From NCBI GenBank assembly GCA_026987115.1, contig JALSNF010000012.1, positions 1 through 55,926 on the forward strand: a stretch of DNA of 55,926 nucleotides. The letters are read 5' to 3'. The DNA comes from Desulfurobacteriaceae bacterium (lineage in GTDB: Bacteria; Aquificota; Aquificia; Desulfurobacteriales; Desulfurobacteriaceae). Below the pieces are notes generated by a model that saw only the letters and a list, made by a program, of their open reading frames with translations, was not told the origin of the DNA and did no database searches. A program made the position numbers and the translations under genes. Positions 1 through 55,926 of this stretch are shown here, one piece after another (the stretch's first letter is position 1; each line of letters starts with the position of its first letter).

Positions 1-1023
<1,023 letters not shown>

Positions 1024-1046
1024 AACCCATATAAAAGGCAAGGAAA

Positions 1047-1367
1047 ATGGTAAAGAAAAACCTTAAATTTTCCTTAATTTTCTACCTTCTCTCTGTTTTA
1101 CCTGCACTACAAGTTCCAGAAGCTTTAGGAAACGGCTACAAAGTCCTTATATGGAACGAGAAAACCCCCACAAACCTTTCCCAACAAAAATACGGACTAG
1201 TCATTAGCTCTTCGCAAAATTCCCTTATACTAGAGTTAGACGGATACGAACAACCTTATCAAGTAGAAAACACTCCCAAAAACCTTAATTTTAAAGTAGG
1301 AGATACTCTAGTTTGCTACTTAAACAAAAATTACATTAAATGCCAAAAGTTAGAGGGAGAAAAATGA
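1047..1367 (+). CDS. Small secreted protein of unknown function at the head of the pilus-tip cluster
   Basis: This 106-residue protein has a basic start (MVKKN), a hydrophobic stretch at about residues 8-27 that reads as a signal peptide, and a short polar domain that looks beta-rich, with two cysteines near the end (CYLNKNYIKC). No family was recognised. A GGCAAGGA ribosome site precedes the ATG. Its stop codon overlaps the start of pilY1 (ATGA), so the two are translationally coupled. It may therefore serve pilus-tip assembly, in the way small PilZ- or PilY2-like partners accompany pilY1 elsewhere; that role is inference from position only. Confidence 0.7.
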   Translation: MVKKNLKFSLIFYLLSVLPALQVPEALGNGYKVLIWNEKTPTNLSQQKYGLVISSSQNSLILELDGYEQPYQVENTPKNLNFKVGDTLVCYLNKNYIKCQKLEGEK

Positions 1368-4300
1368 CAGGGACAAAGAAAGTAGCAATAGGTATCTTGT
1401 CCTTATTAACCTTAATTATTTCACATTCTCTTAGCTATTCAGAAACTTTAAATCCTTCAACCTATTACTCCATTCCTCCTTTTTTACAGCAGAAAACTTA
1501 CAGCAACATAATGCTAGTTCTAGATTACAGTGGAAGTATGAAATTTAAAGCATATAATTATAAAGGGAACAAATTTGACGGAAAGAAAACTTACTACGGA
1601 TACTTTAAACCAGACAAAAAATACTGCAAAGAGAAAAAATCCAAATCAATATCAATATATTCATATTGCCCCAATGGTGAATCTGGCAATAAATTGAACT
1701 ATGAATATATGAGAAGGATAGACATACTTCGCTTAATATTAACAGGCGGGAAAGTTGTTGAATATAACAATAAAGAATACCTAGAAACCATTAGCAAGAA
1801 CGGTACAATTCTCATCCCAATAGAGGAAACCAGCTCCTATAACACAGAAACAGGAGAAGTTGAAGGGATATTACAACAAATTGCTAGAAACAACCTAAAA
1901 CCCCGCATAGGTTTAGTTATATTTCCTGGGAAACGCCACCACTACAGGCACCCTAACTCTTACTATTATGAGCCTGTTAGGGAATGGATTTATCCTTCTT
2001 ACAACTATGACAAACTAATAGAACAAATAAACAATACCGTACCTGCAGGTAGAACTCCTACGGGAGAAGCCCTAGATGAGGTTTATCACTACTTTTCGTT
2101 AAAAGACGGTATATGGAGAAAGAGGTTTTCCAGAAAAGACTCAGACTATGTAAATCCTTATGAGTTTAACAACATTAAGGTAAGGTGCGCTAAAAACTTT
2201 GTTGTTTTAATATCCGATGGAGGATGGAACGGACACTGGTTTTCTAACGAGAAGCTTACCTGCGATAACGACTCACACCTTATGAAAAATCCCATTAACG
2301 CCTCAATTTACAAATATAGTTGTATTATAGACCCTTCATTAATAACCTATAAATTATGGACAGAAGACCTGTCAGAGGAACTAGAAGGGAAGCAAAGGGT
2401 AGAAACTTACGCCATATATAGTTTCAGCGATACACCTTCTGATAAAAACGCTTTAGAGAATACAGCTATATACGGAAGCTTTATTGATAAAGACGGAGAT
2501 GACCTTCCCTACGGATACGACTCGGTTCCTCCTTCTCCCCCCTGTGATTCCAAACACGAAAAAAATTCGTATTGCGGTTCATACTCTCCAATAAAAAAAG
2601 ATAAGATAGGCGAATGGGATAAGGATAAAAACGGTATTCCTGATAATTTCTTTTACGGCGACAACCCACAAAAGTTAAAAGAAGCTATTTACAAGATTTT
2701 CAAATTAATTTTGAAAAAAGTCTTCTCAGCTACTTCCGTTTGTGCCCTATCTGAAAAGGGCAACATAGGAAGCATATCTTTACAAGCACTCTTTTATCCA
2801 GAAAGATATTTTGACGACAAAAAAGTTGGCTGGATTGGCTATCTTTATAGTTGGTGGCTCTATAACTCAAAAAGCTACCAGAACATAAGGGAAGATACAA
2901 ATGAAAACAAGATTTTGGATATTAGTACAGACCACATAGTTGAATGGAGCGTTAATGAAGATACAGGAAAACTTAAAATAGATGTCTATAACAGCACTTC
3001 TACAGGGAATAAAGGTTCTTTTATAACAAGTTATGATTCTTTTGATAGCCTCCATCCTCTATGGGAAGCAGGGAGCATACTATTAAACACAGCTCCTCAA
3101 GACAGGAAAATATTCACGACAGATGGTAATAGACTTATAGAATTCACTAAAGAAAACGCAGAAAGTTTTAAAAACTACTTAGGAAATCCTGGCACTTTTC
3201 CTTCTTGTCTTTCAGGTTCTGCAGGAAACTTAGTCTCCTACATTAGGGGAAAGGATATCCAAGGATGTAGAAATAGAAGTGTAGATGGAGAAACTTGGAA
3301 ACTGGGAGACATTATATACTCTACACCTACGGCCGTTGACTACGGCAAATTCTCCGTGGTTTTCGTTGGTGCAAATGACGGTATGCTACACGCGTTCAAG
3401 GTCGGTTTCGTAAAAAAACTCTCTACACCCAACCAAGTGGCAAAAATTCAGAATTCAAAGGATGATAATGGGAGCTACTCTTTAGGAGAGGAGTTATGGG
3501 CATTTATACCTAAAAACGCTTTACCTTACTTGAGATACCTTGCAAATCCAGACTACAAGCACATGTACTTTGTTGACCTAAAACCTTACGTTTACTCCTA
3601 CAAAGACGCTAAAGGCAACCTTCACAGGATTTTAATAGGAGGAATGAGACTAGGAGGAGCGGTTGGTTGCACTAGCAATGGCTGCATAAATCCTCCAACC
3701 GATACTTGTCCTGATACAAGCTCAAATTCTTGCGTAGGACTTTCATCTTACTTTGCATTGGACATCACAAACCCTCTGAAACCCAAGTTCCTTTGGGAAT
3801 TTACTAATAAAGACTTAGGATTTACTTATTCAGGACCCGCAATCGTAAAGAGGAAAAATGGAACATATGTGATTTTCGGCTCCGGTCCAGACAATTATAA
3901 AGGTGAAGCTTATACCAACTTAAAGTTCTTCGTCCTTAATCTATTTAACGGAAATTTGGAAAGAGTTATTGATACGGGAATACAGAACGCCTTTTCAGGT
4001 AGGCTGTTTACAGAAGGCATTGATTTTAATAATGACGGGTACACAGACTCTATTTTCGTTGGCACATCCATTTTTGATGGAGACTTGAATAATATGAAAG
4101 GGGGAATACTGCAAATAGATACAAACAGCGATAACATAAACGATTGGAGAATTAGAGAGTATTTAATTAGAGAAATACCCCCTGTTACCTCAAAGGTAGA
4201 GGTAATGAAATGCTTTAACAGATGGTATATATACTTTGGAACAGGTAAGTGGTTTTTCAAAGAAGACAATCCACTTCCCAATACGAGGGAAAGAATATAC

Positions 4301-4834
4301 GGCTTGCCCTTAAAAAAAGAAGGCAAAAACTGGGTCGTCATAACCAACGCTGCCGATGTTAGTGAAGGTACCGACAACATTTGTAATGACTTAAGCAATG
4401 GGGTTTTAAGAGGTTGGTATATTGAACTCTCAAACAATACAGGAAACTACCTAAAAGAGCGTTCTATAGCTGACCCAACACCTAGCAAATCAAATGTTAT
4501 TTTCTTTACTACTATTCAACCTTCTTCTGACCCTTGTAGTTTCGGCGGAAGAACAAGGGTATGGGGCTTAAACTGTGCTACCGGAGGTAGCCTATTTAAA
4601 GGATGCTTAGGCTCTGAAGGGAAAGAAGTTTATGCCCCCTCTACGATTAACGGAAGTTTACTCCTTCAACTATCCAGCGGAGACATAGAACAGATAATCC
4701 CCAACAAAAGCTACTTTAGTAATAACGGAAATAGAACTACTAAGTGGTATATAGGTATCTCTCCTGAAAGCTCAACACCTCTTGTAGTGCCAGAAACTTG
4801 GTTAGGAGAGCTCCTTTTATGGATAGAAAAGTAA
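1364..4834 (+). CDS. pilY1: PilY1-like type IV pilus tip adhesin/assembly protein
   Basis: The protein has 1,156 residues and a signal peptide (about 1-26). A von Willebrand A-type domain starts near residue 50 with the MIDAS motif D54-Y-S-G-S. The C-terminal half carries the PilY1 beta-propeller signatures (GANDGMLHAF, IFGSGPDNY). Several acidic loops look like calcium sites: DKDGDD, DKDKNGIPD, DFNNDGYTD and DTNSDNIND; the third lies where PilY1 of Pseudomonas binds calcium. The start at 1364 is preferred over the in-frame ATG at 1340 because AGAGGGAGA lies just before it and it makes an ATGA overlap with the gene upstream. PilY1 sits at the pilus tip with minor pilins and controls extension, retraction and adhesion. 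Here it precedes the minor pilins, whereas in Pseudomonas it follows them. Confidence 0.9.
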   Translation: MTGTKKVAIGILSLLTLIISHSLSYSETLNPSTYYSIPPFLQQKTYSNIMLVLDYSGSMKFKAYNYKGNKFDGKKTYYGYFKPDKKYCKEKKSKSISIYSYCPNGESGNKLNYEYMRRIDILRLILTGGKVVEYNNKEYLETISKNGTILIPIEETSSYNTETGEVEGILQQIARNNLKPRIGLVIFPGKRHHYRHPNSYYYEPVREWIYPSYNYDKLIEQINNTVPAGRTPTGEALDEVYHYFSLKDGIWRKRFSRKDSDYVNPYEFNNIKVRCAKNFVVLISDGGWNGHWFSNEKLTCDNDSHLMKNPINASIYKYSCIIDPSLITYKLWTEDLSEELEGKQRVETYAIYSFSDTPSDKNALENTAIYGSFIDKDGDDLPYGYDSVPPSPPCDSKHEKNSYCGSYSPIKKDKIGEWDKDKNGIPDNFFYGDNPQKLKEAIYKIFKLILKKVFSATSVCALSEKGNIGSISLQALFYPERYFDDKKVGWIGYLYSWWLYNSKSYQNIREDTNENKILDISTDHIVEWSVNEDTGKLKIDVYNSTSTGNKGSFITSYDSFDSLHPLWEAGSILLNTAPQDRKIFTTDGNRLIEFTKENAESFKNYLGNPGTFPSCLSGSAGNLVSYIRGKDIQGCRNRSVDGETWKLGDIIYSTPTAVDYGKFSVVFVGANDGMLHAFKVGFVKKLSTPNQVAKIQNSKDDNGSYSLGEELWAFIPKNALPYLRYLANPDYKHMYFVDLKPYVYSYKDAKGNLHRILIGGMRLGGAVGCTSNGCINPPTDTCPDTSSNSCVGLSSYFALDITNPLKPKFLWEFTNKDLGFTYSGPAIVKRKNGTYVIFGSGPDNYKGEAYTNLKFFVLNLFNGNLERVIDTGIQNAFSGRLFTEGIDFNNDGYTDSIFVGTSIFDGDLNNMKGGILQIDTNSDNINDWRIREYLIREIPPVTSKVEVMKCFNRWYIYFGTGKWFFKEDNPLPNTRERIYGLPLKKEGKNWVVITNAADVSEGTDNICNDLSNGVLRGWYIELSNNTGNYLKERSIADPTPSKSNVIFFTTIQPSSDPCSFGGRTRVWGLNCATGGSLFKGCLGSEGKEVYAPSTINGSLLLQLSSGDIEQIIPNKSYFSNNGNRTTKWYIGISPESSTPLVVPETWLGELLLWIEK

Positions 4835-5277
4835 AGGCTTTTACAATATTAGAAATCTTAATTATATTAGCTATCTTAGCAATACTACTACTTCTGGCTG
4901 CTCCTCCACTTTTAAAGTGGAAGAAAAGAGCAGATATTGAGAAAGATACAGACATCATATATTCCACAATTCAAAAGTATAGAATGAAGGCCCTTTTATC
5001 TCACACACCTTATGAAGTGTATTTATCCTCTAATGGAAAAGAATTACAGGTTAAACAAAGCGGTAATACCGTAGCCGAATACAACCTCTCATCCCCTTTT
5101 AAGTTTAAAGGTTCCACAACAGAAGTGAGAATTAGCGAAAAAGGGATTCTCAATTCCTTTACGATATTTAGCAATTCCATAAATTTAGATTCCCTTAACC
5201 CAGTTTATAGCTGTGTCATATCATCTGGAGGCGTCAGACTAAAGAGAGGAAAATGGAATGGGAAAAACTGCCAGTAG
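4819..5277 (+). CDS. FimT/GspH-like minor pilin
   Basis: This 152-residue prepilin has a short basic leader MDRKVKA, then FTILEILII and a long hydrophobic helix. The cleavage position is Ala rather than Gly, which prepilin peptidase tolerates; Glu+5 is present. The ATG at 4819 is chosen because GGAGAG lies about 9 nt upstream; a TTG at 4798 would add seven residues to the leader without a better ribosome site. The gene overlaps the pilY1 end by 16 bp. One Cys pair near the C-terminus (around YSCVIS and the final NCQ) could form a disulfide. GspH/FimT-type pseudopilins join the initiating minor-pilin complex. Confidence 0.82.
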   Translation: MDRKVKAFTILEILIILAILAILLLLAAPPLLKWKKRADIEKDTDIIYSTIQKYRMKALLSHTPYEVYLSSNGKELQVKQSGNTVAEYNLSSPFKFKGSTTEVRISEKGILNSFTIFSNSINLDSLNPVYSCVISSGGVRLKRGKWNGKNCQ

Positions 5278-5683
5278 AAGGTTAGGGTTCAGCATAATAG
5301 AGGTCTTAATCTCAGTAGTTATCTTAAGTATCGTATTAATTGGTCTACTATTTTCTATCCTTGTTTACATACGAGTAAACCAGCAAAACGATATAAGAAA
5401 CATTGCTAACCAAATCTTAATAGCAAATCTGGAGGAAGTAAGAAGTAAAGGTTATAGTGGCATAAATCCAAGTATAAATAATGGTAGTACAAGCTGTCAA
5501 GACGCACTAGTTAACAAGAAAAACATTGAGGTAAGGTTTGTAAGGGACAAAAAGGTGATTTTTGGCAAGTATTTTAATATTACTAACAATAATTTCCTTA
5601 AGATAAAAAAGGTTAAAGTTGAAATTTGCTGGTTTTTCAGAGGGAAATTCCATTCTATAAACGGAACCGTAATAGTTAAATAG
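5258..5683 (+). CDS. PilV-like minor pilin
   Basis: The 141-residue protein has a class III signal (leader ending RRLG, then FSIIEVLIS with Glu+5) and a following membrane helix, and it matches PilV/GspI-type minor pilins in length and helix pattern. It overlaps the preceding pilin gene by 20 bp, with AGAGAGGA 7 nt before the ATG. By position it is the second of four pilin-like genes, the same order (FimT, PilV, PilW, PilX) as in the Pseudomonas minor-pilin operon. The globular part is only about 100 residues, with two cysteines (one after NNGSTS and one in VEICWFF). Confidence 0.82.
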   Translation: MGKTASRRLGFSIIEVLISVVILSIVLIGLLFSILVYIRVNQQNDIRNIANQILIANLEEVRSKGYSGINPSINNGSTSCQDALVNKKNIEVRFVRDKKVIFGKYFNITNNNFLKIKKVKVEICWFFRGKFHSINGTVIVK

Positions 5684-5694
5684 GGTGAATAGAA

Positions 5695-6624
5695 ATGAGG
5701 AAGAGGAAAGGCATAAGTTTAATTGAAGCAGTAATTACTGTTTTCATAAGCTTTATTATCCTAACTGCTATTTACATAGTATATACTTCTGTATACAAGA
5801 ACTTTAGAAGAGAAGAATCTATATCTACTTCTCAAATAGAGTCACTCTTAAATACAGACATCATAAGATATGAACTTCAGGAAGCAGGGTACGGAATAGG
5901 AAGCAATTGCTCTTGCAACTGCACCAACTTTATATGTAATGGAGATTGTTTGCCTGTTGATTTTGATAAAGTTAAAAAGGGACTCGCTATACGCTCAACC
6001 TACAGCTTAACCAACGAGAAGACCCACGGTTGGGCTTTAGTAGACTGCTCTTCAGGTACATTTGACATCAAGGCAGGGAGCTTACCTACTGGGAGTTTAG
6101 GTTTTGTGGTCTTAGATGCATCAACAAGGAAAATAGTTGATGGCTTTACCAATAGCAAGATATGTCCTTCAACTGGTATCTTCTTAGTCTATCCTTACGA
6201 CCCTGCAACTAGCGGAAGTTGTTCCAACCAGTACTGCAATTTAATAGAATACTACTTAGGAAAATCTTCTACTGCGCCGTCCTACTGTGCTCCAGGGACG
6301 AAAACTTTATTTAGGAAAATAGGTAAAAAATCCTATCCAATACTGTACTGCGTTGCAGACTTCCAGGTAAGGTTTAACTGGAACGGTAGCTTAGTTAATC
6401 CCGAAAGCTTGTCAAATATTTCCTTTAACGAAGAAGTAAACAATTTACAAGGAGTGAACGTTTATATATTGGTTCAAGAAGGGAAAAGAGACAATAACTT
6501 CTATTTTTCCGAGAATACTACCATAGATAATGTAAATCTAAGCCTAAAAAATGTAAAAGATTACATCCATTATAGGTGGAAAATTATAAAAATTTCCCAA
6601 GAACCGATGAATTTGGAGAAATAA
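5695..6624 (+). CDS. PilW-like minor pilin
   Basis: The 309-residue protein starts with leader MRKRKG, then ISLIEAVIT (Glu+5 present) and a hydrophobic helix. This length and a large soluble domain fit PilW. A striking feature is a cysteine-rich stretch early in the soluble domain (CSCNCTNFICNGDC, residues about 80-93), followed by further cysteines, which suggests a disulfide-stabilised or metal-binding knob. The stop codon TAA abuts the ATG of the next gene directly. The role is inferred from family and operon order. Confidence 0.8.
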   Translation: MRKRKGISLIEAVITVFISFIILTAIYIVYTSVYKNFRREESISTSQIESLLNTDIIRYELQEAGYGIGSNCSCNCTNFICNGDCLPVDFDKVKKGLAIRSTYSLTNEKTHGWALVDCSSGTFDIKAGSLPTGSLGFVVLDASTRKIVDGFTNSKICPSTGIFLVYPYDPATSGSCSNQYCNLIEYYLGKSSTAPSYCAPGTKTLFRKIGKKSYPILYCVADFQVRFNWNGSLVNPESLSNISFNEEVNNLQGVNVYILVQEGKRDNNFYFSENTTIDNVNLSLKNVKDYIHYRWKIIKISQEPMNLEK

Positions 6625-7038
6625 ATGAGGAAAGGAATCACTTTAATTATTACACTTATCCTGTCTTTAGTAGCGTTAATAGTGATAGCTTCTCTTTTCT
6701 ATTTAATATCCTCAAACACCTACATTTCTGGAAGTTATAAAAACTACACAAACTCAGAAGAGGTTGCCAAAGGTATATCAAATTATCTTTTTAGGTTAAT
6801 GGATACGGGCGATTTCTGCAAATATACTTCTTGTAATCTCCCAAACTCACCAATTAACTTAGGAAATTTCTCACAAATAGATAACTTTAGCATAAACGCT
6901 ACTCTCCTCTCCAGAGTTTTAGAAAATCCTGCTTCTCCCTCCTTAAGTCCACAAATCTACGCTGTTGAGGTTAAAGTAGTTAATAAGAAAAATCCTTCTG
7001 ACAAAACTATAGTAGACTTCGTTTACAGGATACACTAG
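6625..7038 (+). CDS. PilX/GspK-like minor pilin lacking Glu+5
   Basis: The 137-residue protein has the leader MRKG followed by ITLIITLILSL. Position +5 is Ile rather than Glu, as in PilX/GspK tip pilins, which enter the tip complex without needing the Glu+5 contact. The ribosome site TTGGAGAAA lies inside the end of the PilW-like gene, zero spacing between the two. The gene ends head-on against lptB: the two stop codons share the tetranucleotide CTAG at 7035-7038. It is the last gene of the pilus-tip cluster. Confidence 0.78.
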   Translation: MRKGITLIITLILSLVALIVIASLFYLISSNTYISGSYKNYTNSEEVAKGISNYLFRLMDTGDFCKYTSCNLPNSPINLGNFSQIDNFSINATLLSRVLENPASPSLSPQIYAVEVKVVNKKNPSDKTIVDFVYRIH

Positions 7039-7775
7039 AAGCTAAAGTCGTCTCCAAGATAAACTTTCCTTACTATTTCCTCCTTAGCAACTTCAGAAGG
7101 AGCTCCTTCGGCTATGACTTTACCGTGGGCTATTATGTAAGCTTTGTCTATTATCTTGAGAGTTTCCCTTACGTTGTGGTCGGTAATTAGAACTCCAATG
7201 TTCAGTTCTTTAAGTTCTTTTATAAGAGATTGTATGTCAGCTACAGCTATAGGGTCAATTCCGGCGAAGGGTTCGTCCAGAAGTAGGAATTTAGGGTTTA
7301 TAGTTAGAGCTCTCGCTATTTCAAGTCTCCTCCTCTCTCCTCCAGAAAGGGAGGAAGCTTTTTGCTTTCTTAAGTGAGCTATCCCAAATCTTTCTAAAAG
7401 CCAGTTTACTTTCTCCTTAATCTCCCTCTCTGAATAGTTGTGCATCTCTAAAACAGCTTTTAAGTTCTCCTCAACAGTAAGTTTCCTAAAAATTGAAGGC
7501 TCTTGAGGAAGGTAAGAAATACCCTTTCTTGCCCTTATGTAGGTTGGTTCTTTAGTGATGTCTTCTTCCCCTATGTAAACTTTACCTGAGTCTGCTTTTA
7601 CAAGGCCCACAATACAGTAAAAGGTAGTAGTTTTACCGGCACCGTTAGGCCCCAGCAAACCTACTACCTCTCCTTCAAAGACTTCTAAACTTACGCTATC
7701 TACAACTTTCCTTTTACCAAAAGTCTTACTTATTTTTTCTACTTTTAGGAGATTTAAATCCTGCACTTGCTGCAA
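7035..7775 (-). CDS. lptB: LPS export ABC transporter ATPase LptB
   Basis: The 246-residue ATPase has Walker A GPNGAGKT, an LSGGERRR signature, Walker B LLLDEPFAG and the H-loop in TDHNVRE. It has the LptB-typical GKTTTFYCIVG stretch after the P-loop. It powers lipopolysaccharide extraction from the inner membrane as LptB2FGC. LptF/G are not in the window. The start is TTG at 7775 (alternative GTG at 7766); both lie inside the end of lptA, an overlap of 41-50 bp that implies coupling. Order kdsC-lptC-lptA-lptB is the classic arrangement. Confidence 0.95.
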   Translation of the reverse strand: MQQVQDLNLLKVEKISKTFGKRKVVDSVSLEVFEGEVVGLLGPNGAGKTTTFYCIVGLVKADSGKVYIGEEDITKEPTYIRARKGISYLPQEPSIFRKLTVEENLKAVLEMHNYSEREIKEKVNWLLERFGIAHLRKQKASSLSGGERRRLEIARALTINPKFLLLDEPFAGIDPIAVADIQSLIKELKELNIGVLITDHNVRETLKIIDKAYIIAHGKVIAEGAPSEVAKEEIVRKVYLGDDFSF

Positions 7776-8241
7776 CTTTTCCCTCTGAGTATATGATTGT
7801 CTTAACTCTCTCTTTTACACCTATAACTTCAACCCTTCCGTCTTTATAGGCTATTATCTTATCTCCAACTATAAGATTTTTACCCTGTTTAAGCTTTGCG
7901 TTTCCTATTAGAACCACTTTTTCCTGAAATGGATAGTAAATTAACTGTTGACACCAACCTTCACCTCTTGGGTCCTTAAGGTAAACATTCCCTTCAACAA
8001 CTATTTTCCTTATCTCCTTTCCGTCAGGGGTAAAGTATATGGTAAGTTTATCCCCTTTAAGGATTGTTTGACCGTGTTGAGCTATCACGTTTCCTATGTA
8101 AACAGCTACCTTTTTCTTATCGTTGTAGTTAAGTTTCTGAGCTTCTATCACGACGGGAATAGAGTTTACCTTCTCTTCAGAAGAGAAAGAGTTTACGGCT
8201 AGAAAAAAAGAAAGTAGAACAAGTAAGATAAAGAACCTCAT
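7726..8241 (-). CDS. lptA: Periplasmic LPS transport protein LptA
   Basis: The 171-residue protein has a signal peptide (about 1-19, ending VNSFSS) and an OstA-type beta-jellyroll repeat domain (IEAQKLNYNDKKKVAVYIGNV is split here as IEAQKLNYND and YIGNVIAQHG, then GDKLTIYFTPDG). LptA forms the periplasmic bridge carrying LPS from LptC to LptD. It overlaps lptC by 4 bp (ATGA) and lptB at its other end. The C-terminus is basic and rich in Lys/Ser (SPKSRKNK), an extension probably dictated by the overlapping lptB start region. Confidence 0.9.
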   Translation of the reverse strand: MRFFILLVLLSFFLAVNSFSSEEKVNSIPVVIEAQKLNYNDKKKVAVYIGNVIAQHGQTILKGDKLTIYFTPDGKEIRKIVVEGNVYLKDPRGEGWCQQLIYYPFQEKVVLIGNAKLKQGKNLIVGDKIIAYKDGRVEVIGVKERVKTIIYSEGKVAASAGFKSPKSRKNK

Positions 8242-8765
8242 TTCGCCTCCGAAATAGTGCTTTTAACTTTACCTTCAATTATAACTTTCCCATTTTTAAC
8301 AAAGAGGATACACCTTTGCCCCGTAGTAATGGAAGTTTCAGATTTAAGTTTACAACCTTTATCTGTTTTAAAAATACTCTTTTCGGTAGAATAGACCCCT
8401 TCAGGAGAAAAAGCTTCCGTTTTATTAGAGTATAGGTGAACAACTTTTAGGAAAAGCAATCCCTTTTCTTTATTAAAAAGGGCTTCTCTTGCCGTTATCC
8501 TTATTTTAGGAGATGTTAAAGTTTCAAAAACGGCTTCTTTAAGTTTTATAATGCTGTTTCCTTTAAAAACAGCTTTGGGAGATTTAAGTATCCACGGGTT
8601 TTCTCCGGCAGAACGCAAGGAAAATTTTTCAATTGTCTGCTCTTTATGAGTTTTTATCTTGAGATTTGGAGGGGGAGTTTCCCTATTTATTAGGAAAATT
8701 ACAAAAGGTAAAGTAGAGATAAGAAAGAAAATTAAGGCTAAACGATAGAAAAATGACCTATTCAT
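8238..8765 (-). CDS. lptC: LPS export protein LptC
   Basis: The 175-residue protein has one N-terminal membrane helix (residues about 8-26) and a periplasmic domain with the LptC pattern (WILKSPKAVF, KLKEAVFETL, ITAREALFN). Sequence conservation of LptC is low, so the call leans on size, topology and its place between kdsC and lptA. It receives LPS from LptFG and hands it to LptA. Its ATG lies inside the kdsC stop region (8-bp overlap). Confidence 0.85.
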   Translation of the reverse strand: MNRSFFYRLALIFFLISTLPFVIFLINRETPPPNLKIKTHKEQTIEKFSLRSAGENPWILKSPKAVFKGNSIIKLKEAVFETLTSPKIRITAREALFNKEKGLLFLKVVHLYSNKTEAFSPEGVYSTEKSIFKTDKGCKLKSETSITTGQRCILFVKNGKVIIEGKVKSTISEAK

Positions 8766-9228
8766 TTCCTTTCTCTTTAAGGAGAAAGTCTATAAACTCT
8801 CTAACTGCTCCCTTCCCGCCCTCTTTGGTTGAGACAAAGTCAACTATTAGTTTAACTTCAGGAACTGCGTCTTTGGGAGCTCCCGAAACCCCACAGGTTT
8901 TAAGGATAGGAATGTCTGGTATGTCATCTCCCATAGCCGCAATTTGGGAGTCTTTAAGGGAGAACTTCTCTTTAAGGTAGCCATAGACTTCCATCTTGTC
9001 TTCAATTCCCTGATGTATCTCCTCAACTCCAAGTTCCCTAAACCTCTTTTCAACTAAGGAGGAATACCTACCGCTAATAAGTGCAACTTTTAAACCCTCT
9101 TTAAGGGCTCTAACTATACCAAAGCCGTCCTTCACGTTAAAGGATTTAACCTCAGTTCCAAAAGGAGTATAGGTAATGGTTCCGTCTGTTAAGACTCCGT
9201 CAACGTCAAGAATTAAGAGTTTTATCAT
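8758..9228 (-). CDS. kdsC: 3-deoxy-D-manno-octulosonate 8-phosphate phosphatase KdsC
   Basis: The 156-residue HAD-family phosphatase has motif I D8-V-D-G-V-L-T-D, motif II LISGR, and motif III/IV GDDIPDIP. No cap domain is present, as is normal for tetrameric KdsC. It releases Kdo from Kdo-8-phosphate for the LPS core, fitting the lptCAB genes downstream. Its ATG overlaps the stop of the metallophosphoesterase (ATGA). YrbI-type family members have the same size. Confidence 0.93.
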   Translation of the reverse strand: MIKLLILDVDGVLTDGTITYTPFGTEVKSFNVKDGFGIVRALKEGLKVALISGRYSSLVEKRFRELGVEEIHQGIEDKMEVYGYLKEKFSLKDSQIAAMGDDIPDIPILKTCGVSGAPKDAVPEVKLIVDFVSTKEGGKGAVREFIDFLLKEKGNE

Positions 9229-9776
9229 AGGGGAAGTTCCTCCTCGCTTAGAGGTTTAAAACCTATAAACTCAACATTAACATTTAGGCATTTTACACAA
9301 TTTAAGTGGCAACCGCAGAAAACGCCAAAGGGATTCCAGTGAACGTGGCCGTGAAGGAGCAAAGAAAATCTTCCCTCTTTAAACTCTTGGGTTATTTTCT
9401 TTTGAAGTTCTAAAAACCTATAAGTCCTAAGGTCTAAAGACGGGAAGTGGCAAAGGAGAACCATTTTCCCTTTTACTTCTAAAGACAGGGAGAAAGGGTA
9501 AACTTCGTCAAAGAGCTCCCTAAGCTGTTCATCCTTAAAACGCCAATCGTGGTTTCCTTTTATTAAGACCTTTTTAAAGGGAAAAGAGCTCCAGAGCTCT
9601 TTAAAGCCTTCTGGAAGCTCCCAAGCAAAATCCCCCAAAAGATAGAGGGTATCCTCTGAATTTAAATCTTCTAAAGAGGAGAGAATTAAATCTTCAAATC
9701 CTTTCTTCCTCTTGAGAGGATTTAACTTAAGTATGTTTTTATGGAAAAAGTGGGTATCTGAGATAAAGTAGTTCAT
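9225..9776 (-). CDS. Calcineurin-like metallophosphoesterase
   Basis: The 183-residue enzyme carries the metal ligand set of the family: D7-T-H9, LLGDFAW, KGNHDW, LCHFPS and HGHVHWN. The substrate is unknown; small stand-alone members hydrolyse phosphodiesters or phosphomonoesters. It contains a Cys-rich loop (FCGCHLNCVKC) just after the last motif that is not usual in the fold and could bind metal. It is the first gene of the kdsC-lptCAB operon (overlap of 4 bp with kdsC). The ATG has no Shine-Dalgarno sequence; see the promoter entry at 9784-9789. Confidence 0.85.
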   Translation of the reverse strand: MNYFISDTHFFHKNILKLNPLKRKKGFEDLILSSLEDLNSEDTLYLLGDFAWELPEGFKELWSSFPFKKVLIKGNHDWRFKDEQLRELFDEVYPFSLSLEVKGKMVLLCHFPSLDLRTYRFLELQKKITQEFKEGRFSLLLHGHVHWNPFGVFCGCHLNCVKCLNVNVEFIGFKPLSEEELPL

Positions 9777-9783
9777 AAGTAAA

Positions 9784-9789
9784 ATTATA
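9784..9789 (-). promoter_or_regulatory. Possible -10 box immediately before the metallophosphoesterase ATG
   Basis: A perfect TATAAT occurs on the minus strand with only 7 nt (TTTACTT) before the ATG at 9776. Transcription from it would begin at or next to the start codon, giving a leaderless mRNA, which agrees with the lack of a ribosome binding site. No good -35 box is seen 16-18 bp upstream, so this remains a low-confidence site. Confidence 0.35.
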
Positions 9790-9790
9790 C

Positions 9791-9813
9791 AAGGGAGGGA
9801 AACTCCCTCCCTT
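9791..9813 (-). terminator. Intrinsic terminator after the peroxidase gene
   Basis: A perfect stem of nine base pairs (AAGGGAGGG with CCCTCCCTT) around a five-base loop lies 4 bp beyond the peroxidase stop codon. It is followed on the minus strand by GTATAATTTT, a partial T-tract. The same TATAAT may serve as the -10 box of the next operon. Confidence 0.75.
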
Positions 9814-9817
9814 AAGT

Positions 9818-11056
9818 TTATTCAGGGTTATTGCCCGGAAGTTGAGGTAAAACCCTTGCTTCAAGGGGAACTTCTCCCGTAAGGGAACGGAGGAAGTCAG
9901 CAATCTTTTTAGCTTCTTCGTTTGACAACTTTTTACCTAACTCTTTCTGAGCCATAATCTTAACTGCCTCTTCAAGGCTGTTAACTGAACCGTCGTGGAA
10001 GTAAGGAGCAGTAATAGCTACGTTAAGGAGCTGAGGGGTTCTAAACATATACTTATCTTTGGGATTTTTGGTAACCCTGTACCTTCCAAGGTCGTTATTC
10101 CACTTAAACTTGTGAAACTGTCCGTCAGAGAAGACAGGACCGCTGTGGCAGGCTATACAGCCATACTTAACAAAGAGCTTCATTCCTTCTTTCTGCTCTT
10201 TAGTTAAGGCGTTAGAGTCGCCTAGAAGGTACCTTTGGAAGGGAGAGTTGGGAGTGTTAAGTGTTCTCTCAAAAGAGGCTATGGCCTTAACTACGTTCTC
10301 AAAGTTAACAGGGTCTTTCTCGCCGGGAAAGGCTTTCTTAAAGAGTTTCACGTATTCAGGAATAGCCTTAAGCCTGCGAACTACTATCTTGGGAGTTGAA
10401 TTCATCTCAACGTGAGCTTGAAGGGGACCTTTTGCCTGCTCTTCAAGGGTGGGAGCTCTACCGTCCCAGAACTGAACCCTTAAAAAGCCAGAGTTAAGAG
10501 TTGTAGGAGCGTTCCTACCTCCGGTCCTCCAGTGGTCTCCTAATGAGGTCTTTTGATTGTCGTCCCCTCCGATAGAGAGGTTATGGCAGGTATTACAGGA
10601 AATTAACTTACTTCTTGAAAGTCTAGGGTCATAATAAAGCATTTTCCCCAGCCTAACCTTCTCTGGGGTTAAAGTGTTATCAGCAGGTATCGGGGGTAAA
10701 GCAGGAAGGGGCGTAAAGAACTTCTTGTACTTAGCGTAAGGGTCAGAGCTTGAAGTAGCAACTGAACTACTTTTTACAGCGCTAACTTTGTGGAAGGAGG
10801 AAAACTTTTTAGCTCCTCCGTAAAGTTCCATAGCAGCTCTGCCAAATCCGAGTCCTCTTGGCATCTTACCAGACTGAACGGCCTTCCTTACGGCTGCCAT
10901 AAACTCTCTCTTAGTCTTAAACTTCTTAAGAAGGGTCTCTTTAGAAGGAGCTACCACGCCGTTATGGCAACCTGCACAAGTAGTCTCCCAAGTACCTGCC
11001 TCCGCCGTTGCTCCACTTACCAAGAAAACGCTTAAAGCCAAAAGGAGCTTTTTCAT
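9818..11056 (-). CDS. Three-haem cytochrome c peroxidase / MauG-family protein
   Basis: The 412-residue protein has a signal peptide (1-20, AEA then GTW). An N-terminal mono-haem domain carries C27-A-G-C-H31 with a likely Met ligand in KMPRGLGF. A Ser-rich linker (about 88-104) joins it to a di-haem peroxidase domain with C154-N-T-C-H158 and C300-I-A-C-H304 and the family signatures RNAPTTLN, FWDGRA and YFHDGS. Classical CcpA has two haems; the extra domain probably acts as a built-in electron donor. The likely job is periplasmic peroxide reduction. It is monocistronic, bounded by a promoter and a terminator. Confidence 0.92.
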   Translation of the reverse strand: MKKLLLALSVFLVSGATAEAGTWETTCAGCHNGVVAPSKETLLKKFKTKREFMAAVRKAVQSGKMPRGLGFGRAAMELYGGAKKFSSFHKVSAVKSSSVATSSSDPYAKYKKFFTPLPALPPIPADNTLTPEKVRLGKMLYYDPRLSRSKLISCNTCHNLSIGGDDNQKTSLGDHWRTGGRNAPTTLNSGFLRVQFWDGRAPTLEEQAKGPLQAHVEMNSTPKIVVRRLKAIPEYVKLFKKAFPGEKDPVNFENVVKAIASFERTLNTPNSPFQRYLLGDSNALTKEQKEGMKLFVKYGCIACHSGPVFSDGQFHKFKWNNDLGRYRVTKNPKDKYMFRTPQLLNVAITAPYFHDGSVNSLEEAVKIMAQKELGKKLSNEEAKKIADFLRSLTGEVPLEARVLPQLPGNNPE

Positions 11057-11086
11057 CTTTCCTCCCTCTTATCAAATTTACTTAAA

Positions 11087-11114
11087 ATAATATGCATTAG
11101 AAAAAACTTTTCAA
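11087..11114 (-). promoter_or_regulatory. Sigma-70 type promoter for the peroxidase gene
   Basis: On the minus strand TTGAAA (11109-11114) and TATTAT (11087-11092) are separated by 16 bp. The -35 box overlaps the bioD stop codon. The leader is about 25 nt and contains GAGGGAGG before the peroxidase ATG. This suggests the peroxidase is transcribed separately from the flagellar/bioD run. Confidence 0.6.
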
Positions 11115-11761
11115 TAACTTTTGAAAACATAAGGAATGACAGCTTTTGCATCAGAAGGAGAAGAGAAAGAAATAACAGGAAGAGAAAGGAGCTTCCTTAA
11201 AGAAGATAAATTAGTGTAAAAGCTTTCATCTTCAGCTTTAAATGAGTTTAAAACCACGGAAACAACCTTTACTCCTTCAGACAAGCAGGCTTTAACCGTT
11301 AAAAGAGTATGGTTAATCACTCCCAGCTTATTAAGGGCAACAACAATGACTGGAAGGGAGAGGTCTTTAACCAAGTCTAGATAAGTGTACTCCCAAGTTA
11401 TAGGGACCATTATCCCCCCTGCTCCTTCAATTATTAAAGGGGAATACCTCTTTTGAAGGAAGGTTATCTCTGACTTAAGAGCTGAAACATTCAAAGGAGC
11501 TCCTTCCAGCTCAGAGGCAACAGAGGGAGCAACGGGCGTTTTAAAGGAGTAAAAAGGGGGGAGGTAGAGACCGCTGGCCTTACCTAAAGCTTTAGCGTCT
11601 TGGCACTCTGGAGAACATCCAGTTTCTATAGGTTTATAACCTACAGCGCTAATACCTTTTTCTTTTAAAGCATTGATTAGTGAAACCGAAAAGAAGGTCT
11701 TTCCAACTCCAGTATCGGTTCCCGTTATAAAGAGTGCTTTAGATAAGAGTTCTTTACCCAA
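11111..11761 (-). CDS. bioD: Dethiobiotin synthetase
   Basis: The 216-residue enzyme has the BioD P-loop GTDTGVGKT, the KPIETG loop and the EGAGGIMVP motif. It makes dethiobiotin from 7,8-diaminopelargonate, CO2 and ATP. The start is TTG at 11761, inside the preceding gene (37-bp overlap), with no clear ribosome site. Biotin genes are otherwise absent here; bioD sits alone at the tail of a flagellar operon. Confidence 0.93.
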   Translation of the reverse strand: MGKELLSKALFITGTDTGVGKTFFSVSLINALKEKGISAVGYKPIETGCSPECQDAKALGKASGLYLPPFYSFKTPVAPSVASELEGAPLNVSALKSEITFLQKRYSPLIIEGAGGIMVPITWEYTYLDLVKDLSLPVIVVALNKLGVINHTLLTVKACLSEGVKVVSVVLNSFKAEDESFYTNLSSLRKLLSLPVISFSSPSDAKAVIPYVFKSY

Positions 11762-11979
11762 ACTTTCGTCTCTAAAAGAGATAATATCTTCTCTTCTTCT
11801 ATTTTAAGACTTTTAGTTAGTTCTTCAAGGAGCAAATATAGGGCAGAAGCCCTTTCTTTAGAAAGTTTAGGCAAGTTTAAATCAAATTCTCGTAAGAGAT
11901 TTAGTGCCTCTTCATAGTTTTTATTGTTAATAGCTACAATTAAACTGTTTAACTCTCTTTCAAAGCTATCTCTTCCCAA
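11725..11979 (-). CDS. Small helical protein, FliT-like by position
   Basis: The 84-residue protein is predicted all-helical (NYEEALNLLREFD, KERASALYLLLEEL). It follows fliS with a 31-bp overlap and precedes bioD with a 37-bp overlap. Position after fliD-fliS matches that of fliT, the FliD chaperone, and FliT is similarly small and helical, but no diagnostic motif is visible. The start is TTG with AGGGAG only 1 nt before it, so the true start is uncertain. Confidence 0.6.
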   Translation of the reverse strand: MGRDSFERELNSLIVAINNKNYEEALNLLREFDLNLPKLSKERASALYLLLEELTKSLKIEEEKILSLLETKVWVKNSYLKHSL

Positions 11980-12308
11980 GCTCCCTTAACCTCATTCACC
12001 ATATAAATTAAATTTTCTAAAGCTTCAAGGTCGTTATCTCTGTTAACAATAAAAATTCCCCATAAAAGAGTTTCGTAGAAATCCCTTAAAGTTTTGGCAA
12101 CTTCTCTACCCTTTTCCATATCAAGTGAAGAGTTTAATACCGTTATTATCTTTTCCGCTTTAGAAAGAGAATTAACCTTTTTTTCAACATTTCCTTCCTT
12201 TATCGCCGAAAAAGCTTCTTTTAAGAGAATTAAAAGTTTATCGTAGAGTAAAATTACTCTTTCCACAGGGGTTGACGTTTCAACCTGCATTTTTAAATAA
12301 GGATTCAT
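11949..12308 (-). CDS. fliS: Flagellin export chaperone FliS
   Basis: The 119-residue protein begins with the FliS signature NPYLKMQVETSTPVERV and LLYDKLL and is helical throughout. FliS binds the disordered C-terminal end of flagellin and prevents polymerisation in the cytoplasm. TAAGGAGAGGGG precedes the ATG. It lies 11 bp after fliD. Confidence 0.93.
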   Translation of the reverse strand: MNPYLKMQVETSTPVERVILLYDKLLILLKEAFSAIKEGNVEKKVNSLSKAEKIITVLNSSLDMEKGREVAKTLRDFYETLLWGIFIVNRDNDLEALENLIYMVNEVKGAWEEIALKES

Positions 12309-12319
12309 ATCCCCTCTCC

Positions 12320-13660
12320 TTACGACTTAGGAAGTAAAGTTGGCGTTCCAAAAGTAGAAGCTATTTTAGCCCTTAACTCTTCCATTTTGGTTTGAAGGAG
12401 TTGAACTTGTATAAGCTGTTTCTTAAACTCCTCAAGCTGCTCGTTCAGCATCTTAGTCATAAAATCTATTCTGTCTTCAATCTGTTCTTTAGCACTTTCA
12501 AGACTCTTTATTTCAGAGTTAATCGGCCCTTCAGGACTCGTCAGGAAAACCAAGTAATCCTGAAGAGAATTTCTCAAGTTTGAGACGGCAGTTTTTACTT
12601 CCGTTAAGTTTTGACTCAAGAGAGTATCAAGTTTTGAGGTATTAAGGTTTACATGACCCGTATCTTTATCAACGCTGAGAATACCCAAGTCAAAAAGGGA
12701 CTGCATTTTAGAAAGGAGAGAAGAACGAACAGTATAAAGGGTGTTATCTCCAGATAGAACGCCATCTTTACCTGCTTTATCTGATATAAAGTCAACTATA
12801 GCGTTGTAGGCATTAATTAAAGAAGTAAGGTCATTTCTAAACTGGGAGTAGTCAGCTTGAACATTTATAACTGAAGTACCAATTGAGTTTACAGTAATCT
12901 TAACTCCTGGAATGGCATCCTCAAAAGTATTTGTAGAAGAGTTTATCTCTGCTCCGAAAAGGGTTATCTTCGCGTCTTGAGCCACTTGAACGTGGCTTTC
13001 AGAATAGTTATCGCCGAGCTCCAAGTTATCTAAAAGGTCCCCATTGCCGGTTTCCTTAATAGAAATAGTGGCCTTCTCTCCGGTGTCTTTTCCAGAGAGC
13101 AAGAGCCTGTAAGAGCTCCCGTCAAATATAACCGAAGCTACAACCTTGTCTTGAGAAGAGTTTATAGCGTTAGCTATTTCTGTTAAGGTTGAAGGTTTAG
13201 TGTTATCTGAAGTATCCTCATCGTAATCTACTACAGCAACACTTTGGCCTTCATACTCTATTGTTAACTGTCCGCTAGTTGTGGAAACAGGGTCAGAGAG
13301 GGAGCTAACTCCCTTCTGGGAAAGCCAAACGTCGTTTTTGGCGAGCTGGTTAACCTCTACCGTGTAGCTTCCTTCTTGGGCAGAAAGAGGGTCAAGAACG
13401 TTTGCACTTAAAACAGAAGGATTTGAAATTGAAACATTTTTCTTTTCAAGCTCATAACTTGAAGTAAGGGAGTTGAAGGCCTCGTAAAATTTTTGAATGT
13501 TAGAGTTAAACTCTTTAAGTGCCGATTCCTTTTCACTTAGCTTTGACTCTTGAGACTTTAAAAGGTTAATAGGAGCGGACTGGGACTGATAGTAAAGATT
13601 AAGTATCTCCTGATAGTCAAAAGTTCCCGCCAAGTTGCTTATGTAGAGCTCCCCTGCCAT
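12320..13660 (-). CDS. fliD: Flagellar cap protein FliD
   Basis: The 446-residue protein has FliD_N features (LAGTFDYQEIL, LKSQESKLSEKESAL) and FliD_C features (SLINAYNAIVDFISDKAG, LFDLGI). The C-terminal coiled coil (EQIEDRIDFMTKMLNEQ) forms the leg interacting with the filament tip. FliD caps the growing flagellum and folds incoming flagellin. The size is normal. The gene lies between flaG and fliS with 8-11 bp spacing and has GGGGGAAAG before ATG. Confidence 0.95.
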   Translation of the reverse strand: MAGELYISNLAGTFDYQEILNLYYQSQSAPINLLKSQESKLSEKESALKEFNSNIQKFYEAFNSLTSSYELEKKNVSISNPSVLSANVLDPLSAQEGSYTVEVNQLAKNDVWLSQKGVSSLSDPVSTTSGQLTIEYEGQSVAVVDYDEDTSDNTKPSTLTEIANAINSSQDKVVASVIFDGSSYRLLLSGKDTGEKATISIKETGNGDLLDNLELGDNYSESHVQVAQDAKITLFGAEINSSTNTFEDAIPGVKITVNSIGTSVINVQADYSQFRNDLTSLINAYNAIVDFISDKAGKDGVLSGDNTLYTVRSSLLSKMQSLFDLGILSVDKDTGHVNLNTSKLDTLLSQNLTEVKTAVSNLRNSLQDYLVFLTSPEGPINSEIKSLESAKEQIEDRIDFMTKMLNEQLEEFKKQLIQVQLLQTKMEELRAKIASTFGTPTLLPKS

Positions 13661-13668
13661 CTTTCCCC

Positions 13669-14025
13669 CTAAACTTTCTCTGAAAAGAGAAGACCCGCTA
13701 TCTCATCCAAATACTTTGCAATTTTTAAAATGTATTCTGGAGGTATTTGCCTAATAACTTTTTGAGTTTCTTTGTCTATTACTTTTACAACAATAATGTC
13801 AGTATCTTTATCTATCTGTATTTTAAGCTGAGTGTTTAAAAGGGACAGTTTCCTTTTTAAGTCATTTAGGACGTTTTCAAGAGTTTCCGGAGAAATTGCT
13901 TTCTCCCTTTCTTTTTCCATACGGTTTAAGTGGGATAGGCTCTCCTGACCTTGACTCTTAGCAGAAAAGGACTGAACGTTTATCTCTAAAGAAGGTTGAA
14001 GGTTAACTACCGACTTTACATCCAT
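13669..14025 (-). CDS. flaG: FlaG family protein
   Basis: The 118-residue protein has the conserved FlaG C-terminal half: LQIQIDKDTDIIVVKV-like strand (here LKIQIDKDTDIIV), then KVIRQIPPEYIL. The N-terminal half is polar and variable. FlaG is a small protein that affects filament length in Campylobacter and others. It follows flagellin after a partial terminator and leads into fliD. Confidence 0.88.
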   Translation of the reverse strand: MDVKSVVNLQPSLEINVQSFSAKSQGQESLSHLNRMEKEREKAISPETLENVLNDLKRKLSLLNTQLKIQIDKDTDIIVVKVIDKETQKVIRQIPPEYILKIAKYLDEIAGLLFSEKV

Positions 14026-14039
14026 AGCATACCTCTAAG

Positions 14040-14062
14040 AAAATTAAGGGGGCAAGGCCCCC
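14040..14062 (-). terminator. Terminator between flagellin and flaG
   Basis: Read on the minus strand, GGGGGC-CTT-GCCCCC (six base pairs, three-base loop) starts 6 bp after the flagellin stop codon and is followed by TTAATTTT. It probably ends most transcripts here, so that flagellin mRNA greatly exceeds flaG-fliD-fliS mRNA, with the rest reading through. Confidence 0.72.
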
Positions 14063-14067
14063 AAAAC

Positions 14068-14925
14068 TTACCTGAGAAGTTGTAAAACAAGTTGAGGTAG
14101 TTGGTTAGCTTGAGCAAGCATAGCTGTACCAGACTGCATAAGAATTTGATTCCTTGTAAACTCAGACATCTCTTTAGCAAAGTCAACGTTTCTGATTCTT
14201 GATTCAGCCTCTTGAACGTTAATTCTCTGGCTCTCGTTGTTCGTTATGATTTTCTCAAGCTCAATCTGGTAAGAACCAACCTTAGCGTTAAGCTGGTCAA
14301 CTTGTTTTATTATGTTATCTATGTTGGCAATAGCAGCCTCAGCTTTTGTCTGGCTTGTAACGTCAATGGTTATAGCGGTAGTTCCTATGGTTATAGTTGA
14401 CGGAGCTGCAGTATCGGCAGCCGCTGCAGCAGTAGCAGTCCAGATTTGCATTACTAATGTTTGAGCGCTCCTTCCGCCGTAGTGAATTGTAAACGTGTTT
14501 GCTCCAGCCGAGAAAATGTTCTTTCCGTTAAACTCAGTATCTTTGAAGATTTTAGAGATAACGTCAACGAGTTTGTTAATGTCCTGCTGGATTATCTTCC
14601 TAGTAGCGTCGTCTTGGGAGTCGTTTGCTGCTTCAATCGCCTTTGATTTGATATCATTTAAGATGTTATATACGTTTTGAAGGGAAGACTGGGCAATTTG
14701 AGCGATAGAGATACCGTCTTGGGAGTTCCTGGTAGCTTGCTCTAAAGACACTGCGTAGGTCTTTAACTGGTCGGCGATGTAAAGGCCCGCTGCGTCGTCG
14801 GCCGCCCTGTTAATCCTATAGCCCGTAGCAAGCCTTTCAAGGGCCTTGTTCATGTTGTATTCAGTTTGCTTAAGGTTAAAGTGGGTGAAGTCGGCCTGAT
14901 AGTTGTAGTTAATCCTTAGGGCCAT
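14068..14925 (-). CDS. fliC: Flagellin
   Basis: The 285-residue protein has both conserved flagellin ends: N-terminal ERLATGYRINRAADDAAGL (residues about 30-48) and C-terminal AESRIRNVDFAKEM with NQILMQSGTAMLAQAN. The variable D2/D3 region is reduced to a short Ala/Thr-rich stretch (TATAAAAADTAAP, about residue 163), a plausible site for O-glycans. The ATG has AAGGAGG upstream and the transcript starts at a sigma-28 promoter. The gene is followed by a terminator. Confidence 0.97.
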   Translation of the reverse strand: MALRINYNYQADFTHFNLKQTEYNMNKALERLATGYRINRAADDAAGLYIADQLKTYAVSLEQATRNSQDGISIAQIAQSSLQNVYNILNDIKSKAIEAANDSQDDATRKIIQQDINKLVDVISKIFKDTEFNGKNIFSAGANTFTIHYGGRSAQTLVMQIWTATAAAAADTAAPSTITIGTTAITIDVTSQTKAEAAIANIDNIIKQVDQLNAKVGSYQIELEKIITNNESQRINVQEAESRIRNVDFAKEMSEFTRNQILMQSGTAMLAQANQLPQLVLQLLR

Positions 14926-14949
14926 GGCTAAACCTCCTTTTTATGGTTT

Positions 14950-16224
14950 TCACAAACTATTATCGGAGGAGGAAACAAGAAGTTTAGGAATCCTTGAAAA
15001 GCTTAAATACCTTTTAAGCTCACTTTTGCTGTGGGAGATAAGGGGAATTAAAAGAGCGTAAATTAGGATGTCGTTAGGGTTTCTAAGAGCCAGTTTTTTT
15101 ATTACTTTTAACTTCTTTTCCTCTTCTTCAATCCAAAAGAGTAAAAGGCCTAAGTTCCTTCCCCCTCTTCTTTTCCAGAGTAAGCGAACTTCTTTTAAAT
15201 CATCTTTGGAAACCTTTAAAGGCTCTCCTTTTACCACCTCCGATTCAAAGAGAGAATAACACTCAGAAACTCCACCGTAAGGAACCACAAAGGGATTAGA
15301 AAGCATTTTGTCAAGGAGTAAAGCGCAGGAAAGGAGCTCTTTTAAAGCCTCATCTCCTTTACCTTCCGTTCTCTTTAGTTTGTAAGAGTAAAAGTAAAAC
15401 TCCGGGAGCTCCAACCCCAGCTTTTTAACTTCCTCCAAAACCCTTTCCATACCTTTAAAGTCCTCTCTCCTAAAAAGGAGAGAGAGGTAGTAGTTATAGG
15501 CAAAAACAGTGTAAAAGCCGTAGTCTTCAAGATTACCCTTTGTCTTTTCTAGAAACTCCTTTGCCAACTTTAGGGCTTTATCAATAAAGGGAGGCTCTTT
15601 GAAAGACAGAAGGTTATAGGTTTGCAACAGGTAAAAGAGCTTGTAGTTGTAATCTTTACTTCCCTCTTTTAAGCTAGAAAGCTCCTCCTTTAAGAGCTCC
15701 AAATTCCTCTTTGCCTTCTTTAAGAGGAGTTGGGGGTCAGAGTAGCCGTAGTGGTTAACGAAAACCGGTAGGGAAGCAGCTCTTTTTACCGTAGGAGACT
15801 CGTGAACTTTACCTTTCCACTTTATCCCCTTTCTGTGAATGAAGATGTGAGAGGATACGGTCCTTACATCTCCTTTAAAATCAAGGTTTTTAACTCCTAT
15901 AAAGAAGCCGTCAATAAACGGGGGAGCTCCCTTTAAAAACAAAAGGGCTTTCCTGAATTCTTCCTCTTCAAGCTCAAAGTCTGCATCAAAGTGCCAAAGC
16001 CAGTCTCCGGTTGCCTCTTTTACGGCCCTATTGCGGGCATCTGCAAAGCCGTTCCACTTGTGGAGGAAGACCTTACAACCATAACTTTTAGCAATCTCAA
16101 CAGTCTTATCCTTTGAACCGGTATCAACTAATATAACCTCGTCAAACTTTCCTTTTAAGGATTTTAAAAGCCTGGGAAGGTTTTTCTCTTCGTCTTTAGC
16201 TATAACGCAGGCAGATATCTTCAA
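14950..16224 (-). CDS. Family 2 glycosyltransferase with helical/TPR-like C-terminus
   Basis: The 424-residue protein has a GT-A domain at about 1-200: ACVIAKDEEKNLP, D34 in VDTGS, and the metal-binding D80-A-D82 in WHFDADFE. From about residue 185 it becomes a run of helix pairs (SLKEGSKDYNYKLFYLL, ALKLAKEFLEKTKG) like TPR repeats, which often bind protein acceptors. Family members add sugars to proteins or LPS core. Placed directly before flagellin, it is a good candidate flagellin glycosyltransferase. The start is TTG with GGGAGGAG just upstream and a 29-bp overlap with the preceding gene. Its tail contains the flagellin promoter. Confidence 0.85.
   Translation of the reverse strand: MKISACVIAKDEEKNLPRLLKSLKGKFDEVILVDTGSKDKTVEIAKSYGCKVFLHKWNGFADARNRAVKEATGDWLWHFDADFELEEEEFRKALLFLKGAPPFIDGFFIGVKNLDFKGDVRTVSSHIFIHRKGIKWKGKVHESPTVKRAASLPVFVNHYGYSDPQLLLKKAKRNLELLKEELSSLKEGSKDYNYKLFYLLQTYNLLSFKEPPFIDKALKLAKEFLEKTKGNLEDYGFYTVFAYNYYLSLLFRREDFKGMERVLEEVKKLGLELPEFYFYSYKLKRTEGKGDEALKELLSCALLLDKMLSNPFVVPYGGVSECYSLFESEVVKGEPLKVSKDDLKEVRLLWKRRGGRNLGLLLFWIEEEEKKLKVIKKLALRNPNDILIYALLIPLISHSKSELKRYLSFSRIPKLLVSSSDNSL
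14960..14986 (-). promoter_or_regulatory. Sigma-28 (FliA) promoter for flagellin
   Basis: On the minus strand TAAA (14983-14986), exactly 15 bp, then TCCGATAA (14960-14967) matches the FliA consensus TAAA-N15-GCCGATAA with one mismatch. It lies entirely within the last codons of the upstream glycosyltransferase gene, about 35-60 nt before the flagellin ATG. This implies late-class control of flagellin independent of the upstream operon. fliA itself is outside the window. Confidence 0.85.
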
Positions 16225-18061
16225 GAGCTCCTCCCTTTAAAAGTGAAACAAATTCTCCTTTCCTTAACTCCAGAGAGTTTTTAGGCTTTAAAAGCCTTTC
16301 CTTAACATAGGAAATCTCCTTTAAGACTGAGCCGTCTTCAATCAAGGAAGAGAAGTCAAAAAGGGGATTAAGGAGAACGGCTCTTTTTAGTAAGTACAAA
16401 GAGTTAGAGTCCTTAATTTTCAAAGAAACGGTCCCTCCCACTAAAAAGCTAAAGAAAAGGGGTAATTTTTCTGACAAAGAGGCTGCAGCTTGAAAGTTCC
16501 CATCCTTTAAAAATGAGAGAGCCCTTAAAACGAGTCTCAACTCTTTCTTATTTAAAAGGAGCCCTGCCTCTTTAAGGAAGGTTCTAAAGTCTTTCCCTGC
16601 CAGCCAAGAGTAGTAGGACGCGTTAAAGAAGTCTTGGTGAAAGGTAAGGTCTTTAGAGAAATAGGAAAGGGCATTTTCCTTGTCAAAGGAGTATATCTCC
16701 TCCAAAGGGACAATTTCTATAAATTTCCTTTTAATTACAGACTCGTAAGAGAAGTCAGACTTTAAAAGATTTGCTGACACATTATTTTGGTGAATCCTGT
16801 AAGTAAAGCCTTCAGTTAAAAGGCCTTTTATTTCTATAAAAGGTAAAACCCTCGTCCAGAAGTGGTAATCTTGAGCTCTAGGGAACTCTTCACTATAACT
16901 TCCAAACTCTAAGTAAAGCTCTCTCTTTAAGCAGACAGAAGGGTTGGAAATAGGAGTTTTACGGGCTAGAGTCCTAAGTAAAAGGGGTCTATTTTTGTAG
17001 TAATCGTAGGGCAACAAAACCTGATAAGTTCCTTTTCCCTCCTCTTTCACATTTATAATTCTCGGGTAGAAAAGGGAAACATCAGGAAAAGAGTTTATGG
17101 CAACTGCATACTTAGAAAGGAGCTCCCTATTTAGAACATCGTCATCATCAAATAAAACAATCCAGTCTCCTTTGGAGAGCTCTATACACCTATTCCTTGC
17201 AAAAGGCCTCCCTCTATTTTTATCTCCTCTAAAATACTTTATTTTTTCAGATTTAAAGCCCTTAACTACCTGATAGGTGGAATCTGTTGAACCGTCGTCA
17301 TAGACTATAACTTCGTAGTTTTTATAGGTCTGGGAAAGGACACTCTCTAAAGCCTCTTTCAAGTAGTTAGCTCTATTGTAAGTGGGTATGCATATGGAAA
17401 AGAAAGGATAGTCTTTAACTTCTATTCTTTTTAAAATGAGAGCTCCCTTTTCAGTGTGCACAAATTCATCCTCATAAACTTCAAGCTCCCCTTTCCATTT
17501 TAAACTCGCCCTTTTCTCACCTTCTCCGTTAGCGTCGTCAAGGATTAGAACAAAATCTTTAGCAAGGAACGGCTTTAAAATAGGCAAAACAGGATACCTT
17601 GCTTCTTTTTGAATGTCTTGAGGAGGACCGTCTATGAAGAGAAGGTCAATTTCCTTGTCCTTTAAAAGCTCCTTGAGCTCTTTTATGTCGTACCAGAGCC
17701 ACTCTTTACCGTTAATAGAGTAAGGTTTAAGTGGAGCGTAGAGTAGGTTAACTTCCAAGCCGTGGAGGGAGAGCTCCCCCTTTGTTTTAAGGTAGAAGTC
17801 GTAGTCGTGTTCAAGGGAAAAGAGCTCCCCTTTTGGGAAGTAATTTTTAATTAAATAACCGAAAACCACAGTTGAAACGCCGGAACCAGCTTCAACTATA
17901 ACCAAGTCCTCTTTATCTAGCCTGAAAGCTTCCTTAACTGCGGCTAAAAGGAGCTCCCAAGAGGCCGCCCAACCTCCCGCTTTAGGAAGGGGAAATCGGG
18001 GATTAAGGAGATTTTGAAGTTTAAGGTAGGATTCAATCTGTGAAAGTTCAACTTCTTTCAA
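16196..18061 (-). CDS. Fusion of a methyltransferase-like domain and a family 2 glycosyltransferase
   Basis: The 621-residue protein has three parts. Residues about 25-210 form a Rossmann domain with VEAGSGVST (glycine-rich SAM-loop position), SLEHD and LFIDGPP, resembling class I methyltransferases. Residues about 220-430 are a GT2 domain with ICIPTYNRANYL, VYDDGSTD and D305-DDD308. The C-terminal 190 residues are helical and uncharacterised. The TTG at 18061 is preferred to a longer frame from 18127 because GGAGG sits 7 nt before it. It overlaps the upstream gene by 14 bp. Likely role: building or attaching a modified glycan to flagellin; inferred from context. Confidence 0.8.
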   Translation of the reverse strand: MKEVELSQIESYLKLQNLLNPRFPLPKAGGWAASWELLLAAVKEAFRLDKEDLVIVEAGSGVSTVVFGYLIKNYFPKGELFSLEHDYDFYLKTKGELSLHGLEVNLLYAPLKPYSINGKEWLWYDIKELKELLKDKEIDLLFIDGPPQDIQKEARYPVLPILKPFLAKDFVLILDDANGEGEKRASLKWKGELEVYEDEFVHTEKGALILKRIEVKDYPFFSICIPTYNRANYLKEALESVLSQTYKNYEVIVYDDGSTDSTYQVVKGFKSEKIKYFRGDKNRGRPFARNRCIELSKGDWIVLFDDDDVLNRELLSKYAVAINSFPDVSLFYPRIINVKEEGKGTYQVLLPYDYYKNRPLLLRTLARKTPISNPSVCLKRELYLEFGSYSEEFPRAQDYHFWTRVLPFIEIKGLLTEGFTYRIHQNNVSANLLKSDFSYESVIKRKFIEIVPLEEIYSFDKENALSYFSKDLTFHQDFFNASYYSWLAGKDFRTFLKEAGLLLNKKELRLVLRALSFLKDGNFQAAASLSEKLPLFFSFLVGGTVSLKIKDSNSLYLLKRAVLLNPLFDFSSLIEDGSVLKEISYVKERLLKPKNSLELRKGEFVSLLKGGALEDICLRYS

Positions 18062-19286
18062 AGTTGTCCTCCAGCAAGGCTTTAAGGAGCTTTTCCACTT
18101 TAGGAGTAAGGGATAATTCTTTTGCAACTTCAGTTAGGTTGTAGAGGTAGTCCTCGTTTAAGGGGTTCATCGTAGTAGCTTTGTAGAAAAACTTAAAGGC
18201 TGAATCACTATTCTTAATAATCCAGTTAACGACTCCAAGAAGGTTATAAAGGGGAGCTCCCCTGTAAACCTCTAAAACCTGACCTGAAGCCACTATAACT
18301 TCTCTTACTTTTCCCTCCTTTACTGCTTCTTCAAGCTCTTTAATTAACTGTTCTATCTTTGATATCCTCTCCCTCTCCCTTTCTACTTCCTCTCCTGTAA
18401 GCCCTTGAGAGGTAGAAGCAAACTCTCTGGCCTTTTCAAAAAGCCCCATGTTCAAAAAACACTCTACAAGCTCTCTTAGAGTTTCCTTGTTGTGAAAGGA
18501 AAGGAGAGCTCCCCTTAAGTAATTTTGAGCGTTAAAATAATCGTAATAGGAAGCAAGCTTTTTTCCGATTAAAGTTAAAGCCGTAGCCTTGGCTACCTTT
18601 TCATTTTCTTTCCAAGACAGGTAAGGAAAGAGCTCCCTCTCCCAGTCAAATTCCTTTAAGACAACCTCCCTTAAAACAAAAGCCCTGTAGGCAGTATCTA
18701 TAAAAGAAGTTAACGGCTCGTAAGTGGCGTAAGAGAGCTCTGAAAGGCTTAATTTAAGCTTCCTTACGTTTCTATACATAAACTCATAAAGCTCATAATC
18801 TTCAAGGAAGCTGTTAAAACCTCCTCCTTTCTCTACAACCTCTTTAGAAGTTAAAAGTGAAGTTTCGGGAACATAGTCTTCCAGAGAGAGACTAGGTATT
18901 AGCTCAACTTCCCTTCCAAGAACTTGAGCGTAGTTATTAACCTTCTCTTTATCGCCTTCCCTTAAAATCAAGTTGGGGAAAACAAAATCGGCCCTACTTT
19001 CCTTCTTCTCCTCTAAGAGCTCCTCAACTAAATCTTCTTCTAAAAGGGTCTTAGACTCAAGGAAAAGGAGATTTTCATAATTAGCTTCTTTAACTAAGGA
19101 ATTCCTAACCTTTCCTCCTTTAAGCTCTGTTAAATTTAAAGAGCGAATGGGAAAAGAAGTATCGGTCTTTCTTACCTCTCCAGGGAAAATAACCTCACCT
19201 ATAAACTCCCCGTTTAACTCAAGAGAGGACAAAAACTCGTCGTCTAAAACAGGCTCACCTGTAATCAAGATGGAGACTTTCTCCAT
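18048..19286 (-). CDS. Degenerate glycosyltransferase-like protein with TPR-like C-terminus
   Basis: The 412-residue protein is unfamiliar. Residues 1-200 have the rhythm of a GT-A fold (SILITGEPVLDDEFLSSL, LLFLESKTLLEEDLVEELL, ADFVFPNLILREGDK) but lack an obvious DxD or DDGS motif. Residues about 220-410 are helical repeats (AQNYLRGALLSFHNKETL, SDSAFKFFYKATTMNPLNEDY), the last being a good TPR. It may be an inactive partner or scaffold for the two active glycosyltransferases encoded downstream. TTTTGGAGG precedes the ATG. It is the first gene of that trio, 14 bp after ribD. Confidence 0.65.
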   Translation of the reverse strand: MEKVSILITGEPVLDDEFLSSLELNGEFIGEVIFPGEVRKTDTSFPIRSLNLTELKGGKVRNSLVKEANYENLLFLESKTLLEEDLVEELLEEKKESRADFVFPNLILREGDKEKVNNYAQVLGREVELIPSLSLEDYVPETSLLTSKEVVEKGGGFNSFLEDYELYEFMYRNVRKLKLSLSELSYATYEPLTSFIDTAYRAFVLREVVLKEFDWERELFPYLSWKENEKVAKATALTLIGKKLASYYDYFNAQNYLRGALLSFHNKETLRELVECFLNMGLFEKAREFASTSQGLTGEEVERERERISKIEQLIKELEEAVKEGKVREVIVASGQVLEVYRGAPLYNLLGVVNWIIKNSDSAFKFFYKATTMNPLNEDYLYNLTEVAKELSLTPKVEKLLKALLEDNFERS

Positions 19287-19300
19287 AAAACCTCCAAAAG

Positions 19301-20443
19301 TTAAGGTAAACTCTCTTTAGAATTTTCGGAGGAGAAGGGAAAGAGTTTAGAATAGTAAACGAGCAAAACATCCTGACCAAAGGTTAAGGAATTCCAAAGG
19401 TCAAAGGAGAAGGCTTTATCTATTGAAGGGATGTCCAAAGGGAAGGAAGGAACGGAAGCACTTCCCAAAATCTTAGGTGCATAGAAAAGATAAAGCTTGT
19501 CTATAAGCTCCCCTTTAAGGAGAGAGGAGGCCAACTTCCCTCCCCCTTCACAGAAAAGGGAGTATATTGAGTATTCCTTCTTTAAGGTTTTAAAGGCACT
19601 CTTAAGGTCAAGATTCCCGTTAATCCCAAAAACGGGAACAAGGCTTACCCCTAGGTCTTCCAGTATTTTAGCTTTATAACCTAAAAGGGAAGGCTGAGCA
19701 GTAATAAGGATAAGGTCTTTCGCTCTCTCAGTTATAAGCTTTGAGTGAAGGGGTATCCTTAACTTACCGTCAACAACTACGACTTTAGGCTGACTCTTTA
19801 CTTCCCACTCCCTGACGTTTAAAAGGGGGTCGTCCTTTAAAACAGTTTCAATACCCACCATAACGGCACTGTGGTAAGAGCGGAGTTTGTGAACGAAAGT
19901 CCTTGCCTCTTTACCGGTTATCCACTTGGAAGTGCCCCTTTTGTCTGCAATTGAACCGTCAAGGGAGAGGGCAAGTTTAAGGGATATAAAGGGCCTGTCC
20001 TCTTTAAGGTTCAAAATAAAATCGTCTATTAGTTCTAAACAGTCCCTCTCTAAAACGCCGACTTCTACTTCAATTCCAGCCTCTTTAAGTCTATCTACTC
20101 CTCCCGAAGCTACGGGGTTAGGGTCCTTCACTCCAATTACCACCCTTTTTACTTTACTTTCAATTATCTTTTCAGTACAAGGAGGCGTCTTGCCGTAGTG
20201 GTTGCAGGGCTCTAAGGTTATATATAAAGTTGAGCCTTCAGCTTCTTTGCCAGCCCTTTCAAGGGCTATCCTTTCGGCGTGGGGAAGGCCTGCTCTTTCG
20301 TGGTATCCCGTTGAAATCACCTTGCCGTTTTTAACTACAACGGCTCCAACTGCAGGGTTTGGAAGGGTTTTCCCTTTGGCCTTATAGGCCTCTCTGAGGG
20401 CAACTTTCATAAACCATTCGTCTTGAGTAAGCTCTACGTGCAT
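19301..20443 (-). CDS. ribD: Riboflavin biosynthesis deaminase/reductase RibD
   Basis: The 380-residue bifunctional enzyme has an N-terminal zinc deaminase (H55-A-E57, then TLEPC80NHYGKTPPC89) and a C-terminal reductase (LALSLDGSIAD, SKWITG, LFCEGGGKL). It performs the second and third steps from GTP to the pyrimidine precursor of riboflavin. Its ATG shares a base with the stop of a 30-codon ORF upstream (TAATG). The other rib genes are not in the window. Confidence 0.96.
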   Translation of the reverse strand: MHVELTQDEWFMKVALREAYKAKGKTLPNPAVGAVVVKNGKVISTGYHERAGLPHAERIALERAGKEAEGSTLYITLEPCNHYGKTPPCTEKIIESKVKRVVIGVKDPNPVASGGVDRLKEAGIEVEVGVLERDCLELIDDFILNLKEDRPFISLKLALSLDGSIADKRGTSKWITGKEARTFVHKLRSYHSAVMVGIETVLKDDPLLNVREWEVKSQPKVVVVDGKLRIPLHSKLITERAKDLILITAQPSLLGYKAKILEDLGVSLVPVFGINGNLDLKSAFKTLKKEYSIYSLFCEGGGKLASSLLKGELIDKLYLFYAPKILGSASVPSFPLDIPSIDKAFSFDLWNSLTFGQDVLLVYYSKLFPFSSENSKESLP

Positions 20444-20535
20444 TACATTCCCTTAAAGTGATAATAGATGTAAAAGAAAAGGAGAGCTAAAAGAAAAAAG
20501 AATATACCTATCTGCTTGCCAATTTGCCTTTTCAA
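20443..20535 (-). CDS. 30-residue putative single-span membrane protein between trpS and ribD
   Basis: A short open frame starts at TTG directly after the trpS stop (TAGTTG) and ends TAATG, the last three letters being the ribD start. The product has a basic head MKRQIGKQIG, one hydrophobic span (IFFFLLALLFFYIYY) and the tail HFKGM. CTGAGG lies 5 nt before the TTG. Spanning the whole gap with no slack, positive-inside charge and a full-length span make it look like a real small protein or a coupling leader for ribD, though a 31-codon frame in AT-rich DNA can occur by chance. Confidence 0.5.
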   Translation of the reverse strand: MKRQIGKQIGIFFFLLALLFFYIYYHFKGM

Positions 20536-21600
20536 CTAAGACCTCAGGAAGTTAACGGCCTCTTTTATAGCTTCCATCTTTACCTTTGCAATTTTGCGGG
20601 CTCTTTCTGAACCGTCTTTAAAGACATCTATTAGCTGGCTTTTGTTTTTAAGGAGCTCCTGCCTCTTTTCCCTAATAGGCTCTAAGAAGGAGTTTATCCT
20701 TTCGGCAAGCTCCCTTTTACACTGGACGCACCCTATTTCTCCCCTTCTGCAAGCCTTTTCTATTTCCTTTACCCTCTCTTTTTCACTGAATATCTGGTGG
20801 TAGGTAAAAACTGTGCAGACTTCAGGATGGCCAGGGTCGGTTTTCCTTACCCTTGCAGGGTCCGTAATCATTGAGCGGACTTTCCTCTCTACCTCCTCTT
20901 TACTGTCTGAAAGGTAGATACAGTTGCCGTAGGACTTACTCATCTTCCTTCCGTCTAAACCGGGAAGCTTAGGAGCTCTAGAAAGGTAAGGTCTTGGTTC
21001 AACGAGGAGCTCTCCAAAGAACCTGTTAAACCTCCTAACTATCTCCCTTGAGAGCTCAAGGTGGGGAAGTTGGTCAACTCCAACTGGAACCACGTCAGCA
21101 TCGTAAAGGACGATGTCTGCAGTCTGAAGAACCGGGTACCCTAAAAAGCCGTAAGTTGCAAGCTCCCTGTCTTTTAAGTTTTCCATCATCTCTTTGTAGG
21201 TAGGGTTCCTCTCAAGCCACCTAACAGGGGTAATCATGGAAAGGAGAAGGTGGAGCTCTGCGTGCTCTTTAACCCAAGACTGAACGAAAAGGGTACTTTT
21301 TTCAGGGTCTAAACCGCAGGCAATCCAGTCTGCCATCATATAAAGGGTATTCTCTGAAAGCTCTTTAGTGTCGTGGTATGAAGTGGTTATAGCGTGCCAA
21401 TCGGCTATGAAGAAGAAACTCTCGGCTTTCTCCTGAAGCTCAAGCCAAGGTTTGAGAGCTCCAAAATAATTCCCAAGGTGAAGCCTTCCAGTAGGCCTCA
21501 TACCTGAAAGAACCCTTTTTATGTCTTTAGGCTCCTCATATTTTTCTAAAGCCAACTTCATTTCCTTATCAACGCCTGAAACTATAAGCTCTCTTCCCAT
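20536..21600 (-). CDS. trpS: Tryptophanyl-tRNA synthetase with a probable iron-sulfur site
   Basis: The 354-residue class I synthetase has HLGN (from GRLHLGNYFG) and KMSKS (GRKMSKSYGN). In the C-terminal domain four cysteines follow the pattern C-x21-C-x6-C-x2-C (VCTVF, KACRR, IGCVQCK), very close to the [4Fe-4S] motif described for Thermotoga maritima TrpRS, where the cluster sits near the tRNA anticodon. An extra ~20 N-terminal residues precede the catalytic core. It lies 2 bp after purC. Confidence 0.96.
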   Translation of the reverse strand: MGRELIVSGVDKEMKLALEKYEEPKDIKRVLSGMRPTGRLHLGNYFGALKPWLELQEKAESFFFIADWHAITTSYHDTKELSENTLYMMADWIACGLDPEKSTLFVQSWVKEHAELHLLLSMITPVRWLERNPTYKEMMENLKDRELATYGFLGYPVLQTADIVLYDADVVPVGVDQLPHLELSREIVRRFNRFFGELLVEPRPYLSRAPKLPGLDGRKMSKSYGNCIYLSDSKEEVERKVRSMITDPARVRKTDPGHPEVCTVFTYHQIFSEKERVKEIEKACRRGEIGCVQCKRELAERINSFLEPIREKRQELLKNKSQLIDVFKDGSERARKIAKVKMEAIKEAVNFLRS

Positions 21601-21602
21601 TT

Positions 21603-22328
21603 CTACTCCTCTACCCTCTCATACCTGTCCATAACTCTCCTATAAACCTCCTTATAGCTCTCAACAACCTTTCCCATATCCTTTCTAAACCTGTCTTTAT
21701 CTAAAACCTCCCCTGAAGACTTGTCCCAAAGCCTGCAGGAATCGGGAGTAATCTCATCGGCCAAGATAACCTCTCCATTGAACCTTCCAAACTCAAGCTT
21801 AAAGTCAACAAGGAGAATGTCTATCTCGTCAAAGAACCTCCTTAAAAGCTCGTTAACCTTTAAAGCGGTCTTTGTCATCTGAGCAAGCTCTTCTCTACTT
21901 GCCCAGCCAAAGAGGTAAACGTGGTTGGGGCAGACCATCGGGTCGTGAAGCTCATCGCTCTTATAAAAGTACTCCACGAGGGGCTCCTTTAAAGGAGTTC
22001 CCTCCTTAATACCGTACCTCCTTGAAAAGCTACCTGCAGCAAAATTCCTTACGACAACCTCAACGGGAATAATCTCACACTTTTTAACGAGCATCTCCCT
22101 TGGGGAGAGCTTCTCCACAAAGTGGGTTTTAATCCCGTTCTTTTCAAGGTATTCAAATATAACAGAAGAAATTGCACAGTTTATAACGCCCTTGTCCTCC
22201 AAAACCTCCTTCTTCTTCCCGTCAAAAGCCGTAGTGTCATCCTTAAAGTAAGAGACAAGCAAGTTATCACTGTCCGTTTTATAAAGAACCTTTGCTTTCC
22301 CTTCGTAGAGCTTCTCCCTTTTCTCCAT
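21603..22328 (-). CDS. purC: Phosphoribosylaminoimidazole-succinocarboxamide synthase
   Basis: The 241-residue enzyme has the SAICAR synthetase signatures: LYEGKAKVLY near the N-terminus, VVVRNFAAGS, LVDFKLEFG and DEITPDSCRLWD. It condenses CAIR with aspartate in de novo purine synthesis. It is the first gene of the long minus-strand run and is divergent from purF across a 95-bp region, which suggests shared purine control. Confidence 0.97.
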   Translation of the reverse strand: MEKREKLYEGKAKVLYKTDSDNLLVSYFKDDTTAFDGKKKEVLEDKGVINCAISSVIFEYLEKNGIKTHFVEKLSPREMLVKKCEIIPVEVVVRNFAAGSFSRRYGIKEGTPLKEPLVEYFYKSDELHDPMVCPNHVYLFGWASREELAQMTKTALKVNELLRRFFDEIDILLVDFKLEFGRFNGEVILADEITPDSCRLWDKSSGEVLDKDRFRKDMGKVVESYKEVYRRVMDRYERVEE

Positions 22329-22363
22329 AACTTTCTCCCGTTTAAAGTTTTCAAGTAGAGGAA

Positions 22364-22390
22364 ATTATACAGGCTTTTAAGAGTTATAAT
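22364..22390. promoter_or_regulatory. Divergent purC/purF promoter region
   Basis: Two perfect TATAAT hexamers lie 15 bp apart on opposite strands: minus strand at 22364-22369 (towards purC) and plus strand at 22385-22390 (towards purF, 33 nt before its ATG). Neither has a recognisable TTGACA at 16-18 bp, so they may need an activator or an extended element. No PurR-like palindrome was identified. Confidence 0.4.
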
Positions 22391-22423
22391 TAGTCAGCCT
22401 GAAGGAAATAAAGAGAGGTCGTA

Positions 22424-23809
22424 ATGAAGGAGTACTGCGGGATTTTCGGCATATACAACAACCCAAACGCTGCCTACTACACATACTTAGGACTCTACGC
22501 CCTCCAGCACAGAGGTCAAGAAAGTGCAGGTATTGCTACAACAGACGGGAAGAAAATGAGATACTATAAAGACTTTGGCTTAGTGTCATCAGTATTTAAA
22601 GGTGAAATCTTAAAAAACCTAAAAGGCTACGTTGCAGTAGGGCACAACAGATACTCCACCTCTGGAGCCTCAGACTCAATAGATAACGTTCAACCCATAG
22701 TGGTTTCATATAAACACGGTCAAATGGCCATAGCCCACAACGGGAACTTGGTTAACGCCTTAAACTTAAGGGAAAAGCTTGAAGAGGAAGGCTCAATATT
22801 TAGGGGGACTTCCGACTCAGAGGTAATAGTCCACCTAATAGTAAAGTCAAAGAAAAAGAAGTTCTTAGAAAAACTAATGGATGCCCTTGCAAAGCTTGAA
22901 GGTGCGTACTCCCTTTTAGTTATGACGAATAAAAAATTAATAGCAATAAGGGACCCTTGGGGTTTTAGACCCCTTTCCATGGGGGAACTTGACGGGAGTC
23001 CTGTATTTGCCTCAGAGACCTGCGCCTTTGACCTTATTGGAGCAAAATACATAAGGGACATTGAGCCGGGAGAGGTTCTCTTAATAGAGAACGGGGAAAT
23101 TAAAAGCTACCAAATCCCAAAAAAGAGCAGCAAAAAGTCCCAGTGTATTTTTGAGTTTGTGTATTTTGCAAGGCCTGACAGCAAAATATTTAAAAGGAGC
23201 GTTTACGAGGTAAGAAAGGAATTTGGAAAGCGACTTGCAAGAGAGAACCCGGTAGAAGCAGACGTAGTAATTCCCGTTCCTGACTCTGGAGTGGTTCCTG
23301 CCTTAGGGTACTCTCAAGAGAGTAAAATTCCCTTTGAAATGGGGCTAATTAGAAACCACTACGTAGGGAGAACCTTTATAAAGCCTCAACAGCAAATGAG
23401 AGACATAGGAGTAAAGGTTAAACTTAACCCGATACCCGAAGTTATAAGAGGGAAAAGAGTTGTAGTCATTGACGACTCAATAGTCAGAGGAACTACGAGT
23501 AAGAAAATAGTTAGGATGATAAGAGAAGCCGGAGCAAAAGAAGTTCACATGAGAATTAGCTCTCCTCCTACAAAGTGGCCCTGCTATTTTGGCATAGACA
23601 CTCCTACAAAGGAACAACTCATAGCGTCTTCCTCTTCTTTAGATGAGATATGTAAACACATAGAAGCAGACTCTCTGGGATATCTTTCTTTAGAGGGAAT
23701 GCTTGAAGCGGCAGGTGGAAGTAAGGAAGAGTTCTGTACTGCCTGCTTTGACGGGGATTACCCGGTAGAGATTCCAGAGGGAATTATAAAACAGGCAAAG
23801 AAGGAGTAG
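22424..23809 (+). CDS. purF: Amidophosphoribosyltransferase
   Basis: The 461-residue enzyme begins MKEYCGIFG; Cys5 would be the N-terminal nucleophile after removal of a four-residue propeptide. The glutaminase domain has LQHRGQESAG and HNRYSTSG; the PRPP loop is VVVIDDSIVRGTT. Cysteines in KWPCYFG and FCTACFDGDYP match the Bacillus-type enzyme that carries an oxygen-sensitive 4Fe-4S cluster. It catalyses the first committed step of purine synthesis. Its stop codon is directly followed by the 3' end of the opposing tRNA-Arg gene. Confidence 0.97.
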   Translation: MKEYCGIFGIYNNPNAAYYTYLGLYALQHRGQESAGIATTDGKKMRYYKDFGLVSSVFKGEILKNLKGYVAVGHNRYSTSGASDSIDNVQPIVVSYKHGQMAIAHNGNLVNALNLREKLEEEGSIFRGTSDSEVIVHLIVKSKKKKFLEKLMDALAKLEGAYSLLVMTNKKLIAIRDPWGFRPLSMGELDGSPVFASETCAFDLIGAKYIRDIEPGEVLLIENGEIKSYQIPKKSSKKSQCIFEFVYFARPDSKIFKRSVYEVRKEFGKRLARENPVEADVVIPVPDSGVVPALGYSQESKIPFEMGLIRNHYVGRTFIKPQQQMRDIGVKVKLNPIPEVIRGKRVVVIDDSIVRGTTSKKIVRMIREAGAKEVHMRISSPPTKWPCYFGIDTPTKEQLIASSSSLDEICKHIEADSLGYLSLEGMLEAAGGSKEEFCTACFDGDYPVEIPEGIIKQAKKE

Positions 23810-23886
23810 TGGCGCGCCCGGCGGGAGTTGAACCCGCGACGCCGGGATCCGGAGTCCCGGGCTCTATCCAGCTGAGCTACGGGCGC
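23810..23886 (-). tRNA. tRNA-Arg (anticodon CCG)
   Basis: The minus strand folds into a full cloverleaf: acceptor GCGCCCG/CGGGCGC, D-arm GCTC/GAGC, anticodon stem CGGGA/TCCCG with loop CTCCGGA, T-arm GCGGG-TTCAACT-CCCGC, discriminator G and an encoded CCA. The anticodon CCG reads CGG. The encoded CCA abuts the purF stop codon with no spacing, so this tRNA and purF end head to head. Confidence 0.96.
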
Positions 23887-23917
23887 TTAAGTTAATGAAT
23901 AATTTAGGACTGTAAAG

Positions 23918-24196
23918 GTGATAAGGAAACTCCTAAACTTCTTATGCTTTTTGCTTTACGCGTTTACGGCAATAAGTTCACTTTACATTGTAAGTAAAGT
24001 GGTTGAAGTAAGGTCTAAGTGTACAGAAGTAAAGAAAAACATTAGTTCTACATTGATTAAAATTAAGGAATTAAAGGACGAAAATACAAGGCTTAGAGTT
24101 GAGTATTACCAACTTTTAAGACCTGAAGCTTACGATAAAGGGAGTTCAAGAGAACTTAAAGACCTTAACGAAGACCAGTTAGAGTACGTTAAATGA
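23918..24196 (+). CDS. ftsL: FtsL-like cell division protein
   Basis: The 92-residue protein has one membrane span (residues about 8-27) followed by a coiled coil (ISSTLIKIKELKDENTRLRVEYYQLL). Size, topology and position directly before ftsI (4-bp ATGA overlap) match FtsL, which joins FtsB/FtsQ and activates the FtsWI synthase. The start is GTG with a weak ribosome site. FtsL is too diverged for a motif-based call. Confidence 0.75.
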   Translation: MIRKLLNFLCFLLYAFTAISSLYIVSKVVEVRSKCTEVKKNISSTLIKIKELKDENTRLRVEYYQLLRPEAYDKGSSRELKDLNEDQLEYVK

Positions 24197-26211
24197 AAGT
24201 TTTGTACTTAATAAAGGTGTTCATAGAAAGAGTTTACAGTTTTATAAAGCCTTTTAAAGACGATAAGCTTAACTATTTCGTCTTCATAAGTTTACTTTTA
24301 ATCCTTATATTTGCCATTAGACTTCTTCAGTTAAGCTATTTTAACAGAGCTTACTGGATAGAGACTGCAGAGAAGCAGTCTGTAGGGATTTTAAAGCTTT
24401 CTTATAAGAGGGGAGACATTTTAGACAGAAACGGAGACCTTTTAGCTGCAAGCCTTAGGGTATTCTCCCTTTACATTAGGCCAACTGAAATTAAAGATAA
24501 AGAGCTATTTAAAGGGATTCTTGAAAGGAAAAGGGAAATTATTGAAAAGTTTGCAAAAGAGAAAGGAATAAGCGAGGAAAAAGTTATAAAAGCCTTAGCT
24601 CCTCTTAAGGAAATAACCTCTCAAGACATAGATAGGGCTTATAAGAAGAAGTTTATTGTAGTGAAAACAAAGTCAGGTAAAGAGGTAAAGGTTCCTTTTG
24701 TTTGGCTAAAGAAAGAGGTTTCGGTAGAGCTCCCAAAACTAAGAAAGAGCGTAAAGTTGGCTCTAAAGATGTATTACGACCTTTCAGGGGAAAACAAGTT
24801 TAAAAAGAAGCACCCAGACTTAATTGGCTTCGTTCCAGAATACAAAAGGGTTTACCCTTACGACGTAGGTTCAGTTATAGTAGGGTACACTAACAAGTTC
24901 GGAGAAGGCTTAAGTGGACTTGAGTACATTCTTGAAAAAGAGGGCGTAATAACAGGTAAGAGCATTAAAATTATAGGAAACAAGGACGCAAGGGGAGAAA
25001 TATACTTAGGAGACCAAGCTTTACTCTTTTTGATAAAGGAAAAAGGCAACAACGTTAAAACCACTATAGACGGGAACCTACAGTACATAGTTGAAAAGAC
25101 CATAGAAAAGTACGGGAAGAAGTGGCATCCCGACTTCATAAATGCAGTTTTAATGGACCCCAACACTGGAGAAGTCCTTGCAGCAGCAAGCTGGCCTTTC
25201 TTTAAGTACGGAGAGAAACTAACGAGGAGAAATCAGAAATTCCTTACGCCCAGGTTTATCACTTTTGCCTACGAACCTGGCTCGGTTATGAAACCTTTAG
25301 TGCTTGCGGCTGCTTTAAATGAAGGTTTAATAACTGTAAATACCGTATTTCACTGTCCCCCTACTCTGAAAGTGGGAGATAAAGTTTTTAAAAACGAGTT
25401 TCACGGAAGAGACGTTAAACTAAGGGCCTGGGAAATTATTGAGTACTCAGACAACGTAGGGATAATTCAGGTAGCACAGCTTTTAGGAAAGAAAAGGCTT
25501 TACCGCTACTATAAAGCTTTCGGCTTTGGTTCAAAGACCCACATAGAGCTCCCCGGAGAGAGCCCGGGAATCCTAAGGAACTGGAAGAAGTGGAGAGACG
25601 TTGACTTTGCAACCCTTGCCTTTGGCCACAACATATCAACAACAACCCTTCAGCTTGCAGCAGCCTACAGTGCCCTTGTAAACGGAGGAATTTACTATAA
25701 GCCCACTTTAATAAAGGAAATCCTTGACGATAAAGGAAGAGTAGTAAAGAAGTTTAAACCAGTCAGAGTTAGAAGGGTAATAAGTGAAAAGGTCTCAAAG
25801 GAGATGAGAAGAGTCTTAACGATGGTAGTAGAGGGAGGAACTGGAACGGCAACTAAATTTACCAACTTTTACGTAGGAGGTAAAACTGGAACTGCCCAGA
25901 AGTGGGATAGAAAACTCAGGAAATACAATAGGAACAAGATTACGGCAACTTTTGCAGGAGCTTTCCCATCTACAAATCCGAGGTTTGTTTTGGTCATAAC
26001 AGTTGACGAGCCCAAAGTCCCCAAGAAAATGTTATGGGCAAGCAAGATAGCAGTTCCCATATTTAGAGACATAGCACAAAGGGTTCTCCTTTACGAAAGG
26101 ACCTCTCCAGACAAAAGGAAATACTTCTTTGAACCTGGGGGTAAAATTTCTTACACGGAAATTAACCAGAACTTCATACTAACTAACGGTTTGCAACAGA
26201 AGAAAAAATAG
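24193..26211 (+). CDS. ftsI: Septal peptidoglycan transpeptidase FtsI (PBP3-type)
   Basis: The 672-residue protein has a cytoplasmic head, one membrane span (about 28-46), a pedestal domain (starting KRGDILDRNGDLLA) and a transpeptidase domain with S364-V-M-K367, S419-D-N421 and K564-T-G-T567. It crosslinks septal peptidoglycan. The N-terminal ~27-residue tail and the pedestal insertion rich in Lys/Glu are longer than in E. coli. No PASTA domain is present. Pairing with the FtsL-like gene supports a division rather than elongation role. Confidence 0.92.
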   Translation: MKVLYLIKVFIERVYSFIKPFKDDKLNYFVFISLLLILIFAIRLLQLSYFNRAYWIETAEKQSVGILKLSYKRGDILDRNGDLLAASLRVFSLYIRPTEIKDKELFKGILERKREIIEKFAKEKGISEEKVIKALAPLKEITSQDIDRAYKKKFIVVKTKSGKEVKVPFVWLKKEVSVELPKLRKSVKLALKMYYDLSGENKFKKKHPDLIGFVPEYKRVYPYDVGSVIVGYTNKFGEGLSGLEYILEKEGVITGKSIKIIGNKDARGEIYLGDQALLFLIKEKGNNVKTTIDGNLQYIVEKTIEKYGKKWHPDFINAVLMDPNTGEVLAAASWPFFKYGEKLTRRNQKFLTPRFITFAYEPGSVMKPLVLAAALNEGLITVNTVFHCPPTLKVGDKVFKNEFHGRDVKLRAWEIIEYSDNVGIIQVAQLLGKKRLYRYYKAFGFGSKTHIELPGESPGILRNWKKWRDVDFATLAFGHNISTTTLQLAAAYSALVNGGIYYKPTLIKEILDDKGRVVKKFKPVRVRRVISEKVSKEMRRVLTMVVEGGTGTATKFTNFYVGGKTGTAQKWDRKLRKYNRNKITATFAGAFPSTNPRFVLVITVDEPKVPKKMLWASKIAVPIFRDIAQRVLLYERTSPDKRKYFFEPGGKISYTEINQNFILTNGLQQKKK

Positions 26212-26247
26212 TAGAATTTGAAGGCTAAAAAAGGTAGGAGTTGGGAA

Positions 26248-28224
26248 ATGGTTGAAATAAAACTTCCTGACGGTTCAATTTTAGAGTTTGAGGGAAAGAC
26301 AACTGTTAAGGAAATTGCAAGTAGGATATCAAAAAGCTTAGAGAAGAACGCAGTGGGAGCTCTCTTTAACGGCGAGCTCATAGACCTTCACACGCCAATA
26401 GAGGAAAGCGGAGAGATAAGGATAATAACAACTAAAGACCCAGAGTCTTTAGAGATACTAAGACACAGTGCAGCACACATCTTGGCAAAGGCAGTTAAGA
26501 ACCTCTACGGGAAAGAGAAAGTAAAACTCGGAATAGGACCCGCAACAGAAGAAGGGTTTTACTACGACTTTGACCTGCCGGAAACGATATCTGAAGAAGA
26601 GCTAAAGAAAATAGAAGAAGAGATGGCAAGAATTATTAAAGCTAAGGAGGAATTCAAAAGGGAAGAGGTATCTAGGGAGAAGGCAAAAGAGCTCTTTAAA
26701 GACGACCCTTACAAGCTAGAGCTCCTAAACTCAATACCAGAGGGAGAAAAGATAACGATATACTGGCTGGGAGAGGACTTTTTTGACCTCTGCAAAGGTC
26801 CACACTTACAAAATGCCGGTCAAGTAAAGGCTTTCAAGCTTTTATCCGTTGCCGGCGCATACTGGAGGGGAGACTCTAAGAACAAGATGCTCCAGAGGAT
26901 ATACGGAACTGCCTTCTGGAAGAGGAAAGAGCTTGAAGAGTACCTCCACAGACTTGAAGAAGCCAAAAAGAGAGACCACAGAGTTTTAGGTAAACAGCTT
27001 GACCTATTTAGTATATACGAGGAAGCCGGACCGGGACTTGTATTTTGGCACCCTAACGGTGCAGTTATAAGACAGGAGATAGAAAGGTGGGTTGAAGAAG
27101 AACACAGGAAGAGGGGATATCAGCGAATATACACCCCACACATAATGAAGGCAGAACTTTGGAAAAGGTCAGGCCACTACAACTTTTACAGAGAAAACAT
27201 GTTCTTCGTTCCCGTAGTTGAACACGACCAAGAGGAGAAGCTGGGAAATGAGGAAGTTCCCCTTACCTGTGAAGAGATAGAGAAGGCAAACTGGTACGCA
27301 GTAAAGCCTATGAACTGTCCGGGCCACATACTCATATACAAATCCCAGGTTAGGAGCTACAGGGAGCTCCCCATAAGGTTCTTTGAATTTGGAACCGTTT
27401 ACAGATACGAGAAAAGCGGTTCCCTCCACGGACTCTTAAGGGTAAGGGGATTTACCCAAGACGACGGCCACATATTCTGCAGGCCAGACCAGCTAAAGGA
27501 AGAGATACAAGGGGTTATGGACTACATAATGGAACTTTTAAAAACCTTCAAGCTTGACTACGTAATAAACATAGGGACGAGACCAGAAAAGTACATAGGA
27601 AGAGAAGAAGACTGGGAGCACGCAACAAACGCCCTGATAGAAGCGTTAAAAGAGAGGGGATTTGAATACAACATAGTTGAAGGAGACGGAGCCTTTTACG
27701 GCCCGAAAATAGACATAGCAGTACTAGACGCCATAGGTAGGAAGTGGGACGGGCCTACAATTCAAGTTGACTTTAACCTCCCAGAGAGGTTTGACCTAAC
27801 CTACGTTGACAGGGACGGCCAGAAGAAAAGGCCCGTAATGGTTCACAGGGCCATAATGGGGAGCATAGAGAGGTTCATAGGCCTTCTAATAGAGCACTAC
27901 GGAGGCCTCTTCCCCACTTGGCTTGCCCCCATTCAGGCAGTAGTTATACCGGTCAGCGATAAATTCCTAAACTACGCAGAAACTGTTTACAAAGCTTTAA
28001 AGGACGCAGGTATAAGAGTAAAACTTGACGACGAAAGCGCAAAAGTGGGATACAAGATAAGGAAAGCCGAAACGATGAAAGTCCCCTACATGCTAATAGT
28101 GGGACAGAAAGAGGAAGAGAAGAACACAGTCTCTGTTAGAGAAAAAGGGAAGGGAGAAGTCGGAGAAATGACCATCCCTGAATTCATAAGTAAAATTAGA
28201 AAGGAAATTGAAGAGAAACACTAA
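26248..28224 (+). CDS. thrS: Threonyl-tRNA synthetase
   Basis: The 658-residue enzyme has a TGS domain (from VEIKLPDGS), an editing domain with HSAAHILAKAV and KGPHLQNAG, the class II core with MNCPGHILIYK (zinc Cys) and the anticodon-binding domain from about 560. The ATG at 26248 is used because GGAG lies 9 nt before it; a TTG at 26218 would add ten residues to a start that already aligns with the family. It opens the thrS-infC-rpmI-rplT operon found across bacteria. Confidence 0.97.
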   Translation: MVEIKLPDGSILEFEGKTTVKEIASRISKSLEKNAVGALFNGELIDLHTPIEESGEIRIITTKDPESLEILRHSAAHILAKAVKNLYGKEKVKLGIGPATEEGFYYDFDLPETISEEELKKIEEEMARIIKAKEEFKREEVSREKAKELFKDDPYKLELLNSIPEGEKITIYWLGEDFFDLCKGPHLQNAGQVKAFKLLSVAGAYWRGDSKNKMLQRIYGTAFWKRKELEEYLHRLEEAKKRDHRVLGKQLDLFSIYEEAGPGLVFWHPNGAVIRQEIERWVEEEHRKRGYQRIYTPHIMKAELWKRSGHYNFYRENMFFVPVVEHDQEEKLGNEEVPLTCEEIEKANWYAVKPMNCPGHILIYKSQVRSYRELPIRFFEFGTVYRYEKSGSLHGLLRVRGFTQDDGHIFCRPDQLKEEIQGVMDYIMELLKTFKLDYVINIGTRPEKYIGREEDWEHATNALIEALKERGFEYNIVEGDGAFYGPKIDIAVLDAIGRKWDGPTIQVDFNLPERFDLTYVDRDGQKKRPVMVHRAIMGSIERFIGLLIEHYGGLFPTWLAPIQAVVIPVSDKFLNYAETVYKALKDAGIRVKLDDESAKVGYKIRKAETMKVPYMLIVGQKEEEKNTVSVREKGKGEVGEMTIPEFISKIRKEIEEKH

Positions 28225-28241
28225 TTAGCAGGAGGTTAGCC

Positions 28242-28763
28242 ATTAGTAAGAAACTTGAACAGACTAGAGTAAACGAAAGAATTAGAGCAAGAGAGGTTCT
28301 AGTAATTGACGAAGACGGAACAAAACTCGGCGTAATGCCTACCTTAAAAGCGCTTCAGCTGGCAAAGGAGAAGGGACTTGACTTAGTAGAGGTTTCTCCA
28401 AACGCAAAGCCGCCAGTGTGCCGAATTATGGACTACGGCAAGTATAAGTATCAGATGCAGAAGAAAATGCACGAAGCAAAGAAGAAACAAAAAACCATAG
28501 AGGTTAAAACGGTTAAGGTAAGACCTAGAACAGACGAACACGACATGCAGGTAAGGATAAAACAGGTTAAGAAGTTCTTAGAAAAAGGGAATAAGGTAAA
28601 AGCGGTTGTAATGTTTAGAGGACGGGAGCAGGCCCACGTAGAGTTGGGAGAGGCTCAACTTATGAAGATATACGAGGCGGTAAAGGAAATTGCAGACATG
28701 GAAAAAAAGCCTAAGAAAGAAGGTAGAGACATGATAATGATACTTGCACCTAAGAAAAAATAG
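28242..28763 (+). CDS. infC: Translation initiation factor IF-3, AUU start codon
   Basis: The frame extends upstream of the first ATG (28335) through ISKKLEQTRVNERIRAREV, which is the conserved IF-3 N-terminus. The only sensible start is ATT at 28242, preceded by CAGGAGG at 7 nt. An AUU start is the hallmark of infC and underlies IF-3 autocontrol, because IF-3 rejects non-canonical starts. The product is 173 residues with both domains (N-terminal VRVIDEDG-like strand; C-terminal KTVKVRPRTDEHD). It lies 17 bp after thrS. Confidence 0.95.
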   Translation: MSKKLEQTRVNERIRAREVLVIDEDGTKLGVMPTLKALQLAKEKGLDLVEVSPNAKPPVCRIMDYGKYKYQMQKKMHEAKKKQKTIEVKTVKVRPRTDEHDMQVRIKQVKKFLEKGNKVKAVVMFRGREQAHVELGEAQLMKIYEAVKEIADMEKKPKKEGRDMIMILAPKKK

Positions 28764-28805
28764 ACTATAATTCCTACCTCGTTTAAAAACCTAAGGAGGC
28801 CCAAA

Positions 28806-29003
28806 ATGCCCAAGATAAAGACCAGAAGGTCTGCCGCCAAGAGGGTAAAAATTACTGCAAAGGGGAAGATTAAACACTGGTCCCCAAACAAAAGCCACCT
28901 TTTAACAAAAAAGAACAGGAAAAGGAAGAGGAAGCTCAAGAAAGCTAAGTACCTTGAAGGAGCTCAAGCTGCAAACTACAAACAGTTAGTAATCTACATG
29001 TAG
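28806..29003 (+). CDS. rpmI: 50S ribosomal protein L35
   Basis: The 65-residue basic protein has the L35 pattern: [17 protein letters not shown] at the start and [17 protein letters not shown]. The C-terminus ([10 protein letters not shown]) is normal. TAAGGAGG precedes the ATG. A TATAAT-like element just after the infC stop (ACTATAATTC) might act as an internal promoter. Confidence 0.97.
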
Positions 29004-29007
29004 GCTC

Positions 29008-29041
29008 TGCAGGCCCAAAGACCCGTTAAAGGGCGCCTGCA
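29008..29041 (+). promoter_or_regulatory. Structured RNA between rpmI and rplT, possible L20 control site
   Basis: A seven-pair outer stem TGCAGGC (29008-29014) with GCCTGCA (29035-29041) encloses an asymmetric internal loop (CCAAAGA on one side, C on the other) and an inner CCC/GGG stem with loop GTTAAA. It ends 10 nt before the AGGAGG of rplT. L20 represses its own operon in several bacteria by binding 23S-like hairpins; this one could do so, but could also be a pause or processing site. Confidence 0.5.
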
Positions 29042-29062
29042 AGAACCTTAAGGAGGAAGGAA

Positions 29063-29413
29063 ATGAGAGTAAAGTACAGCCCAAGGAGGAAGAGAAGGAA
29101 AAAGCTAAAGAAACTCACGAAGGGCTACTTTGGTGGCCGCTCAAGGCTCTACAGGACTATGAAGATAGCCGTAATGAAGTCCCTCTTTTACGCTTACCAG
29201 CACAGGAGGACAAAGAAGAGGGACTTTAGAAGGCTGTGGATAGTAAGGATTAACGCTGCCGTAAGGCCTCTAGGTCTGAACTACAGTAGGTTTATTAACG
29301 GCCTTAAAAAGGCAGGAATTGAGCTTAACAGGAAAGTCCTTGCAGACATAGCAGTAAGAGACCCTGAAGCCTTCAAGGCAATAGTTGAGAAGGCAAAGGA
29401 AGCGCTAACTTAA
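29063..29413 (+). CDS. rplT: 50S ribosomal protein L20
   Basis: The 116-residue protein has the L20 features: basic N-terminal helix ([15 protein letters not shown]), [13 protein letters not shown] and [21 protein letters not shown]. It binds 23S rRNA early in assembly and can act as a repressor. A strong TTAAGGAGG site precedes the ATG. It is the last gene of the thrS operon and is followed by a terminator. Confidence 0.98.
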
Positions 29414-29418
29414 CCCTG

Positions 29419-29439
29419 AGGGAGGGTCTTTCCCTCCCT
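29419..29439. terminator. Bidirectional terminator between rplT and the acyl-CoA synthetase gene
   Basis: AGGGAGGG and CCCTCCCT pair around the loop TCTTT, followed on the plus strand by TAATT. The stem overlaps the stop codon of the convergent gene at 29439, so one hairpin probably serves both transcripts. It is almost the same hairpin as the one at 9791-9813. Confidence 0.7.
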
Positions 29440-31391
29440 TAATTGGCAACAGCTTTACCTATAACCATTACGGCCCTTTTAGGCTCGTCAAAAGTTGGAA
29501 CTTCCTCCCTTTTGAGTATAGACTTTCCAAGTTTTACAGAGTGTCCTCCCATTAGACAGGCTACAACTGGTTTTCCAGAAAGCCTTTTAAATCTAGCAAT
29601 TTCTTTTGCTATCTCTGGAACATCGGTCATAGATTGAGGGGTAACTATCACCAAGGCCTCGTCCCAAAAGTTAGCCTTTAAAAAGACATTAAAGGCCTTT
29701 CTATATCTCTCTGAAGTAGCATCTCCTATTAAGTCTATAGGGTTTATTTTGCTCCAGTTAGAAGGGAGAAAGGAGTTAAGTTCCTTTATAACAGAGGTTA
29801 TGTCTGCAAGCTTTAAACCAAACTCTTCTGCGTAGTCGGAGGCTAAAGTTCCCGGCCCTCCAGCGTTTGTAATGATTAAAAGCCTTCTTCCTTGAACTTT
29901 ACCGTAAACAGTTAAGAATTGGCAAAGGTCAAAGGCCTCTGTGATGCTGTCTGCCAAAATTCCCCCTTTAGATTCAATAGAGTCTTTAAATATCTTGTAG
30001 TCCCCGGCTAAAGAGCCCGTATGGGAAGAAGCAGCCCTTTTCCCTCCTTCTCCTTTGCCGGCTTTAATAAAAACTGAAGGTTTCTTTTTAAGGAAATTTA
30101 AGAGCTCCGCCCCAAGCTCAATTCCTTCAACGTAAGAGAGAATTACTTTAGTTTCTTCCCTTCTAGTTGCAAGCTCAAAAGCCTCTGCTGTTTCAATGTC
30201 AGCTTGGTTTCCTAAACTCAATATCTCTGAAAAGCCTATCTCCTCTTCAACGGCCTTGTCTATCACTGACGTAATGAGAGCTCCACTTTGAGATATAAAA
30301 GAGATAGAACCTGAAGGGGGAATAAGCTGAGAGAAGGAGGCATTCAAGGAAAGGTAAGGAACTATAAAACCTAGAGTGTTTGGCCCAAGAAGGCGCATAC
30401 CGTAATTTTTAGCAATCTCAACCAACTTAGACTCAAGTTCTACTTTTCCCACCTCCTTAAAACCGGCGGTTATAACAACTGCAAGTTTCACTCTCTTTTC
30501 TCCGCACTCTTTTAAAACCTTTAAAACTGCCTCCGGAGGAACTGCAATAAGAGCACAGTCAACCTCTCCCTTAATCTCCTTAACGGAGGGATAGCACTTA
30601 AAGCCTAGAACCTCTTTATACTTAGGGTTTACAGGATAGACTTCCCCTTTAAAGGTCTCTAGGTTTTTAACCAACGAATAGCCCACCTTTTTGGGCTTTA
30701 CAGTTGCCCCGATTACTGCAATAGAGCGGGGTCTAAAGAGCTCAAAGTCAAGAGGTCTAAACTCTTTCCTCTTTTCAAGAGGTTTAAGGAAAGCCCTTCC
30801 GTCTGCCGGAACGACCCTATCTTGAGATATGAAAAGGGGATTAAGGTCAAGCTCGTAGATTTGGGGATTTTCCCTAAGGAGGAGTTTTAATTTGTCAAGG
30901 AAGTCTAAAAAGAGCTCCAGGTTTCCCCTTACTCCTCTAAAGCCTTTAATGAGCTTAAAAAGCTTAGTTTCCCTTAACTTTTTTAAAGTCTCCTCCCTTG
31001 TAGAGGAAAGGGGTAAGAAGACTGCGTCTTTAAAGAGCTCAACGTATATCCCTCCAATTCCAACGGCAATTACGTGGAGAAAAGCTCTATCCCTCTTTAC
31101 TCCCAAGAAAGCTTCTATTCCCTTTAGCTCTTCAACAAGCACAAACTCCTTAACATCCTTAAACTTCTCTTTAAACTCACCAATTTTGGCAAAAAGTTCT
31201 TCCAGAGAAGAGACTTTAACTACTCCGCCTACATCTGACTTGTGAACTATCTCCTTACTTACAACTTTTAAGTAAGCAGGAAAGAGCTCCCATTTTGGAA
31301 ACTCATCTCTAGTAAAGACTTTGTATTTAGGAACAGGCAGAGAATAGGAGCTTAAAAGGGAATAGACCTCCGGTTCTGTAAGGTACTCCAT
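29439..31391 (-). CDS. ADP-forming acyl-CoA synthetase (acetate-CoA ligase type), permuted domain order
   Basis: The 650-residue protein has an ATP-grasp (beta) domain first, about residues 1-205 (VVSKEIVHKSDVGGV, YVELFKDAVF, ELDLNPLF), then the CoA-binding Rossmann domain (SIAVIGATVKPKKVGYS), the ligase domains (GLLGPN-like LLGPNTLG, SFISQSGAL) and the phospho-histidine loop SSHTGSLAG. In the fused ACD and Pat-type enzymes the alpha half usually comes first, so this is the beta-alpha order. It interconverts acyl-CoA, ADP and Pi with acid, CoA and ATP. The substrate is not predictable. It lies 21 bp after corA. Confidence 0.88.
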   Translation of the reverse strand: MEYLTEPEVYSLLSSYSLPVPKYKVFTRDEFPKWELFPAYLKVVSKEIVHKSDVGGVVKVSSLEELFAKIGEFKEKFKDVKEFVLVEELKGIEAFLGVKRDRAFLHVIAVGIGGIYVELFKDAVFLPLSSTREETLKKLRETKLFKLIKGFRGVRGNLELFLDFLDKLKLLLRENPQIYELDLNPLFISQDRVVPADGRAFLKPLEKRKEFRPLDFELFRPRSIAVIGATVKPKKVGYSLVKNLETFKGEVYPVNPKYKEVLGFKCYPSVKEIKGEVDCALIAVPPEAVLKVLKECGEKRVKLAVVITAGFKEVGKVELESKLVEIAKNYGMRLLGPNTLGFIVPYLSLNASFSQLIPPSGSISFISQSGALITSVIDKAVEEEIGFSEILSLGNQADIETAEAFELATRREETKVILSYVEGIELGAELLNFLKKKPSVFIKAGKGEGGKRAASSHTGSLAGDYKIFKDSIESKGGILADSITEAFDLCQFLTVYGKVQGRRLLIITNAGGPGTLASDYAEEFGLKLADITSVIKELNSFLPSNWSKINPIDLIGDATSERYRKAFNVFLKANFWDEALVIVTPQSMTDVPEIAKEIARFKRLSGKPVVACLMGGHSVKLGKSILKREEVPTFDEPKRAVMVIGKAVAN

Positions 31392-31412
31392 CTCTCCCTC
31401 CTCAAAAAAAAG

Positions 31413-32372
31413 TTAAAGCCACTTTTTCTTTTTAAAGTAGTATATTAAGCCGGCACTAACGAAGAACATAAAGGCTGAAATCAAAACTATACCGTAAGAC
31501 TTTTGAGCAAAAGGCAAGTTCTCAACGTTCATACCGTAAAAGGAAGAGATAAACATTAAAGGCTCTAAAACTGCAACGAATATGGTTAAAGTCTTCATTA
31601 CCTCGTTTAGCTTAAAGGAGACAAGAGAGGAAAAAACATTAAGCACGTTCTGAATGAACTCGTGTAGGGTTTCGGCCCTATCGTAGAGGATGCTTATTTC
31701 GTCAAGGAGGTCTCTAAAGTAGTGGACGTTTTCTGGACTTGAGAACCTACTACAGTAGGACATCCCAAGTTTAAAAGAGTCCCTAAGCTGTTTTAGAGCT
31801 CTCCTTAAAGTAAGAATCTCGTAGGATAGGTCAGATATGTCCTCAAGGAGCTCCGGGTTCTGCTCTTTAAAGACCTTTGCCTCTATTTCGTCTCCCTCTT
31901 CTTCTAAAAGGTCTGTAATGTGTTTAAACTTATCCGTTATTAAAGAGGCTATTATCCAAAAGACCTTCTCCGTCCCTTTCTCAAAGGGCTTATCTTCAAG
32001 TAGCAAGTTCTTTTTAGACTGCTCAAAAAGCCTCCTGCTCCCCACGGTTATTATAAAGTCCTTTCCCCAAAAGATGCACAGTTTCTTTTCCCTGCTTATT
32101 CCCCCGTCGTAGTAAACAAACAGGAAAAATATATAGTCTTCAAAGTTTTCTACCTTTGAACGCTCTTCACTTTTACAGTCCTCTATTGAAAGTTCGTTAA
32201 TTCTAAACTCCTGCGTTAAAAGGTCTTGAGAGAGGTCATCTACTTTTCTAAGGTGTATCCAGAGGGGACGCTTTTTTAAAAGAGACCTGTTTTCCAAAAG
32301 GGTAGAAAGGGGAACCGTTAAAGTTGAAAGGGTTTCTCCGGATGGGACTACAACCCAAGCTACATTTTCCAT
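31413..32372 (-). CDS. corA: CorA-family magnesium/divalent cation channel
   Basis: The 319-residue protein has a cytoplasmic funnel with long helices and two C-terminal membrane spans, the first ending in the selectivity motif YGMN (SSFYGMNVENLP) and the second followed by KKKKWL, a typical CorA end. It carries Mg2+, or Co2+/Ni2+, into the cell. Its ATG shares one base with the stop of the DUF2148 gene (TAATG), so it is coupled to that gene. Confidence 0.94.
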   Translation of the reverse strand: MENVAWVVVPSGETLSTLTVPLSTLLENRSLLKKRPLWIHLRKVDDLSQDLLTQEFRINELSIEDCKSEERSKVENFEDYIFFLFVYYDGGISREKKLCIFWGKDFIITVGSRRLFEQSKKNLLLEDKPFEKGTEKVFWIIASLITDKFKHITDLLEEEGDEIEAKVFKEQNPELLEDISDLSYEILTLRRALKQLRDSFKLGMSYCSRFSSPENVHYFRDLLDEISILYDRAETLHEFIQNVLNVFSSLVSFKLNEVMKTLTIFVAVLEPLMFISSFYGMNVENLPFAQKSYGIVLISAFMFFVSAGLIYYFKKKKWL

Positions 32373-32890
32373 TAGCTTTTCCTGTCAAAGAAGATGTTCT
32401 TACCGCTGACGGAAAGGGGAATTCCGTAGCCGAGCTTTACCGACTCTGGAACAAAGCCCCCTACTATAGCTGCCTTCCCAAAAGAGAACATTATCCTATT
32501 GTCAATGTTGTTAAGAGAGGCAACTTTAACTGCAGAACCTATTGCAATTCCCAAGTCCCCTACTGCATAGGCACAGTAAGCACCTGCTTTTAATGAGGTT
32601 TCACAGTCTTTAAAGCCACAAAAACCACAAAAGGGAACTCCTCTAGGCTTAACTTGGGTTCCTATGAAAACCACAAGGGGAGAGTCCTTCACGTTTCTTG
32701 AGTCCCTTATAAAAAATGAAAGTCCCTTTTCCTTTCCTATCTCTTCCATTAAAGAGGCAACTCTGTCTTTCTCCTCTCCTTCAAATATTTTGGTATAAAG
32801 GAGATTAACTCCCTTCCCCTTTGGAGCAGTTATTGCACTACAACACATAAGCTCTGCAACTACTTTTAGAGCTCCGTAAAACCCGCTCAC
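32372..32890 (-). CDS. DUF2148 ferredoxin-domain protein
   Basis: The 172-residue protein has the DUF2148 pattern: AITAPKGKGVNLLYTKIF near the start and a cysteine cluster CGFCGFKDC (residues about 88-96), followed by CAYAVGDLGIAIGSAV. The family is widespread in anaerobes and thermophiles and probably binds an Fe-S cluster, but has no assigned reaction. It overlaps both neighbours by 1-4 bp, in an operon with a DUF1858-like protein, CorA and an acyl-CoA synthetase. Confidence 0.85.
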   Translation of the reverse strand: MSGFYGALKVVAELMCCSAITAPKGKGVNLLYTKIFEGEEKDRVASLMEEIGKEKGLSFFIRDSRNVKDSPLVVFIGTQVKPRGVPFCGFCGFKDCETSLKAGAYCAYAVGDLGIAIGSAVKVASLNNIDNRIMFSFGKAAIVGGFVPESVKLGYGIPLSVSGKNIFFDRKS

Positions 32891-33087
32891 TTTTCAAGCT
32901 CCTTTAAGAGCTCCTTTAGGGCCTTTTCAGGATGAAGTCCATGGGCTTCAAATACCTCTTTTAGCTCCTCGTCTTTAAAGCCTTCACAGTAAATACACTC
33001 CTCTATAAGCTCGTAGAGCTTATCTTTTAACTGGGGAAACCTAACTAAACACTCTCTTAAGGTCATCTTTAAGCTTGGCTTTTCCAT
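32887..33087 (-). CDS. DUF1858-like small CxxC protein
   Basis: The 66-residue helical protein has one CxxC (CIYC, residues 31-34) and a C-terminal helical half (EVFEAHGLHPEKALKELLKEL) resembling DUF1858 and the N-terminal domain of RIC/ScdA proteins. Such proteins are thought to act in thiol redox or iron-sulfur repair. It starts the four-gene operon behind the histone-fold gene's terminator; its ATG has GGGAG 9 nt before it, and a further promoter was not identified. Confidence 0.7.
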   Translation of the reverse strand: MEKPSLKMTLRECLVRFPQLKDKLYELIEECIYCEGFKDEELKEVFEAHGLHPEKALKELLKELEK

Positions 33088-33099
33088 AATTAAGCTCCC

Positions 33100-33122
33100 A
33101 AAAAAGGGGCAAGAAGCCCCTT
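33100..33122 (-). terminator. Intrinsic terminator after the histone-fold gene
   Basis: On the minus strand AAGGGGC-TTCTT-GCCCCTT (seven base pairs, including the flanking A/T) is followed by TTTTTT. It starts 2-3 bp after the stop codon at 33125 and is the best canonical terminator in the window. It separates the histone-fold gene from the DUF1858-like operon. Confidence 0.88.
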
Positions 33123-33124
33123 AA

Positions 33125-33574
33125 CTACATGGTTAAGTCAAGTATCCTTCCTGCCCTCTCAATGTCTTCACTTGAAGGCTTCCTCACTCCAGGGTCAACT
33201 TCCTTCATAATTTTCGCAAGGATGTAAAGGAGAGTTCCTACTATCTCGGGGAGTTTAGCCTCAAGCTCGGCCTCAAGGGGATACTTAAGGGGAGGCTTTG
33301 TAGCAAGGAAGTCTAAGATGTCCTGAAGGGGGAGCTCCTCTTCAAGCTTCTTAAACTCCTGGATAGAGTCTAGGAAGCCTTTAGTCAAAGGAACATCACA
33401 CTCCCAGATAACTTCCCTACCGTTGTACTTTGCGTTTCTCTCCCCTATAAGGAGAAGGTCGTAGAGCTTCTTCTCTACTATGTCGGTAATCTCCTTAGCC
33501 TTGCTCTTATCAATGTCAAGGCTTGCAGCCTTCCTCATTAAGGCTTCCAGCTTGGCAAACCCTACTACTGCCAT
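33125..33574 (-). CDS. DUF1931 single-chain histone-fold protein
   Basis: The 149-residue protein matches the DUF1931 family typified by Aquifex aeolicus Aq_328, whose crystal structure shows two histone folds in one chain. Helix-strand-helix repeats are visible twice: residues about 5-65 (KLEALMRKAASLDI, KAKEITDIVEKKLYDLL) and about 75-149 (LPLQDILDFLATKPP, AELEAKLPEIVGTLLYIL). It may bind DNA or proteins; its cellular role is unsettled. It is monocistronic with its own promoter and terminator, divergent from purL. Confidence 0.88.
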   Translation of the reverse strand: MAVVGFAKLEALMRKAASLDIDKSKAKEITDIVEKKLYDLLLIGERNAKYNGREVIWECDVPLTKGFLDSIQEFKKLEEELPLQDILDFLATKPPLKYPLEAELEAKLPEIVGTLLYILAKIMKEVDPGVRKPSSEDIERAGRILDLTM

Positions 33575-33607
33575 AACATCTCCCTCCTTTTGCTTTTTGC
33601 TCAGAGA

Positions 33608-33636
33608 AATTTAAGGTTTTCAAACTCTTATATCAA
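33608..33636 (-). promoter_or_regulatory. Sigma-70 type promoter for the histone-fold gene
   Basis: On the minus strand TTGATA (33631-33636), 17 bp, then TAAATT (33608-33613) stands about 35 bp before the ATG, with GGAGGGAG close to the start codon. The spacing is ideal and each hexamer has one or two mismatches. Confidence 0.6.
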
Positions 33637-33640
33637 CGCT

Positions 33641-33646
33641 TATAAT
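33641..33646 (+). promoter_or_regulatory. -10 box for purL
   Basis: A perfect TATAAT lies 34 nt before the purL ATG, whose ribosome site is AGGGGAGAGG. No clear -35 hexamer is present at 16-18 bp. The divergent promoter of the histone-fold gene begins 5 bp away, so the two may interfere or share a regulator. Confidence 0.45.
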
Positions 33647-33680
33647 TTAGCTGATTTTACAAAATCTCAAGGGGAGAGGA

Positions 33681-35897
33681 ATGGACAAGAAGGTCATAGA
33701 GAGCCACGTTAGTATGGAGGAATACGAGAAAATTAAGGAGCTCTTAGGGAGAGAGCCAAACTTAGTTGAGCTTGGGATATTCTCTGCAATGTGGTCTGAA
33801 CACTGCTCCTATAAGTCTTCAAAGCCCCACTTAAAGAAGTTCCCAACTCAAGCTCCTTGGGTAGTTCAAGGCCCAGGAGAAAACGCAGGGATAATAACGG
33901 TTGACGAGGAAAAGGGAATATGCGCAGCCTTTAAGGTTGAGTCCCACAACCACCCTTCATTTATTGAGCCTTTCCACGGGGCGGCAACGGGAGTTGGAGG
34001 GATATTAAGGGACGTTTTTACAATGGGAGCTCGCCCCGTTGCCTGTATGGACTCTTTAAGGTTCGGGGAGCTCTCAGACCCGAAGATGAAGTACGTACTT
34101 AAAGGGGTAGTTTCGGGAATCAGCCACTACGGCAACTGCGTGGGAGTTCCCACAGTGGGAGGAGAAGTTTACTTTGACAAGTGCTACCAGACAAACCCCC
34201 TCGTAAACGCATTTGCCCTTGGGATAGTAAAAAAGGACAAGATTTTCTACGCTAAGGCCGCAGGAGTTGGGAACCCGGTAATATACGTGGGAAGTAAAAC
34301 GGGAAGAGACGGAATCCACGGCGCCACTATGGCTTCTGAAGAGTTCTCCTCTGAGGAAGAGGTAGAAAAGAAAGTAAACGTCCAAGTAGGAGACCCTTTT
34401 ATGGAGAAACTCTTAATAGAGGCCTGTCTTGAGGCTATGGAAAAGGAGGGAATAGTAGCAATCCAAGACATGGGAGCCGCAGGCTTAACCTCCTCCTCGG
34501 TTGAGATGGCCGCAAGGGGAGGAGTAGGGGTTGAGCTGTGGCTTGACAAGGTCCCTACCAGGGAAGAGGGGATGACCCCCTACGAGATAATGCTAAGCGA
34601 ATCTCAAGAGAGAATGCTCGTAGTATGCGAAAAGGGAAAAGAAGAGGAGATAATAGAGGTATTTAAAAAGTATGACCTTGACGCAGTTGTAATAGGGGAG
34701 GTAATAAGAGAACCTGTTTTAAGACTCTACTGGAACGGTGAGAAAGTGGCAGAGCTCCCAATTAAAGCACTAACAGACGAAGCACCGGTTTATTACAGGC
34801 CCTTTAAAGTTCCCAAATACATAATTGAAAACGAAAATTACGACCAAAGAGACCTAAAAGAGCCTGAAGACCTAAATTCTGTTTTAAAGGAGCTCCTTTC
34901 CTCCCCCACGATAGGAAGCAAAAGGTGGATATGGGAGCAGTACGACCACATGGTCCAAATTAATACGGTAATCTACCCAGGTTCAGACGCAGCCCTTTTA
35001 AGGGTAAAGGGGAGCAAGAAAGGAATAGCCATAAGCTCAGACTGCAACTCAAGGTACTGCTACCTAAACCCTTACGAAGGTGGAAAGATAGCCGTAGCCG
35101 AAGCCGCAAGGAACGTAGCGTGTACTGGAGCTACTCCAAGAGCAATAACAGACTGCCTCAACTTTGGAAGCCCCGAAGACCCGGAAATAATGTGGCAGTT
35201 TGTAAAGGCAACAGACGGAATGGCAGACGCCTGTAAAGTTCTGGAAACTCCGGTGGTAAGCGGAAACGTAAGCTTTTACAACGAAACCAAAACGGAAGAG
35301 GGAAAGAGGGCAATTTACCCAACTCCAACGGTGGTATGCGTAGGGGTCATTGAAGACATAGAAAAGAGAACCGACTCCTACTTTAAGGAAGAAGGAGATG
35401 TCCTAATACTGCTGGGAGAGAACACAGGGAACATTTCAGGCTCAGAGTACCAAAAACTGATGGAAGGAGAAGTTAAAGGAAGGGGACAGTTTATAGACTT
35501 GAGGTTTGAAAAGACCCTCCAAGAAGCCTTAGTAGAAGCGATATCAAAGGGCTTAATAAAACACGCCCACGACATTTCAGAAGGAGGCCTTGCAGTAAAC
35601 CTGTTTGAGTCCTCTTTTAAAAGAGAGTTAGGCTTTGAAGTTAAACTAGAGGAAGACATTAGGAGCGACTTCCTCCTCTTTGGAGAGGAGCCAAGTAGAG
35701 TAGTAGTTTCAACTTCAAAGGAAAAGGTTGAAAGGGTGTTAAGGTTCTTCAAAGAGAAAACGGTTCCTGCAAAAGTTATAGGGGAAGTTAAAGGAAAGAG
35801 GGGAATCATACTTCACAAAGGAAAAGAGGTAATCAACTTACCGATTAAAGAGGCAAAGGAAATCTACGAAACTACTTTAGAGAAAAACCTTAGGTGA
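33681..35897 (+). CDS. purL: Phosphoribosylformylglycinamidine synthase subunit PurL
   Basis: The 738-residue protein is the small PurL form, which needs PurS and PurQ partners (not in this window). Motifs include [28 protein letters not shown] (ATP/Mg site), [10 protein letters not shown] and, in the second AIRS-like half, GNVSFYNET. It converts FGAR to FGAM. It is purine gene number three in the window after purC and purF. The stop overlaps the start of the histidine kinase gene (GTGA). Confidence 0.97.
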
Positions 35898-37057
35898 AAA
35901 GGAAACTAAGGGAAACTTTCCTTACATTCTATAGGATAGGGAGGTTTACCTTCTCGGTGGGCCTCCTTGTAGTTATCTTCTCTCTTTCCTCTCTATACAG
36001 AGTAATACCGGTAGATAAGTTCTCGTTAGGGGTCTTAGGCATATACTCAGCCGTAAGCTTAGTTAACCTTCTACTTCCAAACAATCCCCACTTGTTTGAG
36101 TTCCTCCTTGACGAGCTTTTCCTCTTTCTCCTCATAGTAAAAGGGGCCTTCTCTTACACCTTCTTTTCAATTTTCCTTATTTTCCCGGTAGTATTCTCGG
36201 GACTAACCTTAAGGGGCTACGAGAAATACGCTTCTCTGCTTTTAGCTATCTTGCTACAGTTTCTCTCCCTTCTTTGGCTAAGGCCAGAAGAGAACTTTGC
36301 CCCCCTACAGTTTGCCCTAAACTCAACCGCTTTAATTCTCATGCTCTTAGTTGCAGACAAGTTAAGGTTAGCTTCAGAAAAGCAAGAATCATACATAGAG
36401 TTCCTTAAAGAGAAGAAAAGGGAGGCAGAGATATATAAAAAGCTGTACCGAATAAGCGCCGACCTTGCCCACGAGATTAAAAATCCCCTAGCGTCAATAA
36501 AGGGAGCCGTTGAGTTGTTAAGTGAAGGGAGAAACGACAAAAAGCTCTTAAAAATAGTTAAAAAGGAAACAGAGAGGTTAGACAAAATTCTAAAGGACTT
36601 TTTAAACCTGGCAAGACCATCAAACAGAGAAAAAGTAAAAGTTGACTTAAAGAAAGTAGTAGAAGAGGTAATTGAAAGCCTTGAAAGTAGCGGTAAAGAA
36701 ATAGAGTTTAAAGGGGAAAACTTTTACATAACTATAGACCCATCCTCTCTTCGCTCCGTTGTGGAAAACCTTTTAAGGAACGCTACTCAGTGGGCTAAGA
36801 GTAAGGTAAAGGTAAACCTCTACAAAGAAGGGGAGTGGATTACTCTAAGCGTTGAAGACGACGGCCCTGGAATTCCTTACGAGGACAGGTTTAGGGTCTT
36901 TGAGCCCTTCTTCTCAAGAAGGAAAAACGGCTCAGGACTGGGCCTTGCACTTGTAAAGAAGATAACCATTGACTTTGGAGGTTTCGTCTTCGTTGAAGAC
37001 AGCCCTTTGGGAGGGGCAAGGTTCGTCCTTAAGATTCCTTTAAAGGAGGCAAAATGA
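35894..37057 (+). CDS. PilS/NtrB-like sensor histidine kinase
   Basis: The 387-residue kinase has about six membrane spans (residues 15-155) with very short loops, a coiled linker and a DHp domain with phospho-acceptor H193 ([15 protein letters not shown]). The catalytic domain has the N box (LRNATQW), DDGPGIP and SGLGLALV. The six-span, no-periplasmic-domain layout resembles PilS, which controls pilin transcription. It starts at GTG overlapping the purL stop and overlaps the response regulator by 4 bp. The signal it senses is unknown. Confidence 0.88.
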
Positions 37058-38394
37058 AAGCTCTTATCCTTGAAGACGAAGACTCCTTAAGGGAGATTCT
37101 AAGGATTATCTTAGAAGACTTTAACTACGAAGTTGAAGAAGCAAGGAGCTTAAAGGAAGGGTTAGAGAAGCTCAAAAAAGACAATTACCACCTCATAATA
37201 GCAGACCTTCGCCTTCCTGACGGCTCGGGAATGGAAGTCGTAAGGAAAGCCAAAAGCGTTAAAGAGAGCCCAGAAGTAATAATAATAACAGCTTACGCAA
37301 CTACAGAAACCGTAAAGGAAGCCTTTGAACTTGGAGTTTACGACTACATAGAAAAGCCCTTTAAACTTGAAGAGCTGAAACTAATTTTAAGGAACGTCTC
37401 AGAGAAGATAGAGTTAAAGGAAGAGCTGAGAAAAGAGGAGTTCCCCGGTTTTATAGGCAAAAGTCCAAAGATAGAGAGGTTAAAGGAGCAGATAAGGAAA
37501 ATAGCTCCCTACGATGTAAACGTTTTAATCCTTGGAGAGAGTGGAACAGGTAAAGAAGTAGTTGCAAGGGCAATTCACCAGCTTAGCAACAGGAAGGACA
37601 AACCTTTTTTAGCGATAAACTGTGCAGCATTACCTTCAAACCTACTTGAAAGTGAACTCTTTGGATACAGGAAAGGAGCGTTTACCGGTGCCTCTTCAGA
37701 CAAAAAGGGACTAATAGAGAAAGCCCAAGGAGGAACCCTATTCCTTGACGAGATAGGAGACATGCCGTTGGAACTTCAATCAAAACTACTTAGGTTTTTA
37801 GAGACGAAGAAGTTTATACCTTTAGGGGATACGAAGGAAAGGGAAGTTGACGTAAGGATAATAGCGGCTACAAACAAAAACCTAAAAGAAGAGATAAAAA
37901 AGGGAAATTTTAGGGAGGACCTTTACTACAGGCTGTCAACTATTACCTTAGAAATTCCCCCTTTAAGGGAAAGGAAGGAAGACATTCCCTTACTCGTAGA
38001 GTTCTTTGCAAGGAAATTTGCAGATAAGTATAAAAAGGAACTTCGGAAGATATCTCCCGACTTTGTAAAGAGCTTAACGGAGCTCCCTTTAGAAGGGAAC
38101 GTTAGGGAGCTGAGGAACATAGTTGAAAGGGAAGTTATCCTAATGGAAGACGGGATTTTAGGGAAAAACTACGCTAAAGGAAAAGAGCAACCCATTGAAG
38201 AAGAAGTTAAAATACCAGAAGAGGGAATTAACCTTAAGGAAGTTATAAGCTCTCTAGAAAAGAAATACCTTCTTGAAGCCTTAAAGAAAAGTAATGGCGT
38301 AAAAACCAAAGCAGCAAAGCTTCTCGGTTTAACTTTAAGGGAGTTTAACTACAGGTTGCAGAAATACCTCCCCAAAGAGGGGAGGTTTGAGTAA
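37054..38394 (+). CDS. Sigma-54-dependent response regulator (NtrC/PilR family)
   Basis: The 446-residue protein has a receiver (phospho-site D51, LIIADLRLPDG), an AAA+ sigma-54 interaction domain (Walker A G161-ESGTGKE, GAFTGA loop at 208-213, Walker B LFLDEIGDM) and a Fis-type HTH (KTKAAKLLGLTLREFNYRL). It activates sigma-54 promoters when phosphorylated, presumably by the neighbouring kinase. Pilus genes are possible targets, but no sigma-54 promoter was found in this window. The end of the gene contains a strong hairpin. Confidence 0.93.
   Translation: MKALILEDEDSLREILRIILEDFNYEVEEARSLKEGLEKLKKDNYHLIIADLRLPDGSGMEVVRKAKSVKESPEVIIITAYATTETVKEAFELGVYDYIEKPFKLEELKLILRNVSEKIELKEELRKEEFPGFIGKSPKIERLKEQIRKIAPYDVNVLILGESGTGKEVVARAIHQLSNRKDKPFLAINCAALPSNLLESELFGYRKGAFTGASSDKKGLIEKAQGGTLFLDEIGDMPLELQSKLLRFLETKKFIPLGDTKEREVDVRIIAATNKNLKEEIKKGNFREDLYYRLSTITLEIPPLRERKEDIPLLVEFFARKFADKYKKELRKISPDFVKSLTELPLEGNVRELRNIVEREVILMEDGILGKNYAKGKEQPIEEEVKIPEEGINLKEVISSLEKKYLLEALKKSNGVKTKAAKLLGLTLREFNYRLQKYLPKEGRFE
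38366..38386. terminator. Hairpin inside the 3' end of the response regulator gene
   Basis: ACCTCCCC and GGGGAGGT form eight perfect pairs around AAAGA. It lies within the last codons of the regulator gene; TTTGAGTAATTACTTTT follows on the plus strand. The two convergent genes abut (stop codons at 38392-38394 and 38395-38397), so there is no other space for a terminator. The T-tract is broken, hence moderate confidence. Confidence 0.5.
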
Positions 38395-39684
38395 TTACTT
38401 TTCCTCTGAAACCTCTTCAACCTCAGCAAGCTCAACGAGCCTATCAAGGGCCTTCTGCCTTCTAACGTCTTCTCTAATCATATTAAGAAGTCCCCTTTCC
38501 TCCAAGGACTTCCTAGCTTCAACGTAATCGCCTCCAAAGAGGGAATCTGCAAGCTTTTTAATCTCTTCCTCAAGTTCCTCATCGCTAACTTCTATGCCTT
38601 CAAGCTCTGCGACTTTTTCAAGGAGGAGCTTAACTTTTACGGTCTTTTCCGCCGTTGGTTTAACCATGTCAAGTAGCACTTCAGATGAAAGTTGGTTAAC
38701 ATTTACTCCCATTTGAGCTAAGCGCCTCAGCTGGTTTTCGGCTTGGGCCCTTACTTCAAGGTTAAAGAGGGAAGGAGGAACCGGAACTTTAACTTTTGAA
38801 AGAAGGTGTTCAACAATCTGGTCTTCTACTTCCTCCTGCTCTCTCGTTTCTTCAGAAATCTCAAGGTCTTCTCTTATCTTCTTCCTCATCTCTTCTACAG
38901 ACTCAAAGCCAAGCTTTTTGGCAAAGTCGTCGTTAACTTCCGGGAGCTCCTTCTCCTTAACAGACTTAAGCTTAAACCTAACCTTTACCTTCTTACCGGC
39001 AGCTTCCCCGTAAACTTCCTTGTTGTCTGAGGCGGTGAATTCAACCTCACCTTCTTCCCCCGCTTTTTTGCTTAAAACCTCACTTTCTACCTCAGGCCAA
39101 AGCTGTTTCTGCCCTAAAACTACCGCAACAGAGCCTTTAACGGGCTTTTCCTGCCCTTCTATCTCCGTCTCATACTCAAGCTCCACTAAATCTCCTTCCT
39201 TACACTCCCTATCTACTTCTTTCCACTTGACAAGCTGATTCCTAAGGCCTTCAATAACCTTATCAACGTCTTCCTCACCTATTTTCCTTGTAGTCTTCTT
39301 AACCTTTATACCTGTATAGTCCTCCTTCTTAAGCTCTATTTCTGGCTTTACTTCAAGGAGTAAAACAGCCTTAAACTCCCCCTTATCAATGTCAAACTCC
39401 ACCTCTTTTACAACAGGGTCAGATAAGAGCTTAAGGTTCTCCTTCTCTATAACTTTAGAAAGTTCCTTGGGGAGGAAGGTCCTAATTAAAGCGTCCTTTA
39501 TCTCCTCTTTAAAGTTCCTCTTTATGATGTTGAGGGGAGCCCTTCCCGGCCTAAAGCCTGGAACTTTAGCCGTTTTCCTGATTTCCTTAGCGATAAGTTC
39601 AACTTCTTTCTTTACCTCCTCAGGCTCGGCAAAGAGGTTGAGCTGGTAGATTACATCGTCTCTCTTCTCTAGCTCGTATTTCAT
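38395..39684 (-). CDS. tig: Trigger factor
   Basis: The 429-residue chaperone has the ribosome-binding tail signature GFRPGRAP (about residue 41), a central FKBP-type prolyl isomerase domain (EGDLVELEYETEIEG) and a C-terminal helical chaperone domain ending in an acidic tail (EVEEVSEEK). It binds nascent chains at ribosomal protein L23. Its ATG overlaps the argG stop by 3 bases (ATGA). The tig-argG pairing is not a common one. Confidence 0.95.
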   Translation of the reverse strand: MKYELEKRDDVIYQLNLFAEPEEVKKEVELIAKEIRKTAKVPGFRPGRAPLNIIKRNFKEEIKDALIRTFLPKELSKVIEKENLKLLSDPVVKEVEFDIDKGEFKAVLLLEVKPEIELKKEDYTGIKVKKTTRKIGEEDVDKVIEGLRNQLVKWKEVDRECKEGDLVELEYETEIEGQEKPVKGSVAVVLGQKQLWPEVESEVLSKKAGEEGEVEFTASDNKEVYGEAAGKKVKVRFKLKSVKEKELPEVNDDFAKKLGFESVEEMRKKIREDLEISEETREQEEVEDQIVEHLLSKVKVPVPPSLFNLEVRAQAENQLRRLAQMGVNVNQLSSEVLLDMVKPTAEKTVKVKLLLEKVAELEGIEVSDEELEEEIKKLADSLFGGDYVEARKSLEERGLLNMIREDVRRQKALDRLVELAEVEEVSEEK

Positions 39685-40895
39685 CTGTCTCCTCCTTTAC
39701 TTTTTCTAACTCTTCCCATTACCTTAAGGGGTAAACTCCAAACCTTGGTAAAGGCCGCTCCTGCCTTGTGGTCAAAAGCATCTTTCGGACTGTAAGTAGC
39801 AAGGTCTTCAGAGTATAAGGAGTTGGGGGAGCTCCTTCCAACCACTTGAGCAGAGCCTTTAAAGAGCTTAAACCTAACCTTACCGTTAACAAGAGGAGCT
39901 ATCCTTTCGTTAAAAGCATCTAAAGCTTCCCTTAAAGGAGTAAACCAAAGGGCCTCATAAACAAGCTCTGCGTAAGGATGCTTAACGTGGCTCTGCTTGT
40001 AGTGGTAGGTAAACCTGTCAAGGACTAAACTCTCAAGCTCATCGTAAGCTCTTATAAGGAGAAGTCCTGCAGGGCTTTCATACACTTCACGGGACTTTAT
40101 CCCTACAAGCCTGTTCTCAACCATATCTATACGGCCGTAGCCGTGCTTTCCTGCTATCTCGTTTAAGTCCCATATTAACTTCCAGAGCTCCTTATACTCC
40201 TTGCCGTTAAGGGAAACGGGCACTCCCTCTTCAAACTCTATCTCAAGGTACTCTGGAGAGTCCGGAGCTCTTAAGGGGTCTTTAGTTATAACGAAGGCAT
40301 CCTCTGGAGGCTCAGCGTAGGGGTCCTCTAAAGGTCCAGCCTCTATTGCAACTCCCCACAGGTTTCTATCGTAAGAGTAGGGTTTCTCCTTAGTTGCAAC
40401 TACCGGTATGTTGTGCTTTTTAGCGTACTCTATCTCCTCTTCCCTTGACTTAAACTCCCACTCCCTAACAGGTGCTAAAACTTCAATGTCCGGGTCTAAA
40501 GCCCACACTGAGGCTTCAAACCTCACTTGGTCGTTTCCCTTGCCTGTTGAGCCGTGGGCAACGTAGTCTGCTCCTACTTTGTGGGCAACTTCAACCAACT
40601 TTTTAGCTATTAAAGGTCTTGAAAGGGCAGAAATTAAAGGGTATTTCCCCTCGTAAAGCGCAGTTGCCCTCATAAGGGGAAGGCAGTATTCCCTAGCAAA
40701 CTCTTCCTTTATGTCGTCAACTATGGCCTCTACCGCTCCTGAAGCCTTGGCTTTCTGTGGAATCTCGTCAAGCTCCTCTCCTTGACCTACATCTGCAGTA
40801 TAGGTAATTACCTCAAATCCTCTATCTGCAAGCCACCTTACTATTACTGAAGTGTCAAGGCCTCCAGAGTAGGCAAGAACCACTCTCTTTGCCAC
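39681..40895 (-). CDS. argG: Argininosuccinate synthase
   Basis: The 404-residue enzyme has the ATP loop AYSGGLDTSV close to its N-terminus, GKGNDQVRFE and the family motif EIEYAKKHNIPV. It joins citrulline and aspartate in arginine synthesis. The GTG at 40895 is chosen because GAGGAGG lies 5 nt upstream and it gives the usual start (VAKRVVLAYSGG); a longer frame from 40952 would add 19 residues running into the opposite promoter region. Confidence 0.96.
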   Translation of the reverse strand: MAKRVVLAYSGGLDTSVIVRWLADRGFEVITYTADVGQGEELDEIPQKAKASGAVEAIVDDIKEEFAREYCLPLMRATALYEGKYPLISALSRPLIAKKLVEVAHKVGADYVAHGSTGKGNDQVRFEASVWALDPDIEVLAPVREWEFKSREEEIEYAKKHNIPVVATKEKPYSYDRNLWGVAIEAGPLEDPYAEPPEDAFVITKDPLRAPDSPEYLEIEFEEGVPVSLNGKEYKELWKLIWDLNEIAGKHGYGRIDMVENRLVGIKSREVYESPAGLLLIRAYDELESLVLDRFTYHYKQSHVKHPYAELVYEALWFTPLREALDAFNERIAPLVNGKVRFKLFKGSAQVVGRSSPNSLYSEDLATYSPKDAFDHKAGAAFTKVWSLPLKVMGRVRKSKGGDR

Positions 40896-40939
40896 GACTT
40901 CCTCCTCTTTTTTAACTTGCCGAATTTTAGACCATTTTA

Positions 40940-40968
40940 TTGACACTTCCAAGTGTAGGAGATATATT
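40940..40968 (+). promoter_or_regulatory. Consensus sigma-70 promoter for tRNA-Met and tilS
   Basis: TTGACA (40940-40945), exactly 17 bp, and TATATT (40963-40968) stand 15 bp before the first base of tRNA-Met. This is the closest match to the sigma-70 consensus in the window, as expected for a tRNA gene. The transcription start would fall about 7-9 nt before the mature tRNA. Confidence 0.8.
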
Positions 40969-40983
40969 TTCCCATACCAATGT

Positions 40984-41060
40984 GGCGACGTGGCTCAGGT
41001 GGTTAGAGCGGGCGGCTCATACCCGCCAGGTCGGTGGTTCGACTCCACCCGTCGCCACCA
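40984..41060 (+). tRNA. tRNA-Met, elongator (anticodon CAT)
   Basis: Cloverleaf: acceptor GGCGACG/CGTCGCC, D-arm GCTC/GAGC, anticodon stem GGCGG/CCGCC with loop CTCATAC, T-arm GGTGG-TTCGACT-CCACC, discriminator A and encoded CCA. G1-C72 pairing rules out the initiator. A CAT anticodon can also belong to tRNA-Ile2, the TilS substrate; the GGC acceptor start and the CTCATAC loop favour elongator Met. It lies 20 bp before tilS, on the same strand. Confidence 0.93.
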
Positions 41061-41080
41061 ACTCCTATTCCTTTTTGCCA

Positions 41081-42427
41081 ATGTTTAAAGAGAAAGTCAG
41101 GTCAACAATATCTAAGTTCCACCTTATTCCTCAAGGTTCCAAAGTTTTAGTTGCCCTCTCAGGAGGACCAGACTCTGTTGCACTTTTGCTTGTCCTCTTA
41201 GAGCTCCAGAAAGAGCTAAACCTTAAGCTGGGAGCAGTTCATGTAAACCACCAGTTGAGGGGAAAAGAGTCTTTAAGGGACGAGGAGTTCGTAAAAGAGC
41301 TAACAAGCAAGTTAAATGTCCCTTTAATAGTTAAAAGGGTTAATGTGAAGGAGAAGTCAAAGGGAAGCAACGTTGAGGCCGTGGCAAGGGAGCTCCGCTA
41401 TAAAGCCTTAAAAGAGGCTTTAAAAGAGTTTAAAGGGGAGCTCGTAGCTTTAGGACACACCTCTTCAGACCTCCTTGAAACTGTTTTGTTAAACTTAACT
41501 AAAGGAAGCGGAATAAAAGGCCTCAGAGGTTTTCTCCCAAAAAGGGAGGTCTTTATAAGGCCCCTCTTTGAAGTTAGCAGGGAAGAGGTGGAAAGATACC
41601 TTAAAGAGAAAGGAGCAGAGTTTATAACTGACAGCTCCAACTTCTCTCTTGACTTTGAGAGGAATTTAGTAAGGTTAAAGGTAGTTCCCCTTTTAAAGGA
41701 GATTAACCCAAAAGTTGAGGAGGCAGTTTTAAGGAGCTCCTGCCTTTTAAGGGAAGTTGAAAGCTTCATAACATCTCAAATAGAGCCTTTAATATCAAAG
41801 TTCCTAAAAGGGAAAGAGGCAGTTATAAACATTAAAGAGTTCCTCAAGCTTCACCCTCTCTTAAGGAAAGAGCTCTTAATTGAAATCTCCAAGAGGCTAA
41901 GCGGAAAGGGACTATCAAAAGAGAAAGTTGACTCCCTTTTAAAGCTGAGCAAAAAAGAGGGTTTTGGGGAGCTCCACCTTAGAGAAAACCTTTATGCCTA
42001 CAAAGAGCAGGAGAACCTGATAATTACAAAGGAAAAAAAGGGAAAAACCTTGGGCTTTGAGTACACAGTAGAAAAGCTCCCCTTTGAGATAGAAACTCAG
42101 CTAGGTAAGTTAAAGCTCCTACTTAATAAAGGGACTCCTATAGCTTCCCTTTCAGAACTCAGCAGAAAGGCTATAATTGTTAGAAGCAGGAAACCTAAAG
42201 ACAAGCTTAAATTTAAAGGCTTTTCCAAAAGCCTTAAAAAGTTCCTCATTGAGAAAAAGGTTCCTGCAACTTTAAGGTGGGAAATTCCCGTAGTTGAGGT
42301 CTCAGGAGAGATAGTATTTATCCCGAACCTATATGCCAGAGAAAGAGAAGTTGAAAAACCCTTCGTAGGAGTTGAGTTTGAAGCTAAAGAGGCTAATTGG
42401 AGAAGAGGAGATAGAAGGAAAAGTTAA
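41081..42427 (+). CDS. tilS: tRNA(Ile)-lysidine synthetase
   Basis: The 448-residue enzyme has the PP-loop SGGPDS (about residue 25), AVHVNHQLRG and GHTSSDLLETVLLNL, and the C-terminal TilS domains (about residue 330 on). It attaches lysine to C34 of tRNA-Ile2(CAU), changing its reading from AUG to AUA; AUA codons are abundant in these genes. The ATG has no ribosome binding site, and the frame could only extend upstream through the tRNA gene. The order tilS-hpt-ftsH is conserved in many bacteria. Confidence 0.93.
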   Translation: MFKEKVRSTISKFHLIPQGSKVLVALSGGPDSVALLLVLLELQKELNLKLGAVHVNHQLRGKESLRDEEFVKELTSKLNVPLIVKRVNVKEKSKGSNVEAVARELRYKALKEALKEFKGELVALGHTSSDLLETVLLNLTKGSGIKGLRGFLPKREVFIRPLFEVSREEVERYLKEKGAEFITDSSNFSLDFERNLVRLKVVPLLKEINPKVEEAVLRSSCLLREVESFITSQIEPLISKFLKGKEAVINIKEFLKLHPLLRKELLIEISKRLSGKGLSKEKVDSLLKLSKKEGFGELHLRENLYAYKEQENLIITKEKKGKTLGFEYTVEKLPFEIETQLGKLKLLLNKGTPIASLSELSRKAIIVRSRKPKDKLKFKGFSKSLKKFLIEKKVPATLRWEIPVVEVSGEIVFIPNLYAREREVEKPFVGVEFEAKEANWRRGDRRKS

Positions 42428-42887
42428 AGAGATTGCAAAGCAGATAGAGAAGACCTTTAAAGGGAAGTTTATAATTATCTCCCTCTTAAAGGGAGCTTTT
42501 ATTTTCACCGCAGACCTTGTAAGGAACATTGAAAGGCAGGTTGAAGTGTACTTTATGAAAGTAAAAAGCTATAAAGGACAGAGAAGCGGGGAGCTCCAAG
42601 TGGAACTCCTTCCAAAAGTAAACTTAAAAGGTAAGAAGGTTTTAATAGTTGACGAGATATTAGACAGCGGGAAGAGCCTAAAGTTTGCCAAAGAGTGGGT
42701 GCAAAGAGAAGGTGCAGGAGAGGTAAAAGTCTGCGTCCTCCTTGAAAAGGAAAAGGAGAAAGAAGTAAAGGCCGACATAGTCGGCTTTAAAATACCCAAC
42801 TACTTTGTAGTAGGCTACGGATTAGATTTAGACGAAAAGTTTAGGAACCTACCCTACATAGCTAAAGTAGAAGGAGAGGAAGCATGA
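42378..42887 (+). CDS. hpt: Hypoxanthine phosphoribosyltransferase
   Basis: The 169-residue salvage enzyme has the PRPP loop VLIVDEILDSGKSL and the catalytic-region motif SLLKGAFIFTADL. It makes IMP (and perhaps GMP) from free base and PRPP. TTG at 42378 is preferred to TTG at 42372 since AGGAG then stands 6 nt away instead of touching the start. The gene overlaps tilS by 50 bp and ftsH by 4 bp (ATGA). Confidence 0.93.
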   Translation: MKLKRLIGEEEIEGKVKEIAKQIEKTFKGKFIIISLLKGAFIFTADLVRNIERQVEVYFMKVKSYKGQRSGELQVELLPKVNLKGKKVLIVDEILDSGKSLKFAKEWVQREGAGEVKVCVLLEKEKEKEVKADIVGFKIPNYFVVGYGLDLDEKFRNLPYIAKVEGEEA

Positions 42888-44767
42888 ACAAAATTAAAGA
42901 GATAAGCAAAAACATAGCCCTATGGTTAGGAATAGCCCTCTTAATAGTTTTGGCATTTAACTTCTTTAATTCAAGCCAGAGAAGAACTCCCGTAGAACCT
43001 TACTCAACTTTTGTTAAACAAGTTGAGAAAGGAGAAGTAAAAAGAGTAATAATTCAAGGGCAAAAAGTTATTGGGTTCACAAAAGAAGGAAAGGGATTTG
43101 AAACCTACCTACCCCCCGGCTACACAGACGTAATTAAAGAGATGAACAAAAAAGGAGTTGAAATTGAAGTTAGACCTGAAGAGGGAAGTCCTTGGTACAT
43201 AACGGTTTTAGTTTCTTGGCTTCCTATGATTTTCCTCATTCTCCTCTGGCTAAGTATGATGAGGCAGATGAACGCGGGAAGCTCAAAAGCCCTATCTTTT
43301 GCAAAGAGCAGGGCAAAGATATTCATAGACAACAAGCCTAAAGTGACCTTTAAAGACGTAGCAGGAATAGACGAGGTTAAAGAAGAAGTAGCCGAAATAG
43401 TTGACTTCTTAAAGAACCCTAAGAAATACCAGCAACTTGGAGGGAGAATCCCCAAGGGAGTTTTACTGGCTGGAGCTCCGGGAACCGGTAAAACCCTACT
43501 TGCAAAGGCAATAGCCGGAGAAGCAAACGTTCCTTTTCTCTCCGTTAGCGGTTCAGAGTTCGTAGAGATGTTCGTAGGAGTGGGTGCCTCAAGGGTTAGG
43601 GACCTCTTTGAGCAGGCTAAAAAACACGCTCCCTGTATAGTCTTTATAGACGAGATAGACGCAGTGGGAAGGAAAAGGGGAGCAGGCATAAGCGGAAGCC
43701 ACGACGAGAGGGAGCAGACATTAAACCAGCTTTTAGTAGAGATGGACGGGTTTGAAAGTAGCGACGGGATAATAGTAATAGCAGCAACAAACAGGCCAGA
43801 CATCCTTGACCCTGCCCTTTTAAGGCCTGGAAGGTTTGACAGGCAGATATTCGTTCCTCTACCTGACGTTAAGGGAAGGCTTGAAATACTAAAAATTCAC
43901 ACCAAAGACAAACCTTTAGGAGAAGACGTTGACCTTGAAGTAATAGCCCGCTCTACTCCTGGCTTTTCAGGTGCAGACCTTGCAAACATAGTAAACGAGG
44001 CAGCCCTAATTGCAGCCAGAAAGAACCACGGAAAGATTATGATGGAGGACTTTGAGGAGGCAAAAGACAAAGTAACAATGGGAATAGAGAGGAAGAGCGT
44101 AGTCCTTTCTGAAAAGGAGAAGATAACCACCGCCTACCACGAGGCAGGACACGCCCTTGTTGCAAAGCTACTACCAAACGCAGACAAAGTTCACAAGATA
44201 ACCATAATCCCGAGGGGTAAAGCACTGGGAATTACTCAACAGCTTCCAGAAGAGGATAGGTACACTTACACAAAAGAGTACCTCCTTGACAAACTCGCGG
44301 TTCTCTTTGGAGGAAGGGTTGCAGAGGAGCTGGCCTTGGGAACCATATCAACTGGAGCAGGAAACGACATAGAAAGGGCAACGGAACTTGCAAGGAAAAT
44401 GGTTGCAGAGTGGGGAATGAGCGAGAAGATAGGCCCTATAGCTGTTAAAATAAGGGAGCAATTTGGAGAACCAGTTGAGATAGTAAGTGAGGAGTTAAGA
44501 AGGCTTATAGACAAAGAGGTAAAGAGGATAATTAACGAGACCTATAACAGGACAAAGGAGCTCCTTTCACAGAACATGAACAAGTTAGAAAACCTTGCAA
44601 AAGCCCTCCTAGAAAAAGAGACCTTAACGGGAGAAGAGATAGACTTAGCAATAAGAGGGGAGCTCTTAAAAGACGACGATACCCCCTCAAACGGAGGGAG
44701 TTTCCGGAAAGAAGAAGAGGGAAAAGACATAAAAGACATAGGACTCAACCCACAACTGGAGGCTTAA
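42884..44767 (+). CDS. ftsH: ATP-dependent zinc metalloprotease FtsH
   Basis: The 627-residue membrane protease has two membrane spans (about 10-28 and 105-123) flanking a small periplasmic domain, an AAA+ domain (Walker A G197-APGTGKT, Walker [10 protein letters not shown], second region of homology [20 protein letters not shown]) and the zinc site H419-E-A-G-H423. It degrades misassembled membrane proteins and, in LPS-producing bacteria, LpxC, so it ties to LPS synthesis. The C-terminal tail is acidic and low in complexity. Confidence 0.98.
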
Positions 44768-44768
44768 G

Positions 44769-45332
44769 TTGGCTTTTGACAGAGAGAGAATAGAAAAAGC
44801 AGTAAGGGAGATACTATTAGCAATCGGGGAAGACCCGGAAAGAGAAGGACTAAAGGAGACCCCAAGAAGAGTTGCAAAGATGTACGAAGAGATACTATCT
44901 GGCTACAAAGACTCTCCGGAAAAACATCTCGTCCTATTTACAGAAAAGTACGACGAGATGATAATAGTTAAAGACATACCTATATACTCAATGTGCGAAC
45001 ACCACATGCTCCCCTTTTTCGGTAAGGCCCACGTGGCCTACATACCGTCAGACAACAAAGTTACGGGCCTTTCAAAACTGGCAAGGATAATTGACGTTTA
45101 CTCTAAAAGGCTCCAGCTACAAGAGAGAATGACTGAACAGATAGCAGAAGCTATAATGGAAAAGCTTAAAGCAAAAGGCGTAATGGTGGTTATAGAAGCT
45201 CAGCACCTATGTATGATAATGAGGGGAGTTAAAAAACCAGGCTCTTACACGGTAACAAGCTCTGTAAAAGGAGTTATGAGGAGAGAACCTACTAGAATGG
45301 AAGCTTTACTCTTAATTAAGGGAAGGCAATGA
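44769..45332 (+). CDS. folE: GTP cyclohydrolase I
   Basis: The 187-residue enzyme has the zinc motifs [14 protein letters not shown] and HLCMIMRGV, and [14 protein letters not shown] at the N-terminal region. It converts GTP to dihydroneopterin triphosphate for folate (or queuosine precursor via QueD) synthesis. The start is TTG with CTGGAGG about 7 nt upstream, 1 bp after the ftsH stop. Confidence 0.97.
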
Positions 45333-46144
45333 AAAAGTTAGGGTTAGCATTAATTGCCCTGTCCCTTACCTCCTGTATTCCCCTACTAAATAGGGGAGAA
45401 AAGACAAAACCCCGCCCTTTACCGCCCCCTCAGGTAAGCCAAGTTCAAAAACCAACTCCAAAAGAAAGAGCAGAGGGATACTACCAGATAGGACTTGCTT
45501 ACCTTGAAATAGGGGAAGTGCCTTTAGCCTTAAACTACCTCTTTAAAGCTGAAAAGCTCAACCCAAAAGACCCAAAAATCTATAACGCAATAGGACTTGC
45601 CTTTATAAGAAGGGGAAATTACCAGGAAGCGGAAAAGTACCTAAGGAGAGCTCTAAAACTTAAGCCTAACTTCTCTGAAGCTTGGCTTAACCTTGGGATA
45701 CTTTACGAGGAGAAAGGAGAACTAAAGAAAGCAAAGGAGTTCTACGAGAAAGCCTTAAGTAATCCCCTTTACCTTACCCCTGAAGTGGCCTATTACAGGC
45801 TGGCTCTCCTTGCACTTAAGGAAGGAAAAACGGAAGAAGCCAAAAATTACCTAATTTTAGCCATAAGAAACAACACAGACTACGCTCCTGCCTACATAGA
45901 ACTTGCGAAGCTCCTAGAAAAGGAAGGGGAAGATGATAAAGCTAAAGATATATACTTTAGGCTAACTTCCCTTTACCCTAACCTTCAATACCCTTACTGT
46001 GCTTTAGGGGAACTTTTTTTAAAGGAGGGAGATGAAGAAAACGGAGTCAAGTACCTAAAAGAGTGTATAAATGTAAATCCGTCTTCAGAACTTGCAGCAA
46101 AGGCAAGGAGGGAGATTAGCCAAGTTGAAGGAGAAACTCCTTAA
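45329..46144 (+). CDS. TPR lipoprotein, PilF/PilW-like
   Basis: The 271-residue protein has a lipoprotein signal (LTSC at about 13-16, Cys16 acylated), a Pro-rich linker and five to six TPR units from about residue 46 ([52 protein letters not shown]). The layout matches PilF/PilW, the pilotin that inserts the PilQ secretin in the outer membrane, and type IV pili are encoded in this window. TPR lipoproteins have other roles, so this is tentative. It overlaps folE by 4 bp. Confidence 0.8.
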
Positions 46145-46844
46145 CCTACTTATAGCGTTCTTAGTTGCGGTCATAGTAGTTTCTCTTATAGTTATTTACC
46201 TTTTCAACAACCCATCAGTTATAACCAACAGGATAAAAGTAAAGAGAGTAGAAAAAATACCCTTGTCAGCTACGGGAAATCAAACATTGGAAGGGAACGA
46301 AACCCAAGGAGAAGTTCCAGAAGAGGTCTTAAAGAGAATAGAAGAGCTTAAAAGTATAATTCCAACTTACATTTTCTACCTTAAGTGTGGCATTGAAAAG
46401 AAACCGGCCGTAATACTGAAAGCAGAGCAAACAAAAGAGGGAACGGACCTTTACCTATTAACCTTTTACCCGTTAGAGTGGTCTTTTACTCAAGGAGACC
46501 TGAAGAACTACGGAACTTTCAAGGTAAAAAGCGCTTACATATGCAAAGGCGGAACGGTAGTAGTAAAGCTGAAACTGCCAGGGCTCTTCCCGCCACAAGT
46601 TGAAATGGGAGAAGTCTCAAAATACGGAGTTATGGTAAACTATAGTGGCAAAGAGCTTAATTTCTCCCTATTTGAAGAGGGGAACTGTACGGCTAACGGT
46701 TTTATATTTAACTTGGCCGGAGAGCTTGCAGGAGTCTGCTTCGGTGGTAATTTTATAGGAAGCAGAGAGCTCTACAAGGAAGTTCCAAAAGACTGCAGGC
46801 TAATTTACCGGGAGGAAAAGGGAAATGGCGATATACAGGGCTAA
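46125..46844 (+). CDS. Membrane-anchored extracytoplasmic protein of unknown function
   Basis: The ~239-residue protein has one N-terminal membrane span ([19 protein letters not shown]) and a periplasmic domain with five cysteines. The final part (GFIFNLAGELAGVCFGG) resembles the C-terminal active-site strand region of trypsin-like proteases, but no catalytic Ser, His or Asp set is seen, so an inactive relative is possible. The TTG at 46125 is a guess, as AGGAGGG lies 12 nt before it; a longer frame from 46092 would put charged residues ahead of the span. It overlaps the TPR lipoprotein gene. Confidence 0.6.
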   Translation: MKEKLLNLLIAFLVAVIVVSLIVIYLFNNPSVITNRIKVKRVEKIPLSATGNQTLEGNETQGEVPEEVLKRIEELKSIIPTYIFYLKCGIEKKPAVILKAEQTKEGTDLYLLTFYPLEWSFTQGDLKNYGTFKVKSAYICKGGTVVVKLKLPGLFPPQVEMGEVSKYGVMVNYSGKELNFSLFEEGNCTANGFIFNLAGELAGVCFGGNFIGSRELYKEVPKDCRLIYREEKGNGDIQG

Positions 46845-47079
46845 AACTGACAGTTGGTATGTAGAGAGGATTACCTCTTTTCTGGCAGGCTTTTTTGTCT
46901 TCTTTAGCGTTATTTTAGGCCTTTACACAGGAAACAAGTACTTCTTCTACTTTACAGCATTTGTAGGGTTTATGCTTATGTTCTACGCAATAACGGGGCT
47001 GTGTCCTTCTTCAATACTGATTCACAAACTTGGAGTACCTACCCTTCTTGAGAGATACTGCGAAAAGGAGAAAGGCTAA
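46825..47079 (+). CDS. DUF2892 family small membrane protein
   Basis: The 84-residue protein has two membrane spans and the family signature ITGLCPSSILIHKLGV near the C-terminus, comparable to the membrane part of YgaP-type proteins (GxCPxYxxxG). The role is unknown; relatives are sometimes fused to rhodaneses. It overlaps the gene upstream by 20 bp. Its stop codon is followed, with no spacer, by tRNA-Thr. Confidence 0.82.
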   Translation: MAIYRAKTDSWYVERITSFLAGFFVFFSVILGLYTGNKYFFYFTAFVGFMLMFYAITGLCPSSILIHKLGVPTLLERYCEKEKG

Positions 47080-47155
47080 GCTGGCGTAGCTCAGTTGGCA
47101 GAGCGGGGCACTCGTAATGCCCAGGTCGGGGGTTCAAGTCCCCCCGCCAGCACCA
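47080..47155 (+). tRNA. tRNA-Thr (anticodon CGT)
   Basis: Cloverleaf: acceptor GCTGGCG/CGCCAGC, D-arm GCTC/GAGC, anticodon stem GGGCA/TGCCC with loop CTCGTAA, T-arm GGGGG-TTCAAGT-CCCCC, discriminator A and encoded CCA. CGT reads ACG. The first base follows the DUF2892 stop codon directly and no promoter is seen, so it is probably processed out of the tilS-ftsH operon transcript. The next ATG is 11 nt after the CCA. Confidence 0.97.
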
Positions 47156-47166
47156 CTTAAAAAGCC

Positions 47167-47925
47167 ATGGAAGAGATTAGCTTAATCTTAAACTACTCGT
47201 TTAAAGCAGTGATAAAAAACTGGAAAGCTCTTTTAATTTACGGGCTTATTCTCCTTACATTTATTCCCCTTTCGCTTTTCCACATTACCTCCATCTTCTC
47301 CAACATAGTAATTCAGCTTATATCAACCCAATTGATGGTTTACTACTCAACTCCCTTTTATACGGGGCTCCCCTCAAACGAGGAGCTCTTATCATTCCTT
47401 GAAAACTCGTCAGTAGCAAGGATTTTTAAGGAGAGGTTAGAGAGCTCCGCAGGTATATTCCTGGCCTCTTTTATTATTAATGTGGTGCTGGTCTTAATAA
47501 TTATAGGAATTGGAATCTTAGTAGGAATTTCCTTTAAGGAGGATGAATTAACGAAGGAGCTCCTTAAGCTCTTTGTCTCCTTTTCAGTAGTTCTAATACT
47601 AATCTCTTGGTTTATTTACGTTTATCCCTTAGCTTTAGGATATGCTATGGAAAAAGAAGGTTTCGGAGACGCATTTTTAGCTATGTTTAAAATCTTCTCA
47701 CCTTCTTTATGGAAAAAGACCCTCTCTTTTGAGTACTTTAAGCTCATTACCTTAGGAGGACTAATACTTACCGCCTTCATCCTGTTAGGGCTCGTATTCA
47801 TAGTAAGTCTAATTTTAGCCCCATTAGGTATAGGAGTTTTATACTTAACAACCGTATTTATGGGGAGCCTATCTGCGGTATGCTACTTAAAAACTTTTAA
47901 AGGCGAACAACCAAGTCAGAGTTAA
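47167..47925 (+). CDS. Polytopic membrane protein of unknown function
   Basis: The 252-residue protein has about five to six membrane spans (SKALLIYGLILLTFIPL-like at 21-37, 97-117, 135-157, 192-212, 215-240) and an N-terminal NYSFKAVIKNWK. The fold recalls DUF4013/GlpM-like membrane proteins, without a confident match. The ATG has no ribosome site, only ACTTAAAAAGCC after the tRNA. The end overlaps the convergent yedF by 29 bp. Confidence 0.75.
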   Translation: MEEISLILNYSFKAVIKNWKALLIYGLILLTFIPLSLFHITSIFSNIVIQLISTQLMVYYSTPFYTGLPSNEELLSFLENSSVARIFKERLESSAGIFLASFIINVVLVLIIIGIGILVGISFKEDELTKELLKLFVSFSVVLILISWFIYVYPLALGYAMEKEGFGDAFLAMFKIFSPSLWKKTLSFEYFKLITLGGLILTAFILLGLVFIVSLILAPLGIGVLYLTTVFMGSLSAVCYLKTFKGEQPSQS

Positions 47926-48496
47926 CCAGAGCTTGAACGACGTCGTAGGCGTTTGAAGCTACACCTACTTCAAGGTGGTCAAGGAGTTTAAAGTAGTCAA
48001 GACAGGTTCCACAGCAGATAATTTCAACCCCTTTACTTTGGAGCTCTTTTAAAGCAGACAATATCTCTTCGTCAGCTCCCTTACAGGCAAGTTTGACTGC
48101 AGTGTTAATTAGAATTATCCTCTTAGGCGTAGGGTCTGCGTTTAGAAAGGTTTTTATAAAACCTTTAATGAGTATCCCCCCAAGCTCTTTATCTTCACCA
48201 ACATAAGAAGAGGCTATTAAAACAGTAATTACCTTCTCTTTAGAAGAACCTTCTCTATTTTCAGTTTCTCTAGGCTCTTTTAAAGAGCCTTTAAAAATCT
48301 TTATGTGATACTCGCCCCCCTTTTCTTCAACCTCAACAGAGCATCCCATTTTTTGAGCAAAACGCTTGACATTTTCCCTTGAGGCTTTGTTGTCAACTAT
48401 GACAAGGAGCTCCCCCTGAGCGACTTTCTCCAAAGCTTCCTTGGTCTTTAAAACCGGAACGGGGCAGGCTAAACCTCTACAATCAACCCTTATCAT
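47897..48496 (-). CDS. yedF: YedF-type sulfurtransferase-like protein (TusA + DsrE-like domains)
   Basis: The 199-residue protein has a TusA domain (VDCRGLACPVPVLKTK, with the sulfur-carrier Cys11 in the CPxP motif) and a C-terminal DsrE/YchN-like domain with IICCGTCLDYF. The family is linked to selenium metabolism or sulfur transfer. In a sulfur-metabolising thermophile, a persulfide-transfer role is plausible. It overlaps the unknown gene upstream by 14 bp and a convergent membrane protein gene by 29 bp. Confidence 0.9.
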   Translation of the reverse strand: MIRVDCRGLACPVPVLKTKEALEKVAQGELLVIVDNKASRENVKRFAQKMGCSVEVEEKGGEYHIKIFKGSLKEPRETENREGSSKEKVITVLIASSYVGEDKELGGILIKGFIKTFLNADPTPKRIILINTAVKLACKGADEEILSALKELQSKGVEIICCGTCLDYFKLLDHLEVGVASNAYDVVQALVNSDLVVRL

Positions 48497-48788
48497 TTAT
48501 CACCTCCTTTAACCTTTCCAACCTATCTACAGTTAAACCAAGCTCTGCAACACTGTTTCCGTACTTTAAAACCTTTTTGTCAAAGTAAAGGAGGAGTTGG
48601 CAAGGGAGACAGAAACTTTTATCTTTAAGGTATTCTTCCCAGAGCTCTTTTAAGGGAACTTCCCCTTCAACAAGGCAGAGGCTTTCGCTTCCCTGCTCCT
48701 TATCTTCCAAGTAAAGGAATTCTTTACCTTCCCAGTTAAACAATATAAGCCTAAATCTACCGTCTTTGAACTCCTTTAAGACCTTCAT
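48483..48788 (-). CDS. Small protein of unknown function with a CLPC motif
   Basis: The 101-residue protein was not recognised. It is rich in Leu/Glu, starts with beta-like strands (FRLILFNWEGKEFLYLED) and contains C-L-P-C at about residues 60-63. It is sandwiched by overlap between lptE (32 bp) and yedF (14 bp). The CxxC could receive or give sulfur to YedF, or bind metal; this is speculation from context. Confidence 0.68.
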   Translation of the reverse strand: MKVLKEFKDGRFRLILFNWEGKEFLYLEDKEQGSESLCLVEGEVPLKELWEEYLKDKSFCLPCQLLLYFDKKVLKYGNSVAELGLTVDRLERLKEVINDKG

Positions 48789-49281
48789 TGTAGTAAAGCC
48801 TCTCTCCCACTTCCCTAAATATTTCCCTAGCTACCCTCCTTAAACACTCTCTCCTCTTCTCCTCTATGTCAGAAGCTGTTCCGTAAGTGTTATAAAAGCC
48901 GTATCTCTCAACTTGAAATGTATAAAGCGGCTTTTTATAGCCATATTTAAAGACCTTTACAGTAGCCTTAACGGTTAACATGTACTCTCTCGCAACATCA
49001 TTTCTGTCATAACCAACAGGGGTCGCAGAAACAGAGTTTACAGACACCTTAACAACGAGAGTTCTATCTGGAACCGGAAGTGAATCAACCTTAAACCGAG
49101 GGTCTGAGTAGAAAACCTCATCTGCAACTTGAGTGAAGATAACGTCAAGCCCTTCTTGGGAGGTCCTGTTTGTTATGGGCTCCAAGTAAAGGTGCTCAGG
49201 TTTCTTCGGCTTAGTAAAAGAGCCGGTAGTTGCACACCCGCCGAGTAAAAGAAGTAAAAGGAGAGAAAGGAATCTCAGCAA
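48757..49281 (-). CDS. lptE: LPS-assembly lipoprotein LptE
   Basis: The 174-residue protein has a lipoprotein signal with LGGC (Cys at about 16), then LEPITNRTSQEGLD and FYSDPRFKVDS, the LptE pattern of an N-terminal strand, helix and grf-x-V segment, followed by AREYMLTVKATVKVF. LptE plugs the LptD barrel in the outer membrane. Its position directly after leuS, as in E. coli leuS-lptE, supports the call, since sequence conservation is low. Confidence 0.82.
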   Translation of the reverse strand: MLRFLSLLLLLLLGGCATTGSFTKPKKPEHLYLEPITNRTSQEGLDVIFTQVADEVFYSDPRFKVDSLPVPDRTLVVKVSVNSVSATPVGYDRNDVAREYMLTVKATVKVFKYGYKKPLYTFQVERYGFYNTYGTASDIEEKRRECLRRVAREIFREVGERLYYNEGLKGVQRR

Positions 49282-49283
49282 AC

Positions 49284-52028
49284 CTACCTCACAACAATGT
49301 TTACTATCCTCTTCGGCCTGTATATAAACTTAACAATTTCTTTGTTTTCTAAAACTCTTTGCACCTTAGGTTCCCTTAAAACCAGCTCTTTAACTTCCTC
49401 CTCTTTGGCATCAGAGGGAACCTTTACGACAGCCCTAACTTTCCCATTTACCTGAACTGGAATTTCAACTTCTTCCTCTTTCAGCGCCTCTTCGTCAACT
49501 TCCGGCCAGGAGGTTTTAGCTAAGAGCTCTCCCTTACCTATAAGCTCCCAGAGCTCTTCGCAAATGTGAGGAGAAAAGGGATAGAGCATAATTAACAGCT
49601 TTTCCACAGCCTCTTTGAGGGCTCCTTTATCACCCTCAGTTTGAGGTTTAAAGCTCGTAATCTGGTTAAAGAGCTCCATAATACTTGCTATCGCCGTATT
49701 AAACTTAAACCTTTCGTCAAGTTCAGAGGAGACCTTCTTAAGGGTCTGGTGGGTTTTCCTTCTAAGCTCTTTTCCTTCTTTAGAGAGCTCCCCCTGATAA
49801 GAACTCTTTAAGAGCTCCCTATTTTCGCTGACGAAGTTAAAGAGTTTCCTTAAAAACCTGTAAGCTCCTTCTATCCCTTCAGTTTTCCACTCAAACTCTG
49901 ACTCGGGAGGGGCAGCAAAGAGAACGTAGAGCCTTGTAGCGTCTGCTCCGTACTTCTCAACCATCTCAGAAGGGTTAACTATGTTTAACTTAGACTTGCT
50001 CATCTTTGAGACTTCACCGAACTTTTCCTCATAGGGCTTTAAAACTAAAGAAGGCTCTCTATCAAGGAATTTTGAAATCTCCTCAGTGCTAAGGAGCAAA
50101 ATAGCGTTATCTCCAAGGGTAATGTGGTTCCTCTTCATTAGGGAACCTATGGTTTCGGAGAGTTCAACATCCTTTCCAGTTAAAGCTTTTATGAGAGCTC
50201 CAAGCGGGCTCTCTTCAGTTAAGTTTAAGGCTTCAAGGAGTCCCTTTACGCTAATCCACCTCTTGTTAACCATACCTTGGGTTAAGAGGTTCTTAAAGGG
50301 CTCTCCACTCTTAAAGAACTCTATCTGATGGGAATCATCAGGCTCTTTAAAAAGGCCTATGTCCCTTAAAACTTTAGCAAAGAACCTTGAATAGAGGAGG
50401 TGTAAAACGGCGTGCTCTATTCCCCCTATGTACTGGTCAACTACCATCCAGTAAGAAGCCTCTTTTGGGTTAAAGGGAAGTTTTTCCTCTTTCGGGGAAC
50501 AGTACCTTAAGAAATACCAGGAAGAGTCAAAGAAGGTGTCCATTGTGTCTGGGTCTCTTTTAGCAGGAGCTCCACACTTTGGGCACTTAACTTTTATAAA
50601 CTCTGGAACCCTTTCAAGGGGAGAGCGTCCTTCCCCTAAAAGGGGAGCTCTCTCTGGCAGCTTAACTGGGAGCTCCTTTTCAGGAACTGGAACTATGCCA
50701 CAGTTTGGGCAGTGAATAACCGGAATAGGAGTTCCCCAGTATCTCTGTCTTGATATGTTCCAATCTTTTAACCTGTATTGAACGCTTCTTCTTCCTTTAC
50801 CTAGCCTTTCAAGCTCTTTAACTATCTCCTCTTTCGCCTTTTCACTCTCTAGTCCTGAGAACTTGCCACTATTAACCAAAACTCCGCCGGCCGTATAAGC
50901 TTGAGTGAGCGACTGAGGGTCTAGCTCTTCACCTTTCGGAGAAACTACAACCTTTACAGGTAAACGGTACTTTTTAGCAAACTCAAAGTCCCTTTGGTCG
51001 TGAGCTGGAACGGACATTACGGCTCCCGTTCCGTAGTCCATTAAAACGAAGTTGGCAGTATATACTGGAACTCTCTCCCCGGTAAGAGGGTGAACAGCGT
51101 AAACTCCTAAGAAAACTCCTTCCTTCTCAAGCTCTCCAGTTGCCCTTTTCCTCTTTTCAGTTTTCCTAATTTTATCAACAAAATCCCTAACTTCCCTTTC
51201 TTGAGGAGTCCCTTTAGACAACTCAAGGGTTAAAGGATTTTCCGGAGCTAAAACCAGGTAAGTTACCCCAAAAAGAGTATCTGGTCTTGTGGTAAAGACC
51301 TTTATAACACTATCCCTGCCCTCAACCTTAAACTCAACTTCGGCACCTACGCTCTTTCCAATCCAGTTCCTTTGCATAGTTATTACAGGCTCAGGCCAGT
51401 AGCCCTTAAGGAGTTCAAGGTCCTTTAAGAGCTCTTCAGCGTAGTCTGTTATCCTTAAAAACCAGCTGTCAATCTCCCTTTGCTCAACGGTAGTTCCACA
51501 CCTCCAACACCTTCCCTCCTCGTCAACCTGCTCGTTTGCAAGGACGGTCTGACAAGAGGGACACCAGTTAACTTGAGCCTTTGACCTATAAGCTATTCCC
51601 TTTTCAAGCATCTTTAAAAACAGCCACTGGTTCCACTTATAATACTCAGGGGAACAAGTTGCTATCTCCCTTTCCCAATCGTAAGAAAAGCCTAGCCTCT
51701 TAAGCTCTTCCTTCATATTCTCTATGTTTGAAAAGGTCCACTCTTTAGGGTGAACTCCACTTTTTATGGCGGCGTTCTCAGCCGGAAGCCCAAAAGCATC
51801 CCAGCCCATAGGGTGAAGGACGTTAAAACCTTTCATCCTCTTAAACCTTGCTATTACATCTCCTATAGAGTAGTTCCTAACGTGCCCCATGTGAATTTTT
51901 CCCGAAGGGTAGGGGAACATTTCAAGAACATAGTACTTCTTAGAAGCTGAAGGGGAGCTCTTAAAAACTCCTTCTTTATCCCAAACCTTTTGCCACTTAA
52001 GCTCAATCTCCTTATGCTCATAACTCAT
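49284..52028 (-). CDS. leuS: Leucyl-tRNA synthetase, single chain
   Basis: The 914-residue class I synthetase has KIHMGHVRN (HIGH), a zinc-ribbon region (CPSC...CWRC), the CP1 editing domain ([11 protein letters not shown]-like [30 protein letters not shown]), a second CPNC...CPKC pair and KMSKS near residue 675. A ~75-residue insert (about 600-670) lies just before KMSKS. In Aquifex aeolicus the enzyme is split into two subunits; here it is one chain of about the combined length. It lies 2 bp before lptE. Confidence 0.97.
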
Positions 52029-52048
52029 TGGCTCCTCCGCTTAAGCCT

Positions 52049-52056
52049 ATTATAAT
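52049..52056. promoter_or_regulatory. Divergent -10 region between leuS and the thioredoxin gene
   Basis: ATTATAAT contains TATAAT on both strands: minus at 52049-52054 (21 bp before the leuS ATG) and plus at 52051-52056 (31 bp before the thioredoxin ATG). The two polymerase sites overlap almost fully, so transcription in the two directions would be mutually exclusive. Neither has a clear -35 box. Confidence 0.4.
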
Positions 52057-52086
52057 TAGCTTCAATTTTAACCGGGAGGTATAGTT

Positions 52087-52518
52087 ATGTCTATCCCAGA
52101 ACCCCTTTTAAAGGTAGCAGCTATATTCTTTGACATAATATTCGTTTTAATAGTCTTTTCACTTTTATTTGTTGTAGGCTTAAGGTTTTACTGGAAGTGG
52201 AAAGCAAAAAGCCTAAAGGGAAGACCCCTTCCAGAAGGAATACCAAACGTAAATAGACTAAAAAAAGGAAAAGGGGTAATTTACTTTTACTCTCCAAACT
52301 GTAAGCCCTGCCAAATGGTAGAACCTGTTTACAAGAAACTCTCTAAAGAGCTTAAGAAAGTTAGTTTCATTAAGGTTAACGTTTTAGAAAACCCGGAAGC
52401 TGCAAGGAGCGTAGGGATACTTGCAACGCCAGCTTTAGTAATAACCAAGGAGGGTAAAATTGAAGAAGTAATTTTAGGCCCCGTAAGTGAAGGGACTTTA
52501 AGGGAGAAGCTAAAGTAG
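52087..52518 (+). CDS. Membrane-anchored thioredoxin-like protein
   Basis: The 143-residue protein has one membrane span (about 8-32) and a thioredoxin domain with the redox pair C72-K-P-C75 and the cis-Pro region LATPALVI. Anchor-then-thioredoxin with no other domain is common in thermophiles; the stop-transfer Arg/Lys block after the span (KWKAKSLKGR) suggests the domain is cytoplasmic, though the opposite topology cannot be excluded. It precedes the oligosaccharyltransferase gene by 8 bp. Confidence 0.87.
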   Translation: MSIPEPLLKVAAIFFDIIFVLIVFSLLFVVGLRFYWKWKAKSLKGRPLPEGIPNVNRLKKGKGVIYFYSPNCKPCQMVEPVYKKLSKELKKVSFIKVNVLENPEAARSVGILATPALVITKEGKIEEVILGPVSEGTLREKLK

Positions 52519-52526
52519 GGGGAGAG

Positions 52527-54503
52527 TTGAAAGCAAAAAAGGTTTCTTTACTGCTTCTGTTGATTTTAATTCCCTTAACGGTAGGCCTGAAAATAAGACT
52601 TGACGACCTAAAGGTTTGGGAAAGGTATAAACAGTTTTTCTTTTACCAAGGGAGAGCTCTCTTTACAAGCTACGACGCCTTCTACTTTGCAAAGTTCGGG
52701 AAAGATTACCTTGAAGGCACTTATAAGGGAGGAAAGAAAGACCCTTTAAGGTTTGTTCCAGATAACGCCACCTACCCGGAAATTATCCCTATGGAAAGCT
52801 GGCTTGGAGCAAAGATAGCAAAATCCCAAGGAACTTACATAGAAAACGTCTCAGTATGGCTAACTCCGGCTCTGGCAGTTTTAGTGGTTATCCCCTTAGT
52901 ATTTTACTTTTACGAGCTTAGACTACCCTTTACAGGCTTTGGAGCTTCACTTTTAACGGTAGTATCTCTCCTTTACCTAGTAAGGACTTCAATAGCAAGG
53001 TTTGACACAGACTCGCTAAACCTCTTCTTTCCATTTACAATAGCCCTCTTCCTCCTCCACTACTTTAAAACAGAGGGAAAAGAGAGGATAATTAGCCTAC
53101 TCCTTGCAGGAGTAGCTTCTCAGCTCTACTACTGGTGGTACCAACACCCAGGCATAAACTTAGCAATTTTTACTTTCTTCGTGATAGCTTTCTTCTTCAC
53201 TAAAAGGTTTAAAACCAAAGAGCTTTTTTTAGCTTTTCTATTTTTTAACCCGGTTCTAGTTTTTGAAGGAATAACAAACCTTGTAGGATTAACTAAAACT
53301 TACATAATAAACTATTTCAAACCAGAAGTTCAAGGTTTTCCCAATATATCAATGTCAATTAGCGAAGTTAGGCACGTTAACGTTCCCCAAATCGGCAAAT
53401 TCACATGTGGAAATGAACTTCTGTTTTTTGTAGGCATTGCAGGTTTCTTCTTTCTCCTTTTGAGGAAATTCTACGAAACATTGATTTTAATACCTATTTT
53501 CCTTATAGGTTTAATGGCATTTTTTGGAGGGAATAGGTTTGCAATGTACTTAGCTCCTTTCGTAGGAGCCGGTTTGGGATATGTATTTGACCTTTTAATA
53601 GGGACTCTTAAAAAGGAAAAGCTGAAACTGGGAGGCTACCTGGTCGGTTTCCTCCTTCTAACTGGAACAATTATCGCTTTTAACTCACTTTCATTTAAAG
53701 TAATTGCAAGGCCTAAAATAACTCCTCAGCTTGAAGGGGACTTCTTAAAACTTAAAAGTCTAACCCCCAAAGGAAGTTGGGTCTGGACTTGGTGGGATTA
53801 TGGTTACGCCATACAGTACTTATCTAGAAGAGCAACTTACCATGATGGAGGAAGTCAAAAATCACCAAAAACCTACTTTGTAGCCACTTCCTATTCAACA
53901 CCTAACCCTCAGGTTGCCTATAATGTAATCTTGGGGATTTCAAATTTAGGAGCAGAAGGGATAAGGGAGCTCCTTAAAAAAGGGAAAAGACCAGAAGAGA
54001 TAAGAGAGGAAGTCTTTAAAGGTAAGTACTCTAAAAAGATTAAGTCTCCGGTTTACTGGGCCTTTACGGAAGATGAAATAGGTAAGTTCTTCTGGATAAA
54101 CTACTTTGGAACTTGGAACTTTAAGCTTGAAAGGGGAGAGAGAAACGGCATTATTGAGCTTAATTTCTGTAGGGAGAGTAAGGGAGAGCTCCTTTGCAAA
54201 AACGCCGTATTTGACAAACTTTTAGGGAAAGTTGTTTTAAACGGTAGGAGCTTACCTGTAAAAAGGTACGTCATTAAAGGAAGTGAAATTAAAGAATTGG
54301 ACTACGGAAATCCTTTAGGGATAACCATTGAAAAGGTAATCACAAAAAGGGGAACTTTATACTTACTAATGGCTGAACAGCCCTTTAGGTCAATGTTTAA
54401 CCAAATGTACATACTGAGGAACTATGATAAAAACCTGTTTAAACTGGTTTACGACGACTTCCCAACAATGGTACTATATAAAGTAAAGGGAACGGGAGAG
54501 TAA
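52527..54503 (+). CDS. STT3/PglB-type oligosaccharyltransferase
   Basis: The 658-residue protein has about 11-13 membrane spans in its first ~390 residues, then a soluble domain with the catalytic signature W422-W-D-Y-G426 (WTWWDYGYAIQYLS). The first periplasmic loop has SYDAFYFAKFG, aligning with the metal-binding loop of Campylobacter PglB; RFDTDSLNLF supplies the DxD, and SISEVRHV fits the flexible loop. These features indicate transfer of a lipid-linked glycan to Asn in proteins. TTG start (from AGTTGAAAG) is 8 bp after the thioredoxin gene. No other pgl genes are near. Confidence 0.9.
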   Translation: MKAKKVSLLLLLILIPLTVGLKIRLDDLKVWERYKQFFFYQGRALFTSYDAFYFAKFGKDYLEGTYKGGKKDPLRFVPDNATYPEIIPMESWLGAKIAKSQGTYIENVSVWLTPALAVLVVIPLVFYFYELRLPFTGFGASLLTVVSLLYLVRTSIARFDTDSLNLFFPFTIALFLLHYFKTEGKERIISLLLAGVASQLYYWWYQHPGINLAIFTFFVIAFFFTKRFKTKELFLAFLFFNPVLVFEGITNLVGLTKTYIINYFKPEVQGFPNISMSISEVRHVNVPQIGKFTCGNELLFFVGIAGFFFLLLRKFYETLILIPIFLIGLMAFFGGNRFAMYLAPFVGAGLGYVFDLLIGTLKKEKLKLGGYLVGFLLLTGTIIAFNSLSFKVIARPKITPQLEGDFLKLKSLTPKGSWVWTWWDYGYAIQYLSRRATYHDGGSQKSPKTYFVATSYSTPNPQVAYNVILGISNLGAEGIRELLKKGKRPEEIREEVFKGKYSKKIKSPVYWAFTEDEIGKFFWINYFGTWNFKLERGERNGIIELNFCRESKGELLCKNAVFDKLLGKVVLNGRSLPVKRYVIKGSEIKELDYGNPLGITIEKVITKRGTLYLLMAEQPFRSMFNQMYILRNYDKNLFKLVYDDFPTMVLYKVKGTGE

Positions 54504-54504
54504 G

Positions 54505-55875
54505 TTGAAAATAACCTTTAACGGAGCCGCAGGCGTAGTCACGGGAAGCTGTCATCTAATAGAAACTGGAAACACAAAGTTCCTCCTTGACTGTGGACTA
54601 TTTCAAGGAAGCGAAGAGCTGGAAGAGCTTAACGGCAAATTTACCTTTAAACCTGAAGAGATAGACTTTGTGATACTTTCCCACGGGCACCTTGACCACT
54701 GTGGAAGGCTTCCCCTTTTAGTAAAGAGGGGATTTAAGGGAAAGATTTTTGCAACTTCAGGGACGATTGACATATCAAGACTTATCCTCCTTGACGCTGC
54801 TCAAGTTCAACAGGAAAACATAAAGACGGAAAACAGAAGGAGGTTAAGAGAAGGGAAAAGGCCAAAGGAGCTCCTATATACCACTGACGACGTTTTTGAC
54901 ACCTTTAGCCACTTTAAAGAGTGTTCTTTTTACAAGTGGTACTCTGTAGGCCCAATAAAGTTTAAATTCCACGACGCAGGCCACATCCTCTGCTCTGAGT
55001 TTATTGAAATTGAAATTGAAGGGAAAAAGCTAATATTCAGCGGAGACATAGGAAACGAAGGAAAACCCTTAATTAAAGACCCTGAAGAACCTCCAAAAGG
55101 AGACATAGTACTCATAGAGACAACTTACGGAAACAGGAAACACAAGAGTTTTAAAGAGTCTGTTGAAGAGTTTAAAGAGGCGATACTTTCCACCTTTAAA
55201 AGGAATGGAGTTGTCCTCATACCTACATTTGCCCTTGAAAGGGCCCAAGACCTACTTTACATCCTTAAGAAGATGTACGAAAAAAGGGAGCTCCCTCCCT
55301 GCAAAGTCTTCCTGGACTCTCCACTAGCAATATCAATAACTAAGACCTTTAAAAGACACCCAGAGTGCCTAGAGGAAAAAGTAGTAAAGGAAATGAGGGA
55401 AAGGGGACTCTTTAACTTCCCTTACCTAGAGTTTACAAAGACAGTTGAAGAGTCAAAGAAAATTAACTACTACCGTGGAAGGGCAATAATAATAGCCGGG
55501 AACGGAATGTGCACCGGCGGAAGGATACTTCACCACATAAAACACAGGATTTGGGACAAGAATAACTCAATAGTTTTCGTAGGCTACCAGGCAGAAGGAA
55601 CTTTAGGTAGGGAGATAGTTGAAGGTAAAAGGAAAGTAAAAGTATTTAACGAAATAGTAAAGGTTAACGCAAAGGTCTATACCATTAACGGCTTTTCCTC
55701 CCACGCAGACCAGCCACAGCTTTTACATTGGCTCAAAAAGGCTTCCCATAGGGAGACTCAAGTTATATTGGTCCACGGAGAGAGAGAAGTTCAAGAAGCT
55801 TTCTACGGGAAAGTAAAAGAAGCAGGAATTAACAAGGTCTATCTGCCAAAACTCTACGATACCTTAGAGCTTTAA
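54505..55875 (+). CDS. Beta-CASP metallo-beta-lactamase-fold hydrolase (RNase-like)
   Basis: The 456-residue protein has the metal site H60-x-H62-x-D64-H65, a later GHILCSEF and FSGDIGNEG, a beta-CASP insertion (GMCTGGRILHHI) and the RNA-specificity end FSSHADQPQLLHWL. The architecture is that of the CPSF73-like bacterial family often annotated as MBL-fold RNA-specificity hydrolase (TTHA0252-like, an RNase). It probably cuts or trims RNA. The start is TTG, 1 bp after the oligosaccharyltransferase stop. Confidence 0.92.
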   Translation: MKITFNGAAGVVTGSCHLIETGNTKFLLDCGLFQGSEELEELNGKFTFKPEEIDFVILSHGHLDHCGRLPLLVKRGFKGKIFATSGTIDISRLILLDAAQVQQENIKTENRRRLREGKRPKELLYTTDDVFDTFSHFKECSFYKWYSVGPIKFKFHDAGHILCSEFIEIEIEGKKLIFSGDIGNEGKPLIKDPEEPPKGDIVLIETTYGNRKHKSFKESVEEFKEAILSTFKRNGVVLIPTFALERAQDLLYILKKMYEKRELPPCKVFLDSPLAISITKTFKRHPECLEEKVVKEMRERGLFNFPYLEFTKTVEESKKINYYRGRAIIIAGNGMCTGGRILHHIKHRIWDKNNSIVFVGYQAEGTLGREIVEGKRKVKVFNEIVKVNAKVYTINGFSSHADQPQLLHWLKKASHRETQVILVHGEREVQEAFYGKVKEAGINKVYLPKLYDTLEL

Positions 55876-55926
55876 CAAATTTGTCAACTCTAACTTACAA
55901 AATTGTCAACTTAACTCTAAACAAAT
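55875..55926. repeat. Two imperfect ~22-bp direct repeats at the window end
   Basis: TTGTCAAC occurs at 55881-55888 and again at 55903-55910, each preceded by CAAA(A/T)(T) and followed by mixtures of CTTAACT/CTCTAACT. The last six bases (ACAAAT) could begin a third unit. It is AT-rich and non-coding. On the minus strand each unit contains TTGACA. It could be a tandem protein-binding site or the edge of a longer array cut off by the window. Confidence 0.4.

Follow-up and report, generated by a model that had tools for sequence, protein, structure and literature searches.

A putative flagellin glycosylation cassette with a conserved, probable pseudo-glycosyltransferase accompanies flagellins without outer domains in Aquificota and Campylobacterota

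Gene content upstream of fliC

The window (the whole stretch of DNA that was analysed, 55,926 nucleotides from a Desulfurobacteriaceae bacterium) contains three long minus-strand open reading frames, termed here C, B and A, which overlap one another by 80 and 29 bp and are followed, in the order of transcription, by fliC, flaG, fliD and fliS. C (18048..19286, minus strand; 412 residues) heads the cassette, with ribD lying 14 bp upstream; B (16196..18127, minus strand; at most 643 residues) occupies the middle; and A (14950..16224, minus strand; 424 residues) ends 24 bp before fliC (14068..14925, minus strand), which encodes a 285-residue flagellin that consists of D0/D1 only and has no D2/D3. 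The downstream filament genes flaG, fliD and fliS extend over 11949..14025 on the same strand. All three frames are real genes, with full-length counterparts elsewhere (orthologues of A in 25 and of C in 33 of the 136 genomes of the class, and of B in five relatives and in Nitratiruptor), and the overlapping three-gene set upstream of fliC is present as originally predicted. The prediction that this set runs straight into the flagellin gene holds physically, but fliC has a sigma28-type (FliA) promoter of its own (TAAACTTC-N11-TCCGATAA; 14960..14986, minus strand; 13 of 16 consensus positions) within the 3' end of A. This promoter, situated 59-68 nt from the start codon, is conserved in most relatives, so that expression of fliC need not depend on the cassette. 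A sigma28 promoter upstream of C that would serve the whole cassette was also considered: the window site there (12 of 16 positions, 63 nt upstream) is not conserved and is therefore not claimed as such, sites of at least 12/16 being found upstream of C in 5 of 32 cases vs 43 of 602 for other genes.

Gene A encodes a GT2 domain (PF00535 at E 7e-25 in the Pfam search) followed by a helical tail, and its structural model, built from an alignment of orthologues (mean pLDDT 90), consists of a GT-A domain with TPR-like helical repeats from residue 164 onwards, in agreement with the predicted GT2 with a TPR-like tail. The assignment of the tail is supported by profile matches to TPR structures and by TPR Pfam matches in the Nitratiruptor orthologue. 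Orthologues are 410-510 residues long, and the catalytic motifs DTGS, DxD (D80-A-D82) and HE (H141-E142, in the segment WxGKVHE) are invariant in 19 of them. The nearest solved protein is a chain named GmaR (phmmer E 1e-20), which the A profile matches at E 1.2e-40 over positions 3-186, i.e., over the whole GT domain. The peptide glycosyltransferases SunS and ThuS come next by sequence and are the best PDB matches to the model by fold; they too are GT2 enzymes acting on peptide, but their modification is S-linked and their substrate a bacteriocin, and A scores 68.1 bits against the NCBIfam equivalog TIGR04195 (SunS), far from the cut-off of 350. Relatives of A were not found among viral contigs, and PHROGs returned only generic phage glycosyltransferase matches for A and B and no match for C.

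GmaR of Listeria monocytogenes transfers GlcNAc to flagellin and acts, through MogR, as an antirepressor of flagellar genes; at 637 residues it has a separate antirepressor domain, and its TPR domain has been proposed to recognise flagellin (PMC9638930). Among solved proteins it has the GT2 domain closest to that of A, and the two share the order of GT2 and TPR and presumably the flagellin substrate, but A has no C-terminal antirepressor region, is accompanied by B and C, and lies immediately next to fliC. A would thus work like the glycosyltransferase part of GmaR without being its orthologue in the full sense, and its sequence makes it likely that A is a GmaR-type enzyme that primes a glycan on flagellin.

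Gene B combines an N-terminal class I methyltransferase domain (Methyltransf_24, PF13578; 27.3 bits vs a cut-off of 26.3) with a second PF00535 domain (E 7e-34) and a C-terminal tail, and the methyltransferase-like/GT2 fusion of the original prediction is borne out. The methyltransferase motif E79-GSG-ST is invariant among orthologues, as are the GT2 motifs DDGS and DDDD, and the GT2 domain is therefore intact. Since orthologues align only from residues 10-28 of B, the TTG start is doubtful and probably lies too far upstream. B is somewhat more likely than not to add further sugar and methylate it.

The proposed acceptor has, as predicted, a short Ala/Thr-rich variable region: residues 141-197 of the flagellin (14335..14505, minus strand) are 28% Ser/Thr and 23% Ala, vs 11% Ser/Thr in the core, and contain a conserved pattern around APST-T-IG-T and DVTSQT. 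The Ser/Thr residues of this stretch are candidate glycosylation sites by composition.

Gene C, a putative pseudo-glycosyltransferase

C matches no Pfam family above threshold (sub-threshold TPR matches only), and a phmmer search of the PDB with C alone gave no match, while a C profile retrieved TPR structures and weak GT2 matches. The structural model, likewise built from orthologues, is by comparison confident (mean pLDDT 92) and combines a GT-A fold with TPR-like helices, with fold matches to TarP (Foldseek E 9e-10) and TarS. C is moreover homologous to the GT2-and-tail half of B (hhalign probability 99.7% over 360 columns), and in this alignment the DDDD of B stands opposite ESKT in C. The predicted GT-like/TPR protein is thus upheld as to fold and tail, but C is GT-like in fold only, the DxD motif being missing.

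From its sequence, C is probably a catalytically dead glycosyltransferase. Some GT-A families do function without DxD, and an active C, which would add its own sugar by means of a donor site that needs no metal or is atypical in some other way, would agree with the high confidence of the predicted GT-A fold and with the retention in C of an RN motif and a conserved ED-Y-E-F-Y segment, at the location of the catalytic base region of GT2 enzymes. However, DxD is missing from all 34 C orthologues, which come from two phyla, and among its first 85 residues only 3 reach 90% conservation, vs 43 in A, with 59 conserved positions following beyond them: the donor-binding side of C, with the region of the first donor-binding Asp, looks relaxed, with the rest of the fold kept, and we consider an active enzyme unlikely. 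A dead C might instead be a non-catalytic partner of A and B, a role to which we would give an even chance. In GtfA/GtfB, a catalytically dead glycosyltransferase partner helps an active protein glycosyltransferase, although the parallel is an analogy only: GtfA/GtfB have a GT-B fold and modify secreted Ser-rich adhesins in Gram-positives. As a strictly conserved, putative pseudo-glycosyltransferase, C is likely to be a third component of flagellin glycosylation.

Association with flagellin type and exchange of the locus

Among the 136 genomes of the class, carriers of A and C are confined to two families, the Desulfurobacteriaceae and the Hydrogenothermaceae, and the cassette was not found in one whole family (f4); many of the compared genomes are MAGs, in which absences are weaker evidence. 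Flagellin could be typed in 77 genomes and falls into two size classes, short (about 285-300 residues, no D2/D3; 29 genomes) and long (about 440-610 residues; 48 genomes). A was present in 24 and C in 27 of the 29 genomes with short flagellin, and neither occurred in any of the 48 with long flagellin (Fisher p 2e-15 for A and 9e-19 for C, both ignoring relatedness). Across nine independent pairs on an rpoB tree, C changed with flagellin type in 8.6 and against it in none (median p 0.004), and A in 7.4 and none, respectively (p 0.016). A is the gene immediately upstream of fliC, on the same strand, in 22 of the 24 fetched loci that had both on one stretch. Four genomes (G043, G051, G058 and G125) have C 100-600 kb away from fliC, and the link with flagellin type persists there, so that simple hitchhiking is no explanation.

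Five genomes with short flagellin lack A, four of which have C. Maf, the classical flagellin glycosyltransferase, lies directly upstream of short fliC in place of A in G025, G058 and G103, showing that A is not the sole solution for a short flagellin; G109, with C and no A, is fragmented, and in the fifth genome, G013, a contig edge upstream of fliC carries a fragment resembling A (locus L150). In G111, C (with seven stop codons) and the adjoining fliC are both broken. In Geobacillus, flagellin length was not found to go with the glycosylation island (PMC5109656), and the strict tie observed here is therefore unusual and reflects no general rule.

Cassette and flagellin travel, and are exchanged, as a pair. 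Two genomes have nearly identical rpoB: G052 has C-B-A and a short fliC, whereas G039 has a long fliC and no cassette. Their left flanks share 90.7% identity over 6.1 kb, ending at the edge of C, and their right flanks 79% beyond fliS; between these flanks G052 carries the cassette with its own fliD and fliS, so that a single site is occupied by one or the other version. Similar switches distinguish G001 from G002/G003, G008 from G016/G018/G021, and G017 from G009/G014. In genera g1 and g6, fliD and fliS change along with fliC and the cassette (30-38% vs 51-70% identity to the window proteins). Nearly identical vent bacteria that differ at a single locus, some having a long flagellin and neither A nor C, others a short flagellin and these genes, constitute a natural experiment, in which it can be asked whether a glycan coat stands in for the outer domains of flagellin. 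In some alternative loci the slot upstream of fliC is filled by Maf, accompanied by NeuB in the long-flagellin locus of G001. Some long-flagellin loci are without Maf, indicating that long flagellin need not be glycosylated. Maf shares with A the slot directly upstream of fliC and is an unrelated protein family: Pfam detected neither PF20157 nor PF01973 in A, B or C, and no Maf was found in the window genome.

Looking for the trio beside fliC in other organisms, which the original prediction had proposed as a check, extended the cassette to a second phylum. Scanning named genomes with an alignment of C, by way of two short motifs that may miss more distant relatives, yielded 22 loci, all from Aquificota and Campylobacterota and mostly from Nitratiruptor. 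Three Nitratiruptor/Campylobacterales loci (L197, L208, L209) have C, B and A together with a 285-residue fliC, and another (L207) has a C match just upstream of B-A-fliC. The intact C-B-A-fliC arrangement in Nitratiruptor suggests that the module was passed as a whole from one vent bacterium to another by horizontal transfer, and whole filament-plus-glycan modules are common to Aquificota and Campylobacterota. The system, originally assigned to Aquificota flagella, does occur there but is not confined to that phylum, and was not found in every family of the class.

The cassette is not a fixed trio, an arrangement that we rejected because G024 differs from G052 in having lost or never gained B, with clean indel boundaries. 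In G003, G004, G005, G007, G009 and G021 the middle position is likewise taken by different genes or left empty: a weakly sulfotransferase-like protein in G003, a cytidylyltransferase/dehydrogenase fusion and a glycerophosphotransferase in G004, a nucleotidyltransferase and a glycerophosphotransferase-like protein in G021, and no gene between C and A in G009. In G059, a sulfotransferase, WbqC and a sugar aminotransferase adjoin A, and relatives have multi-GT2 proteins of 700-980 residues and methyltransferases upstream or nearby. The unit of three genes thus reduces to a conserved core of A and C with an interchangeable B, and the glycan would vary among relatives. The middle genes of G021 resemble, by description, the chemistry of Clostridioides difficile type A (CD0240-CD0244); the window cassette carries the B fusion instead.

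Proposed modification of flagellin

We think it quite probable, judging from gene content and homology, that C-B-A is a flagellin glycosylation cassette, as originally proposed: A is nearest to GmaR, A and C accompany short flagellins exclusively, and the trio recurs beside a 285-residue fliC in a second phylum. Together, the three proteins would carry out cytoplasmic O-glycosylation of a flagellin without outer domains. A would start the glycan by moving a sugar, by analogy GlcNAc, from its nucleotide-bound form onto Ser/Thr residues of the exposed Thr/Ser/Ala-rich FliC loop, with its TPR tail keeping hold of FliC; B would add at least one further sugar, with its N-terminal domain methylating the added sugars; and C, a dead GT2 paralogue that has kept its fold and TPR tail, would act without catalysis by holding either flagellin or A and B. 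Once modified, the monomer would be exported, and the glycan would coat the thin filament. A binding role for such tails, on which the original prediction had relied, has been proposed for GmaR and has a precedent in Caulobacter FlmG, whose TPR domain binds flagellin (PMC7591256). FlmG is likewise a modular flagellin glycosyltransferase of TPR and GT domains, but it has a GT-B fold, an N-terminal TPR and pseudaminic acid as donor.

By architecture, the window cassette recalls C. difficile type B (CDR20291_0241-0243), in which GT1 attaches GlcNAc and two rhamnoses follow through a GT-methyltransferase fusion, which has also been proposed to methylate them (PMC5207246): both have a GlcNAc transferase (putative in A), a PF00535-methyltransferase fusion and a third GT-type gene beside fliC. 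The methyltransferase domain differs, however, being PF08241 there and PF13578 in B; GT3 has PF00535, whereas C is degenerate and lacks a PF00535 match; and the peptidyl-amido sugar genes of C. difficile have no counterpart in the window cassette. Nor does the sugar appear to be the same. Of the five genomes of the window's family that carry B, G006 has the rhamnose gene rmlA, which was not found in the window MAG (91% complete), G002, G016 or G018; in these four, rhamnose is unsupported and unlikely as the sugar of B, and the glycan is probably not the rhamnose chain of C. difficile. The cassette itself is, as predicted, devoid of nucleotide-sugar genes, and a common-pool donor such as UDP-GlcNAc is plausible.

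Open-access papers yielded no description of flagellin glycosylation in Aquificota or Nitratiruptor, and the system is in that sense previously undescribed, as had been suggested, but its kind is known from Listeria GmaR and C. difficile type B, whose style of machinery is here extended to deep-branching thermophiles. What is new is the conserved, putative pseudo-glycosyltransferase C and the strict tie to flagellin without outer domains. More tentatively, and with somewhat less than even confidence, we suggest that C is an obligate non-catalytic GT-fold partner for outer-domain-less flagellins, which would present or chaperone flagellin or assemble A and B; that the glycan coat replaces D2/D3; and that species, and even phyla, exchange filament type and glycosylation machinery as a single package.

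The trio might alternatively make or decorate LPS or exopolysaccharide, its proximity to fliC being due to chance or to the clustering of surface-glycan genes. The best NCBIfam scores of the B GT2 domain are indeed with polysaccharide glycosyltransferases, albeit far below the cut-offs, and the glycerophosphotransferase-like and sulfotransferase-like middle genes of relatives are of types also present in polysaccharide loci. Such a role would leave unexplained the strict association with flagellin type across the 77 genomes and the nine tree pairs, which holds even where the genes are unlinked, as well as the proximity of A to peptide and protein glycosyltransferases; in the loci inspected, moreover, as far as the flanks were annotated, no cassette adjoined genes that could be recognised as lipid A, core or O-antigen genes, linkage to LPS core genes having been named at the outset as an observation that would speak against flagellin. 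We therefore hold this reading to be very unlikely. Slightly less likely still is that the trio modifies FliD, FlgL or FlaG instead of, or besides, FliC: fliD and fliS change with the cassette in g1 and g6, but in genus g7 fliD remains similar (45-51%) across a change of cassette and flagellin type, and it is with flagellin length that A and C go together. Least probable of all is that A is chiefly a regulator with glycosylation as a secondary function, an idea suggested by its nearest solved relative, the dual-function GmaR (PMC9638930), and opposed both by the missing antirepressor region and by the invariance of the catalytic residues of A.

Apparent exchange of filament cap and chaperone genes together with flagellin

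In some lineages, flagellin exchange seems to take the filament cap and the chaperone along. Across loci L117-L131, which were compared with the fliD and fliS genes adjoining fliC in the window (11949-13660), the switch in flagellin type in genera g1 and g6 was accompanied by a switch of both fliD and fliS: identity of their products to the window proteins in these genera was about 30-38% versus 51-70%, and the next genes, bioD and a MauG-like gene, were conserved despite this change. In genus g7, fliD was unchanged. A small minus-strand ORF of 84 aa (window 11725-11979) lies between fliS, whose end it overlaps, and bioD; a search for an above-threshold Pfam match to it found none, and many relatives carry similar ORFs of 90-107 aa after fliS.

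Candidate glycan enzymes beside C and between C and A

In many relatives, the gene for C, the DxD-less GT2-fold protein, adjoins one encoding a protein of 960-980 aa with up to three GT2 stretches (L123:7611-10505; L125:10181-13105; L137:4534-7470; L149:6466-9378). In relatives without B, the methyltransferase-GT2 fusion, such proteins may carry out the extension step. The genes between C and A (the GT2 with a TPR tail) in genomes G004 (L120:1673-6170) and G021 (L131:8833-10577) include a fusion of an IspD-type cytidylyltransferase with a short-chain dehydrogenase, as well as CDP-glycerol glycerophosphotransferase-like proteins; together these suggest a polyol-phosphate on the flagellar glycan, recalling C. 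difficile type A.

Decayed, split and unusual flagellin loci

In the otherwise nearly complete genome G111 (locus L185, contig 11, about 49028-50523), filament and modification genes have decayed jointly: C, with seven in-frame stops, and the neighbouring fliC are both pseudogenes, and fliD is cut as well. Genome G121 (contig 5, L172) carries its long fliC in two ORFs (279 and 157 aa), both about 90% identical to long flagellins, and the split is a frameshift or an assembly error.

Genome G110 (L174, L175), in which A is present and C was not found, has two flagellins, one of 285 aa adjoining A and one of 336 aa elsewhere. In genome G010, A runs up to the edge of its contig, at the point where fliC should lie; on a separate contig (C117, L148), a divergent FliD accompanies an odd and divergent pair of flagellin-like proteins, 248 and 191 aa long.
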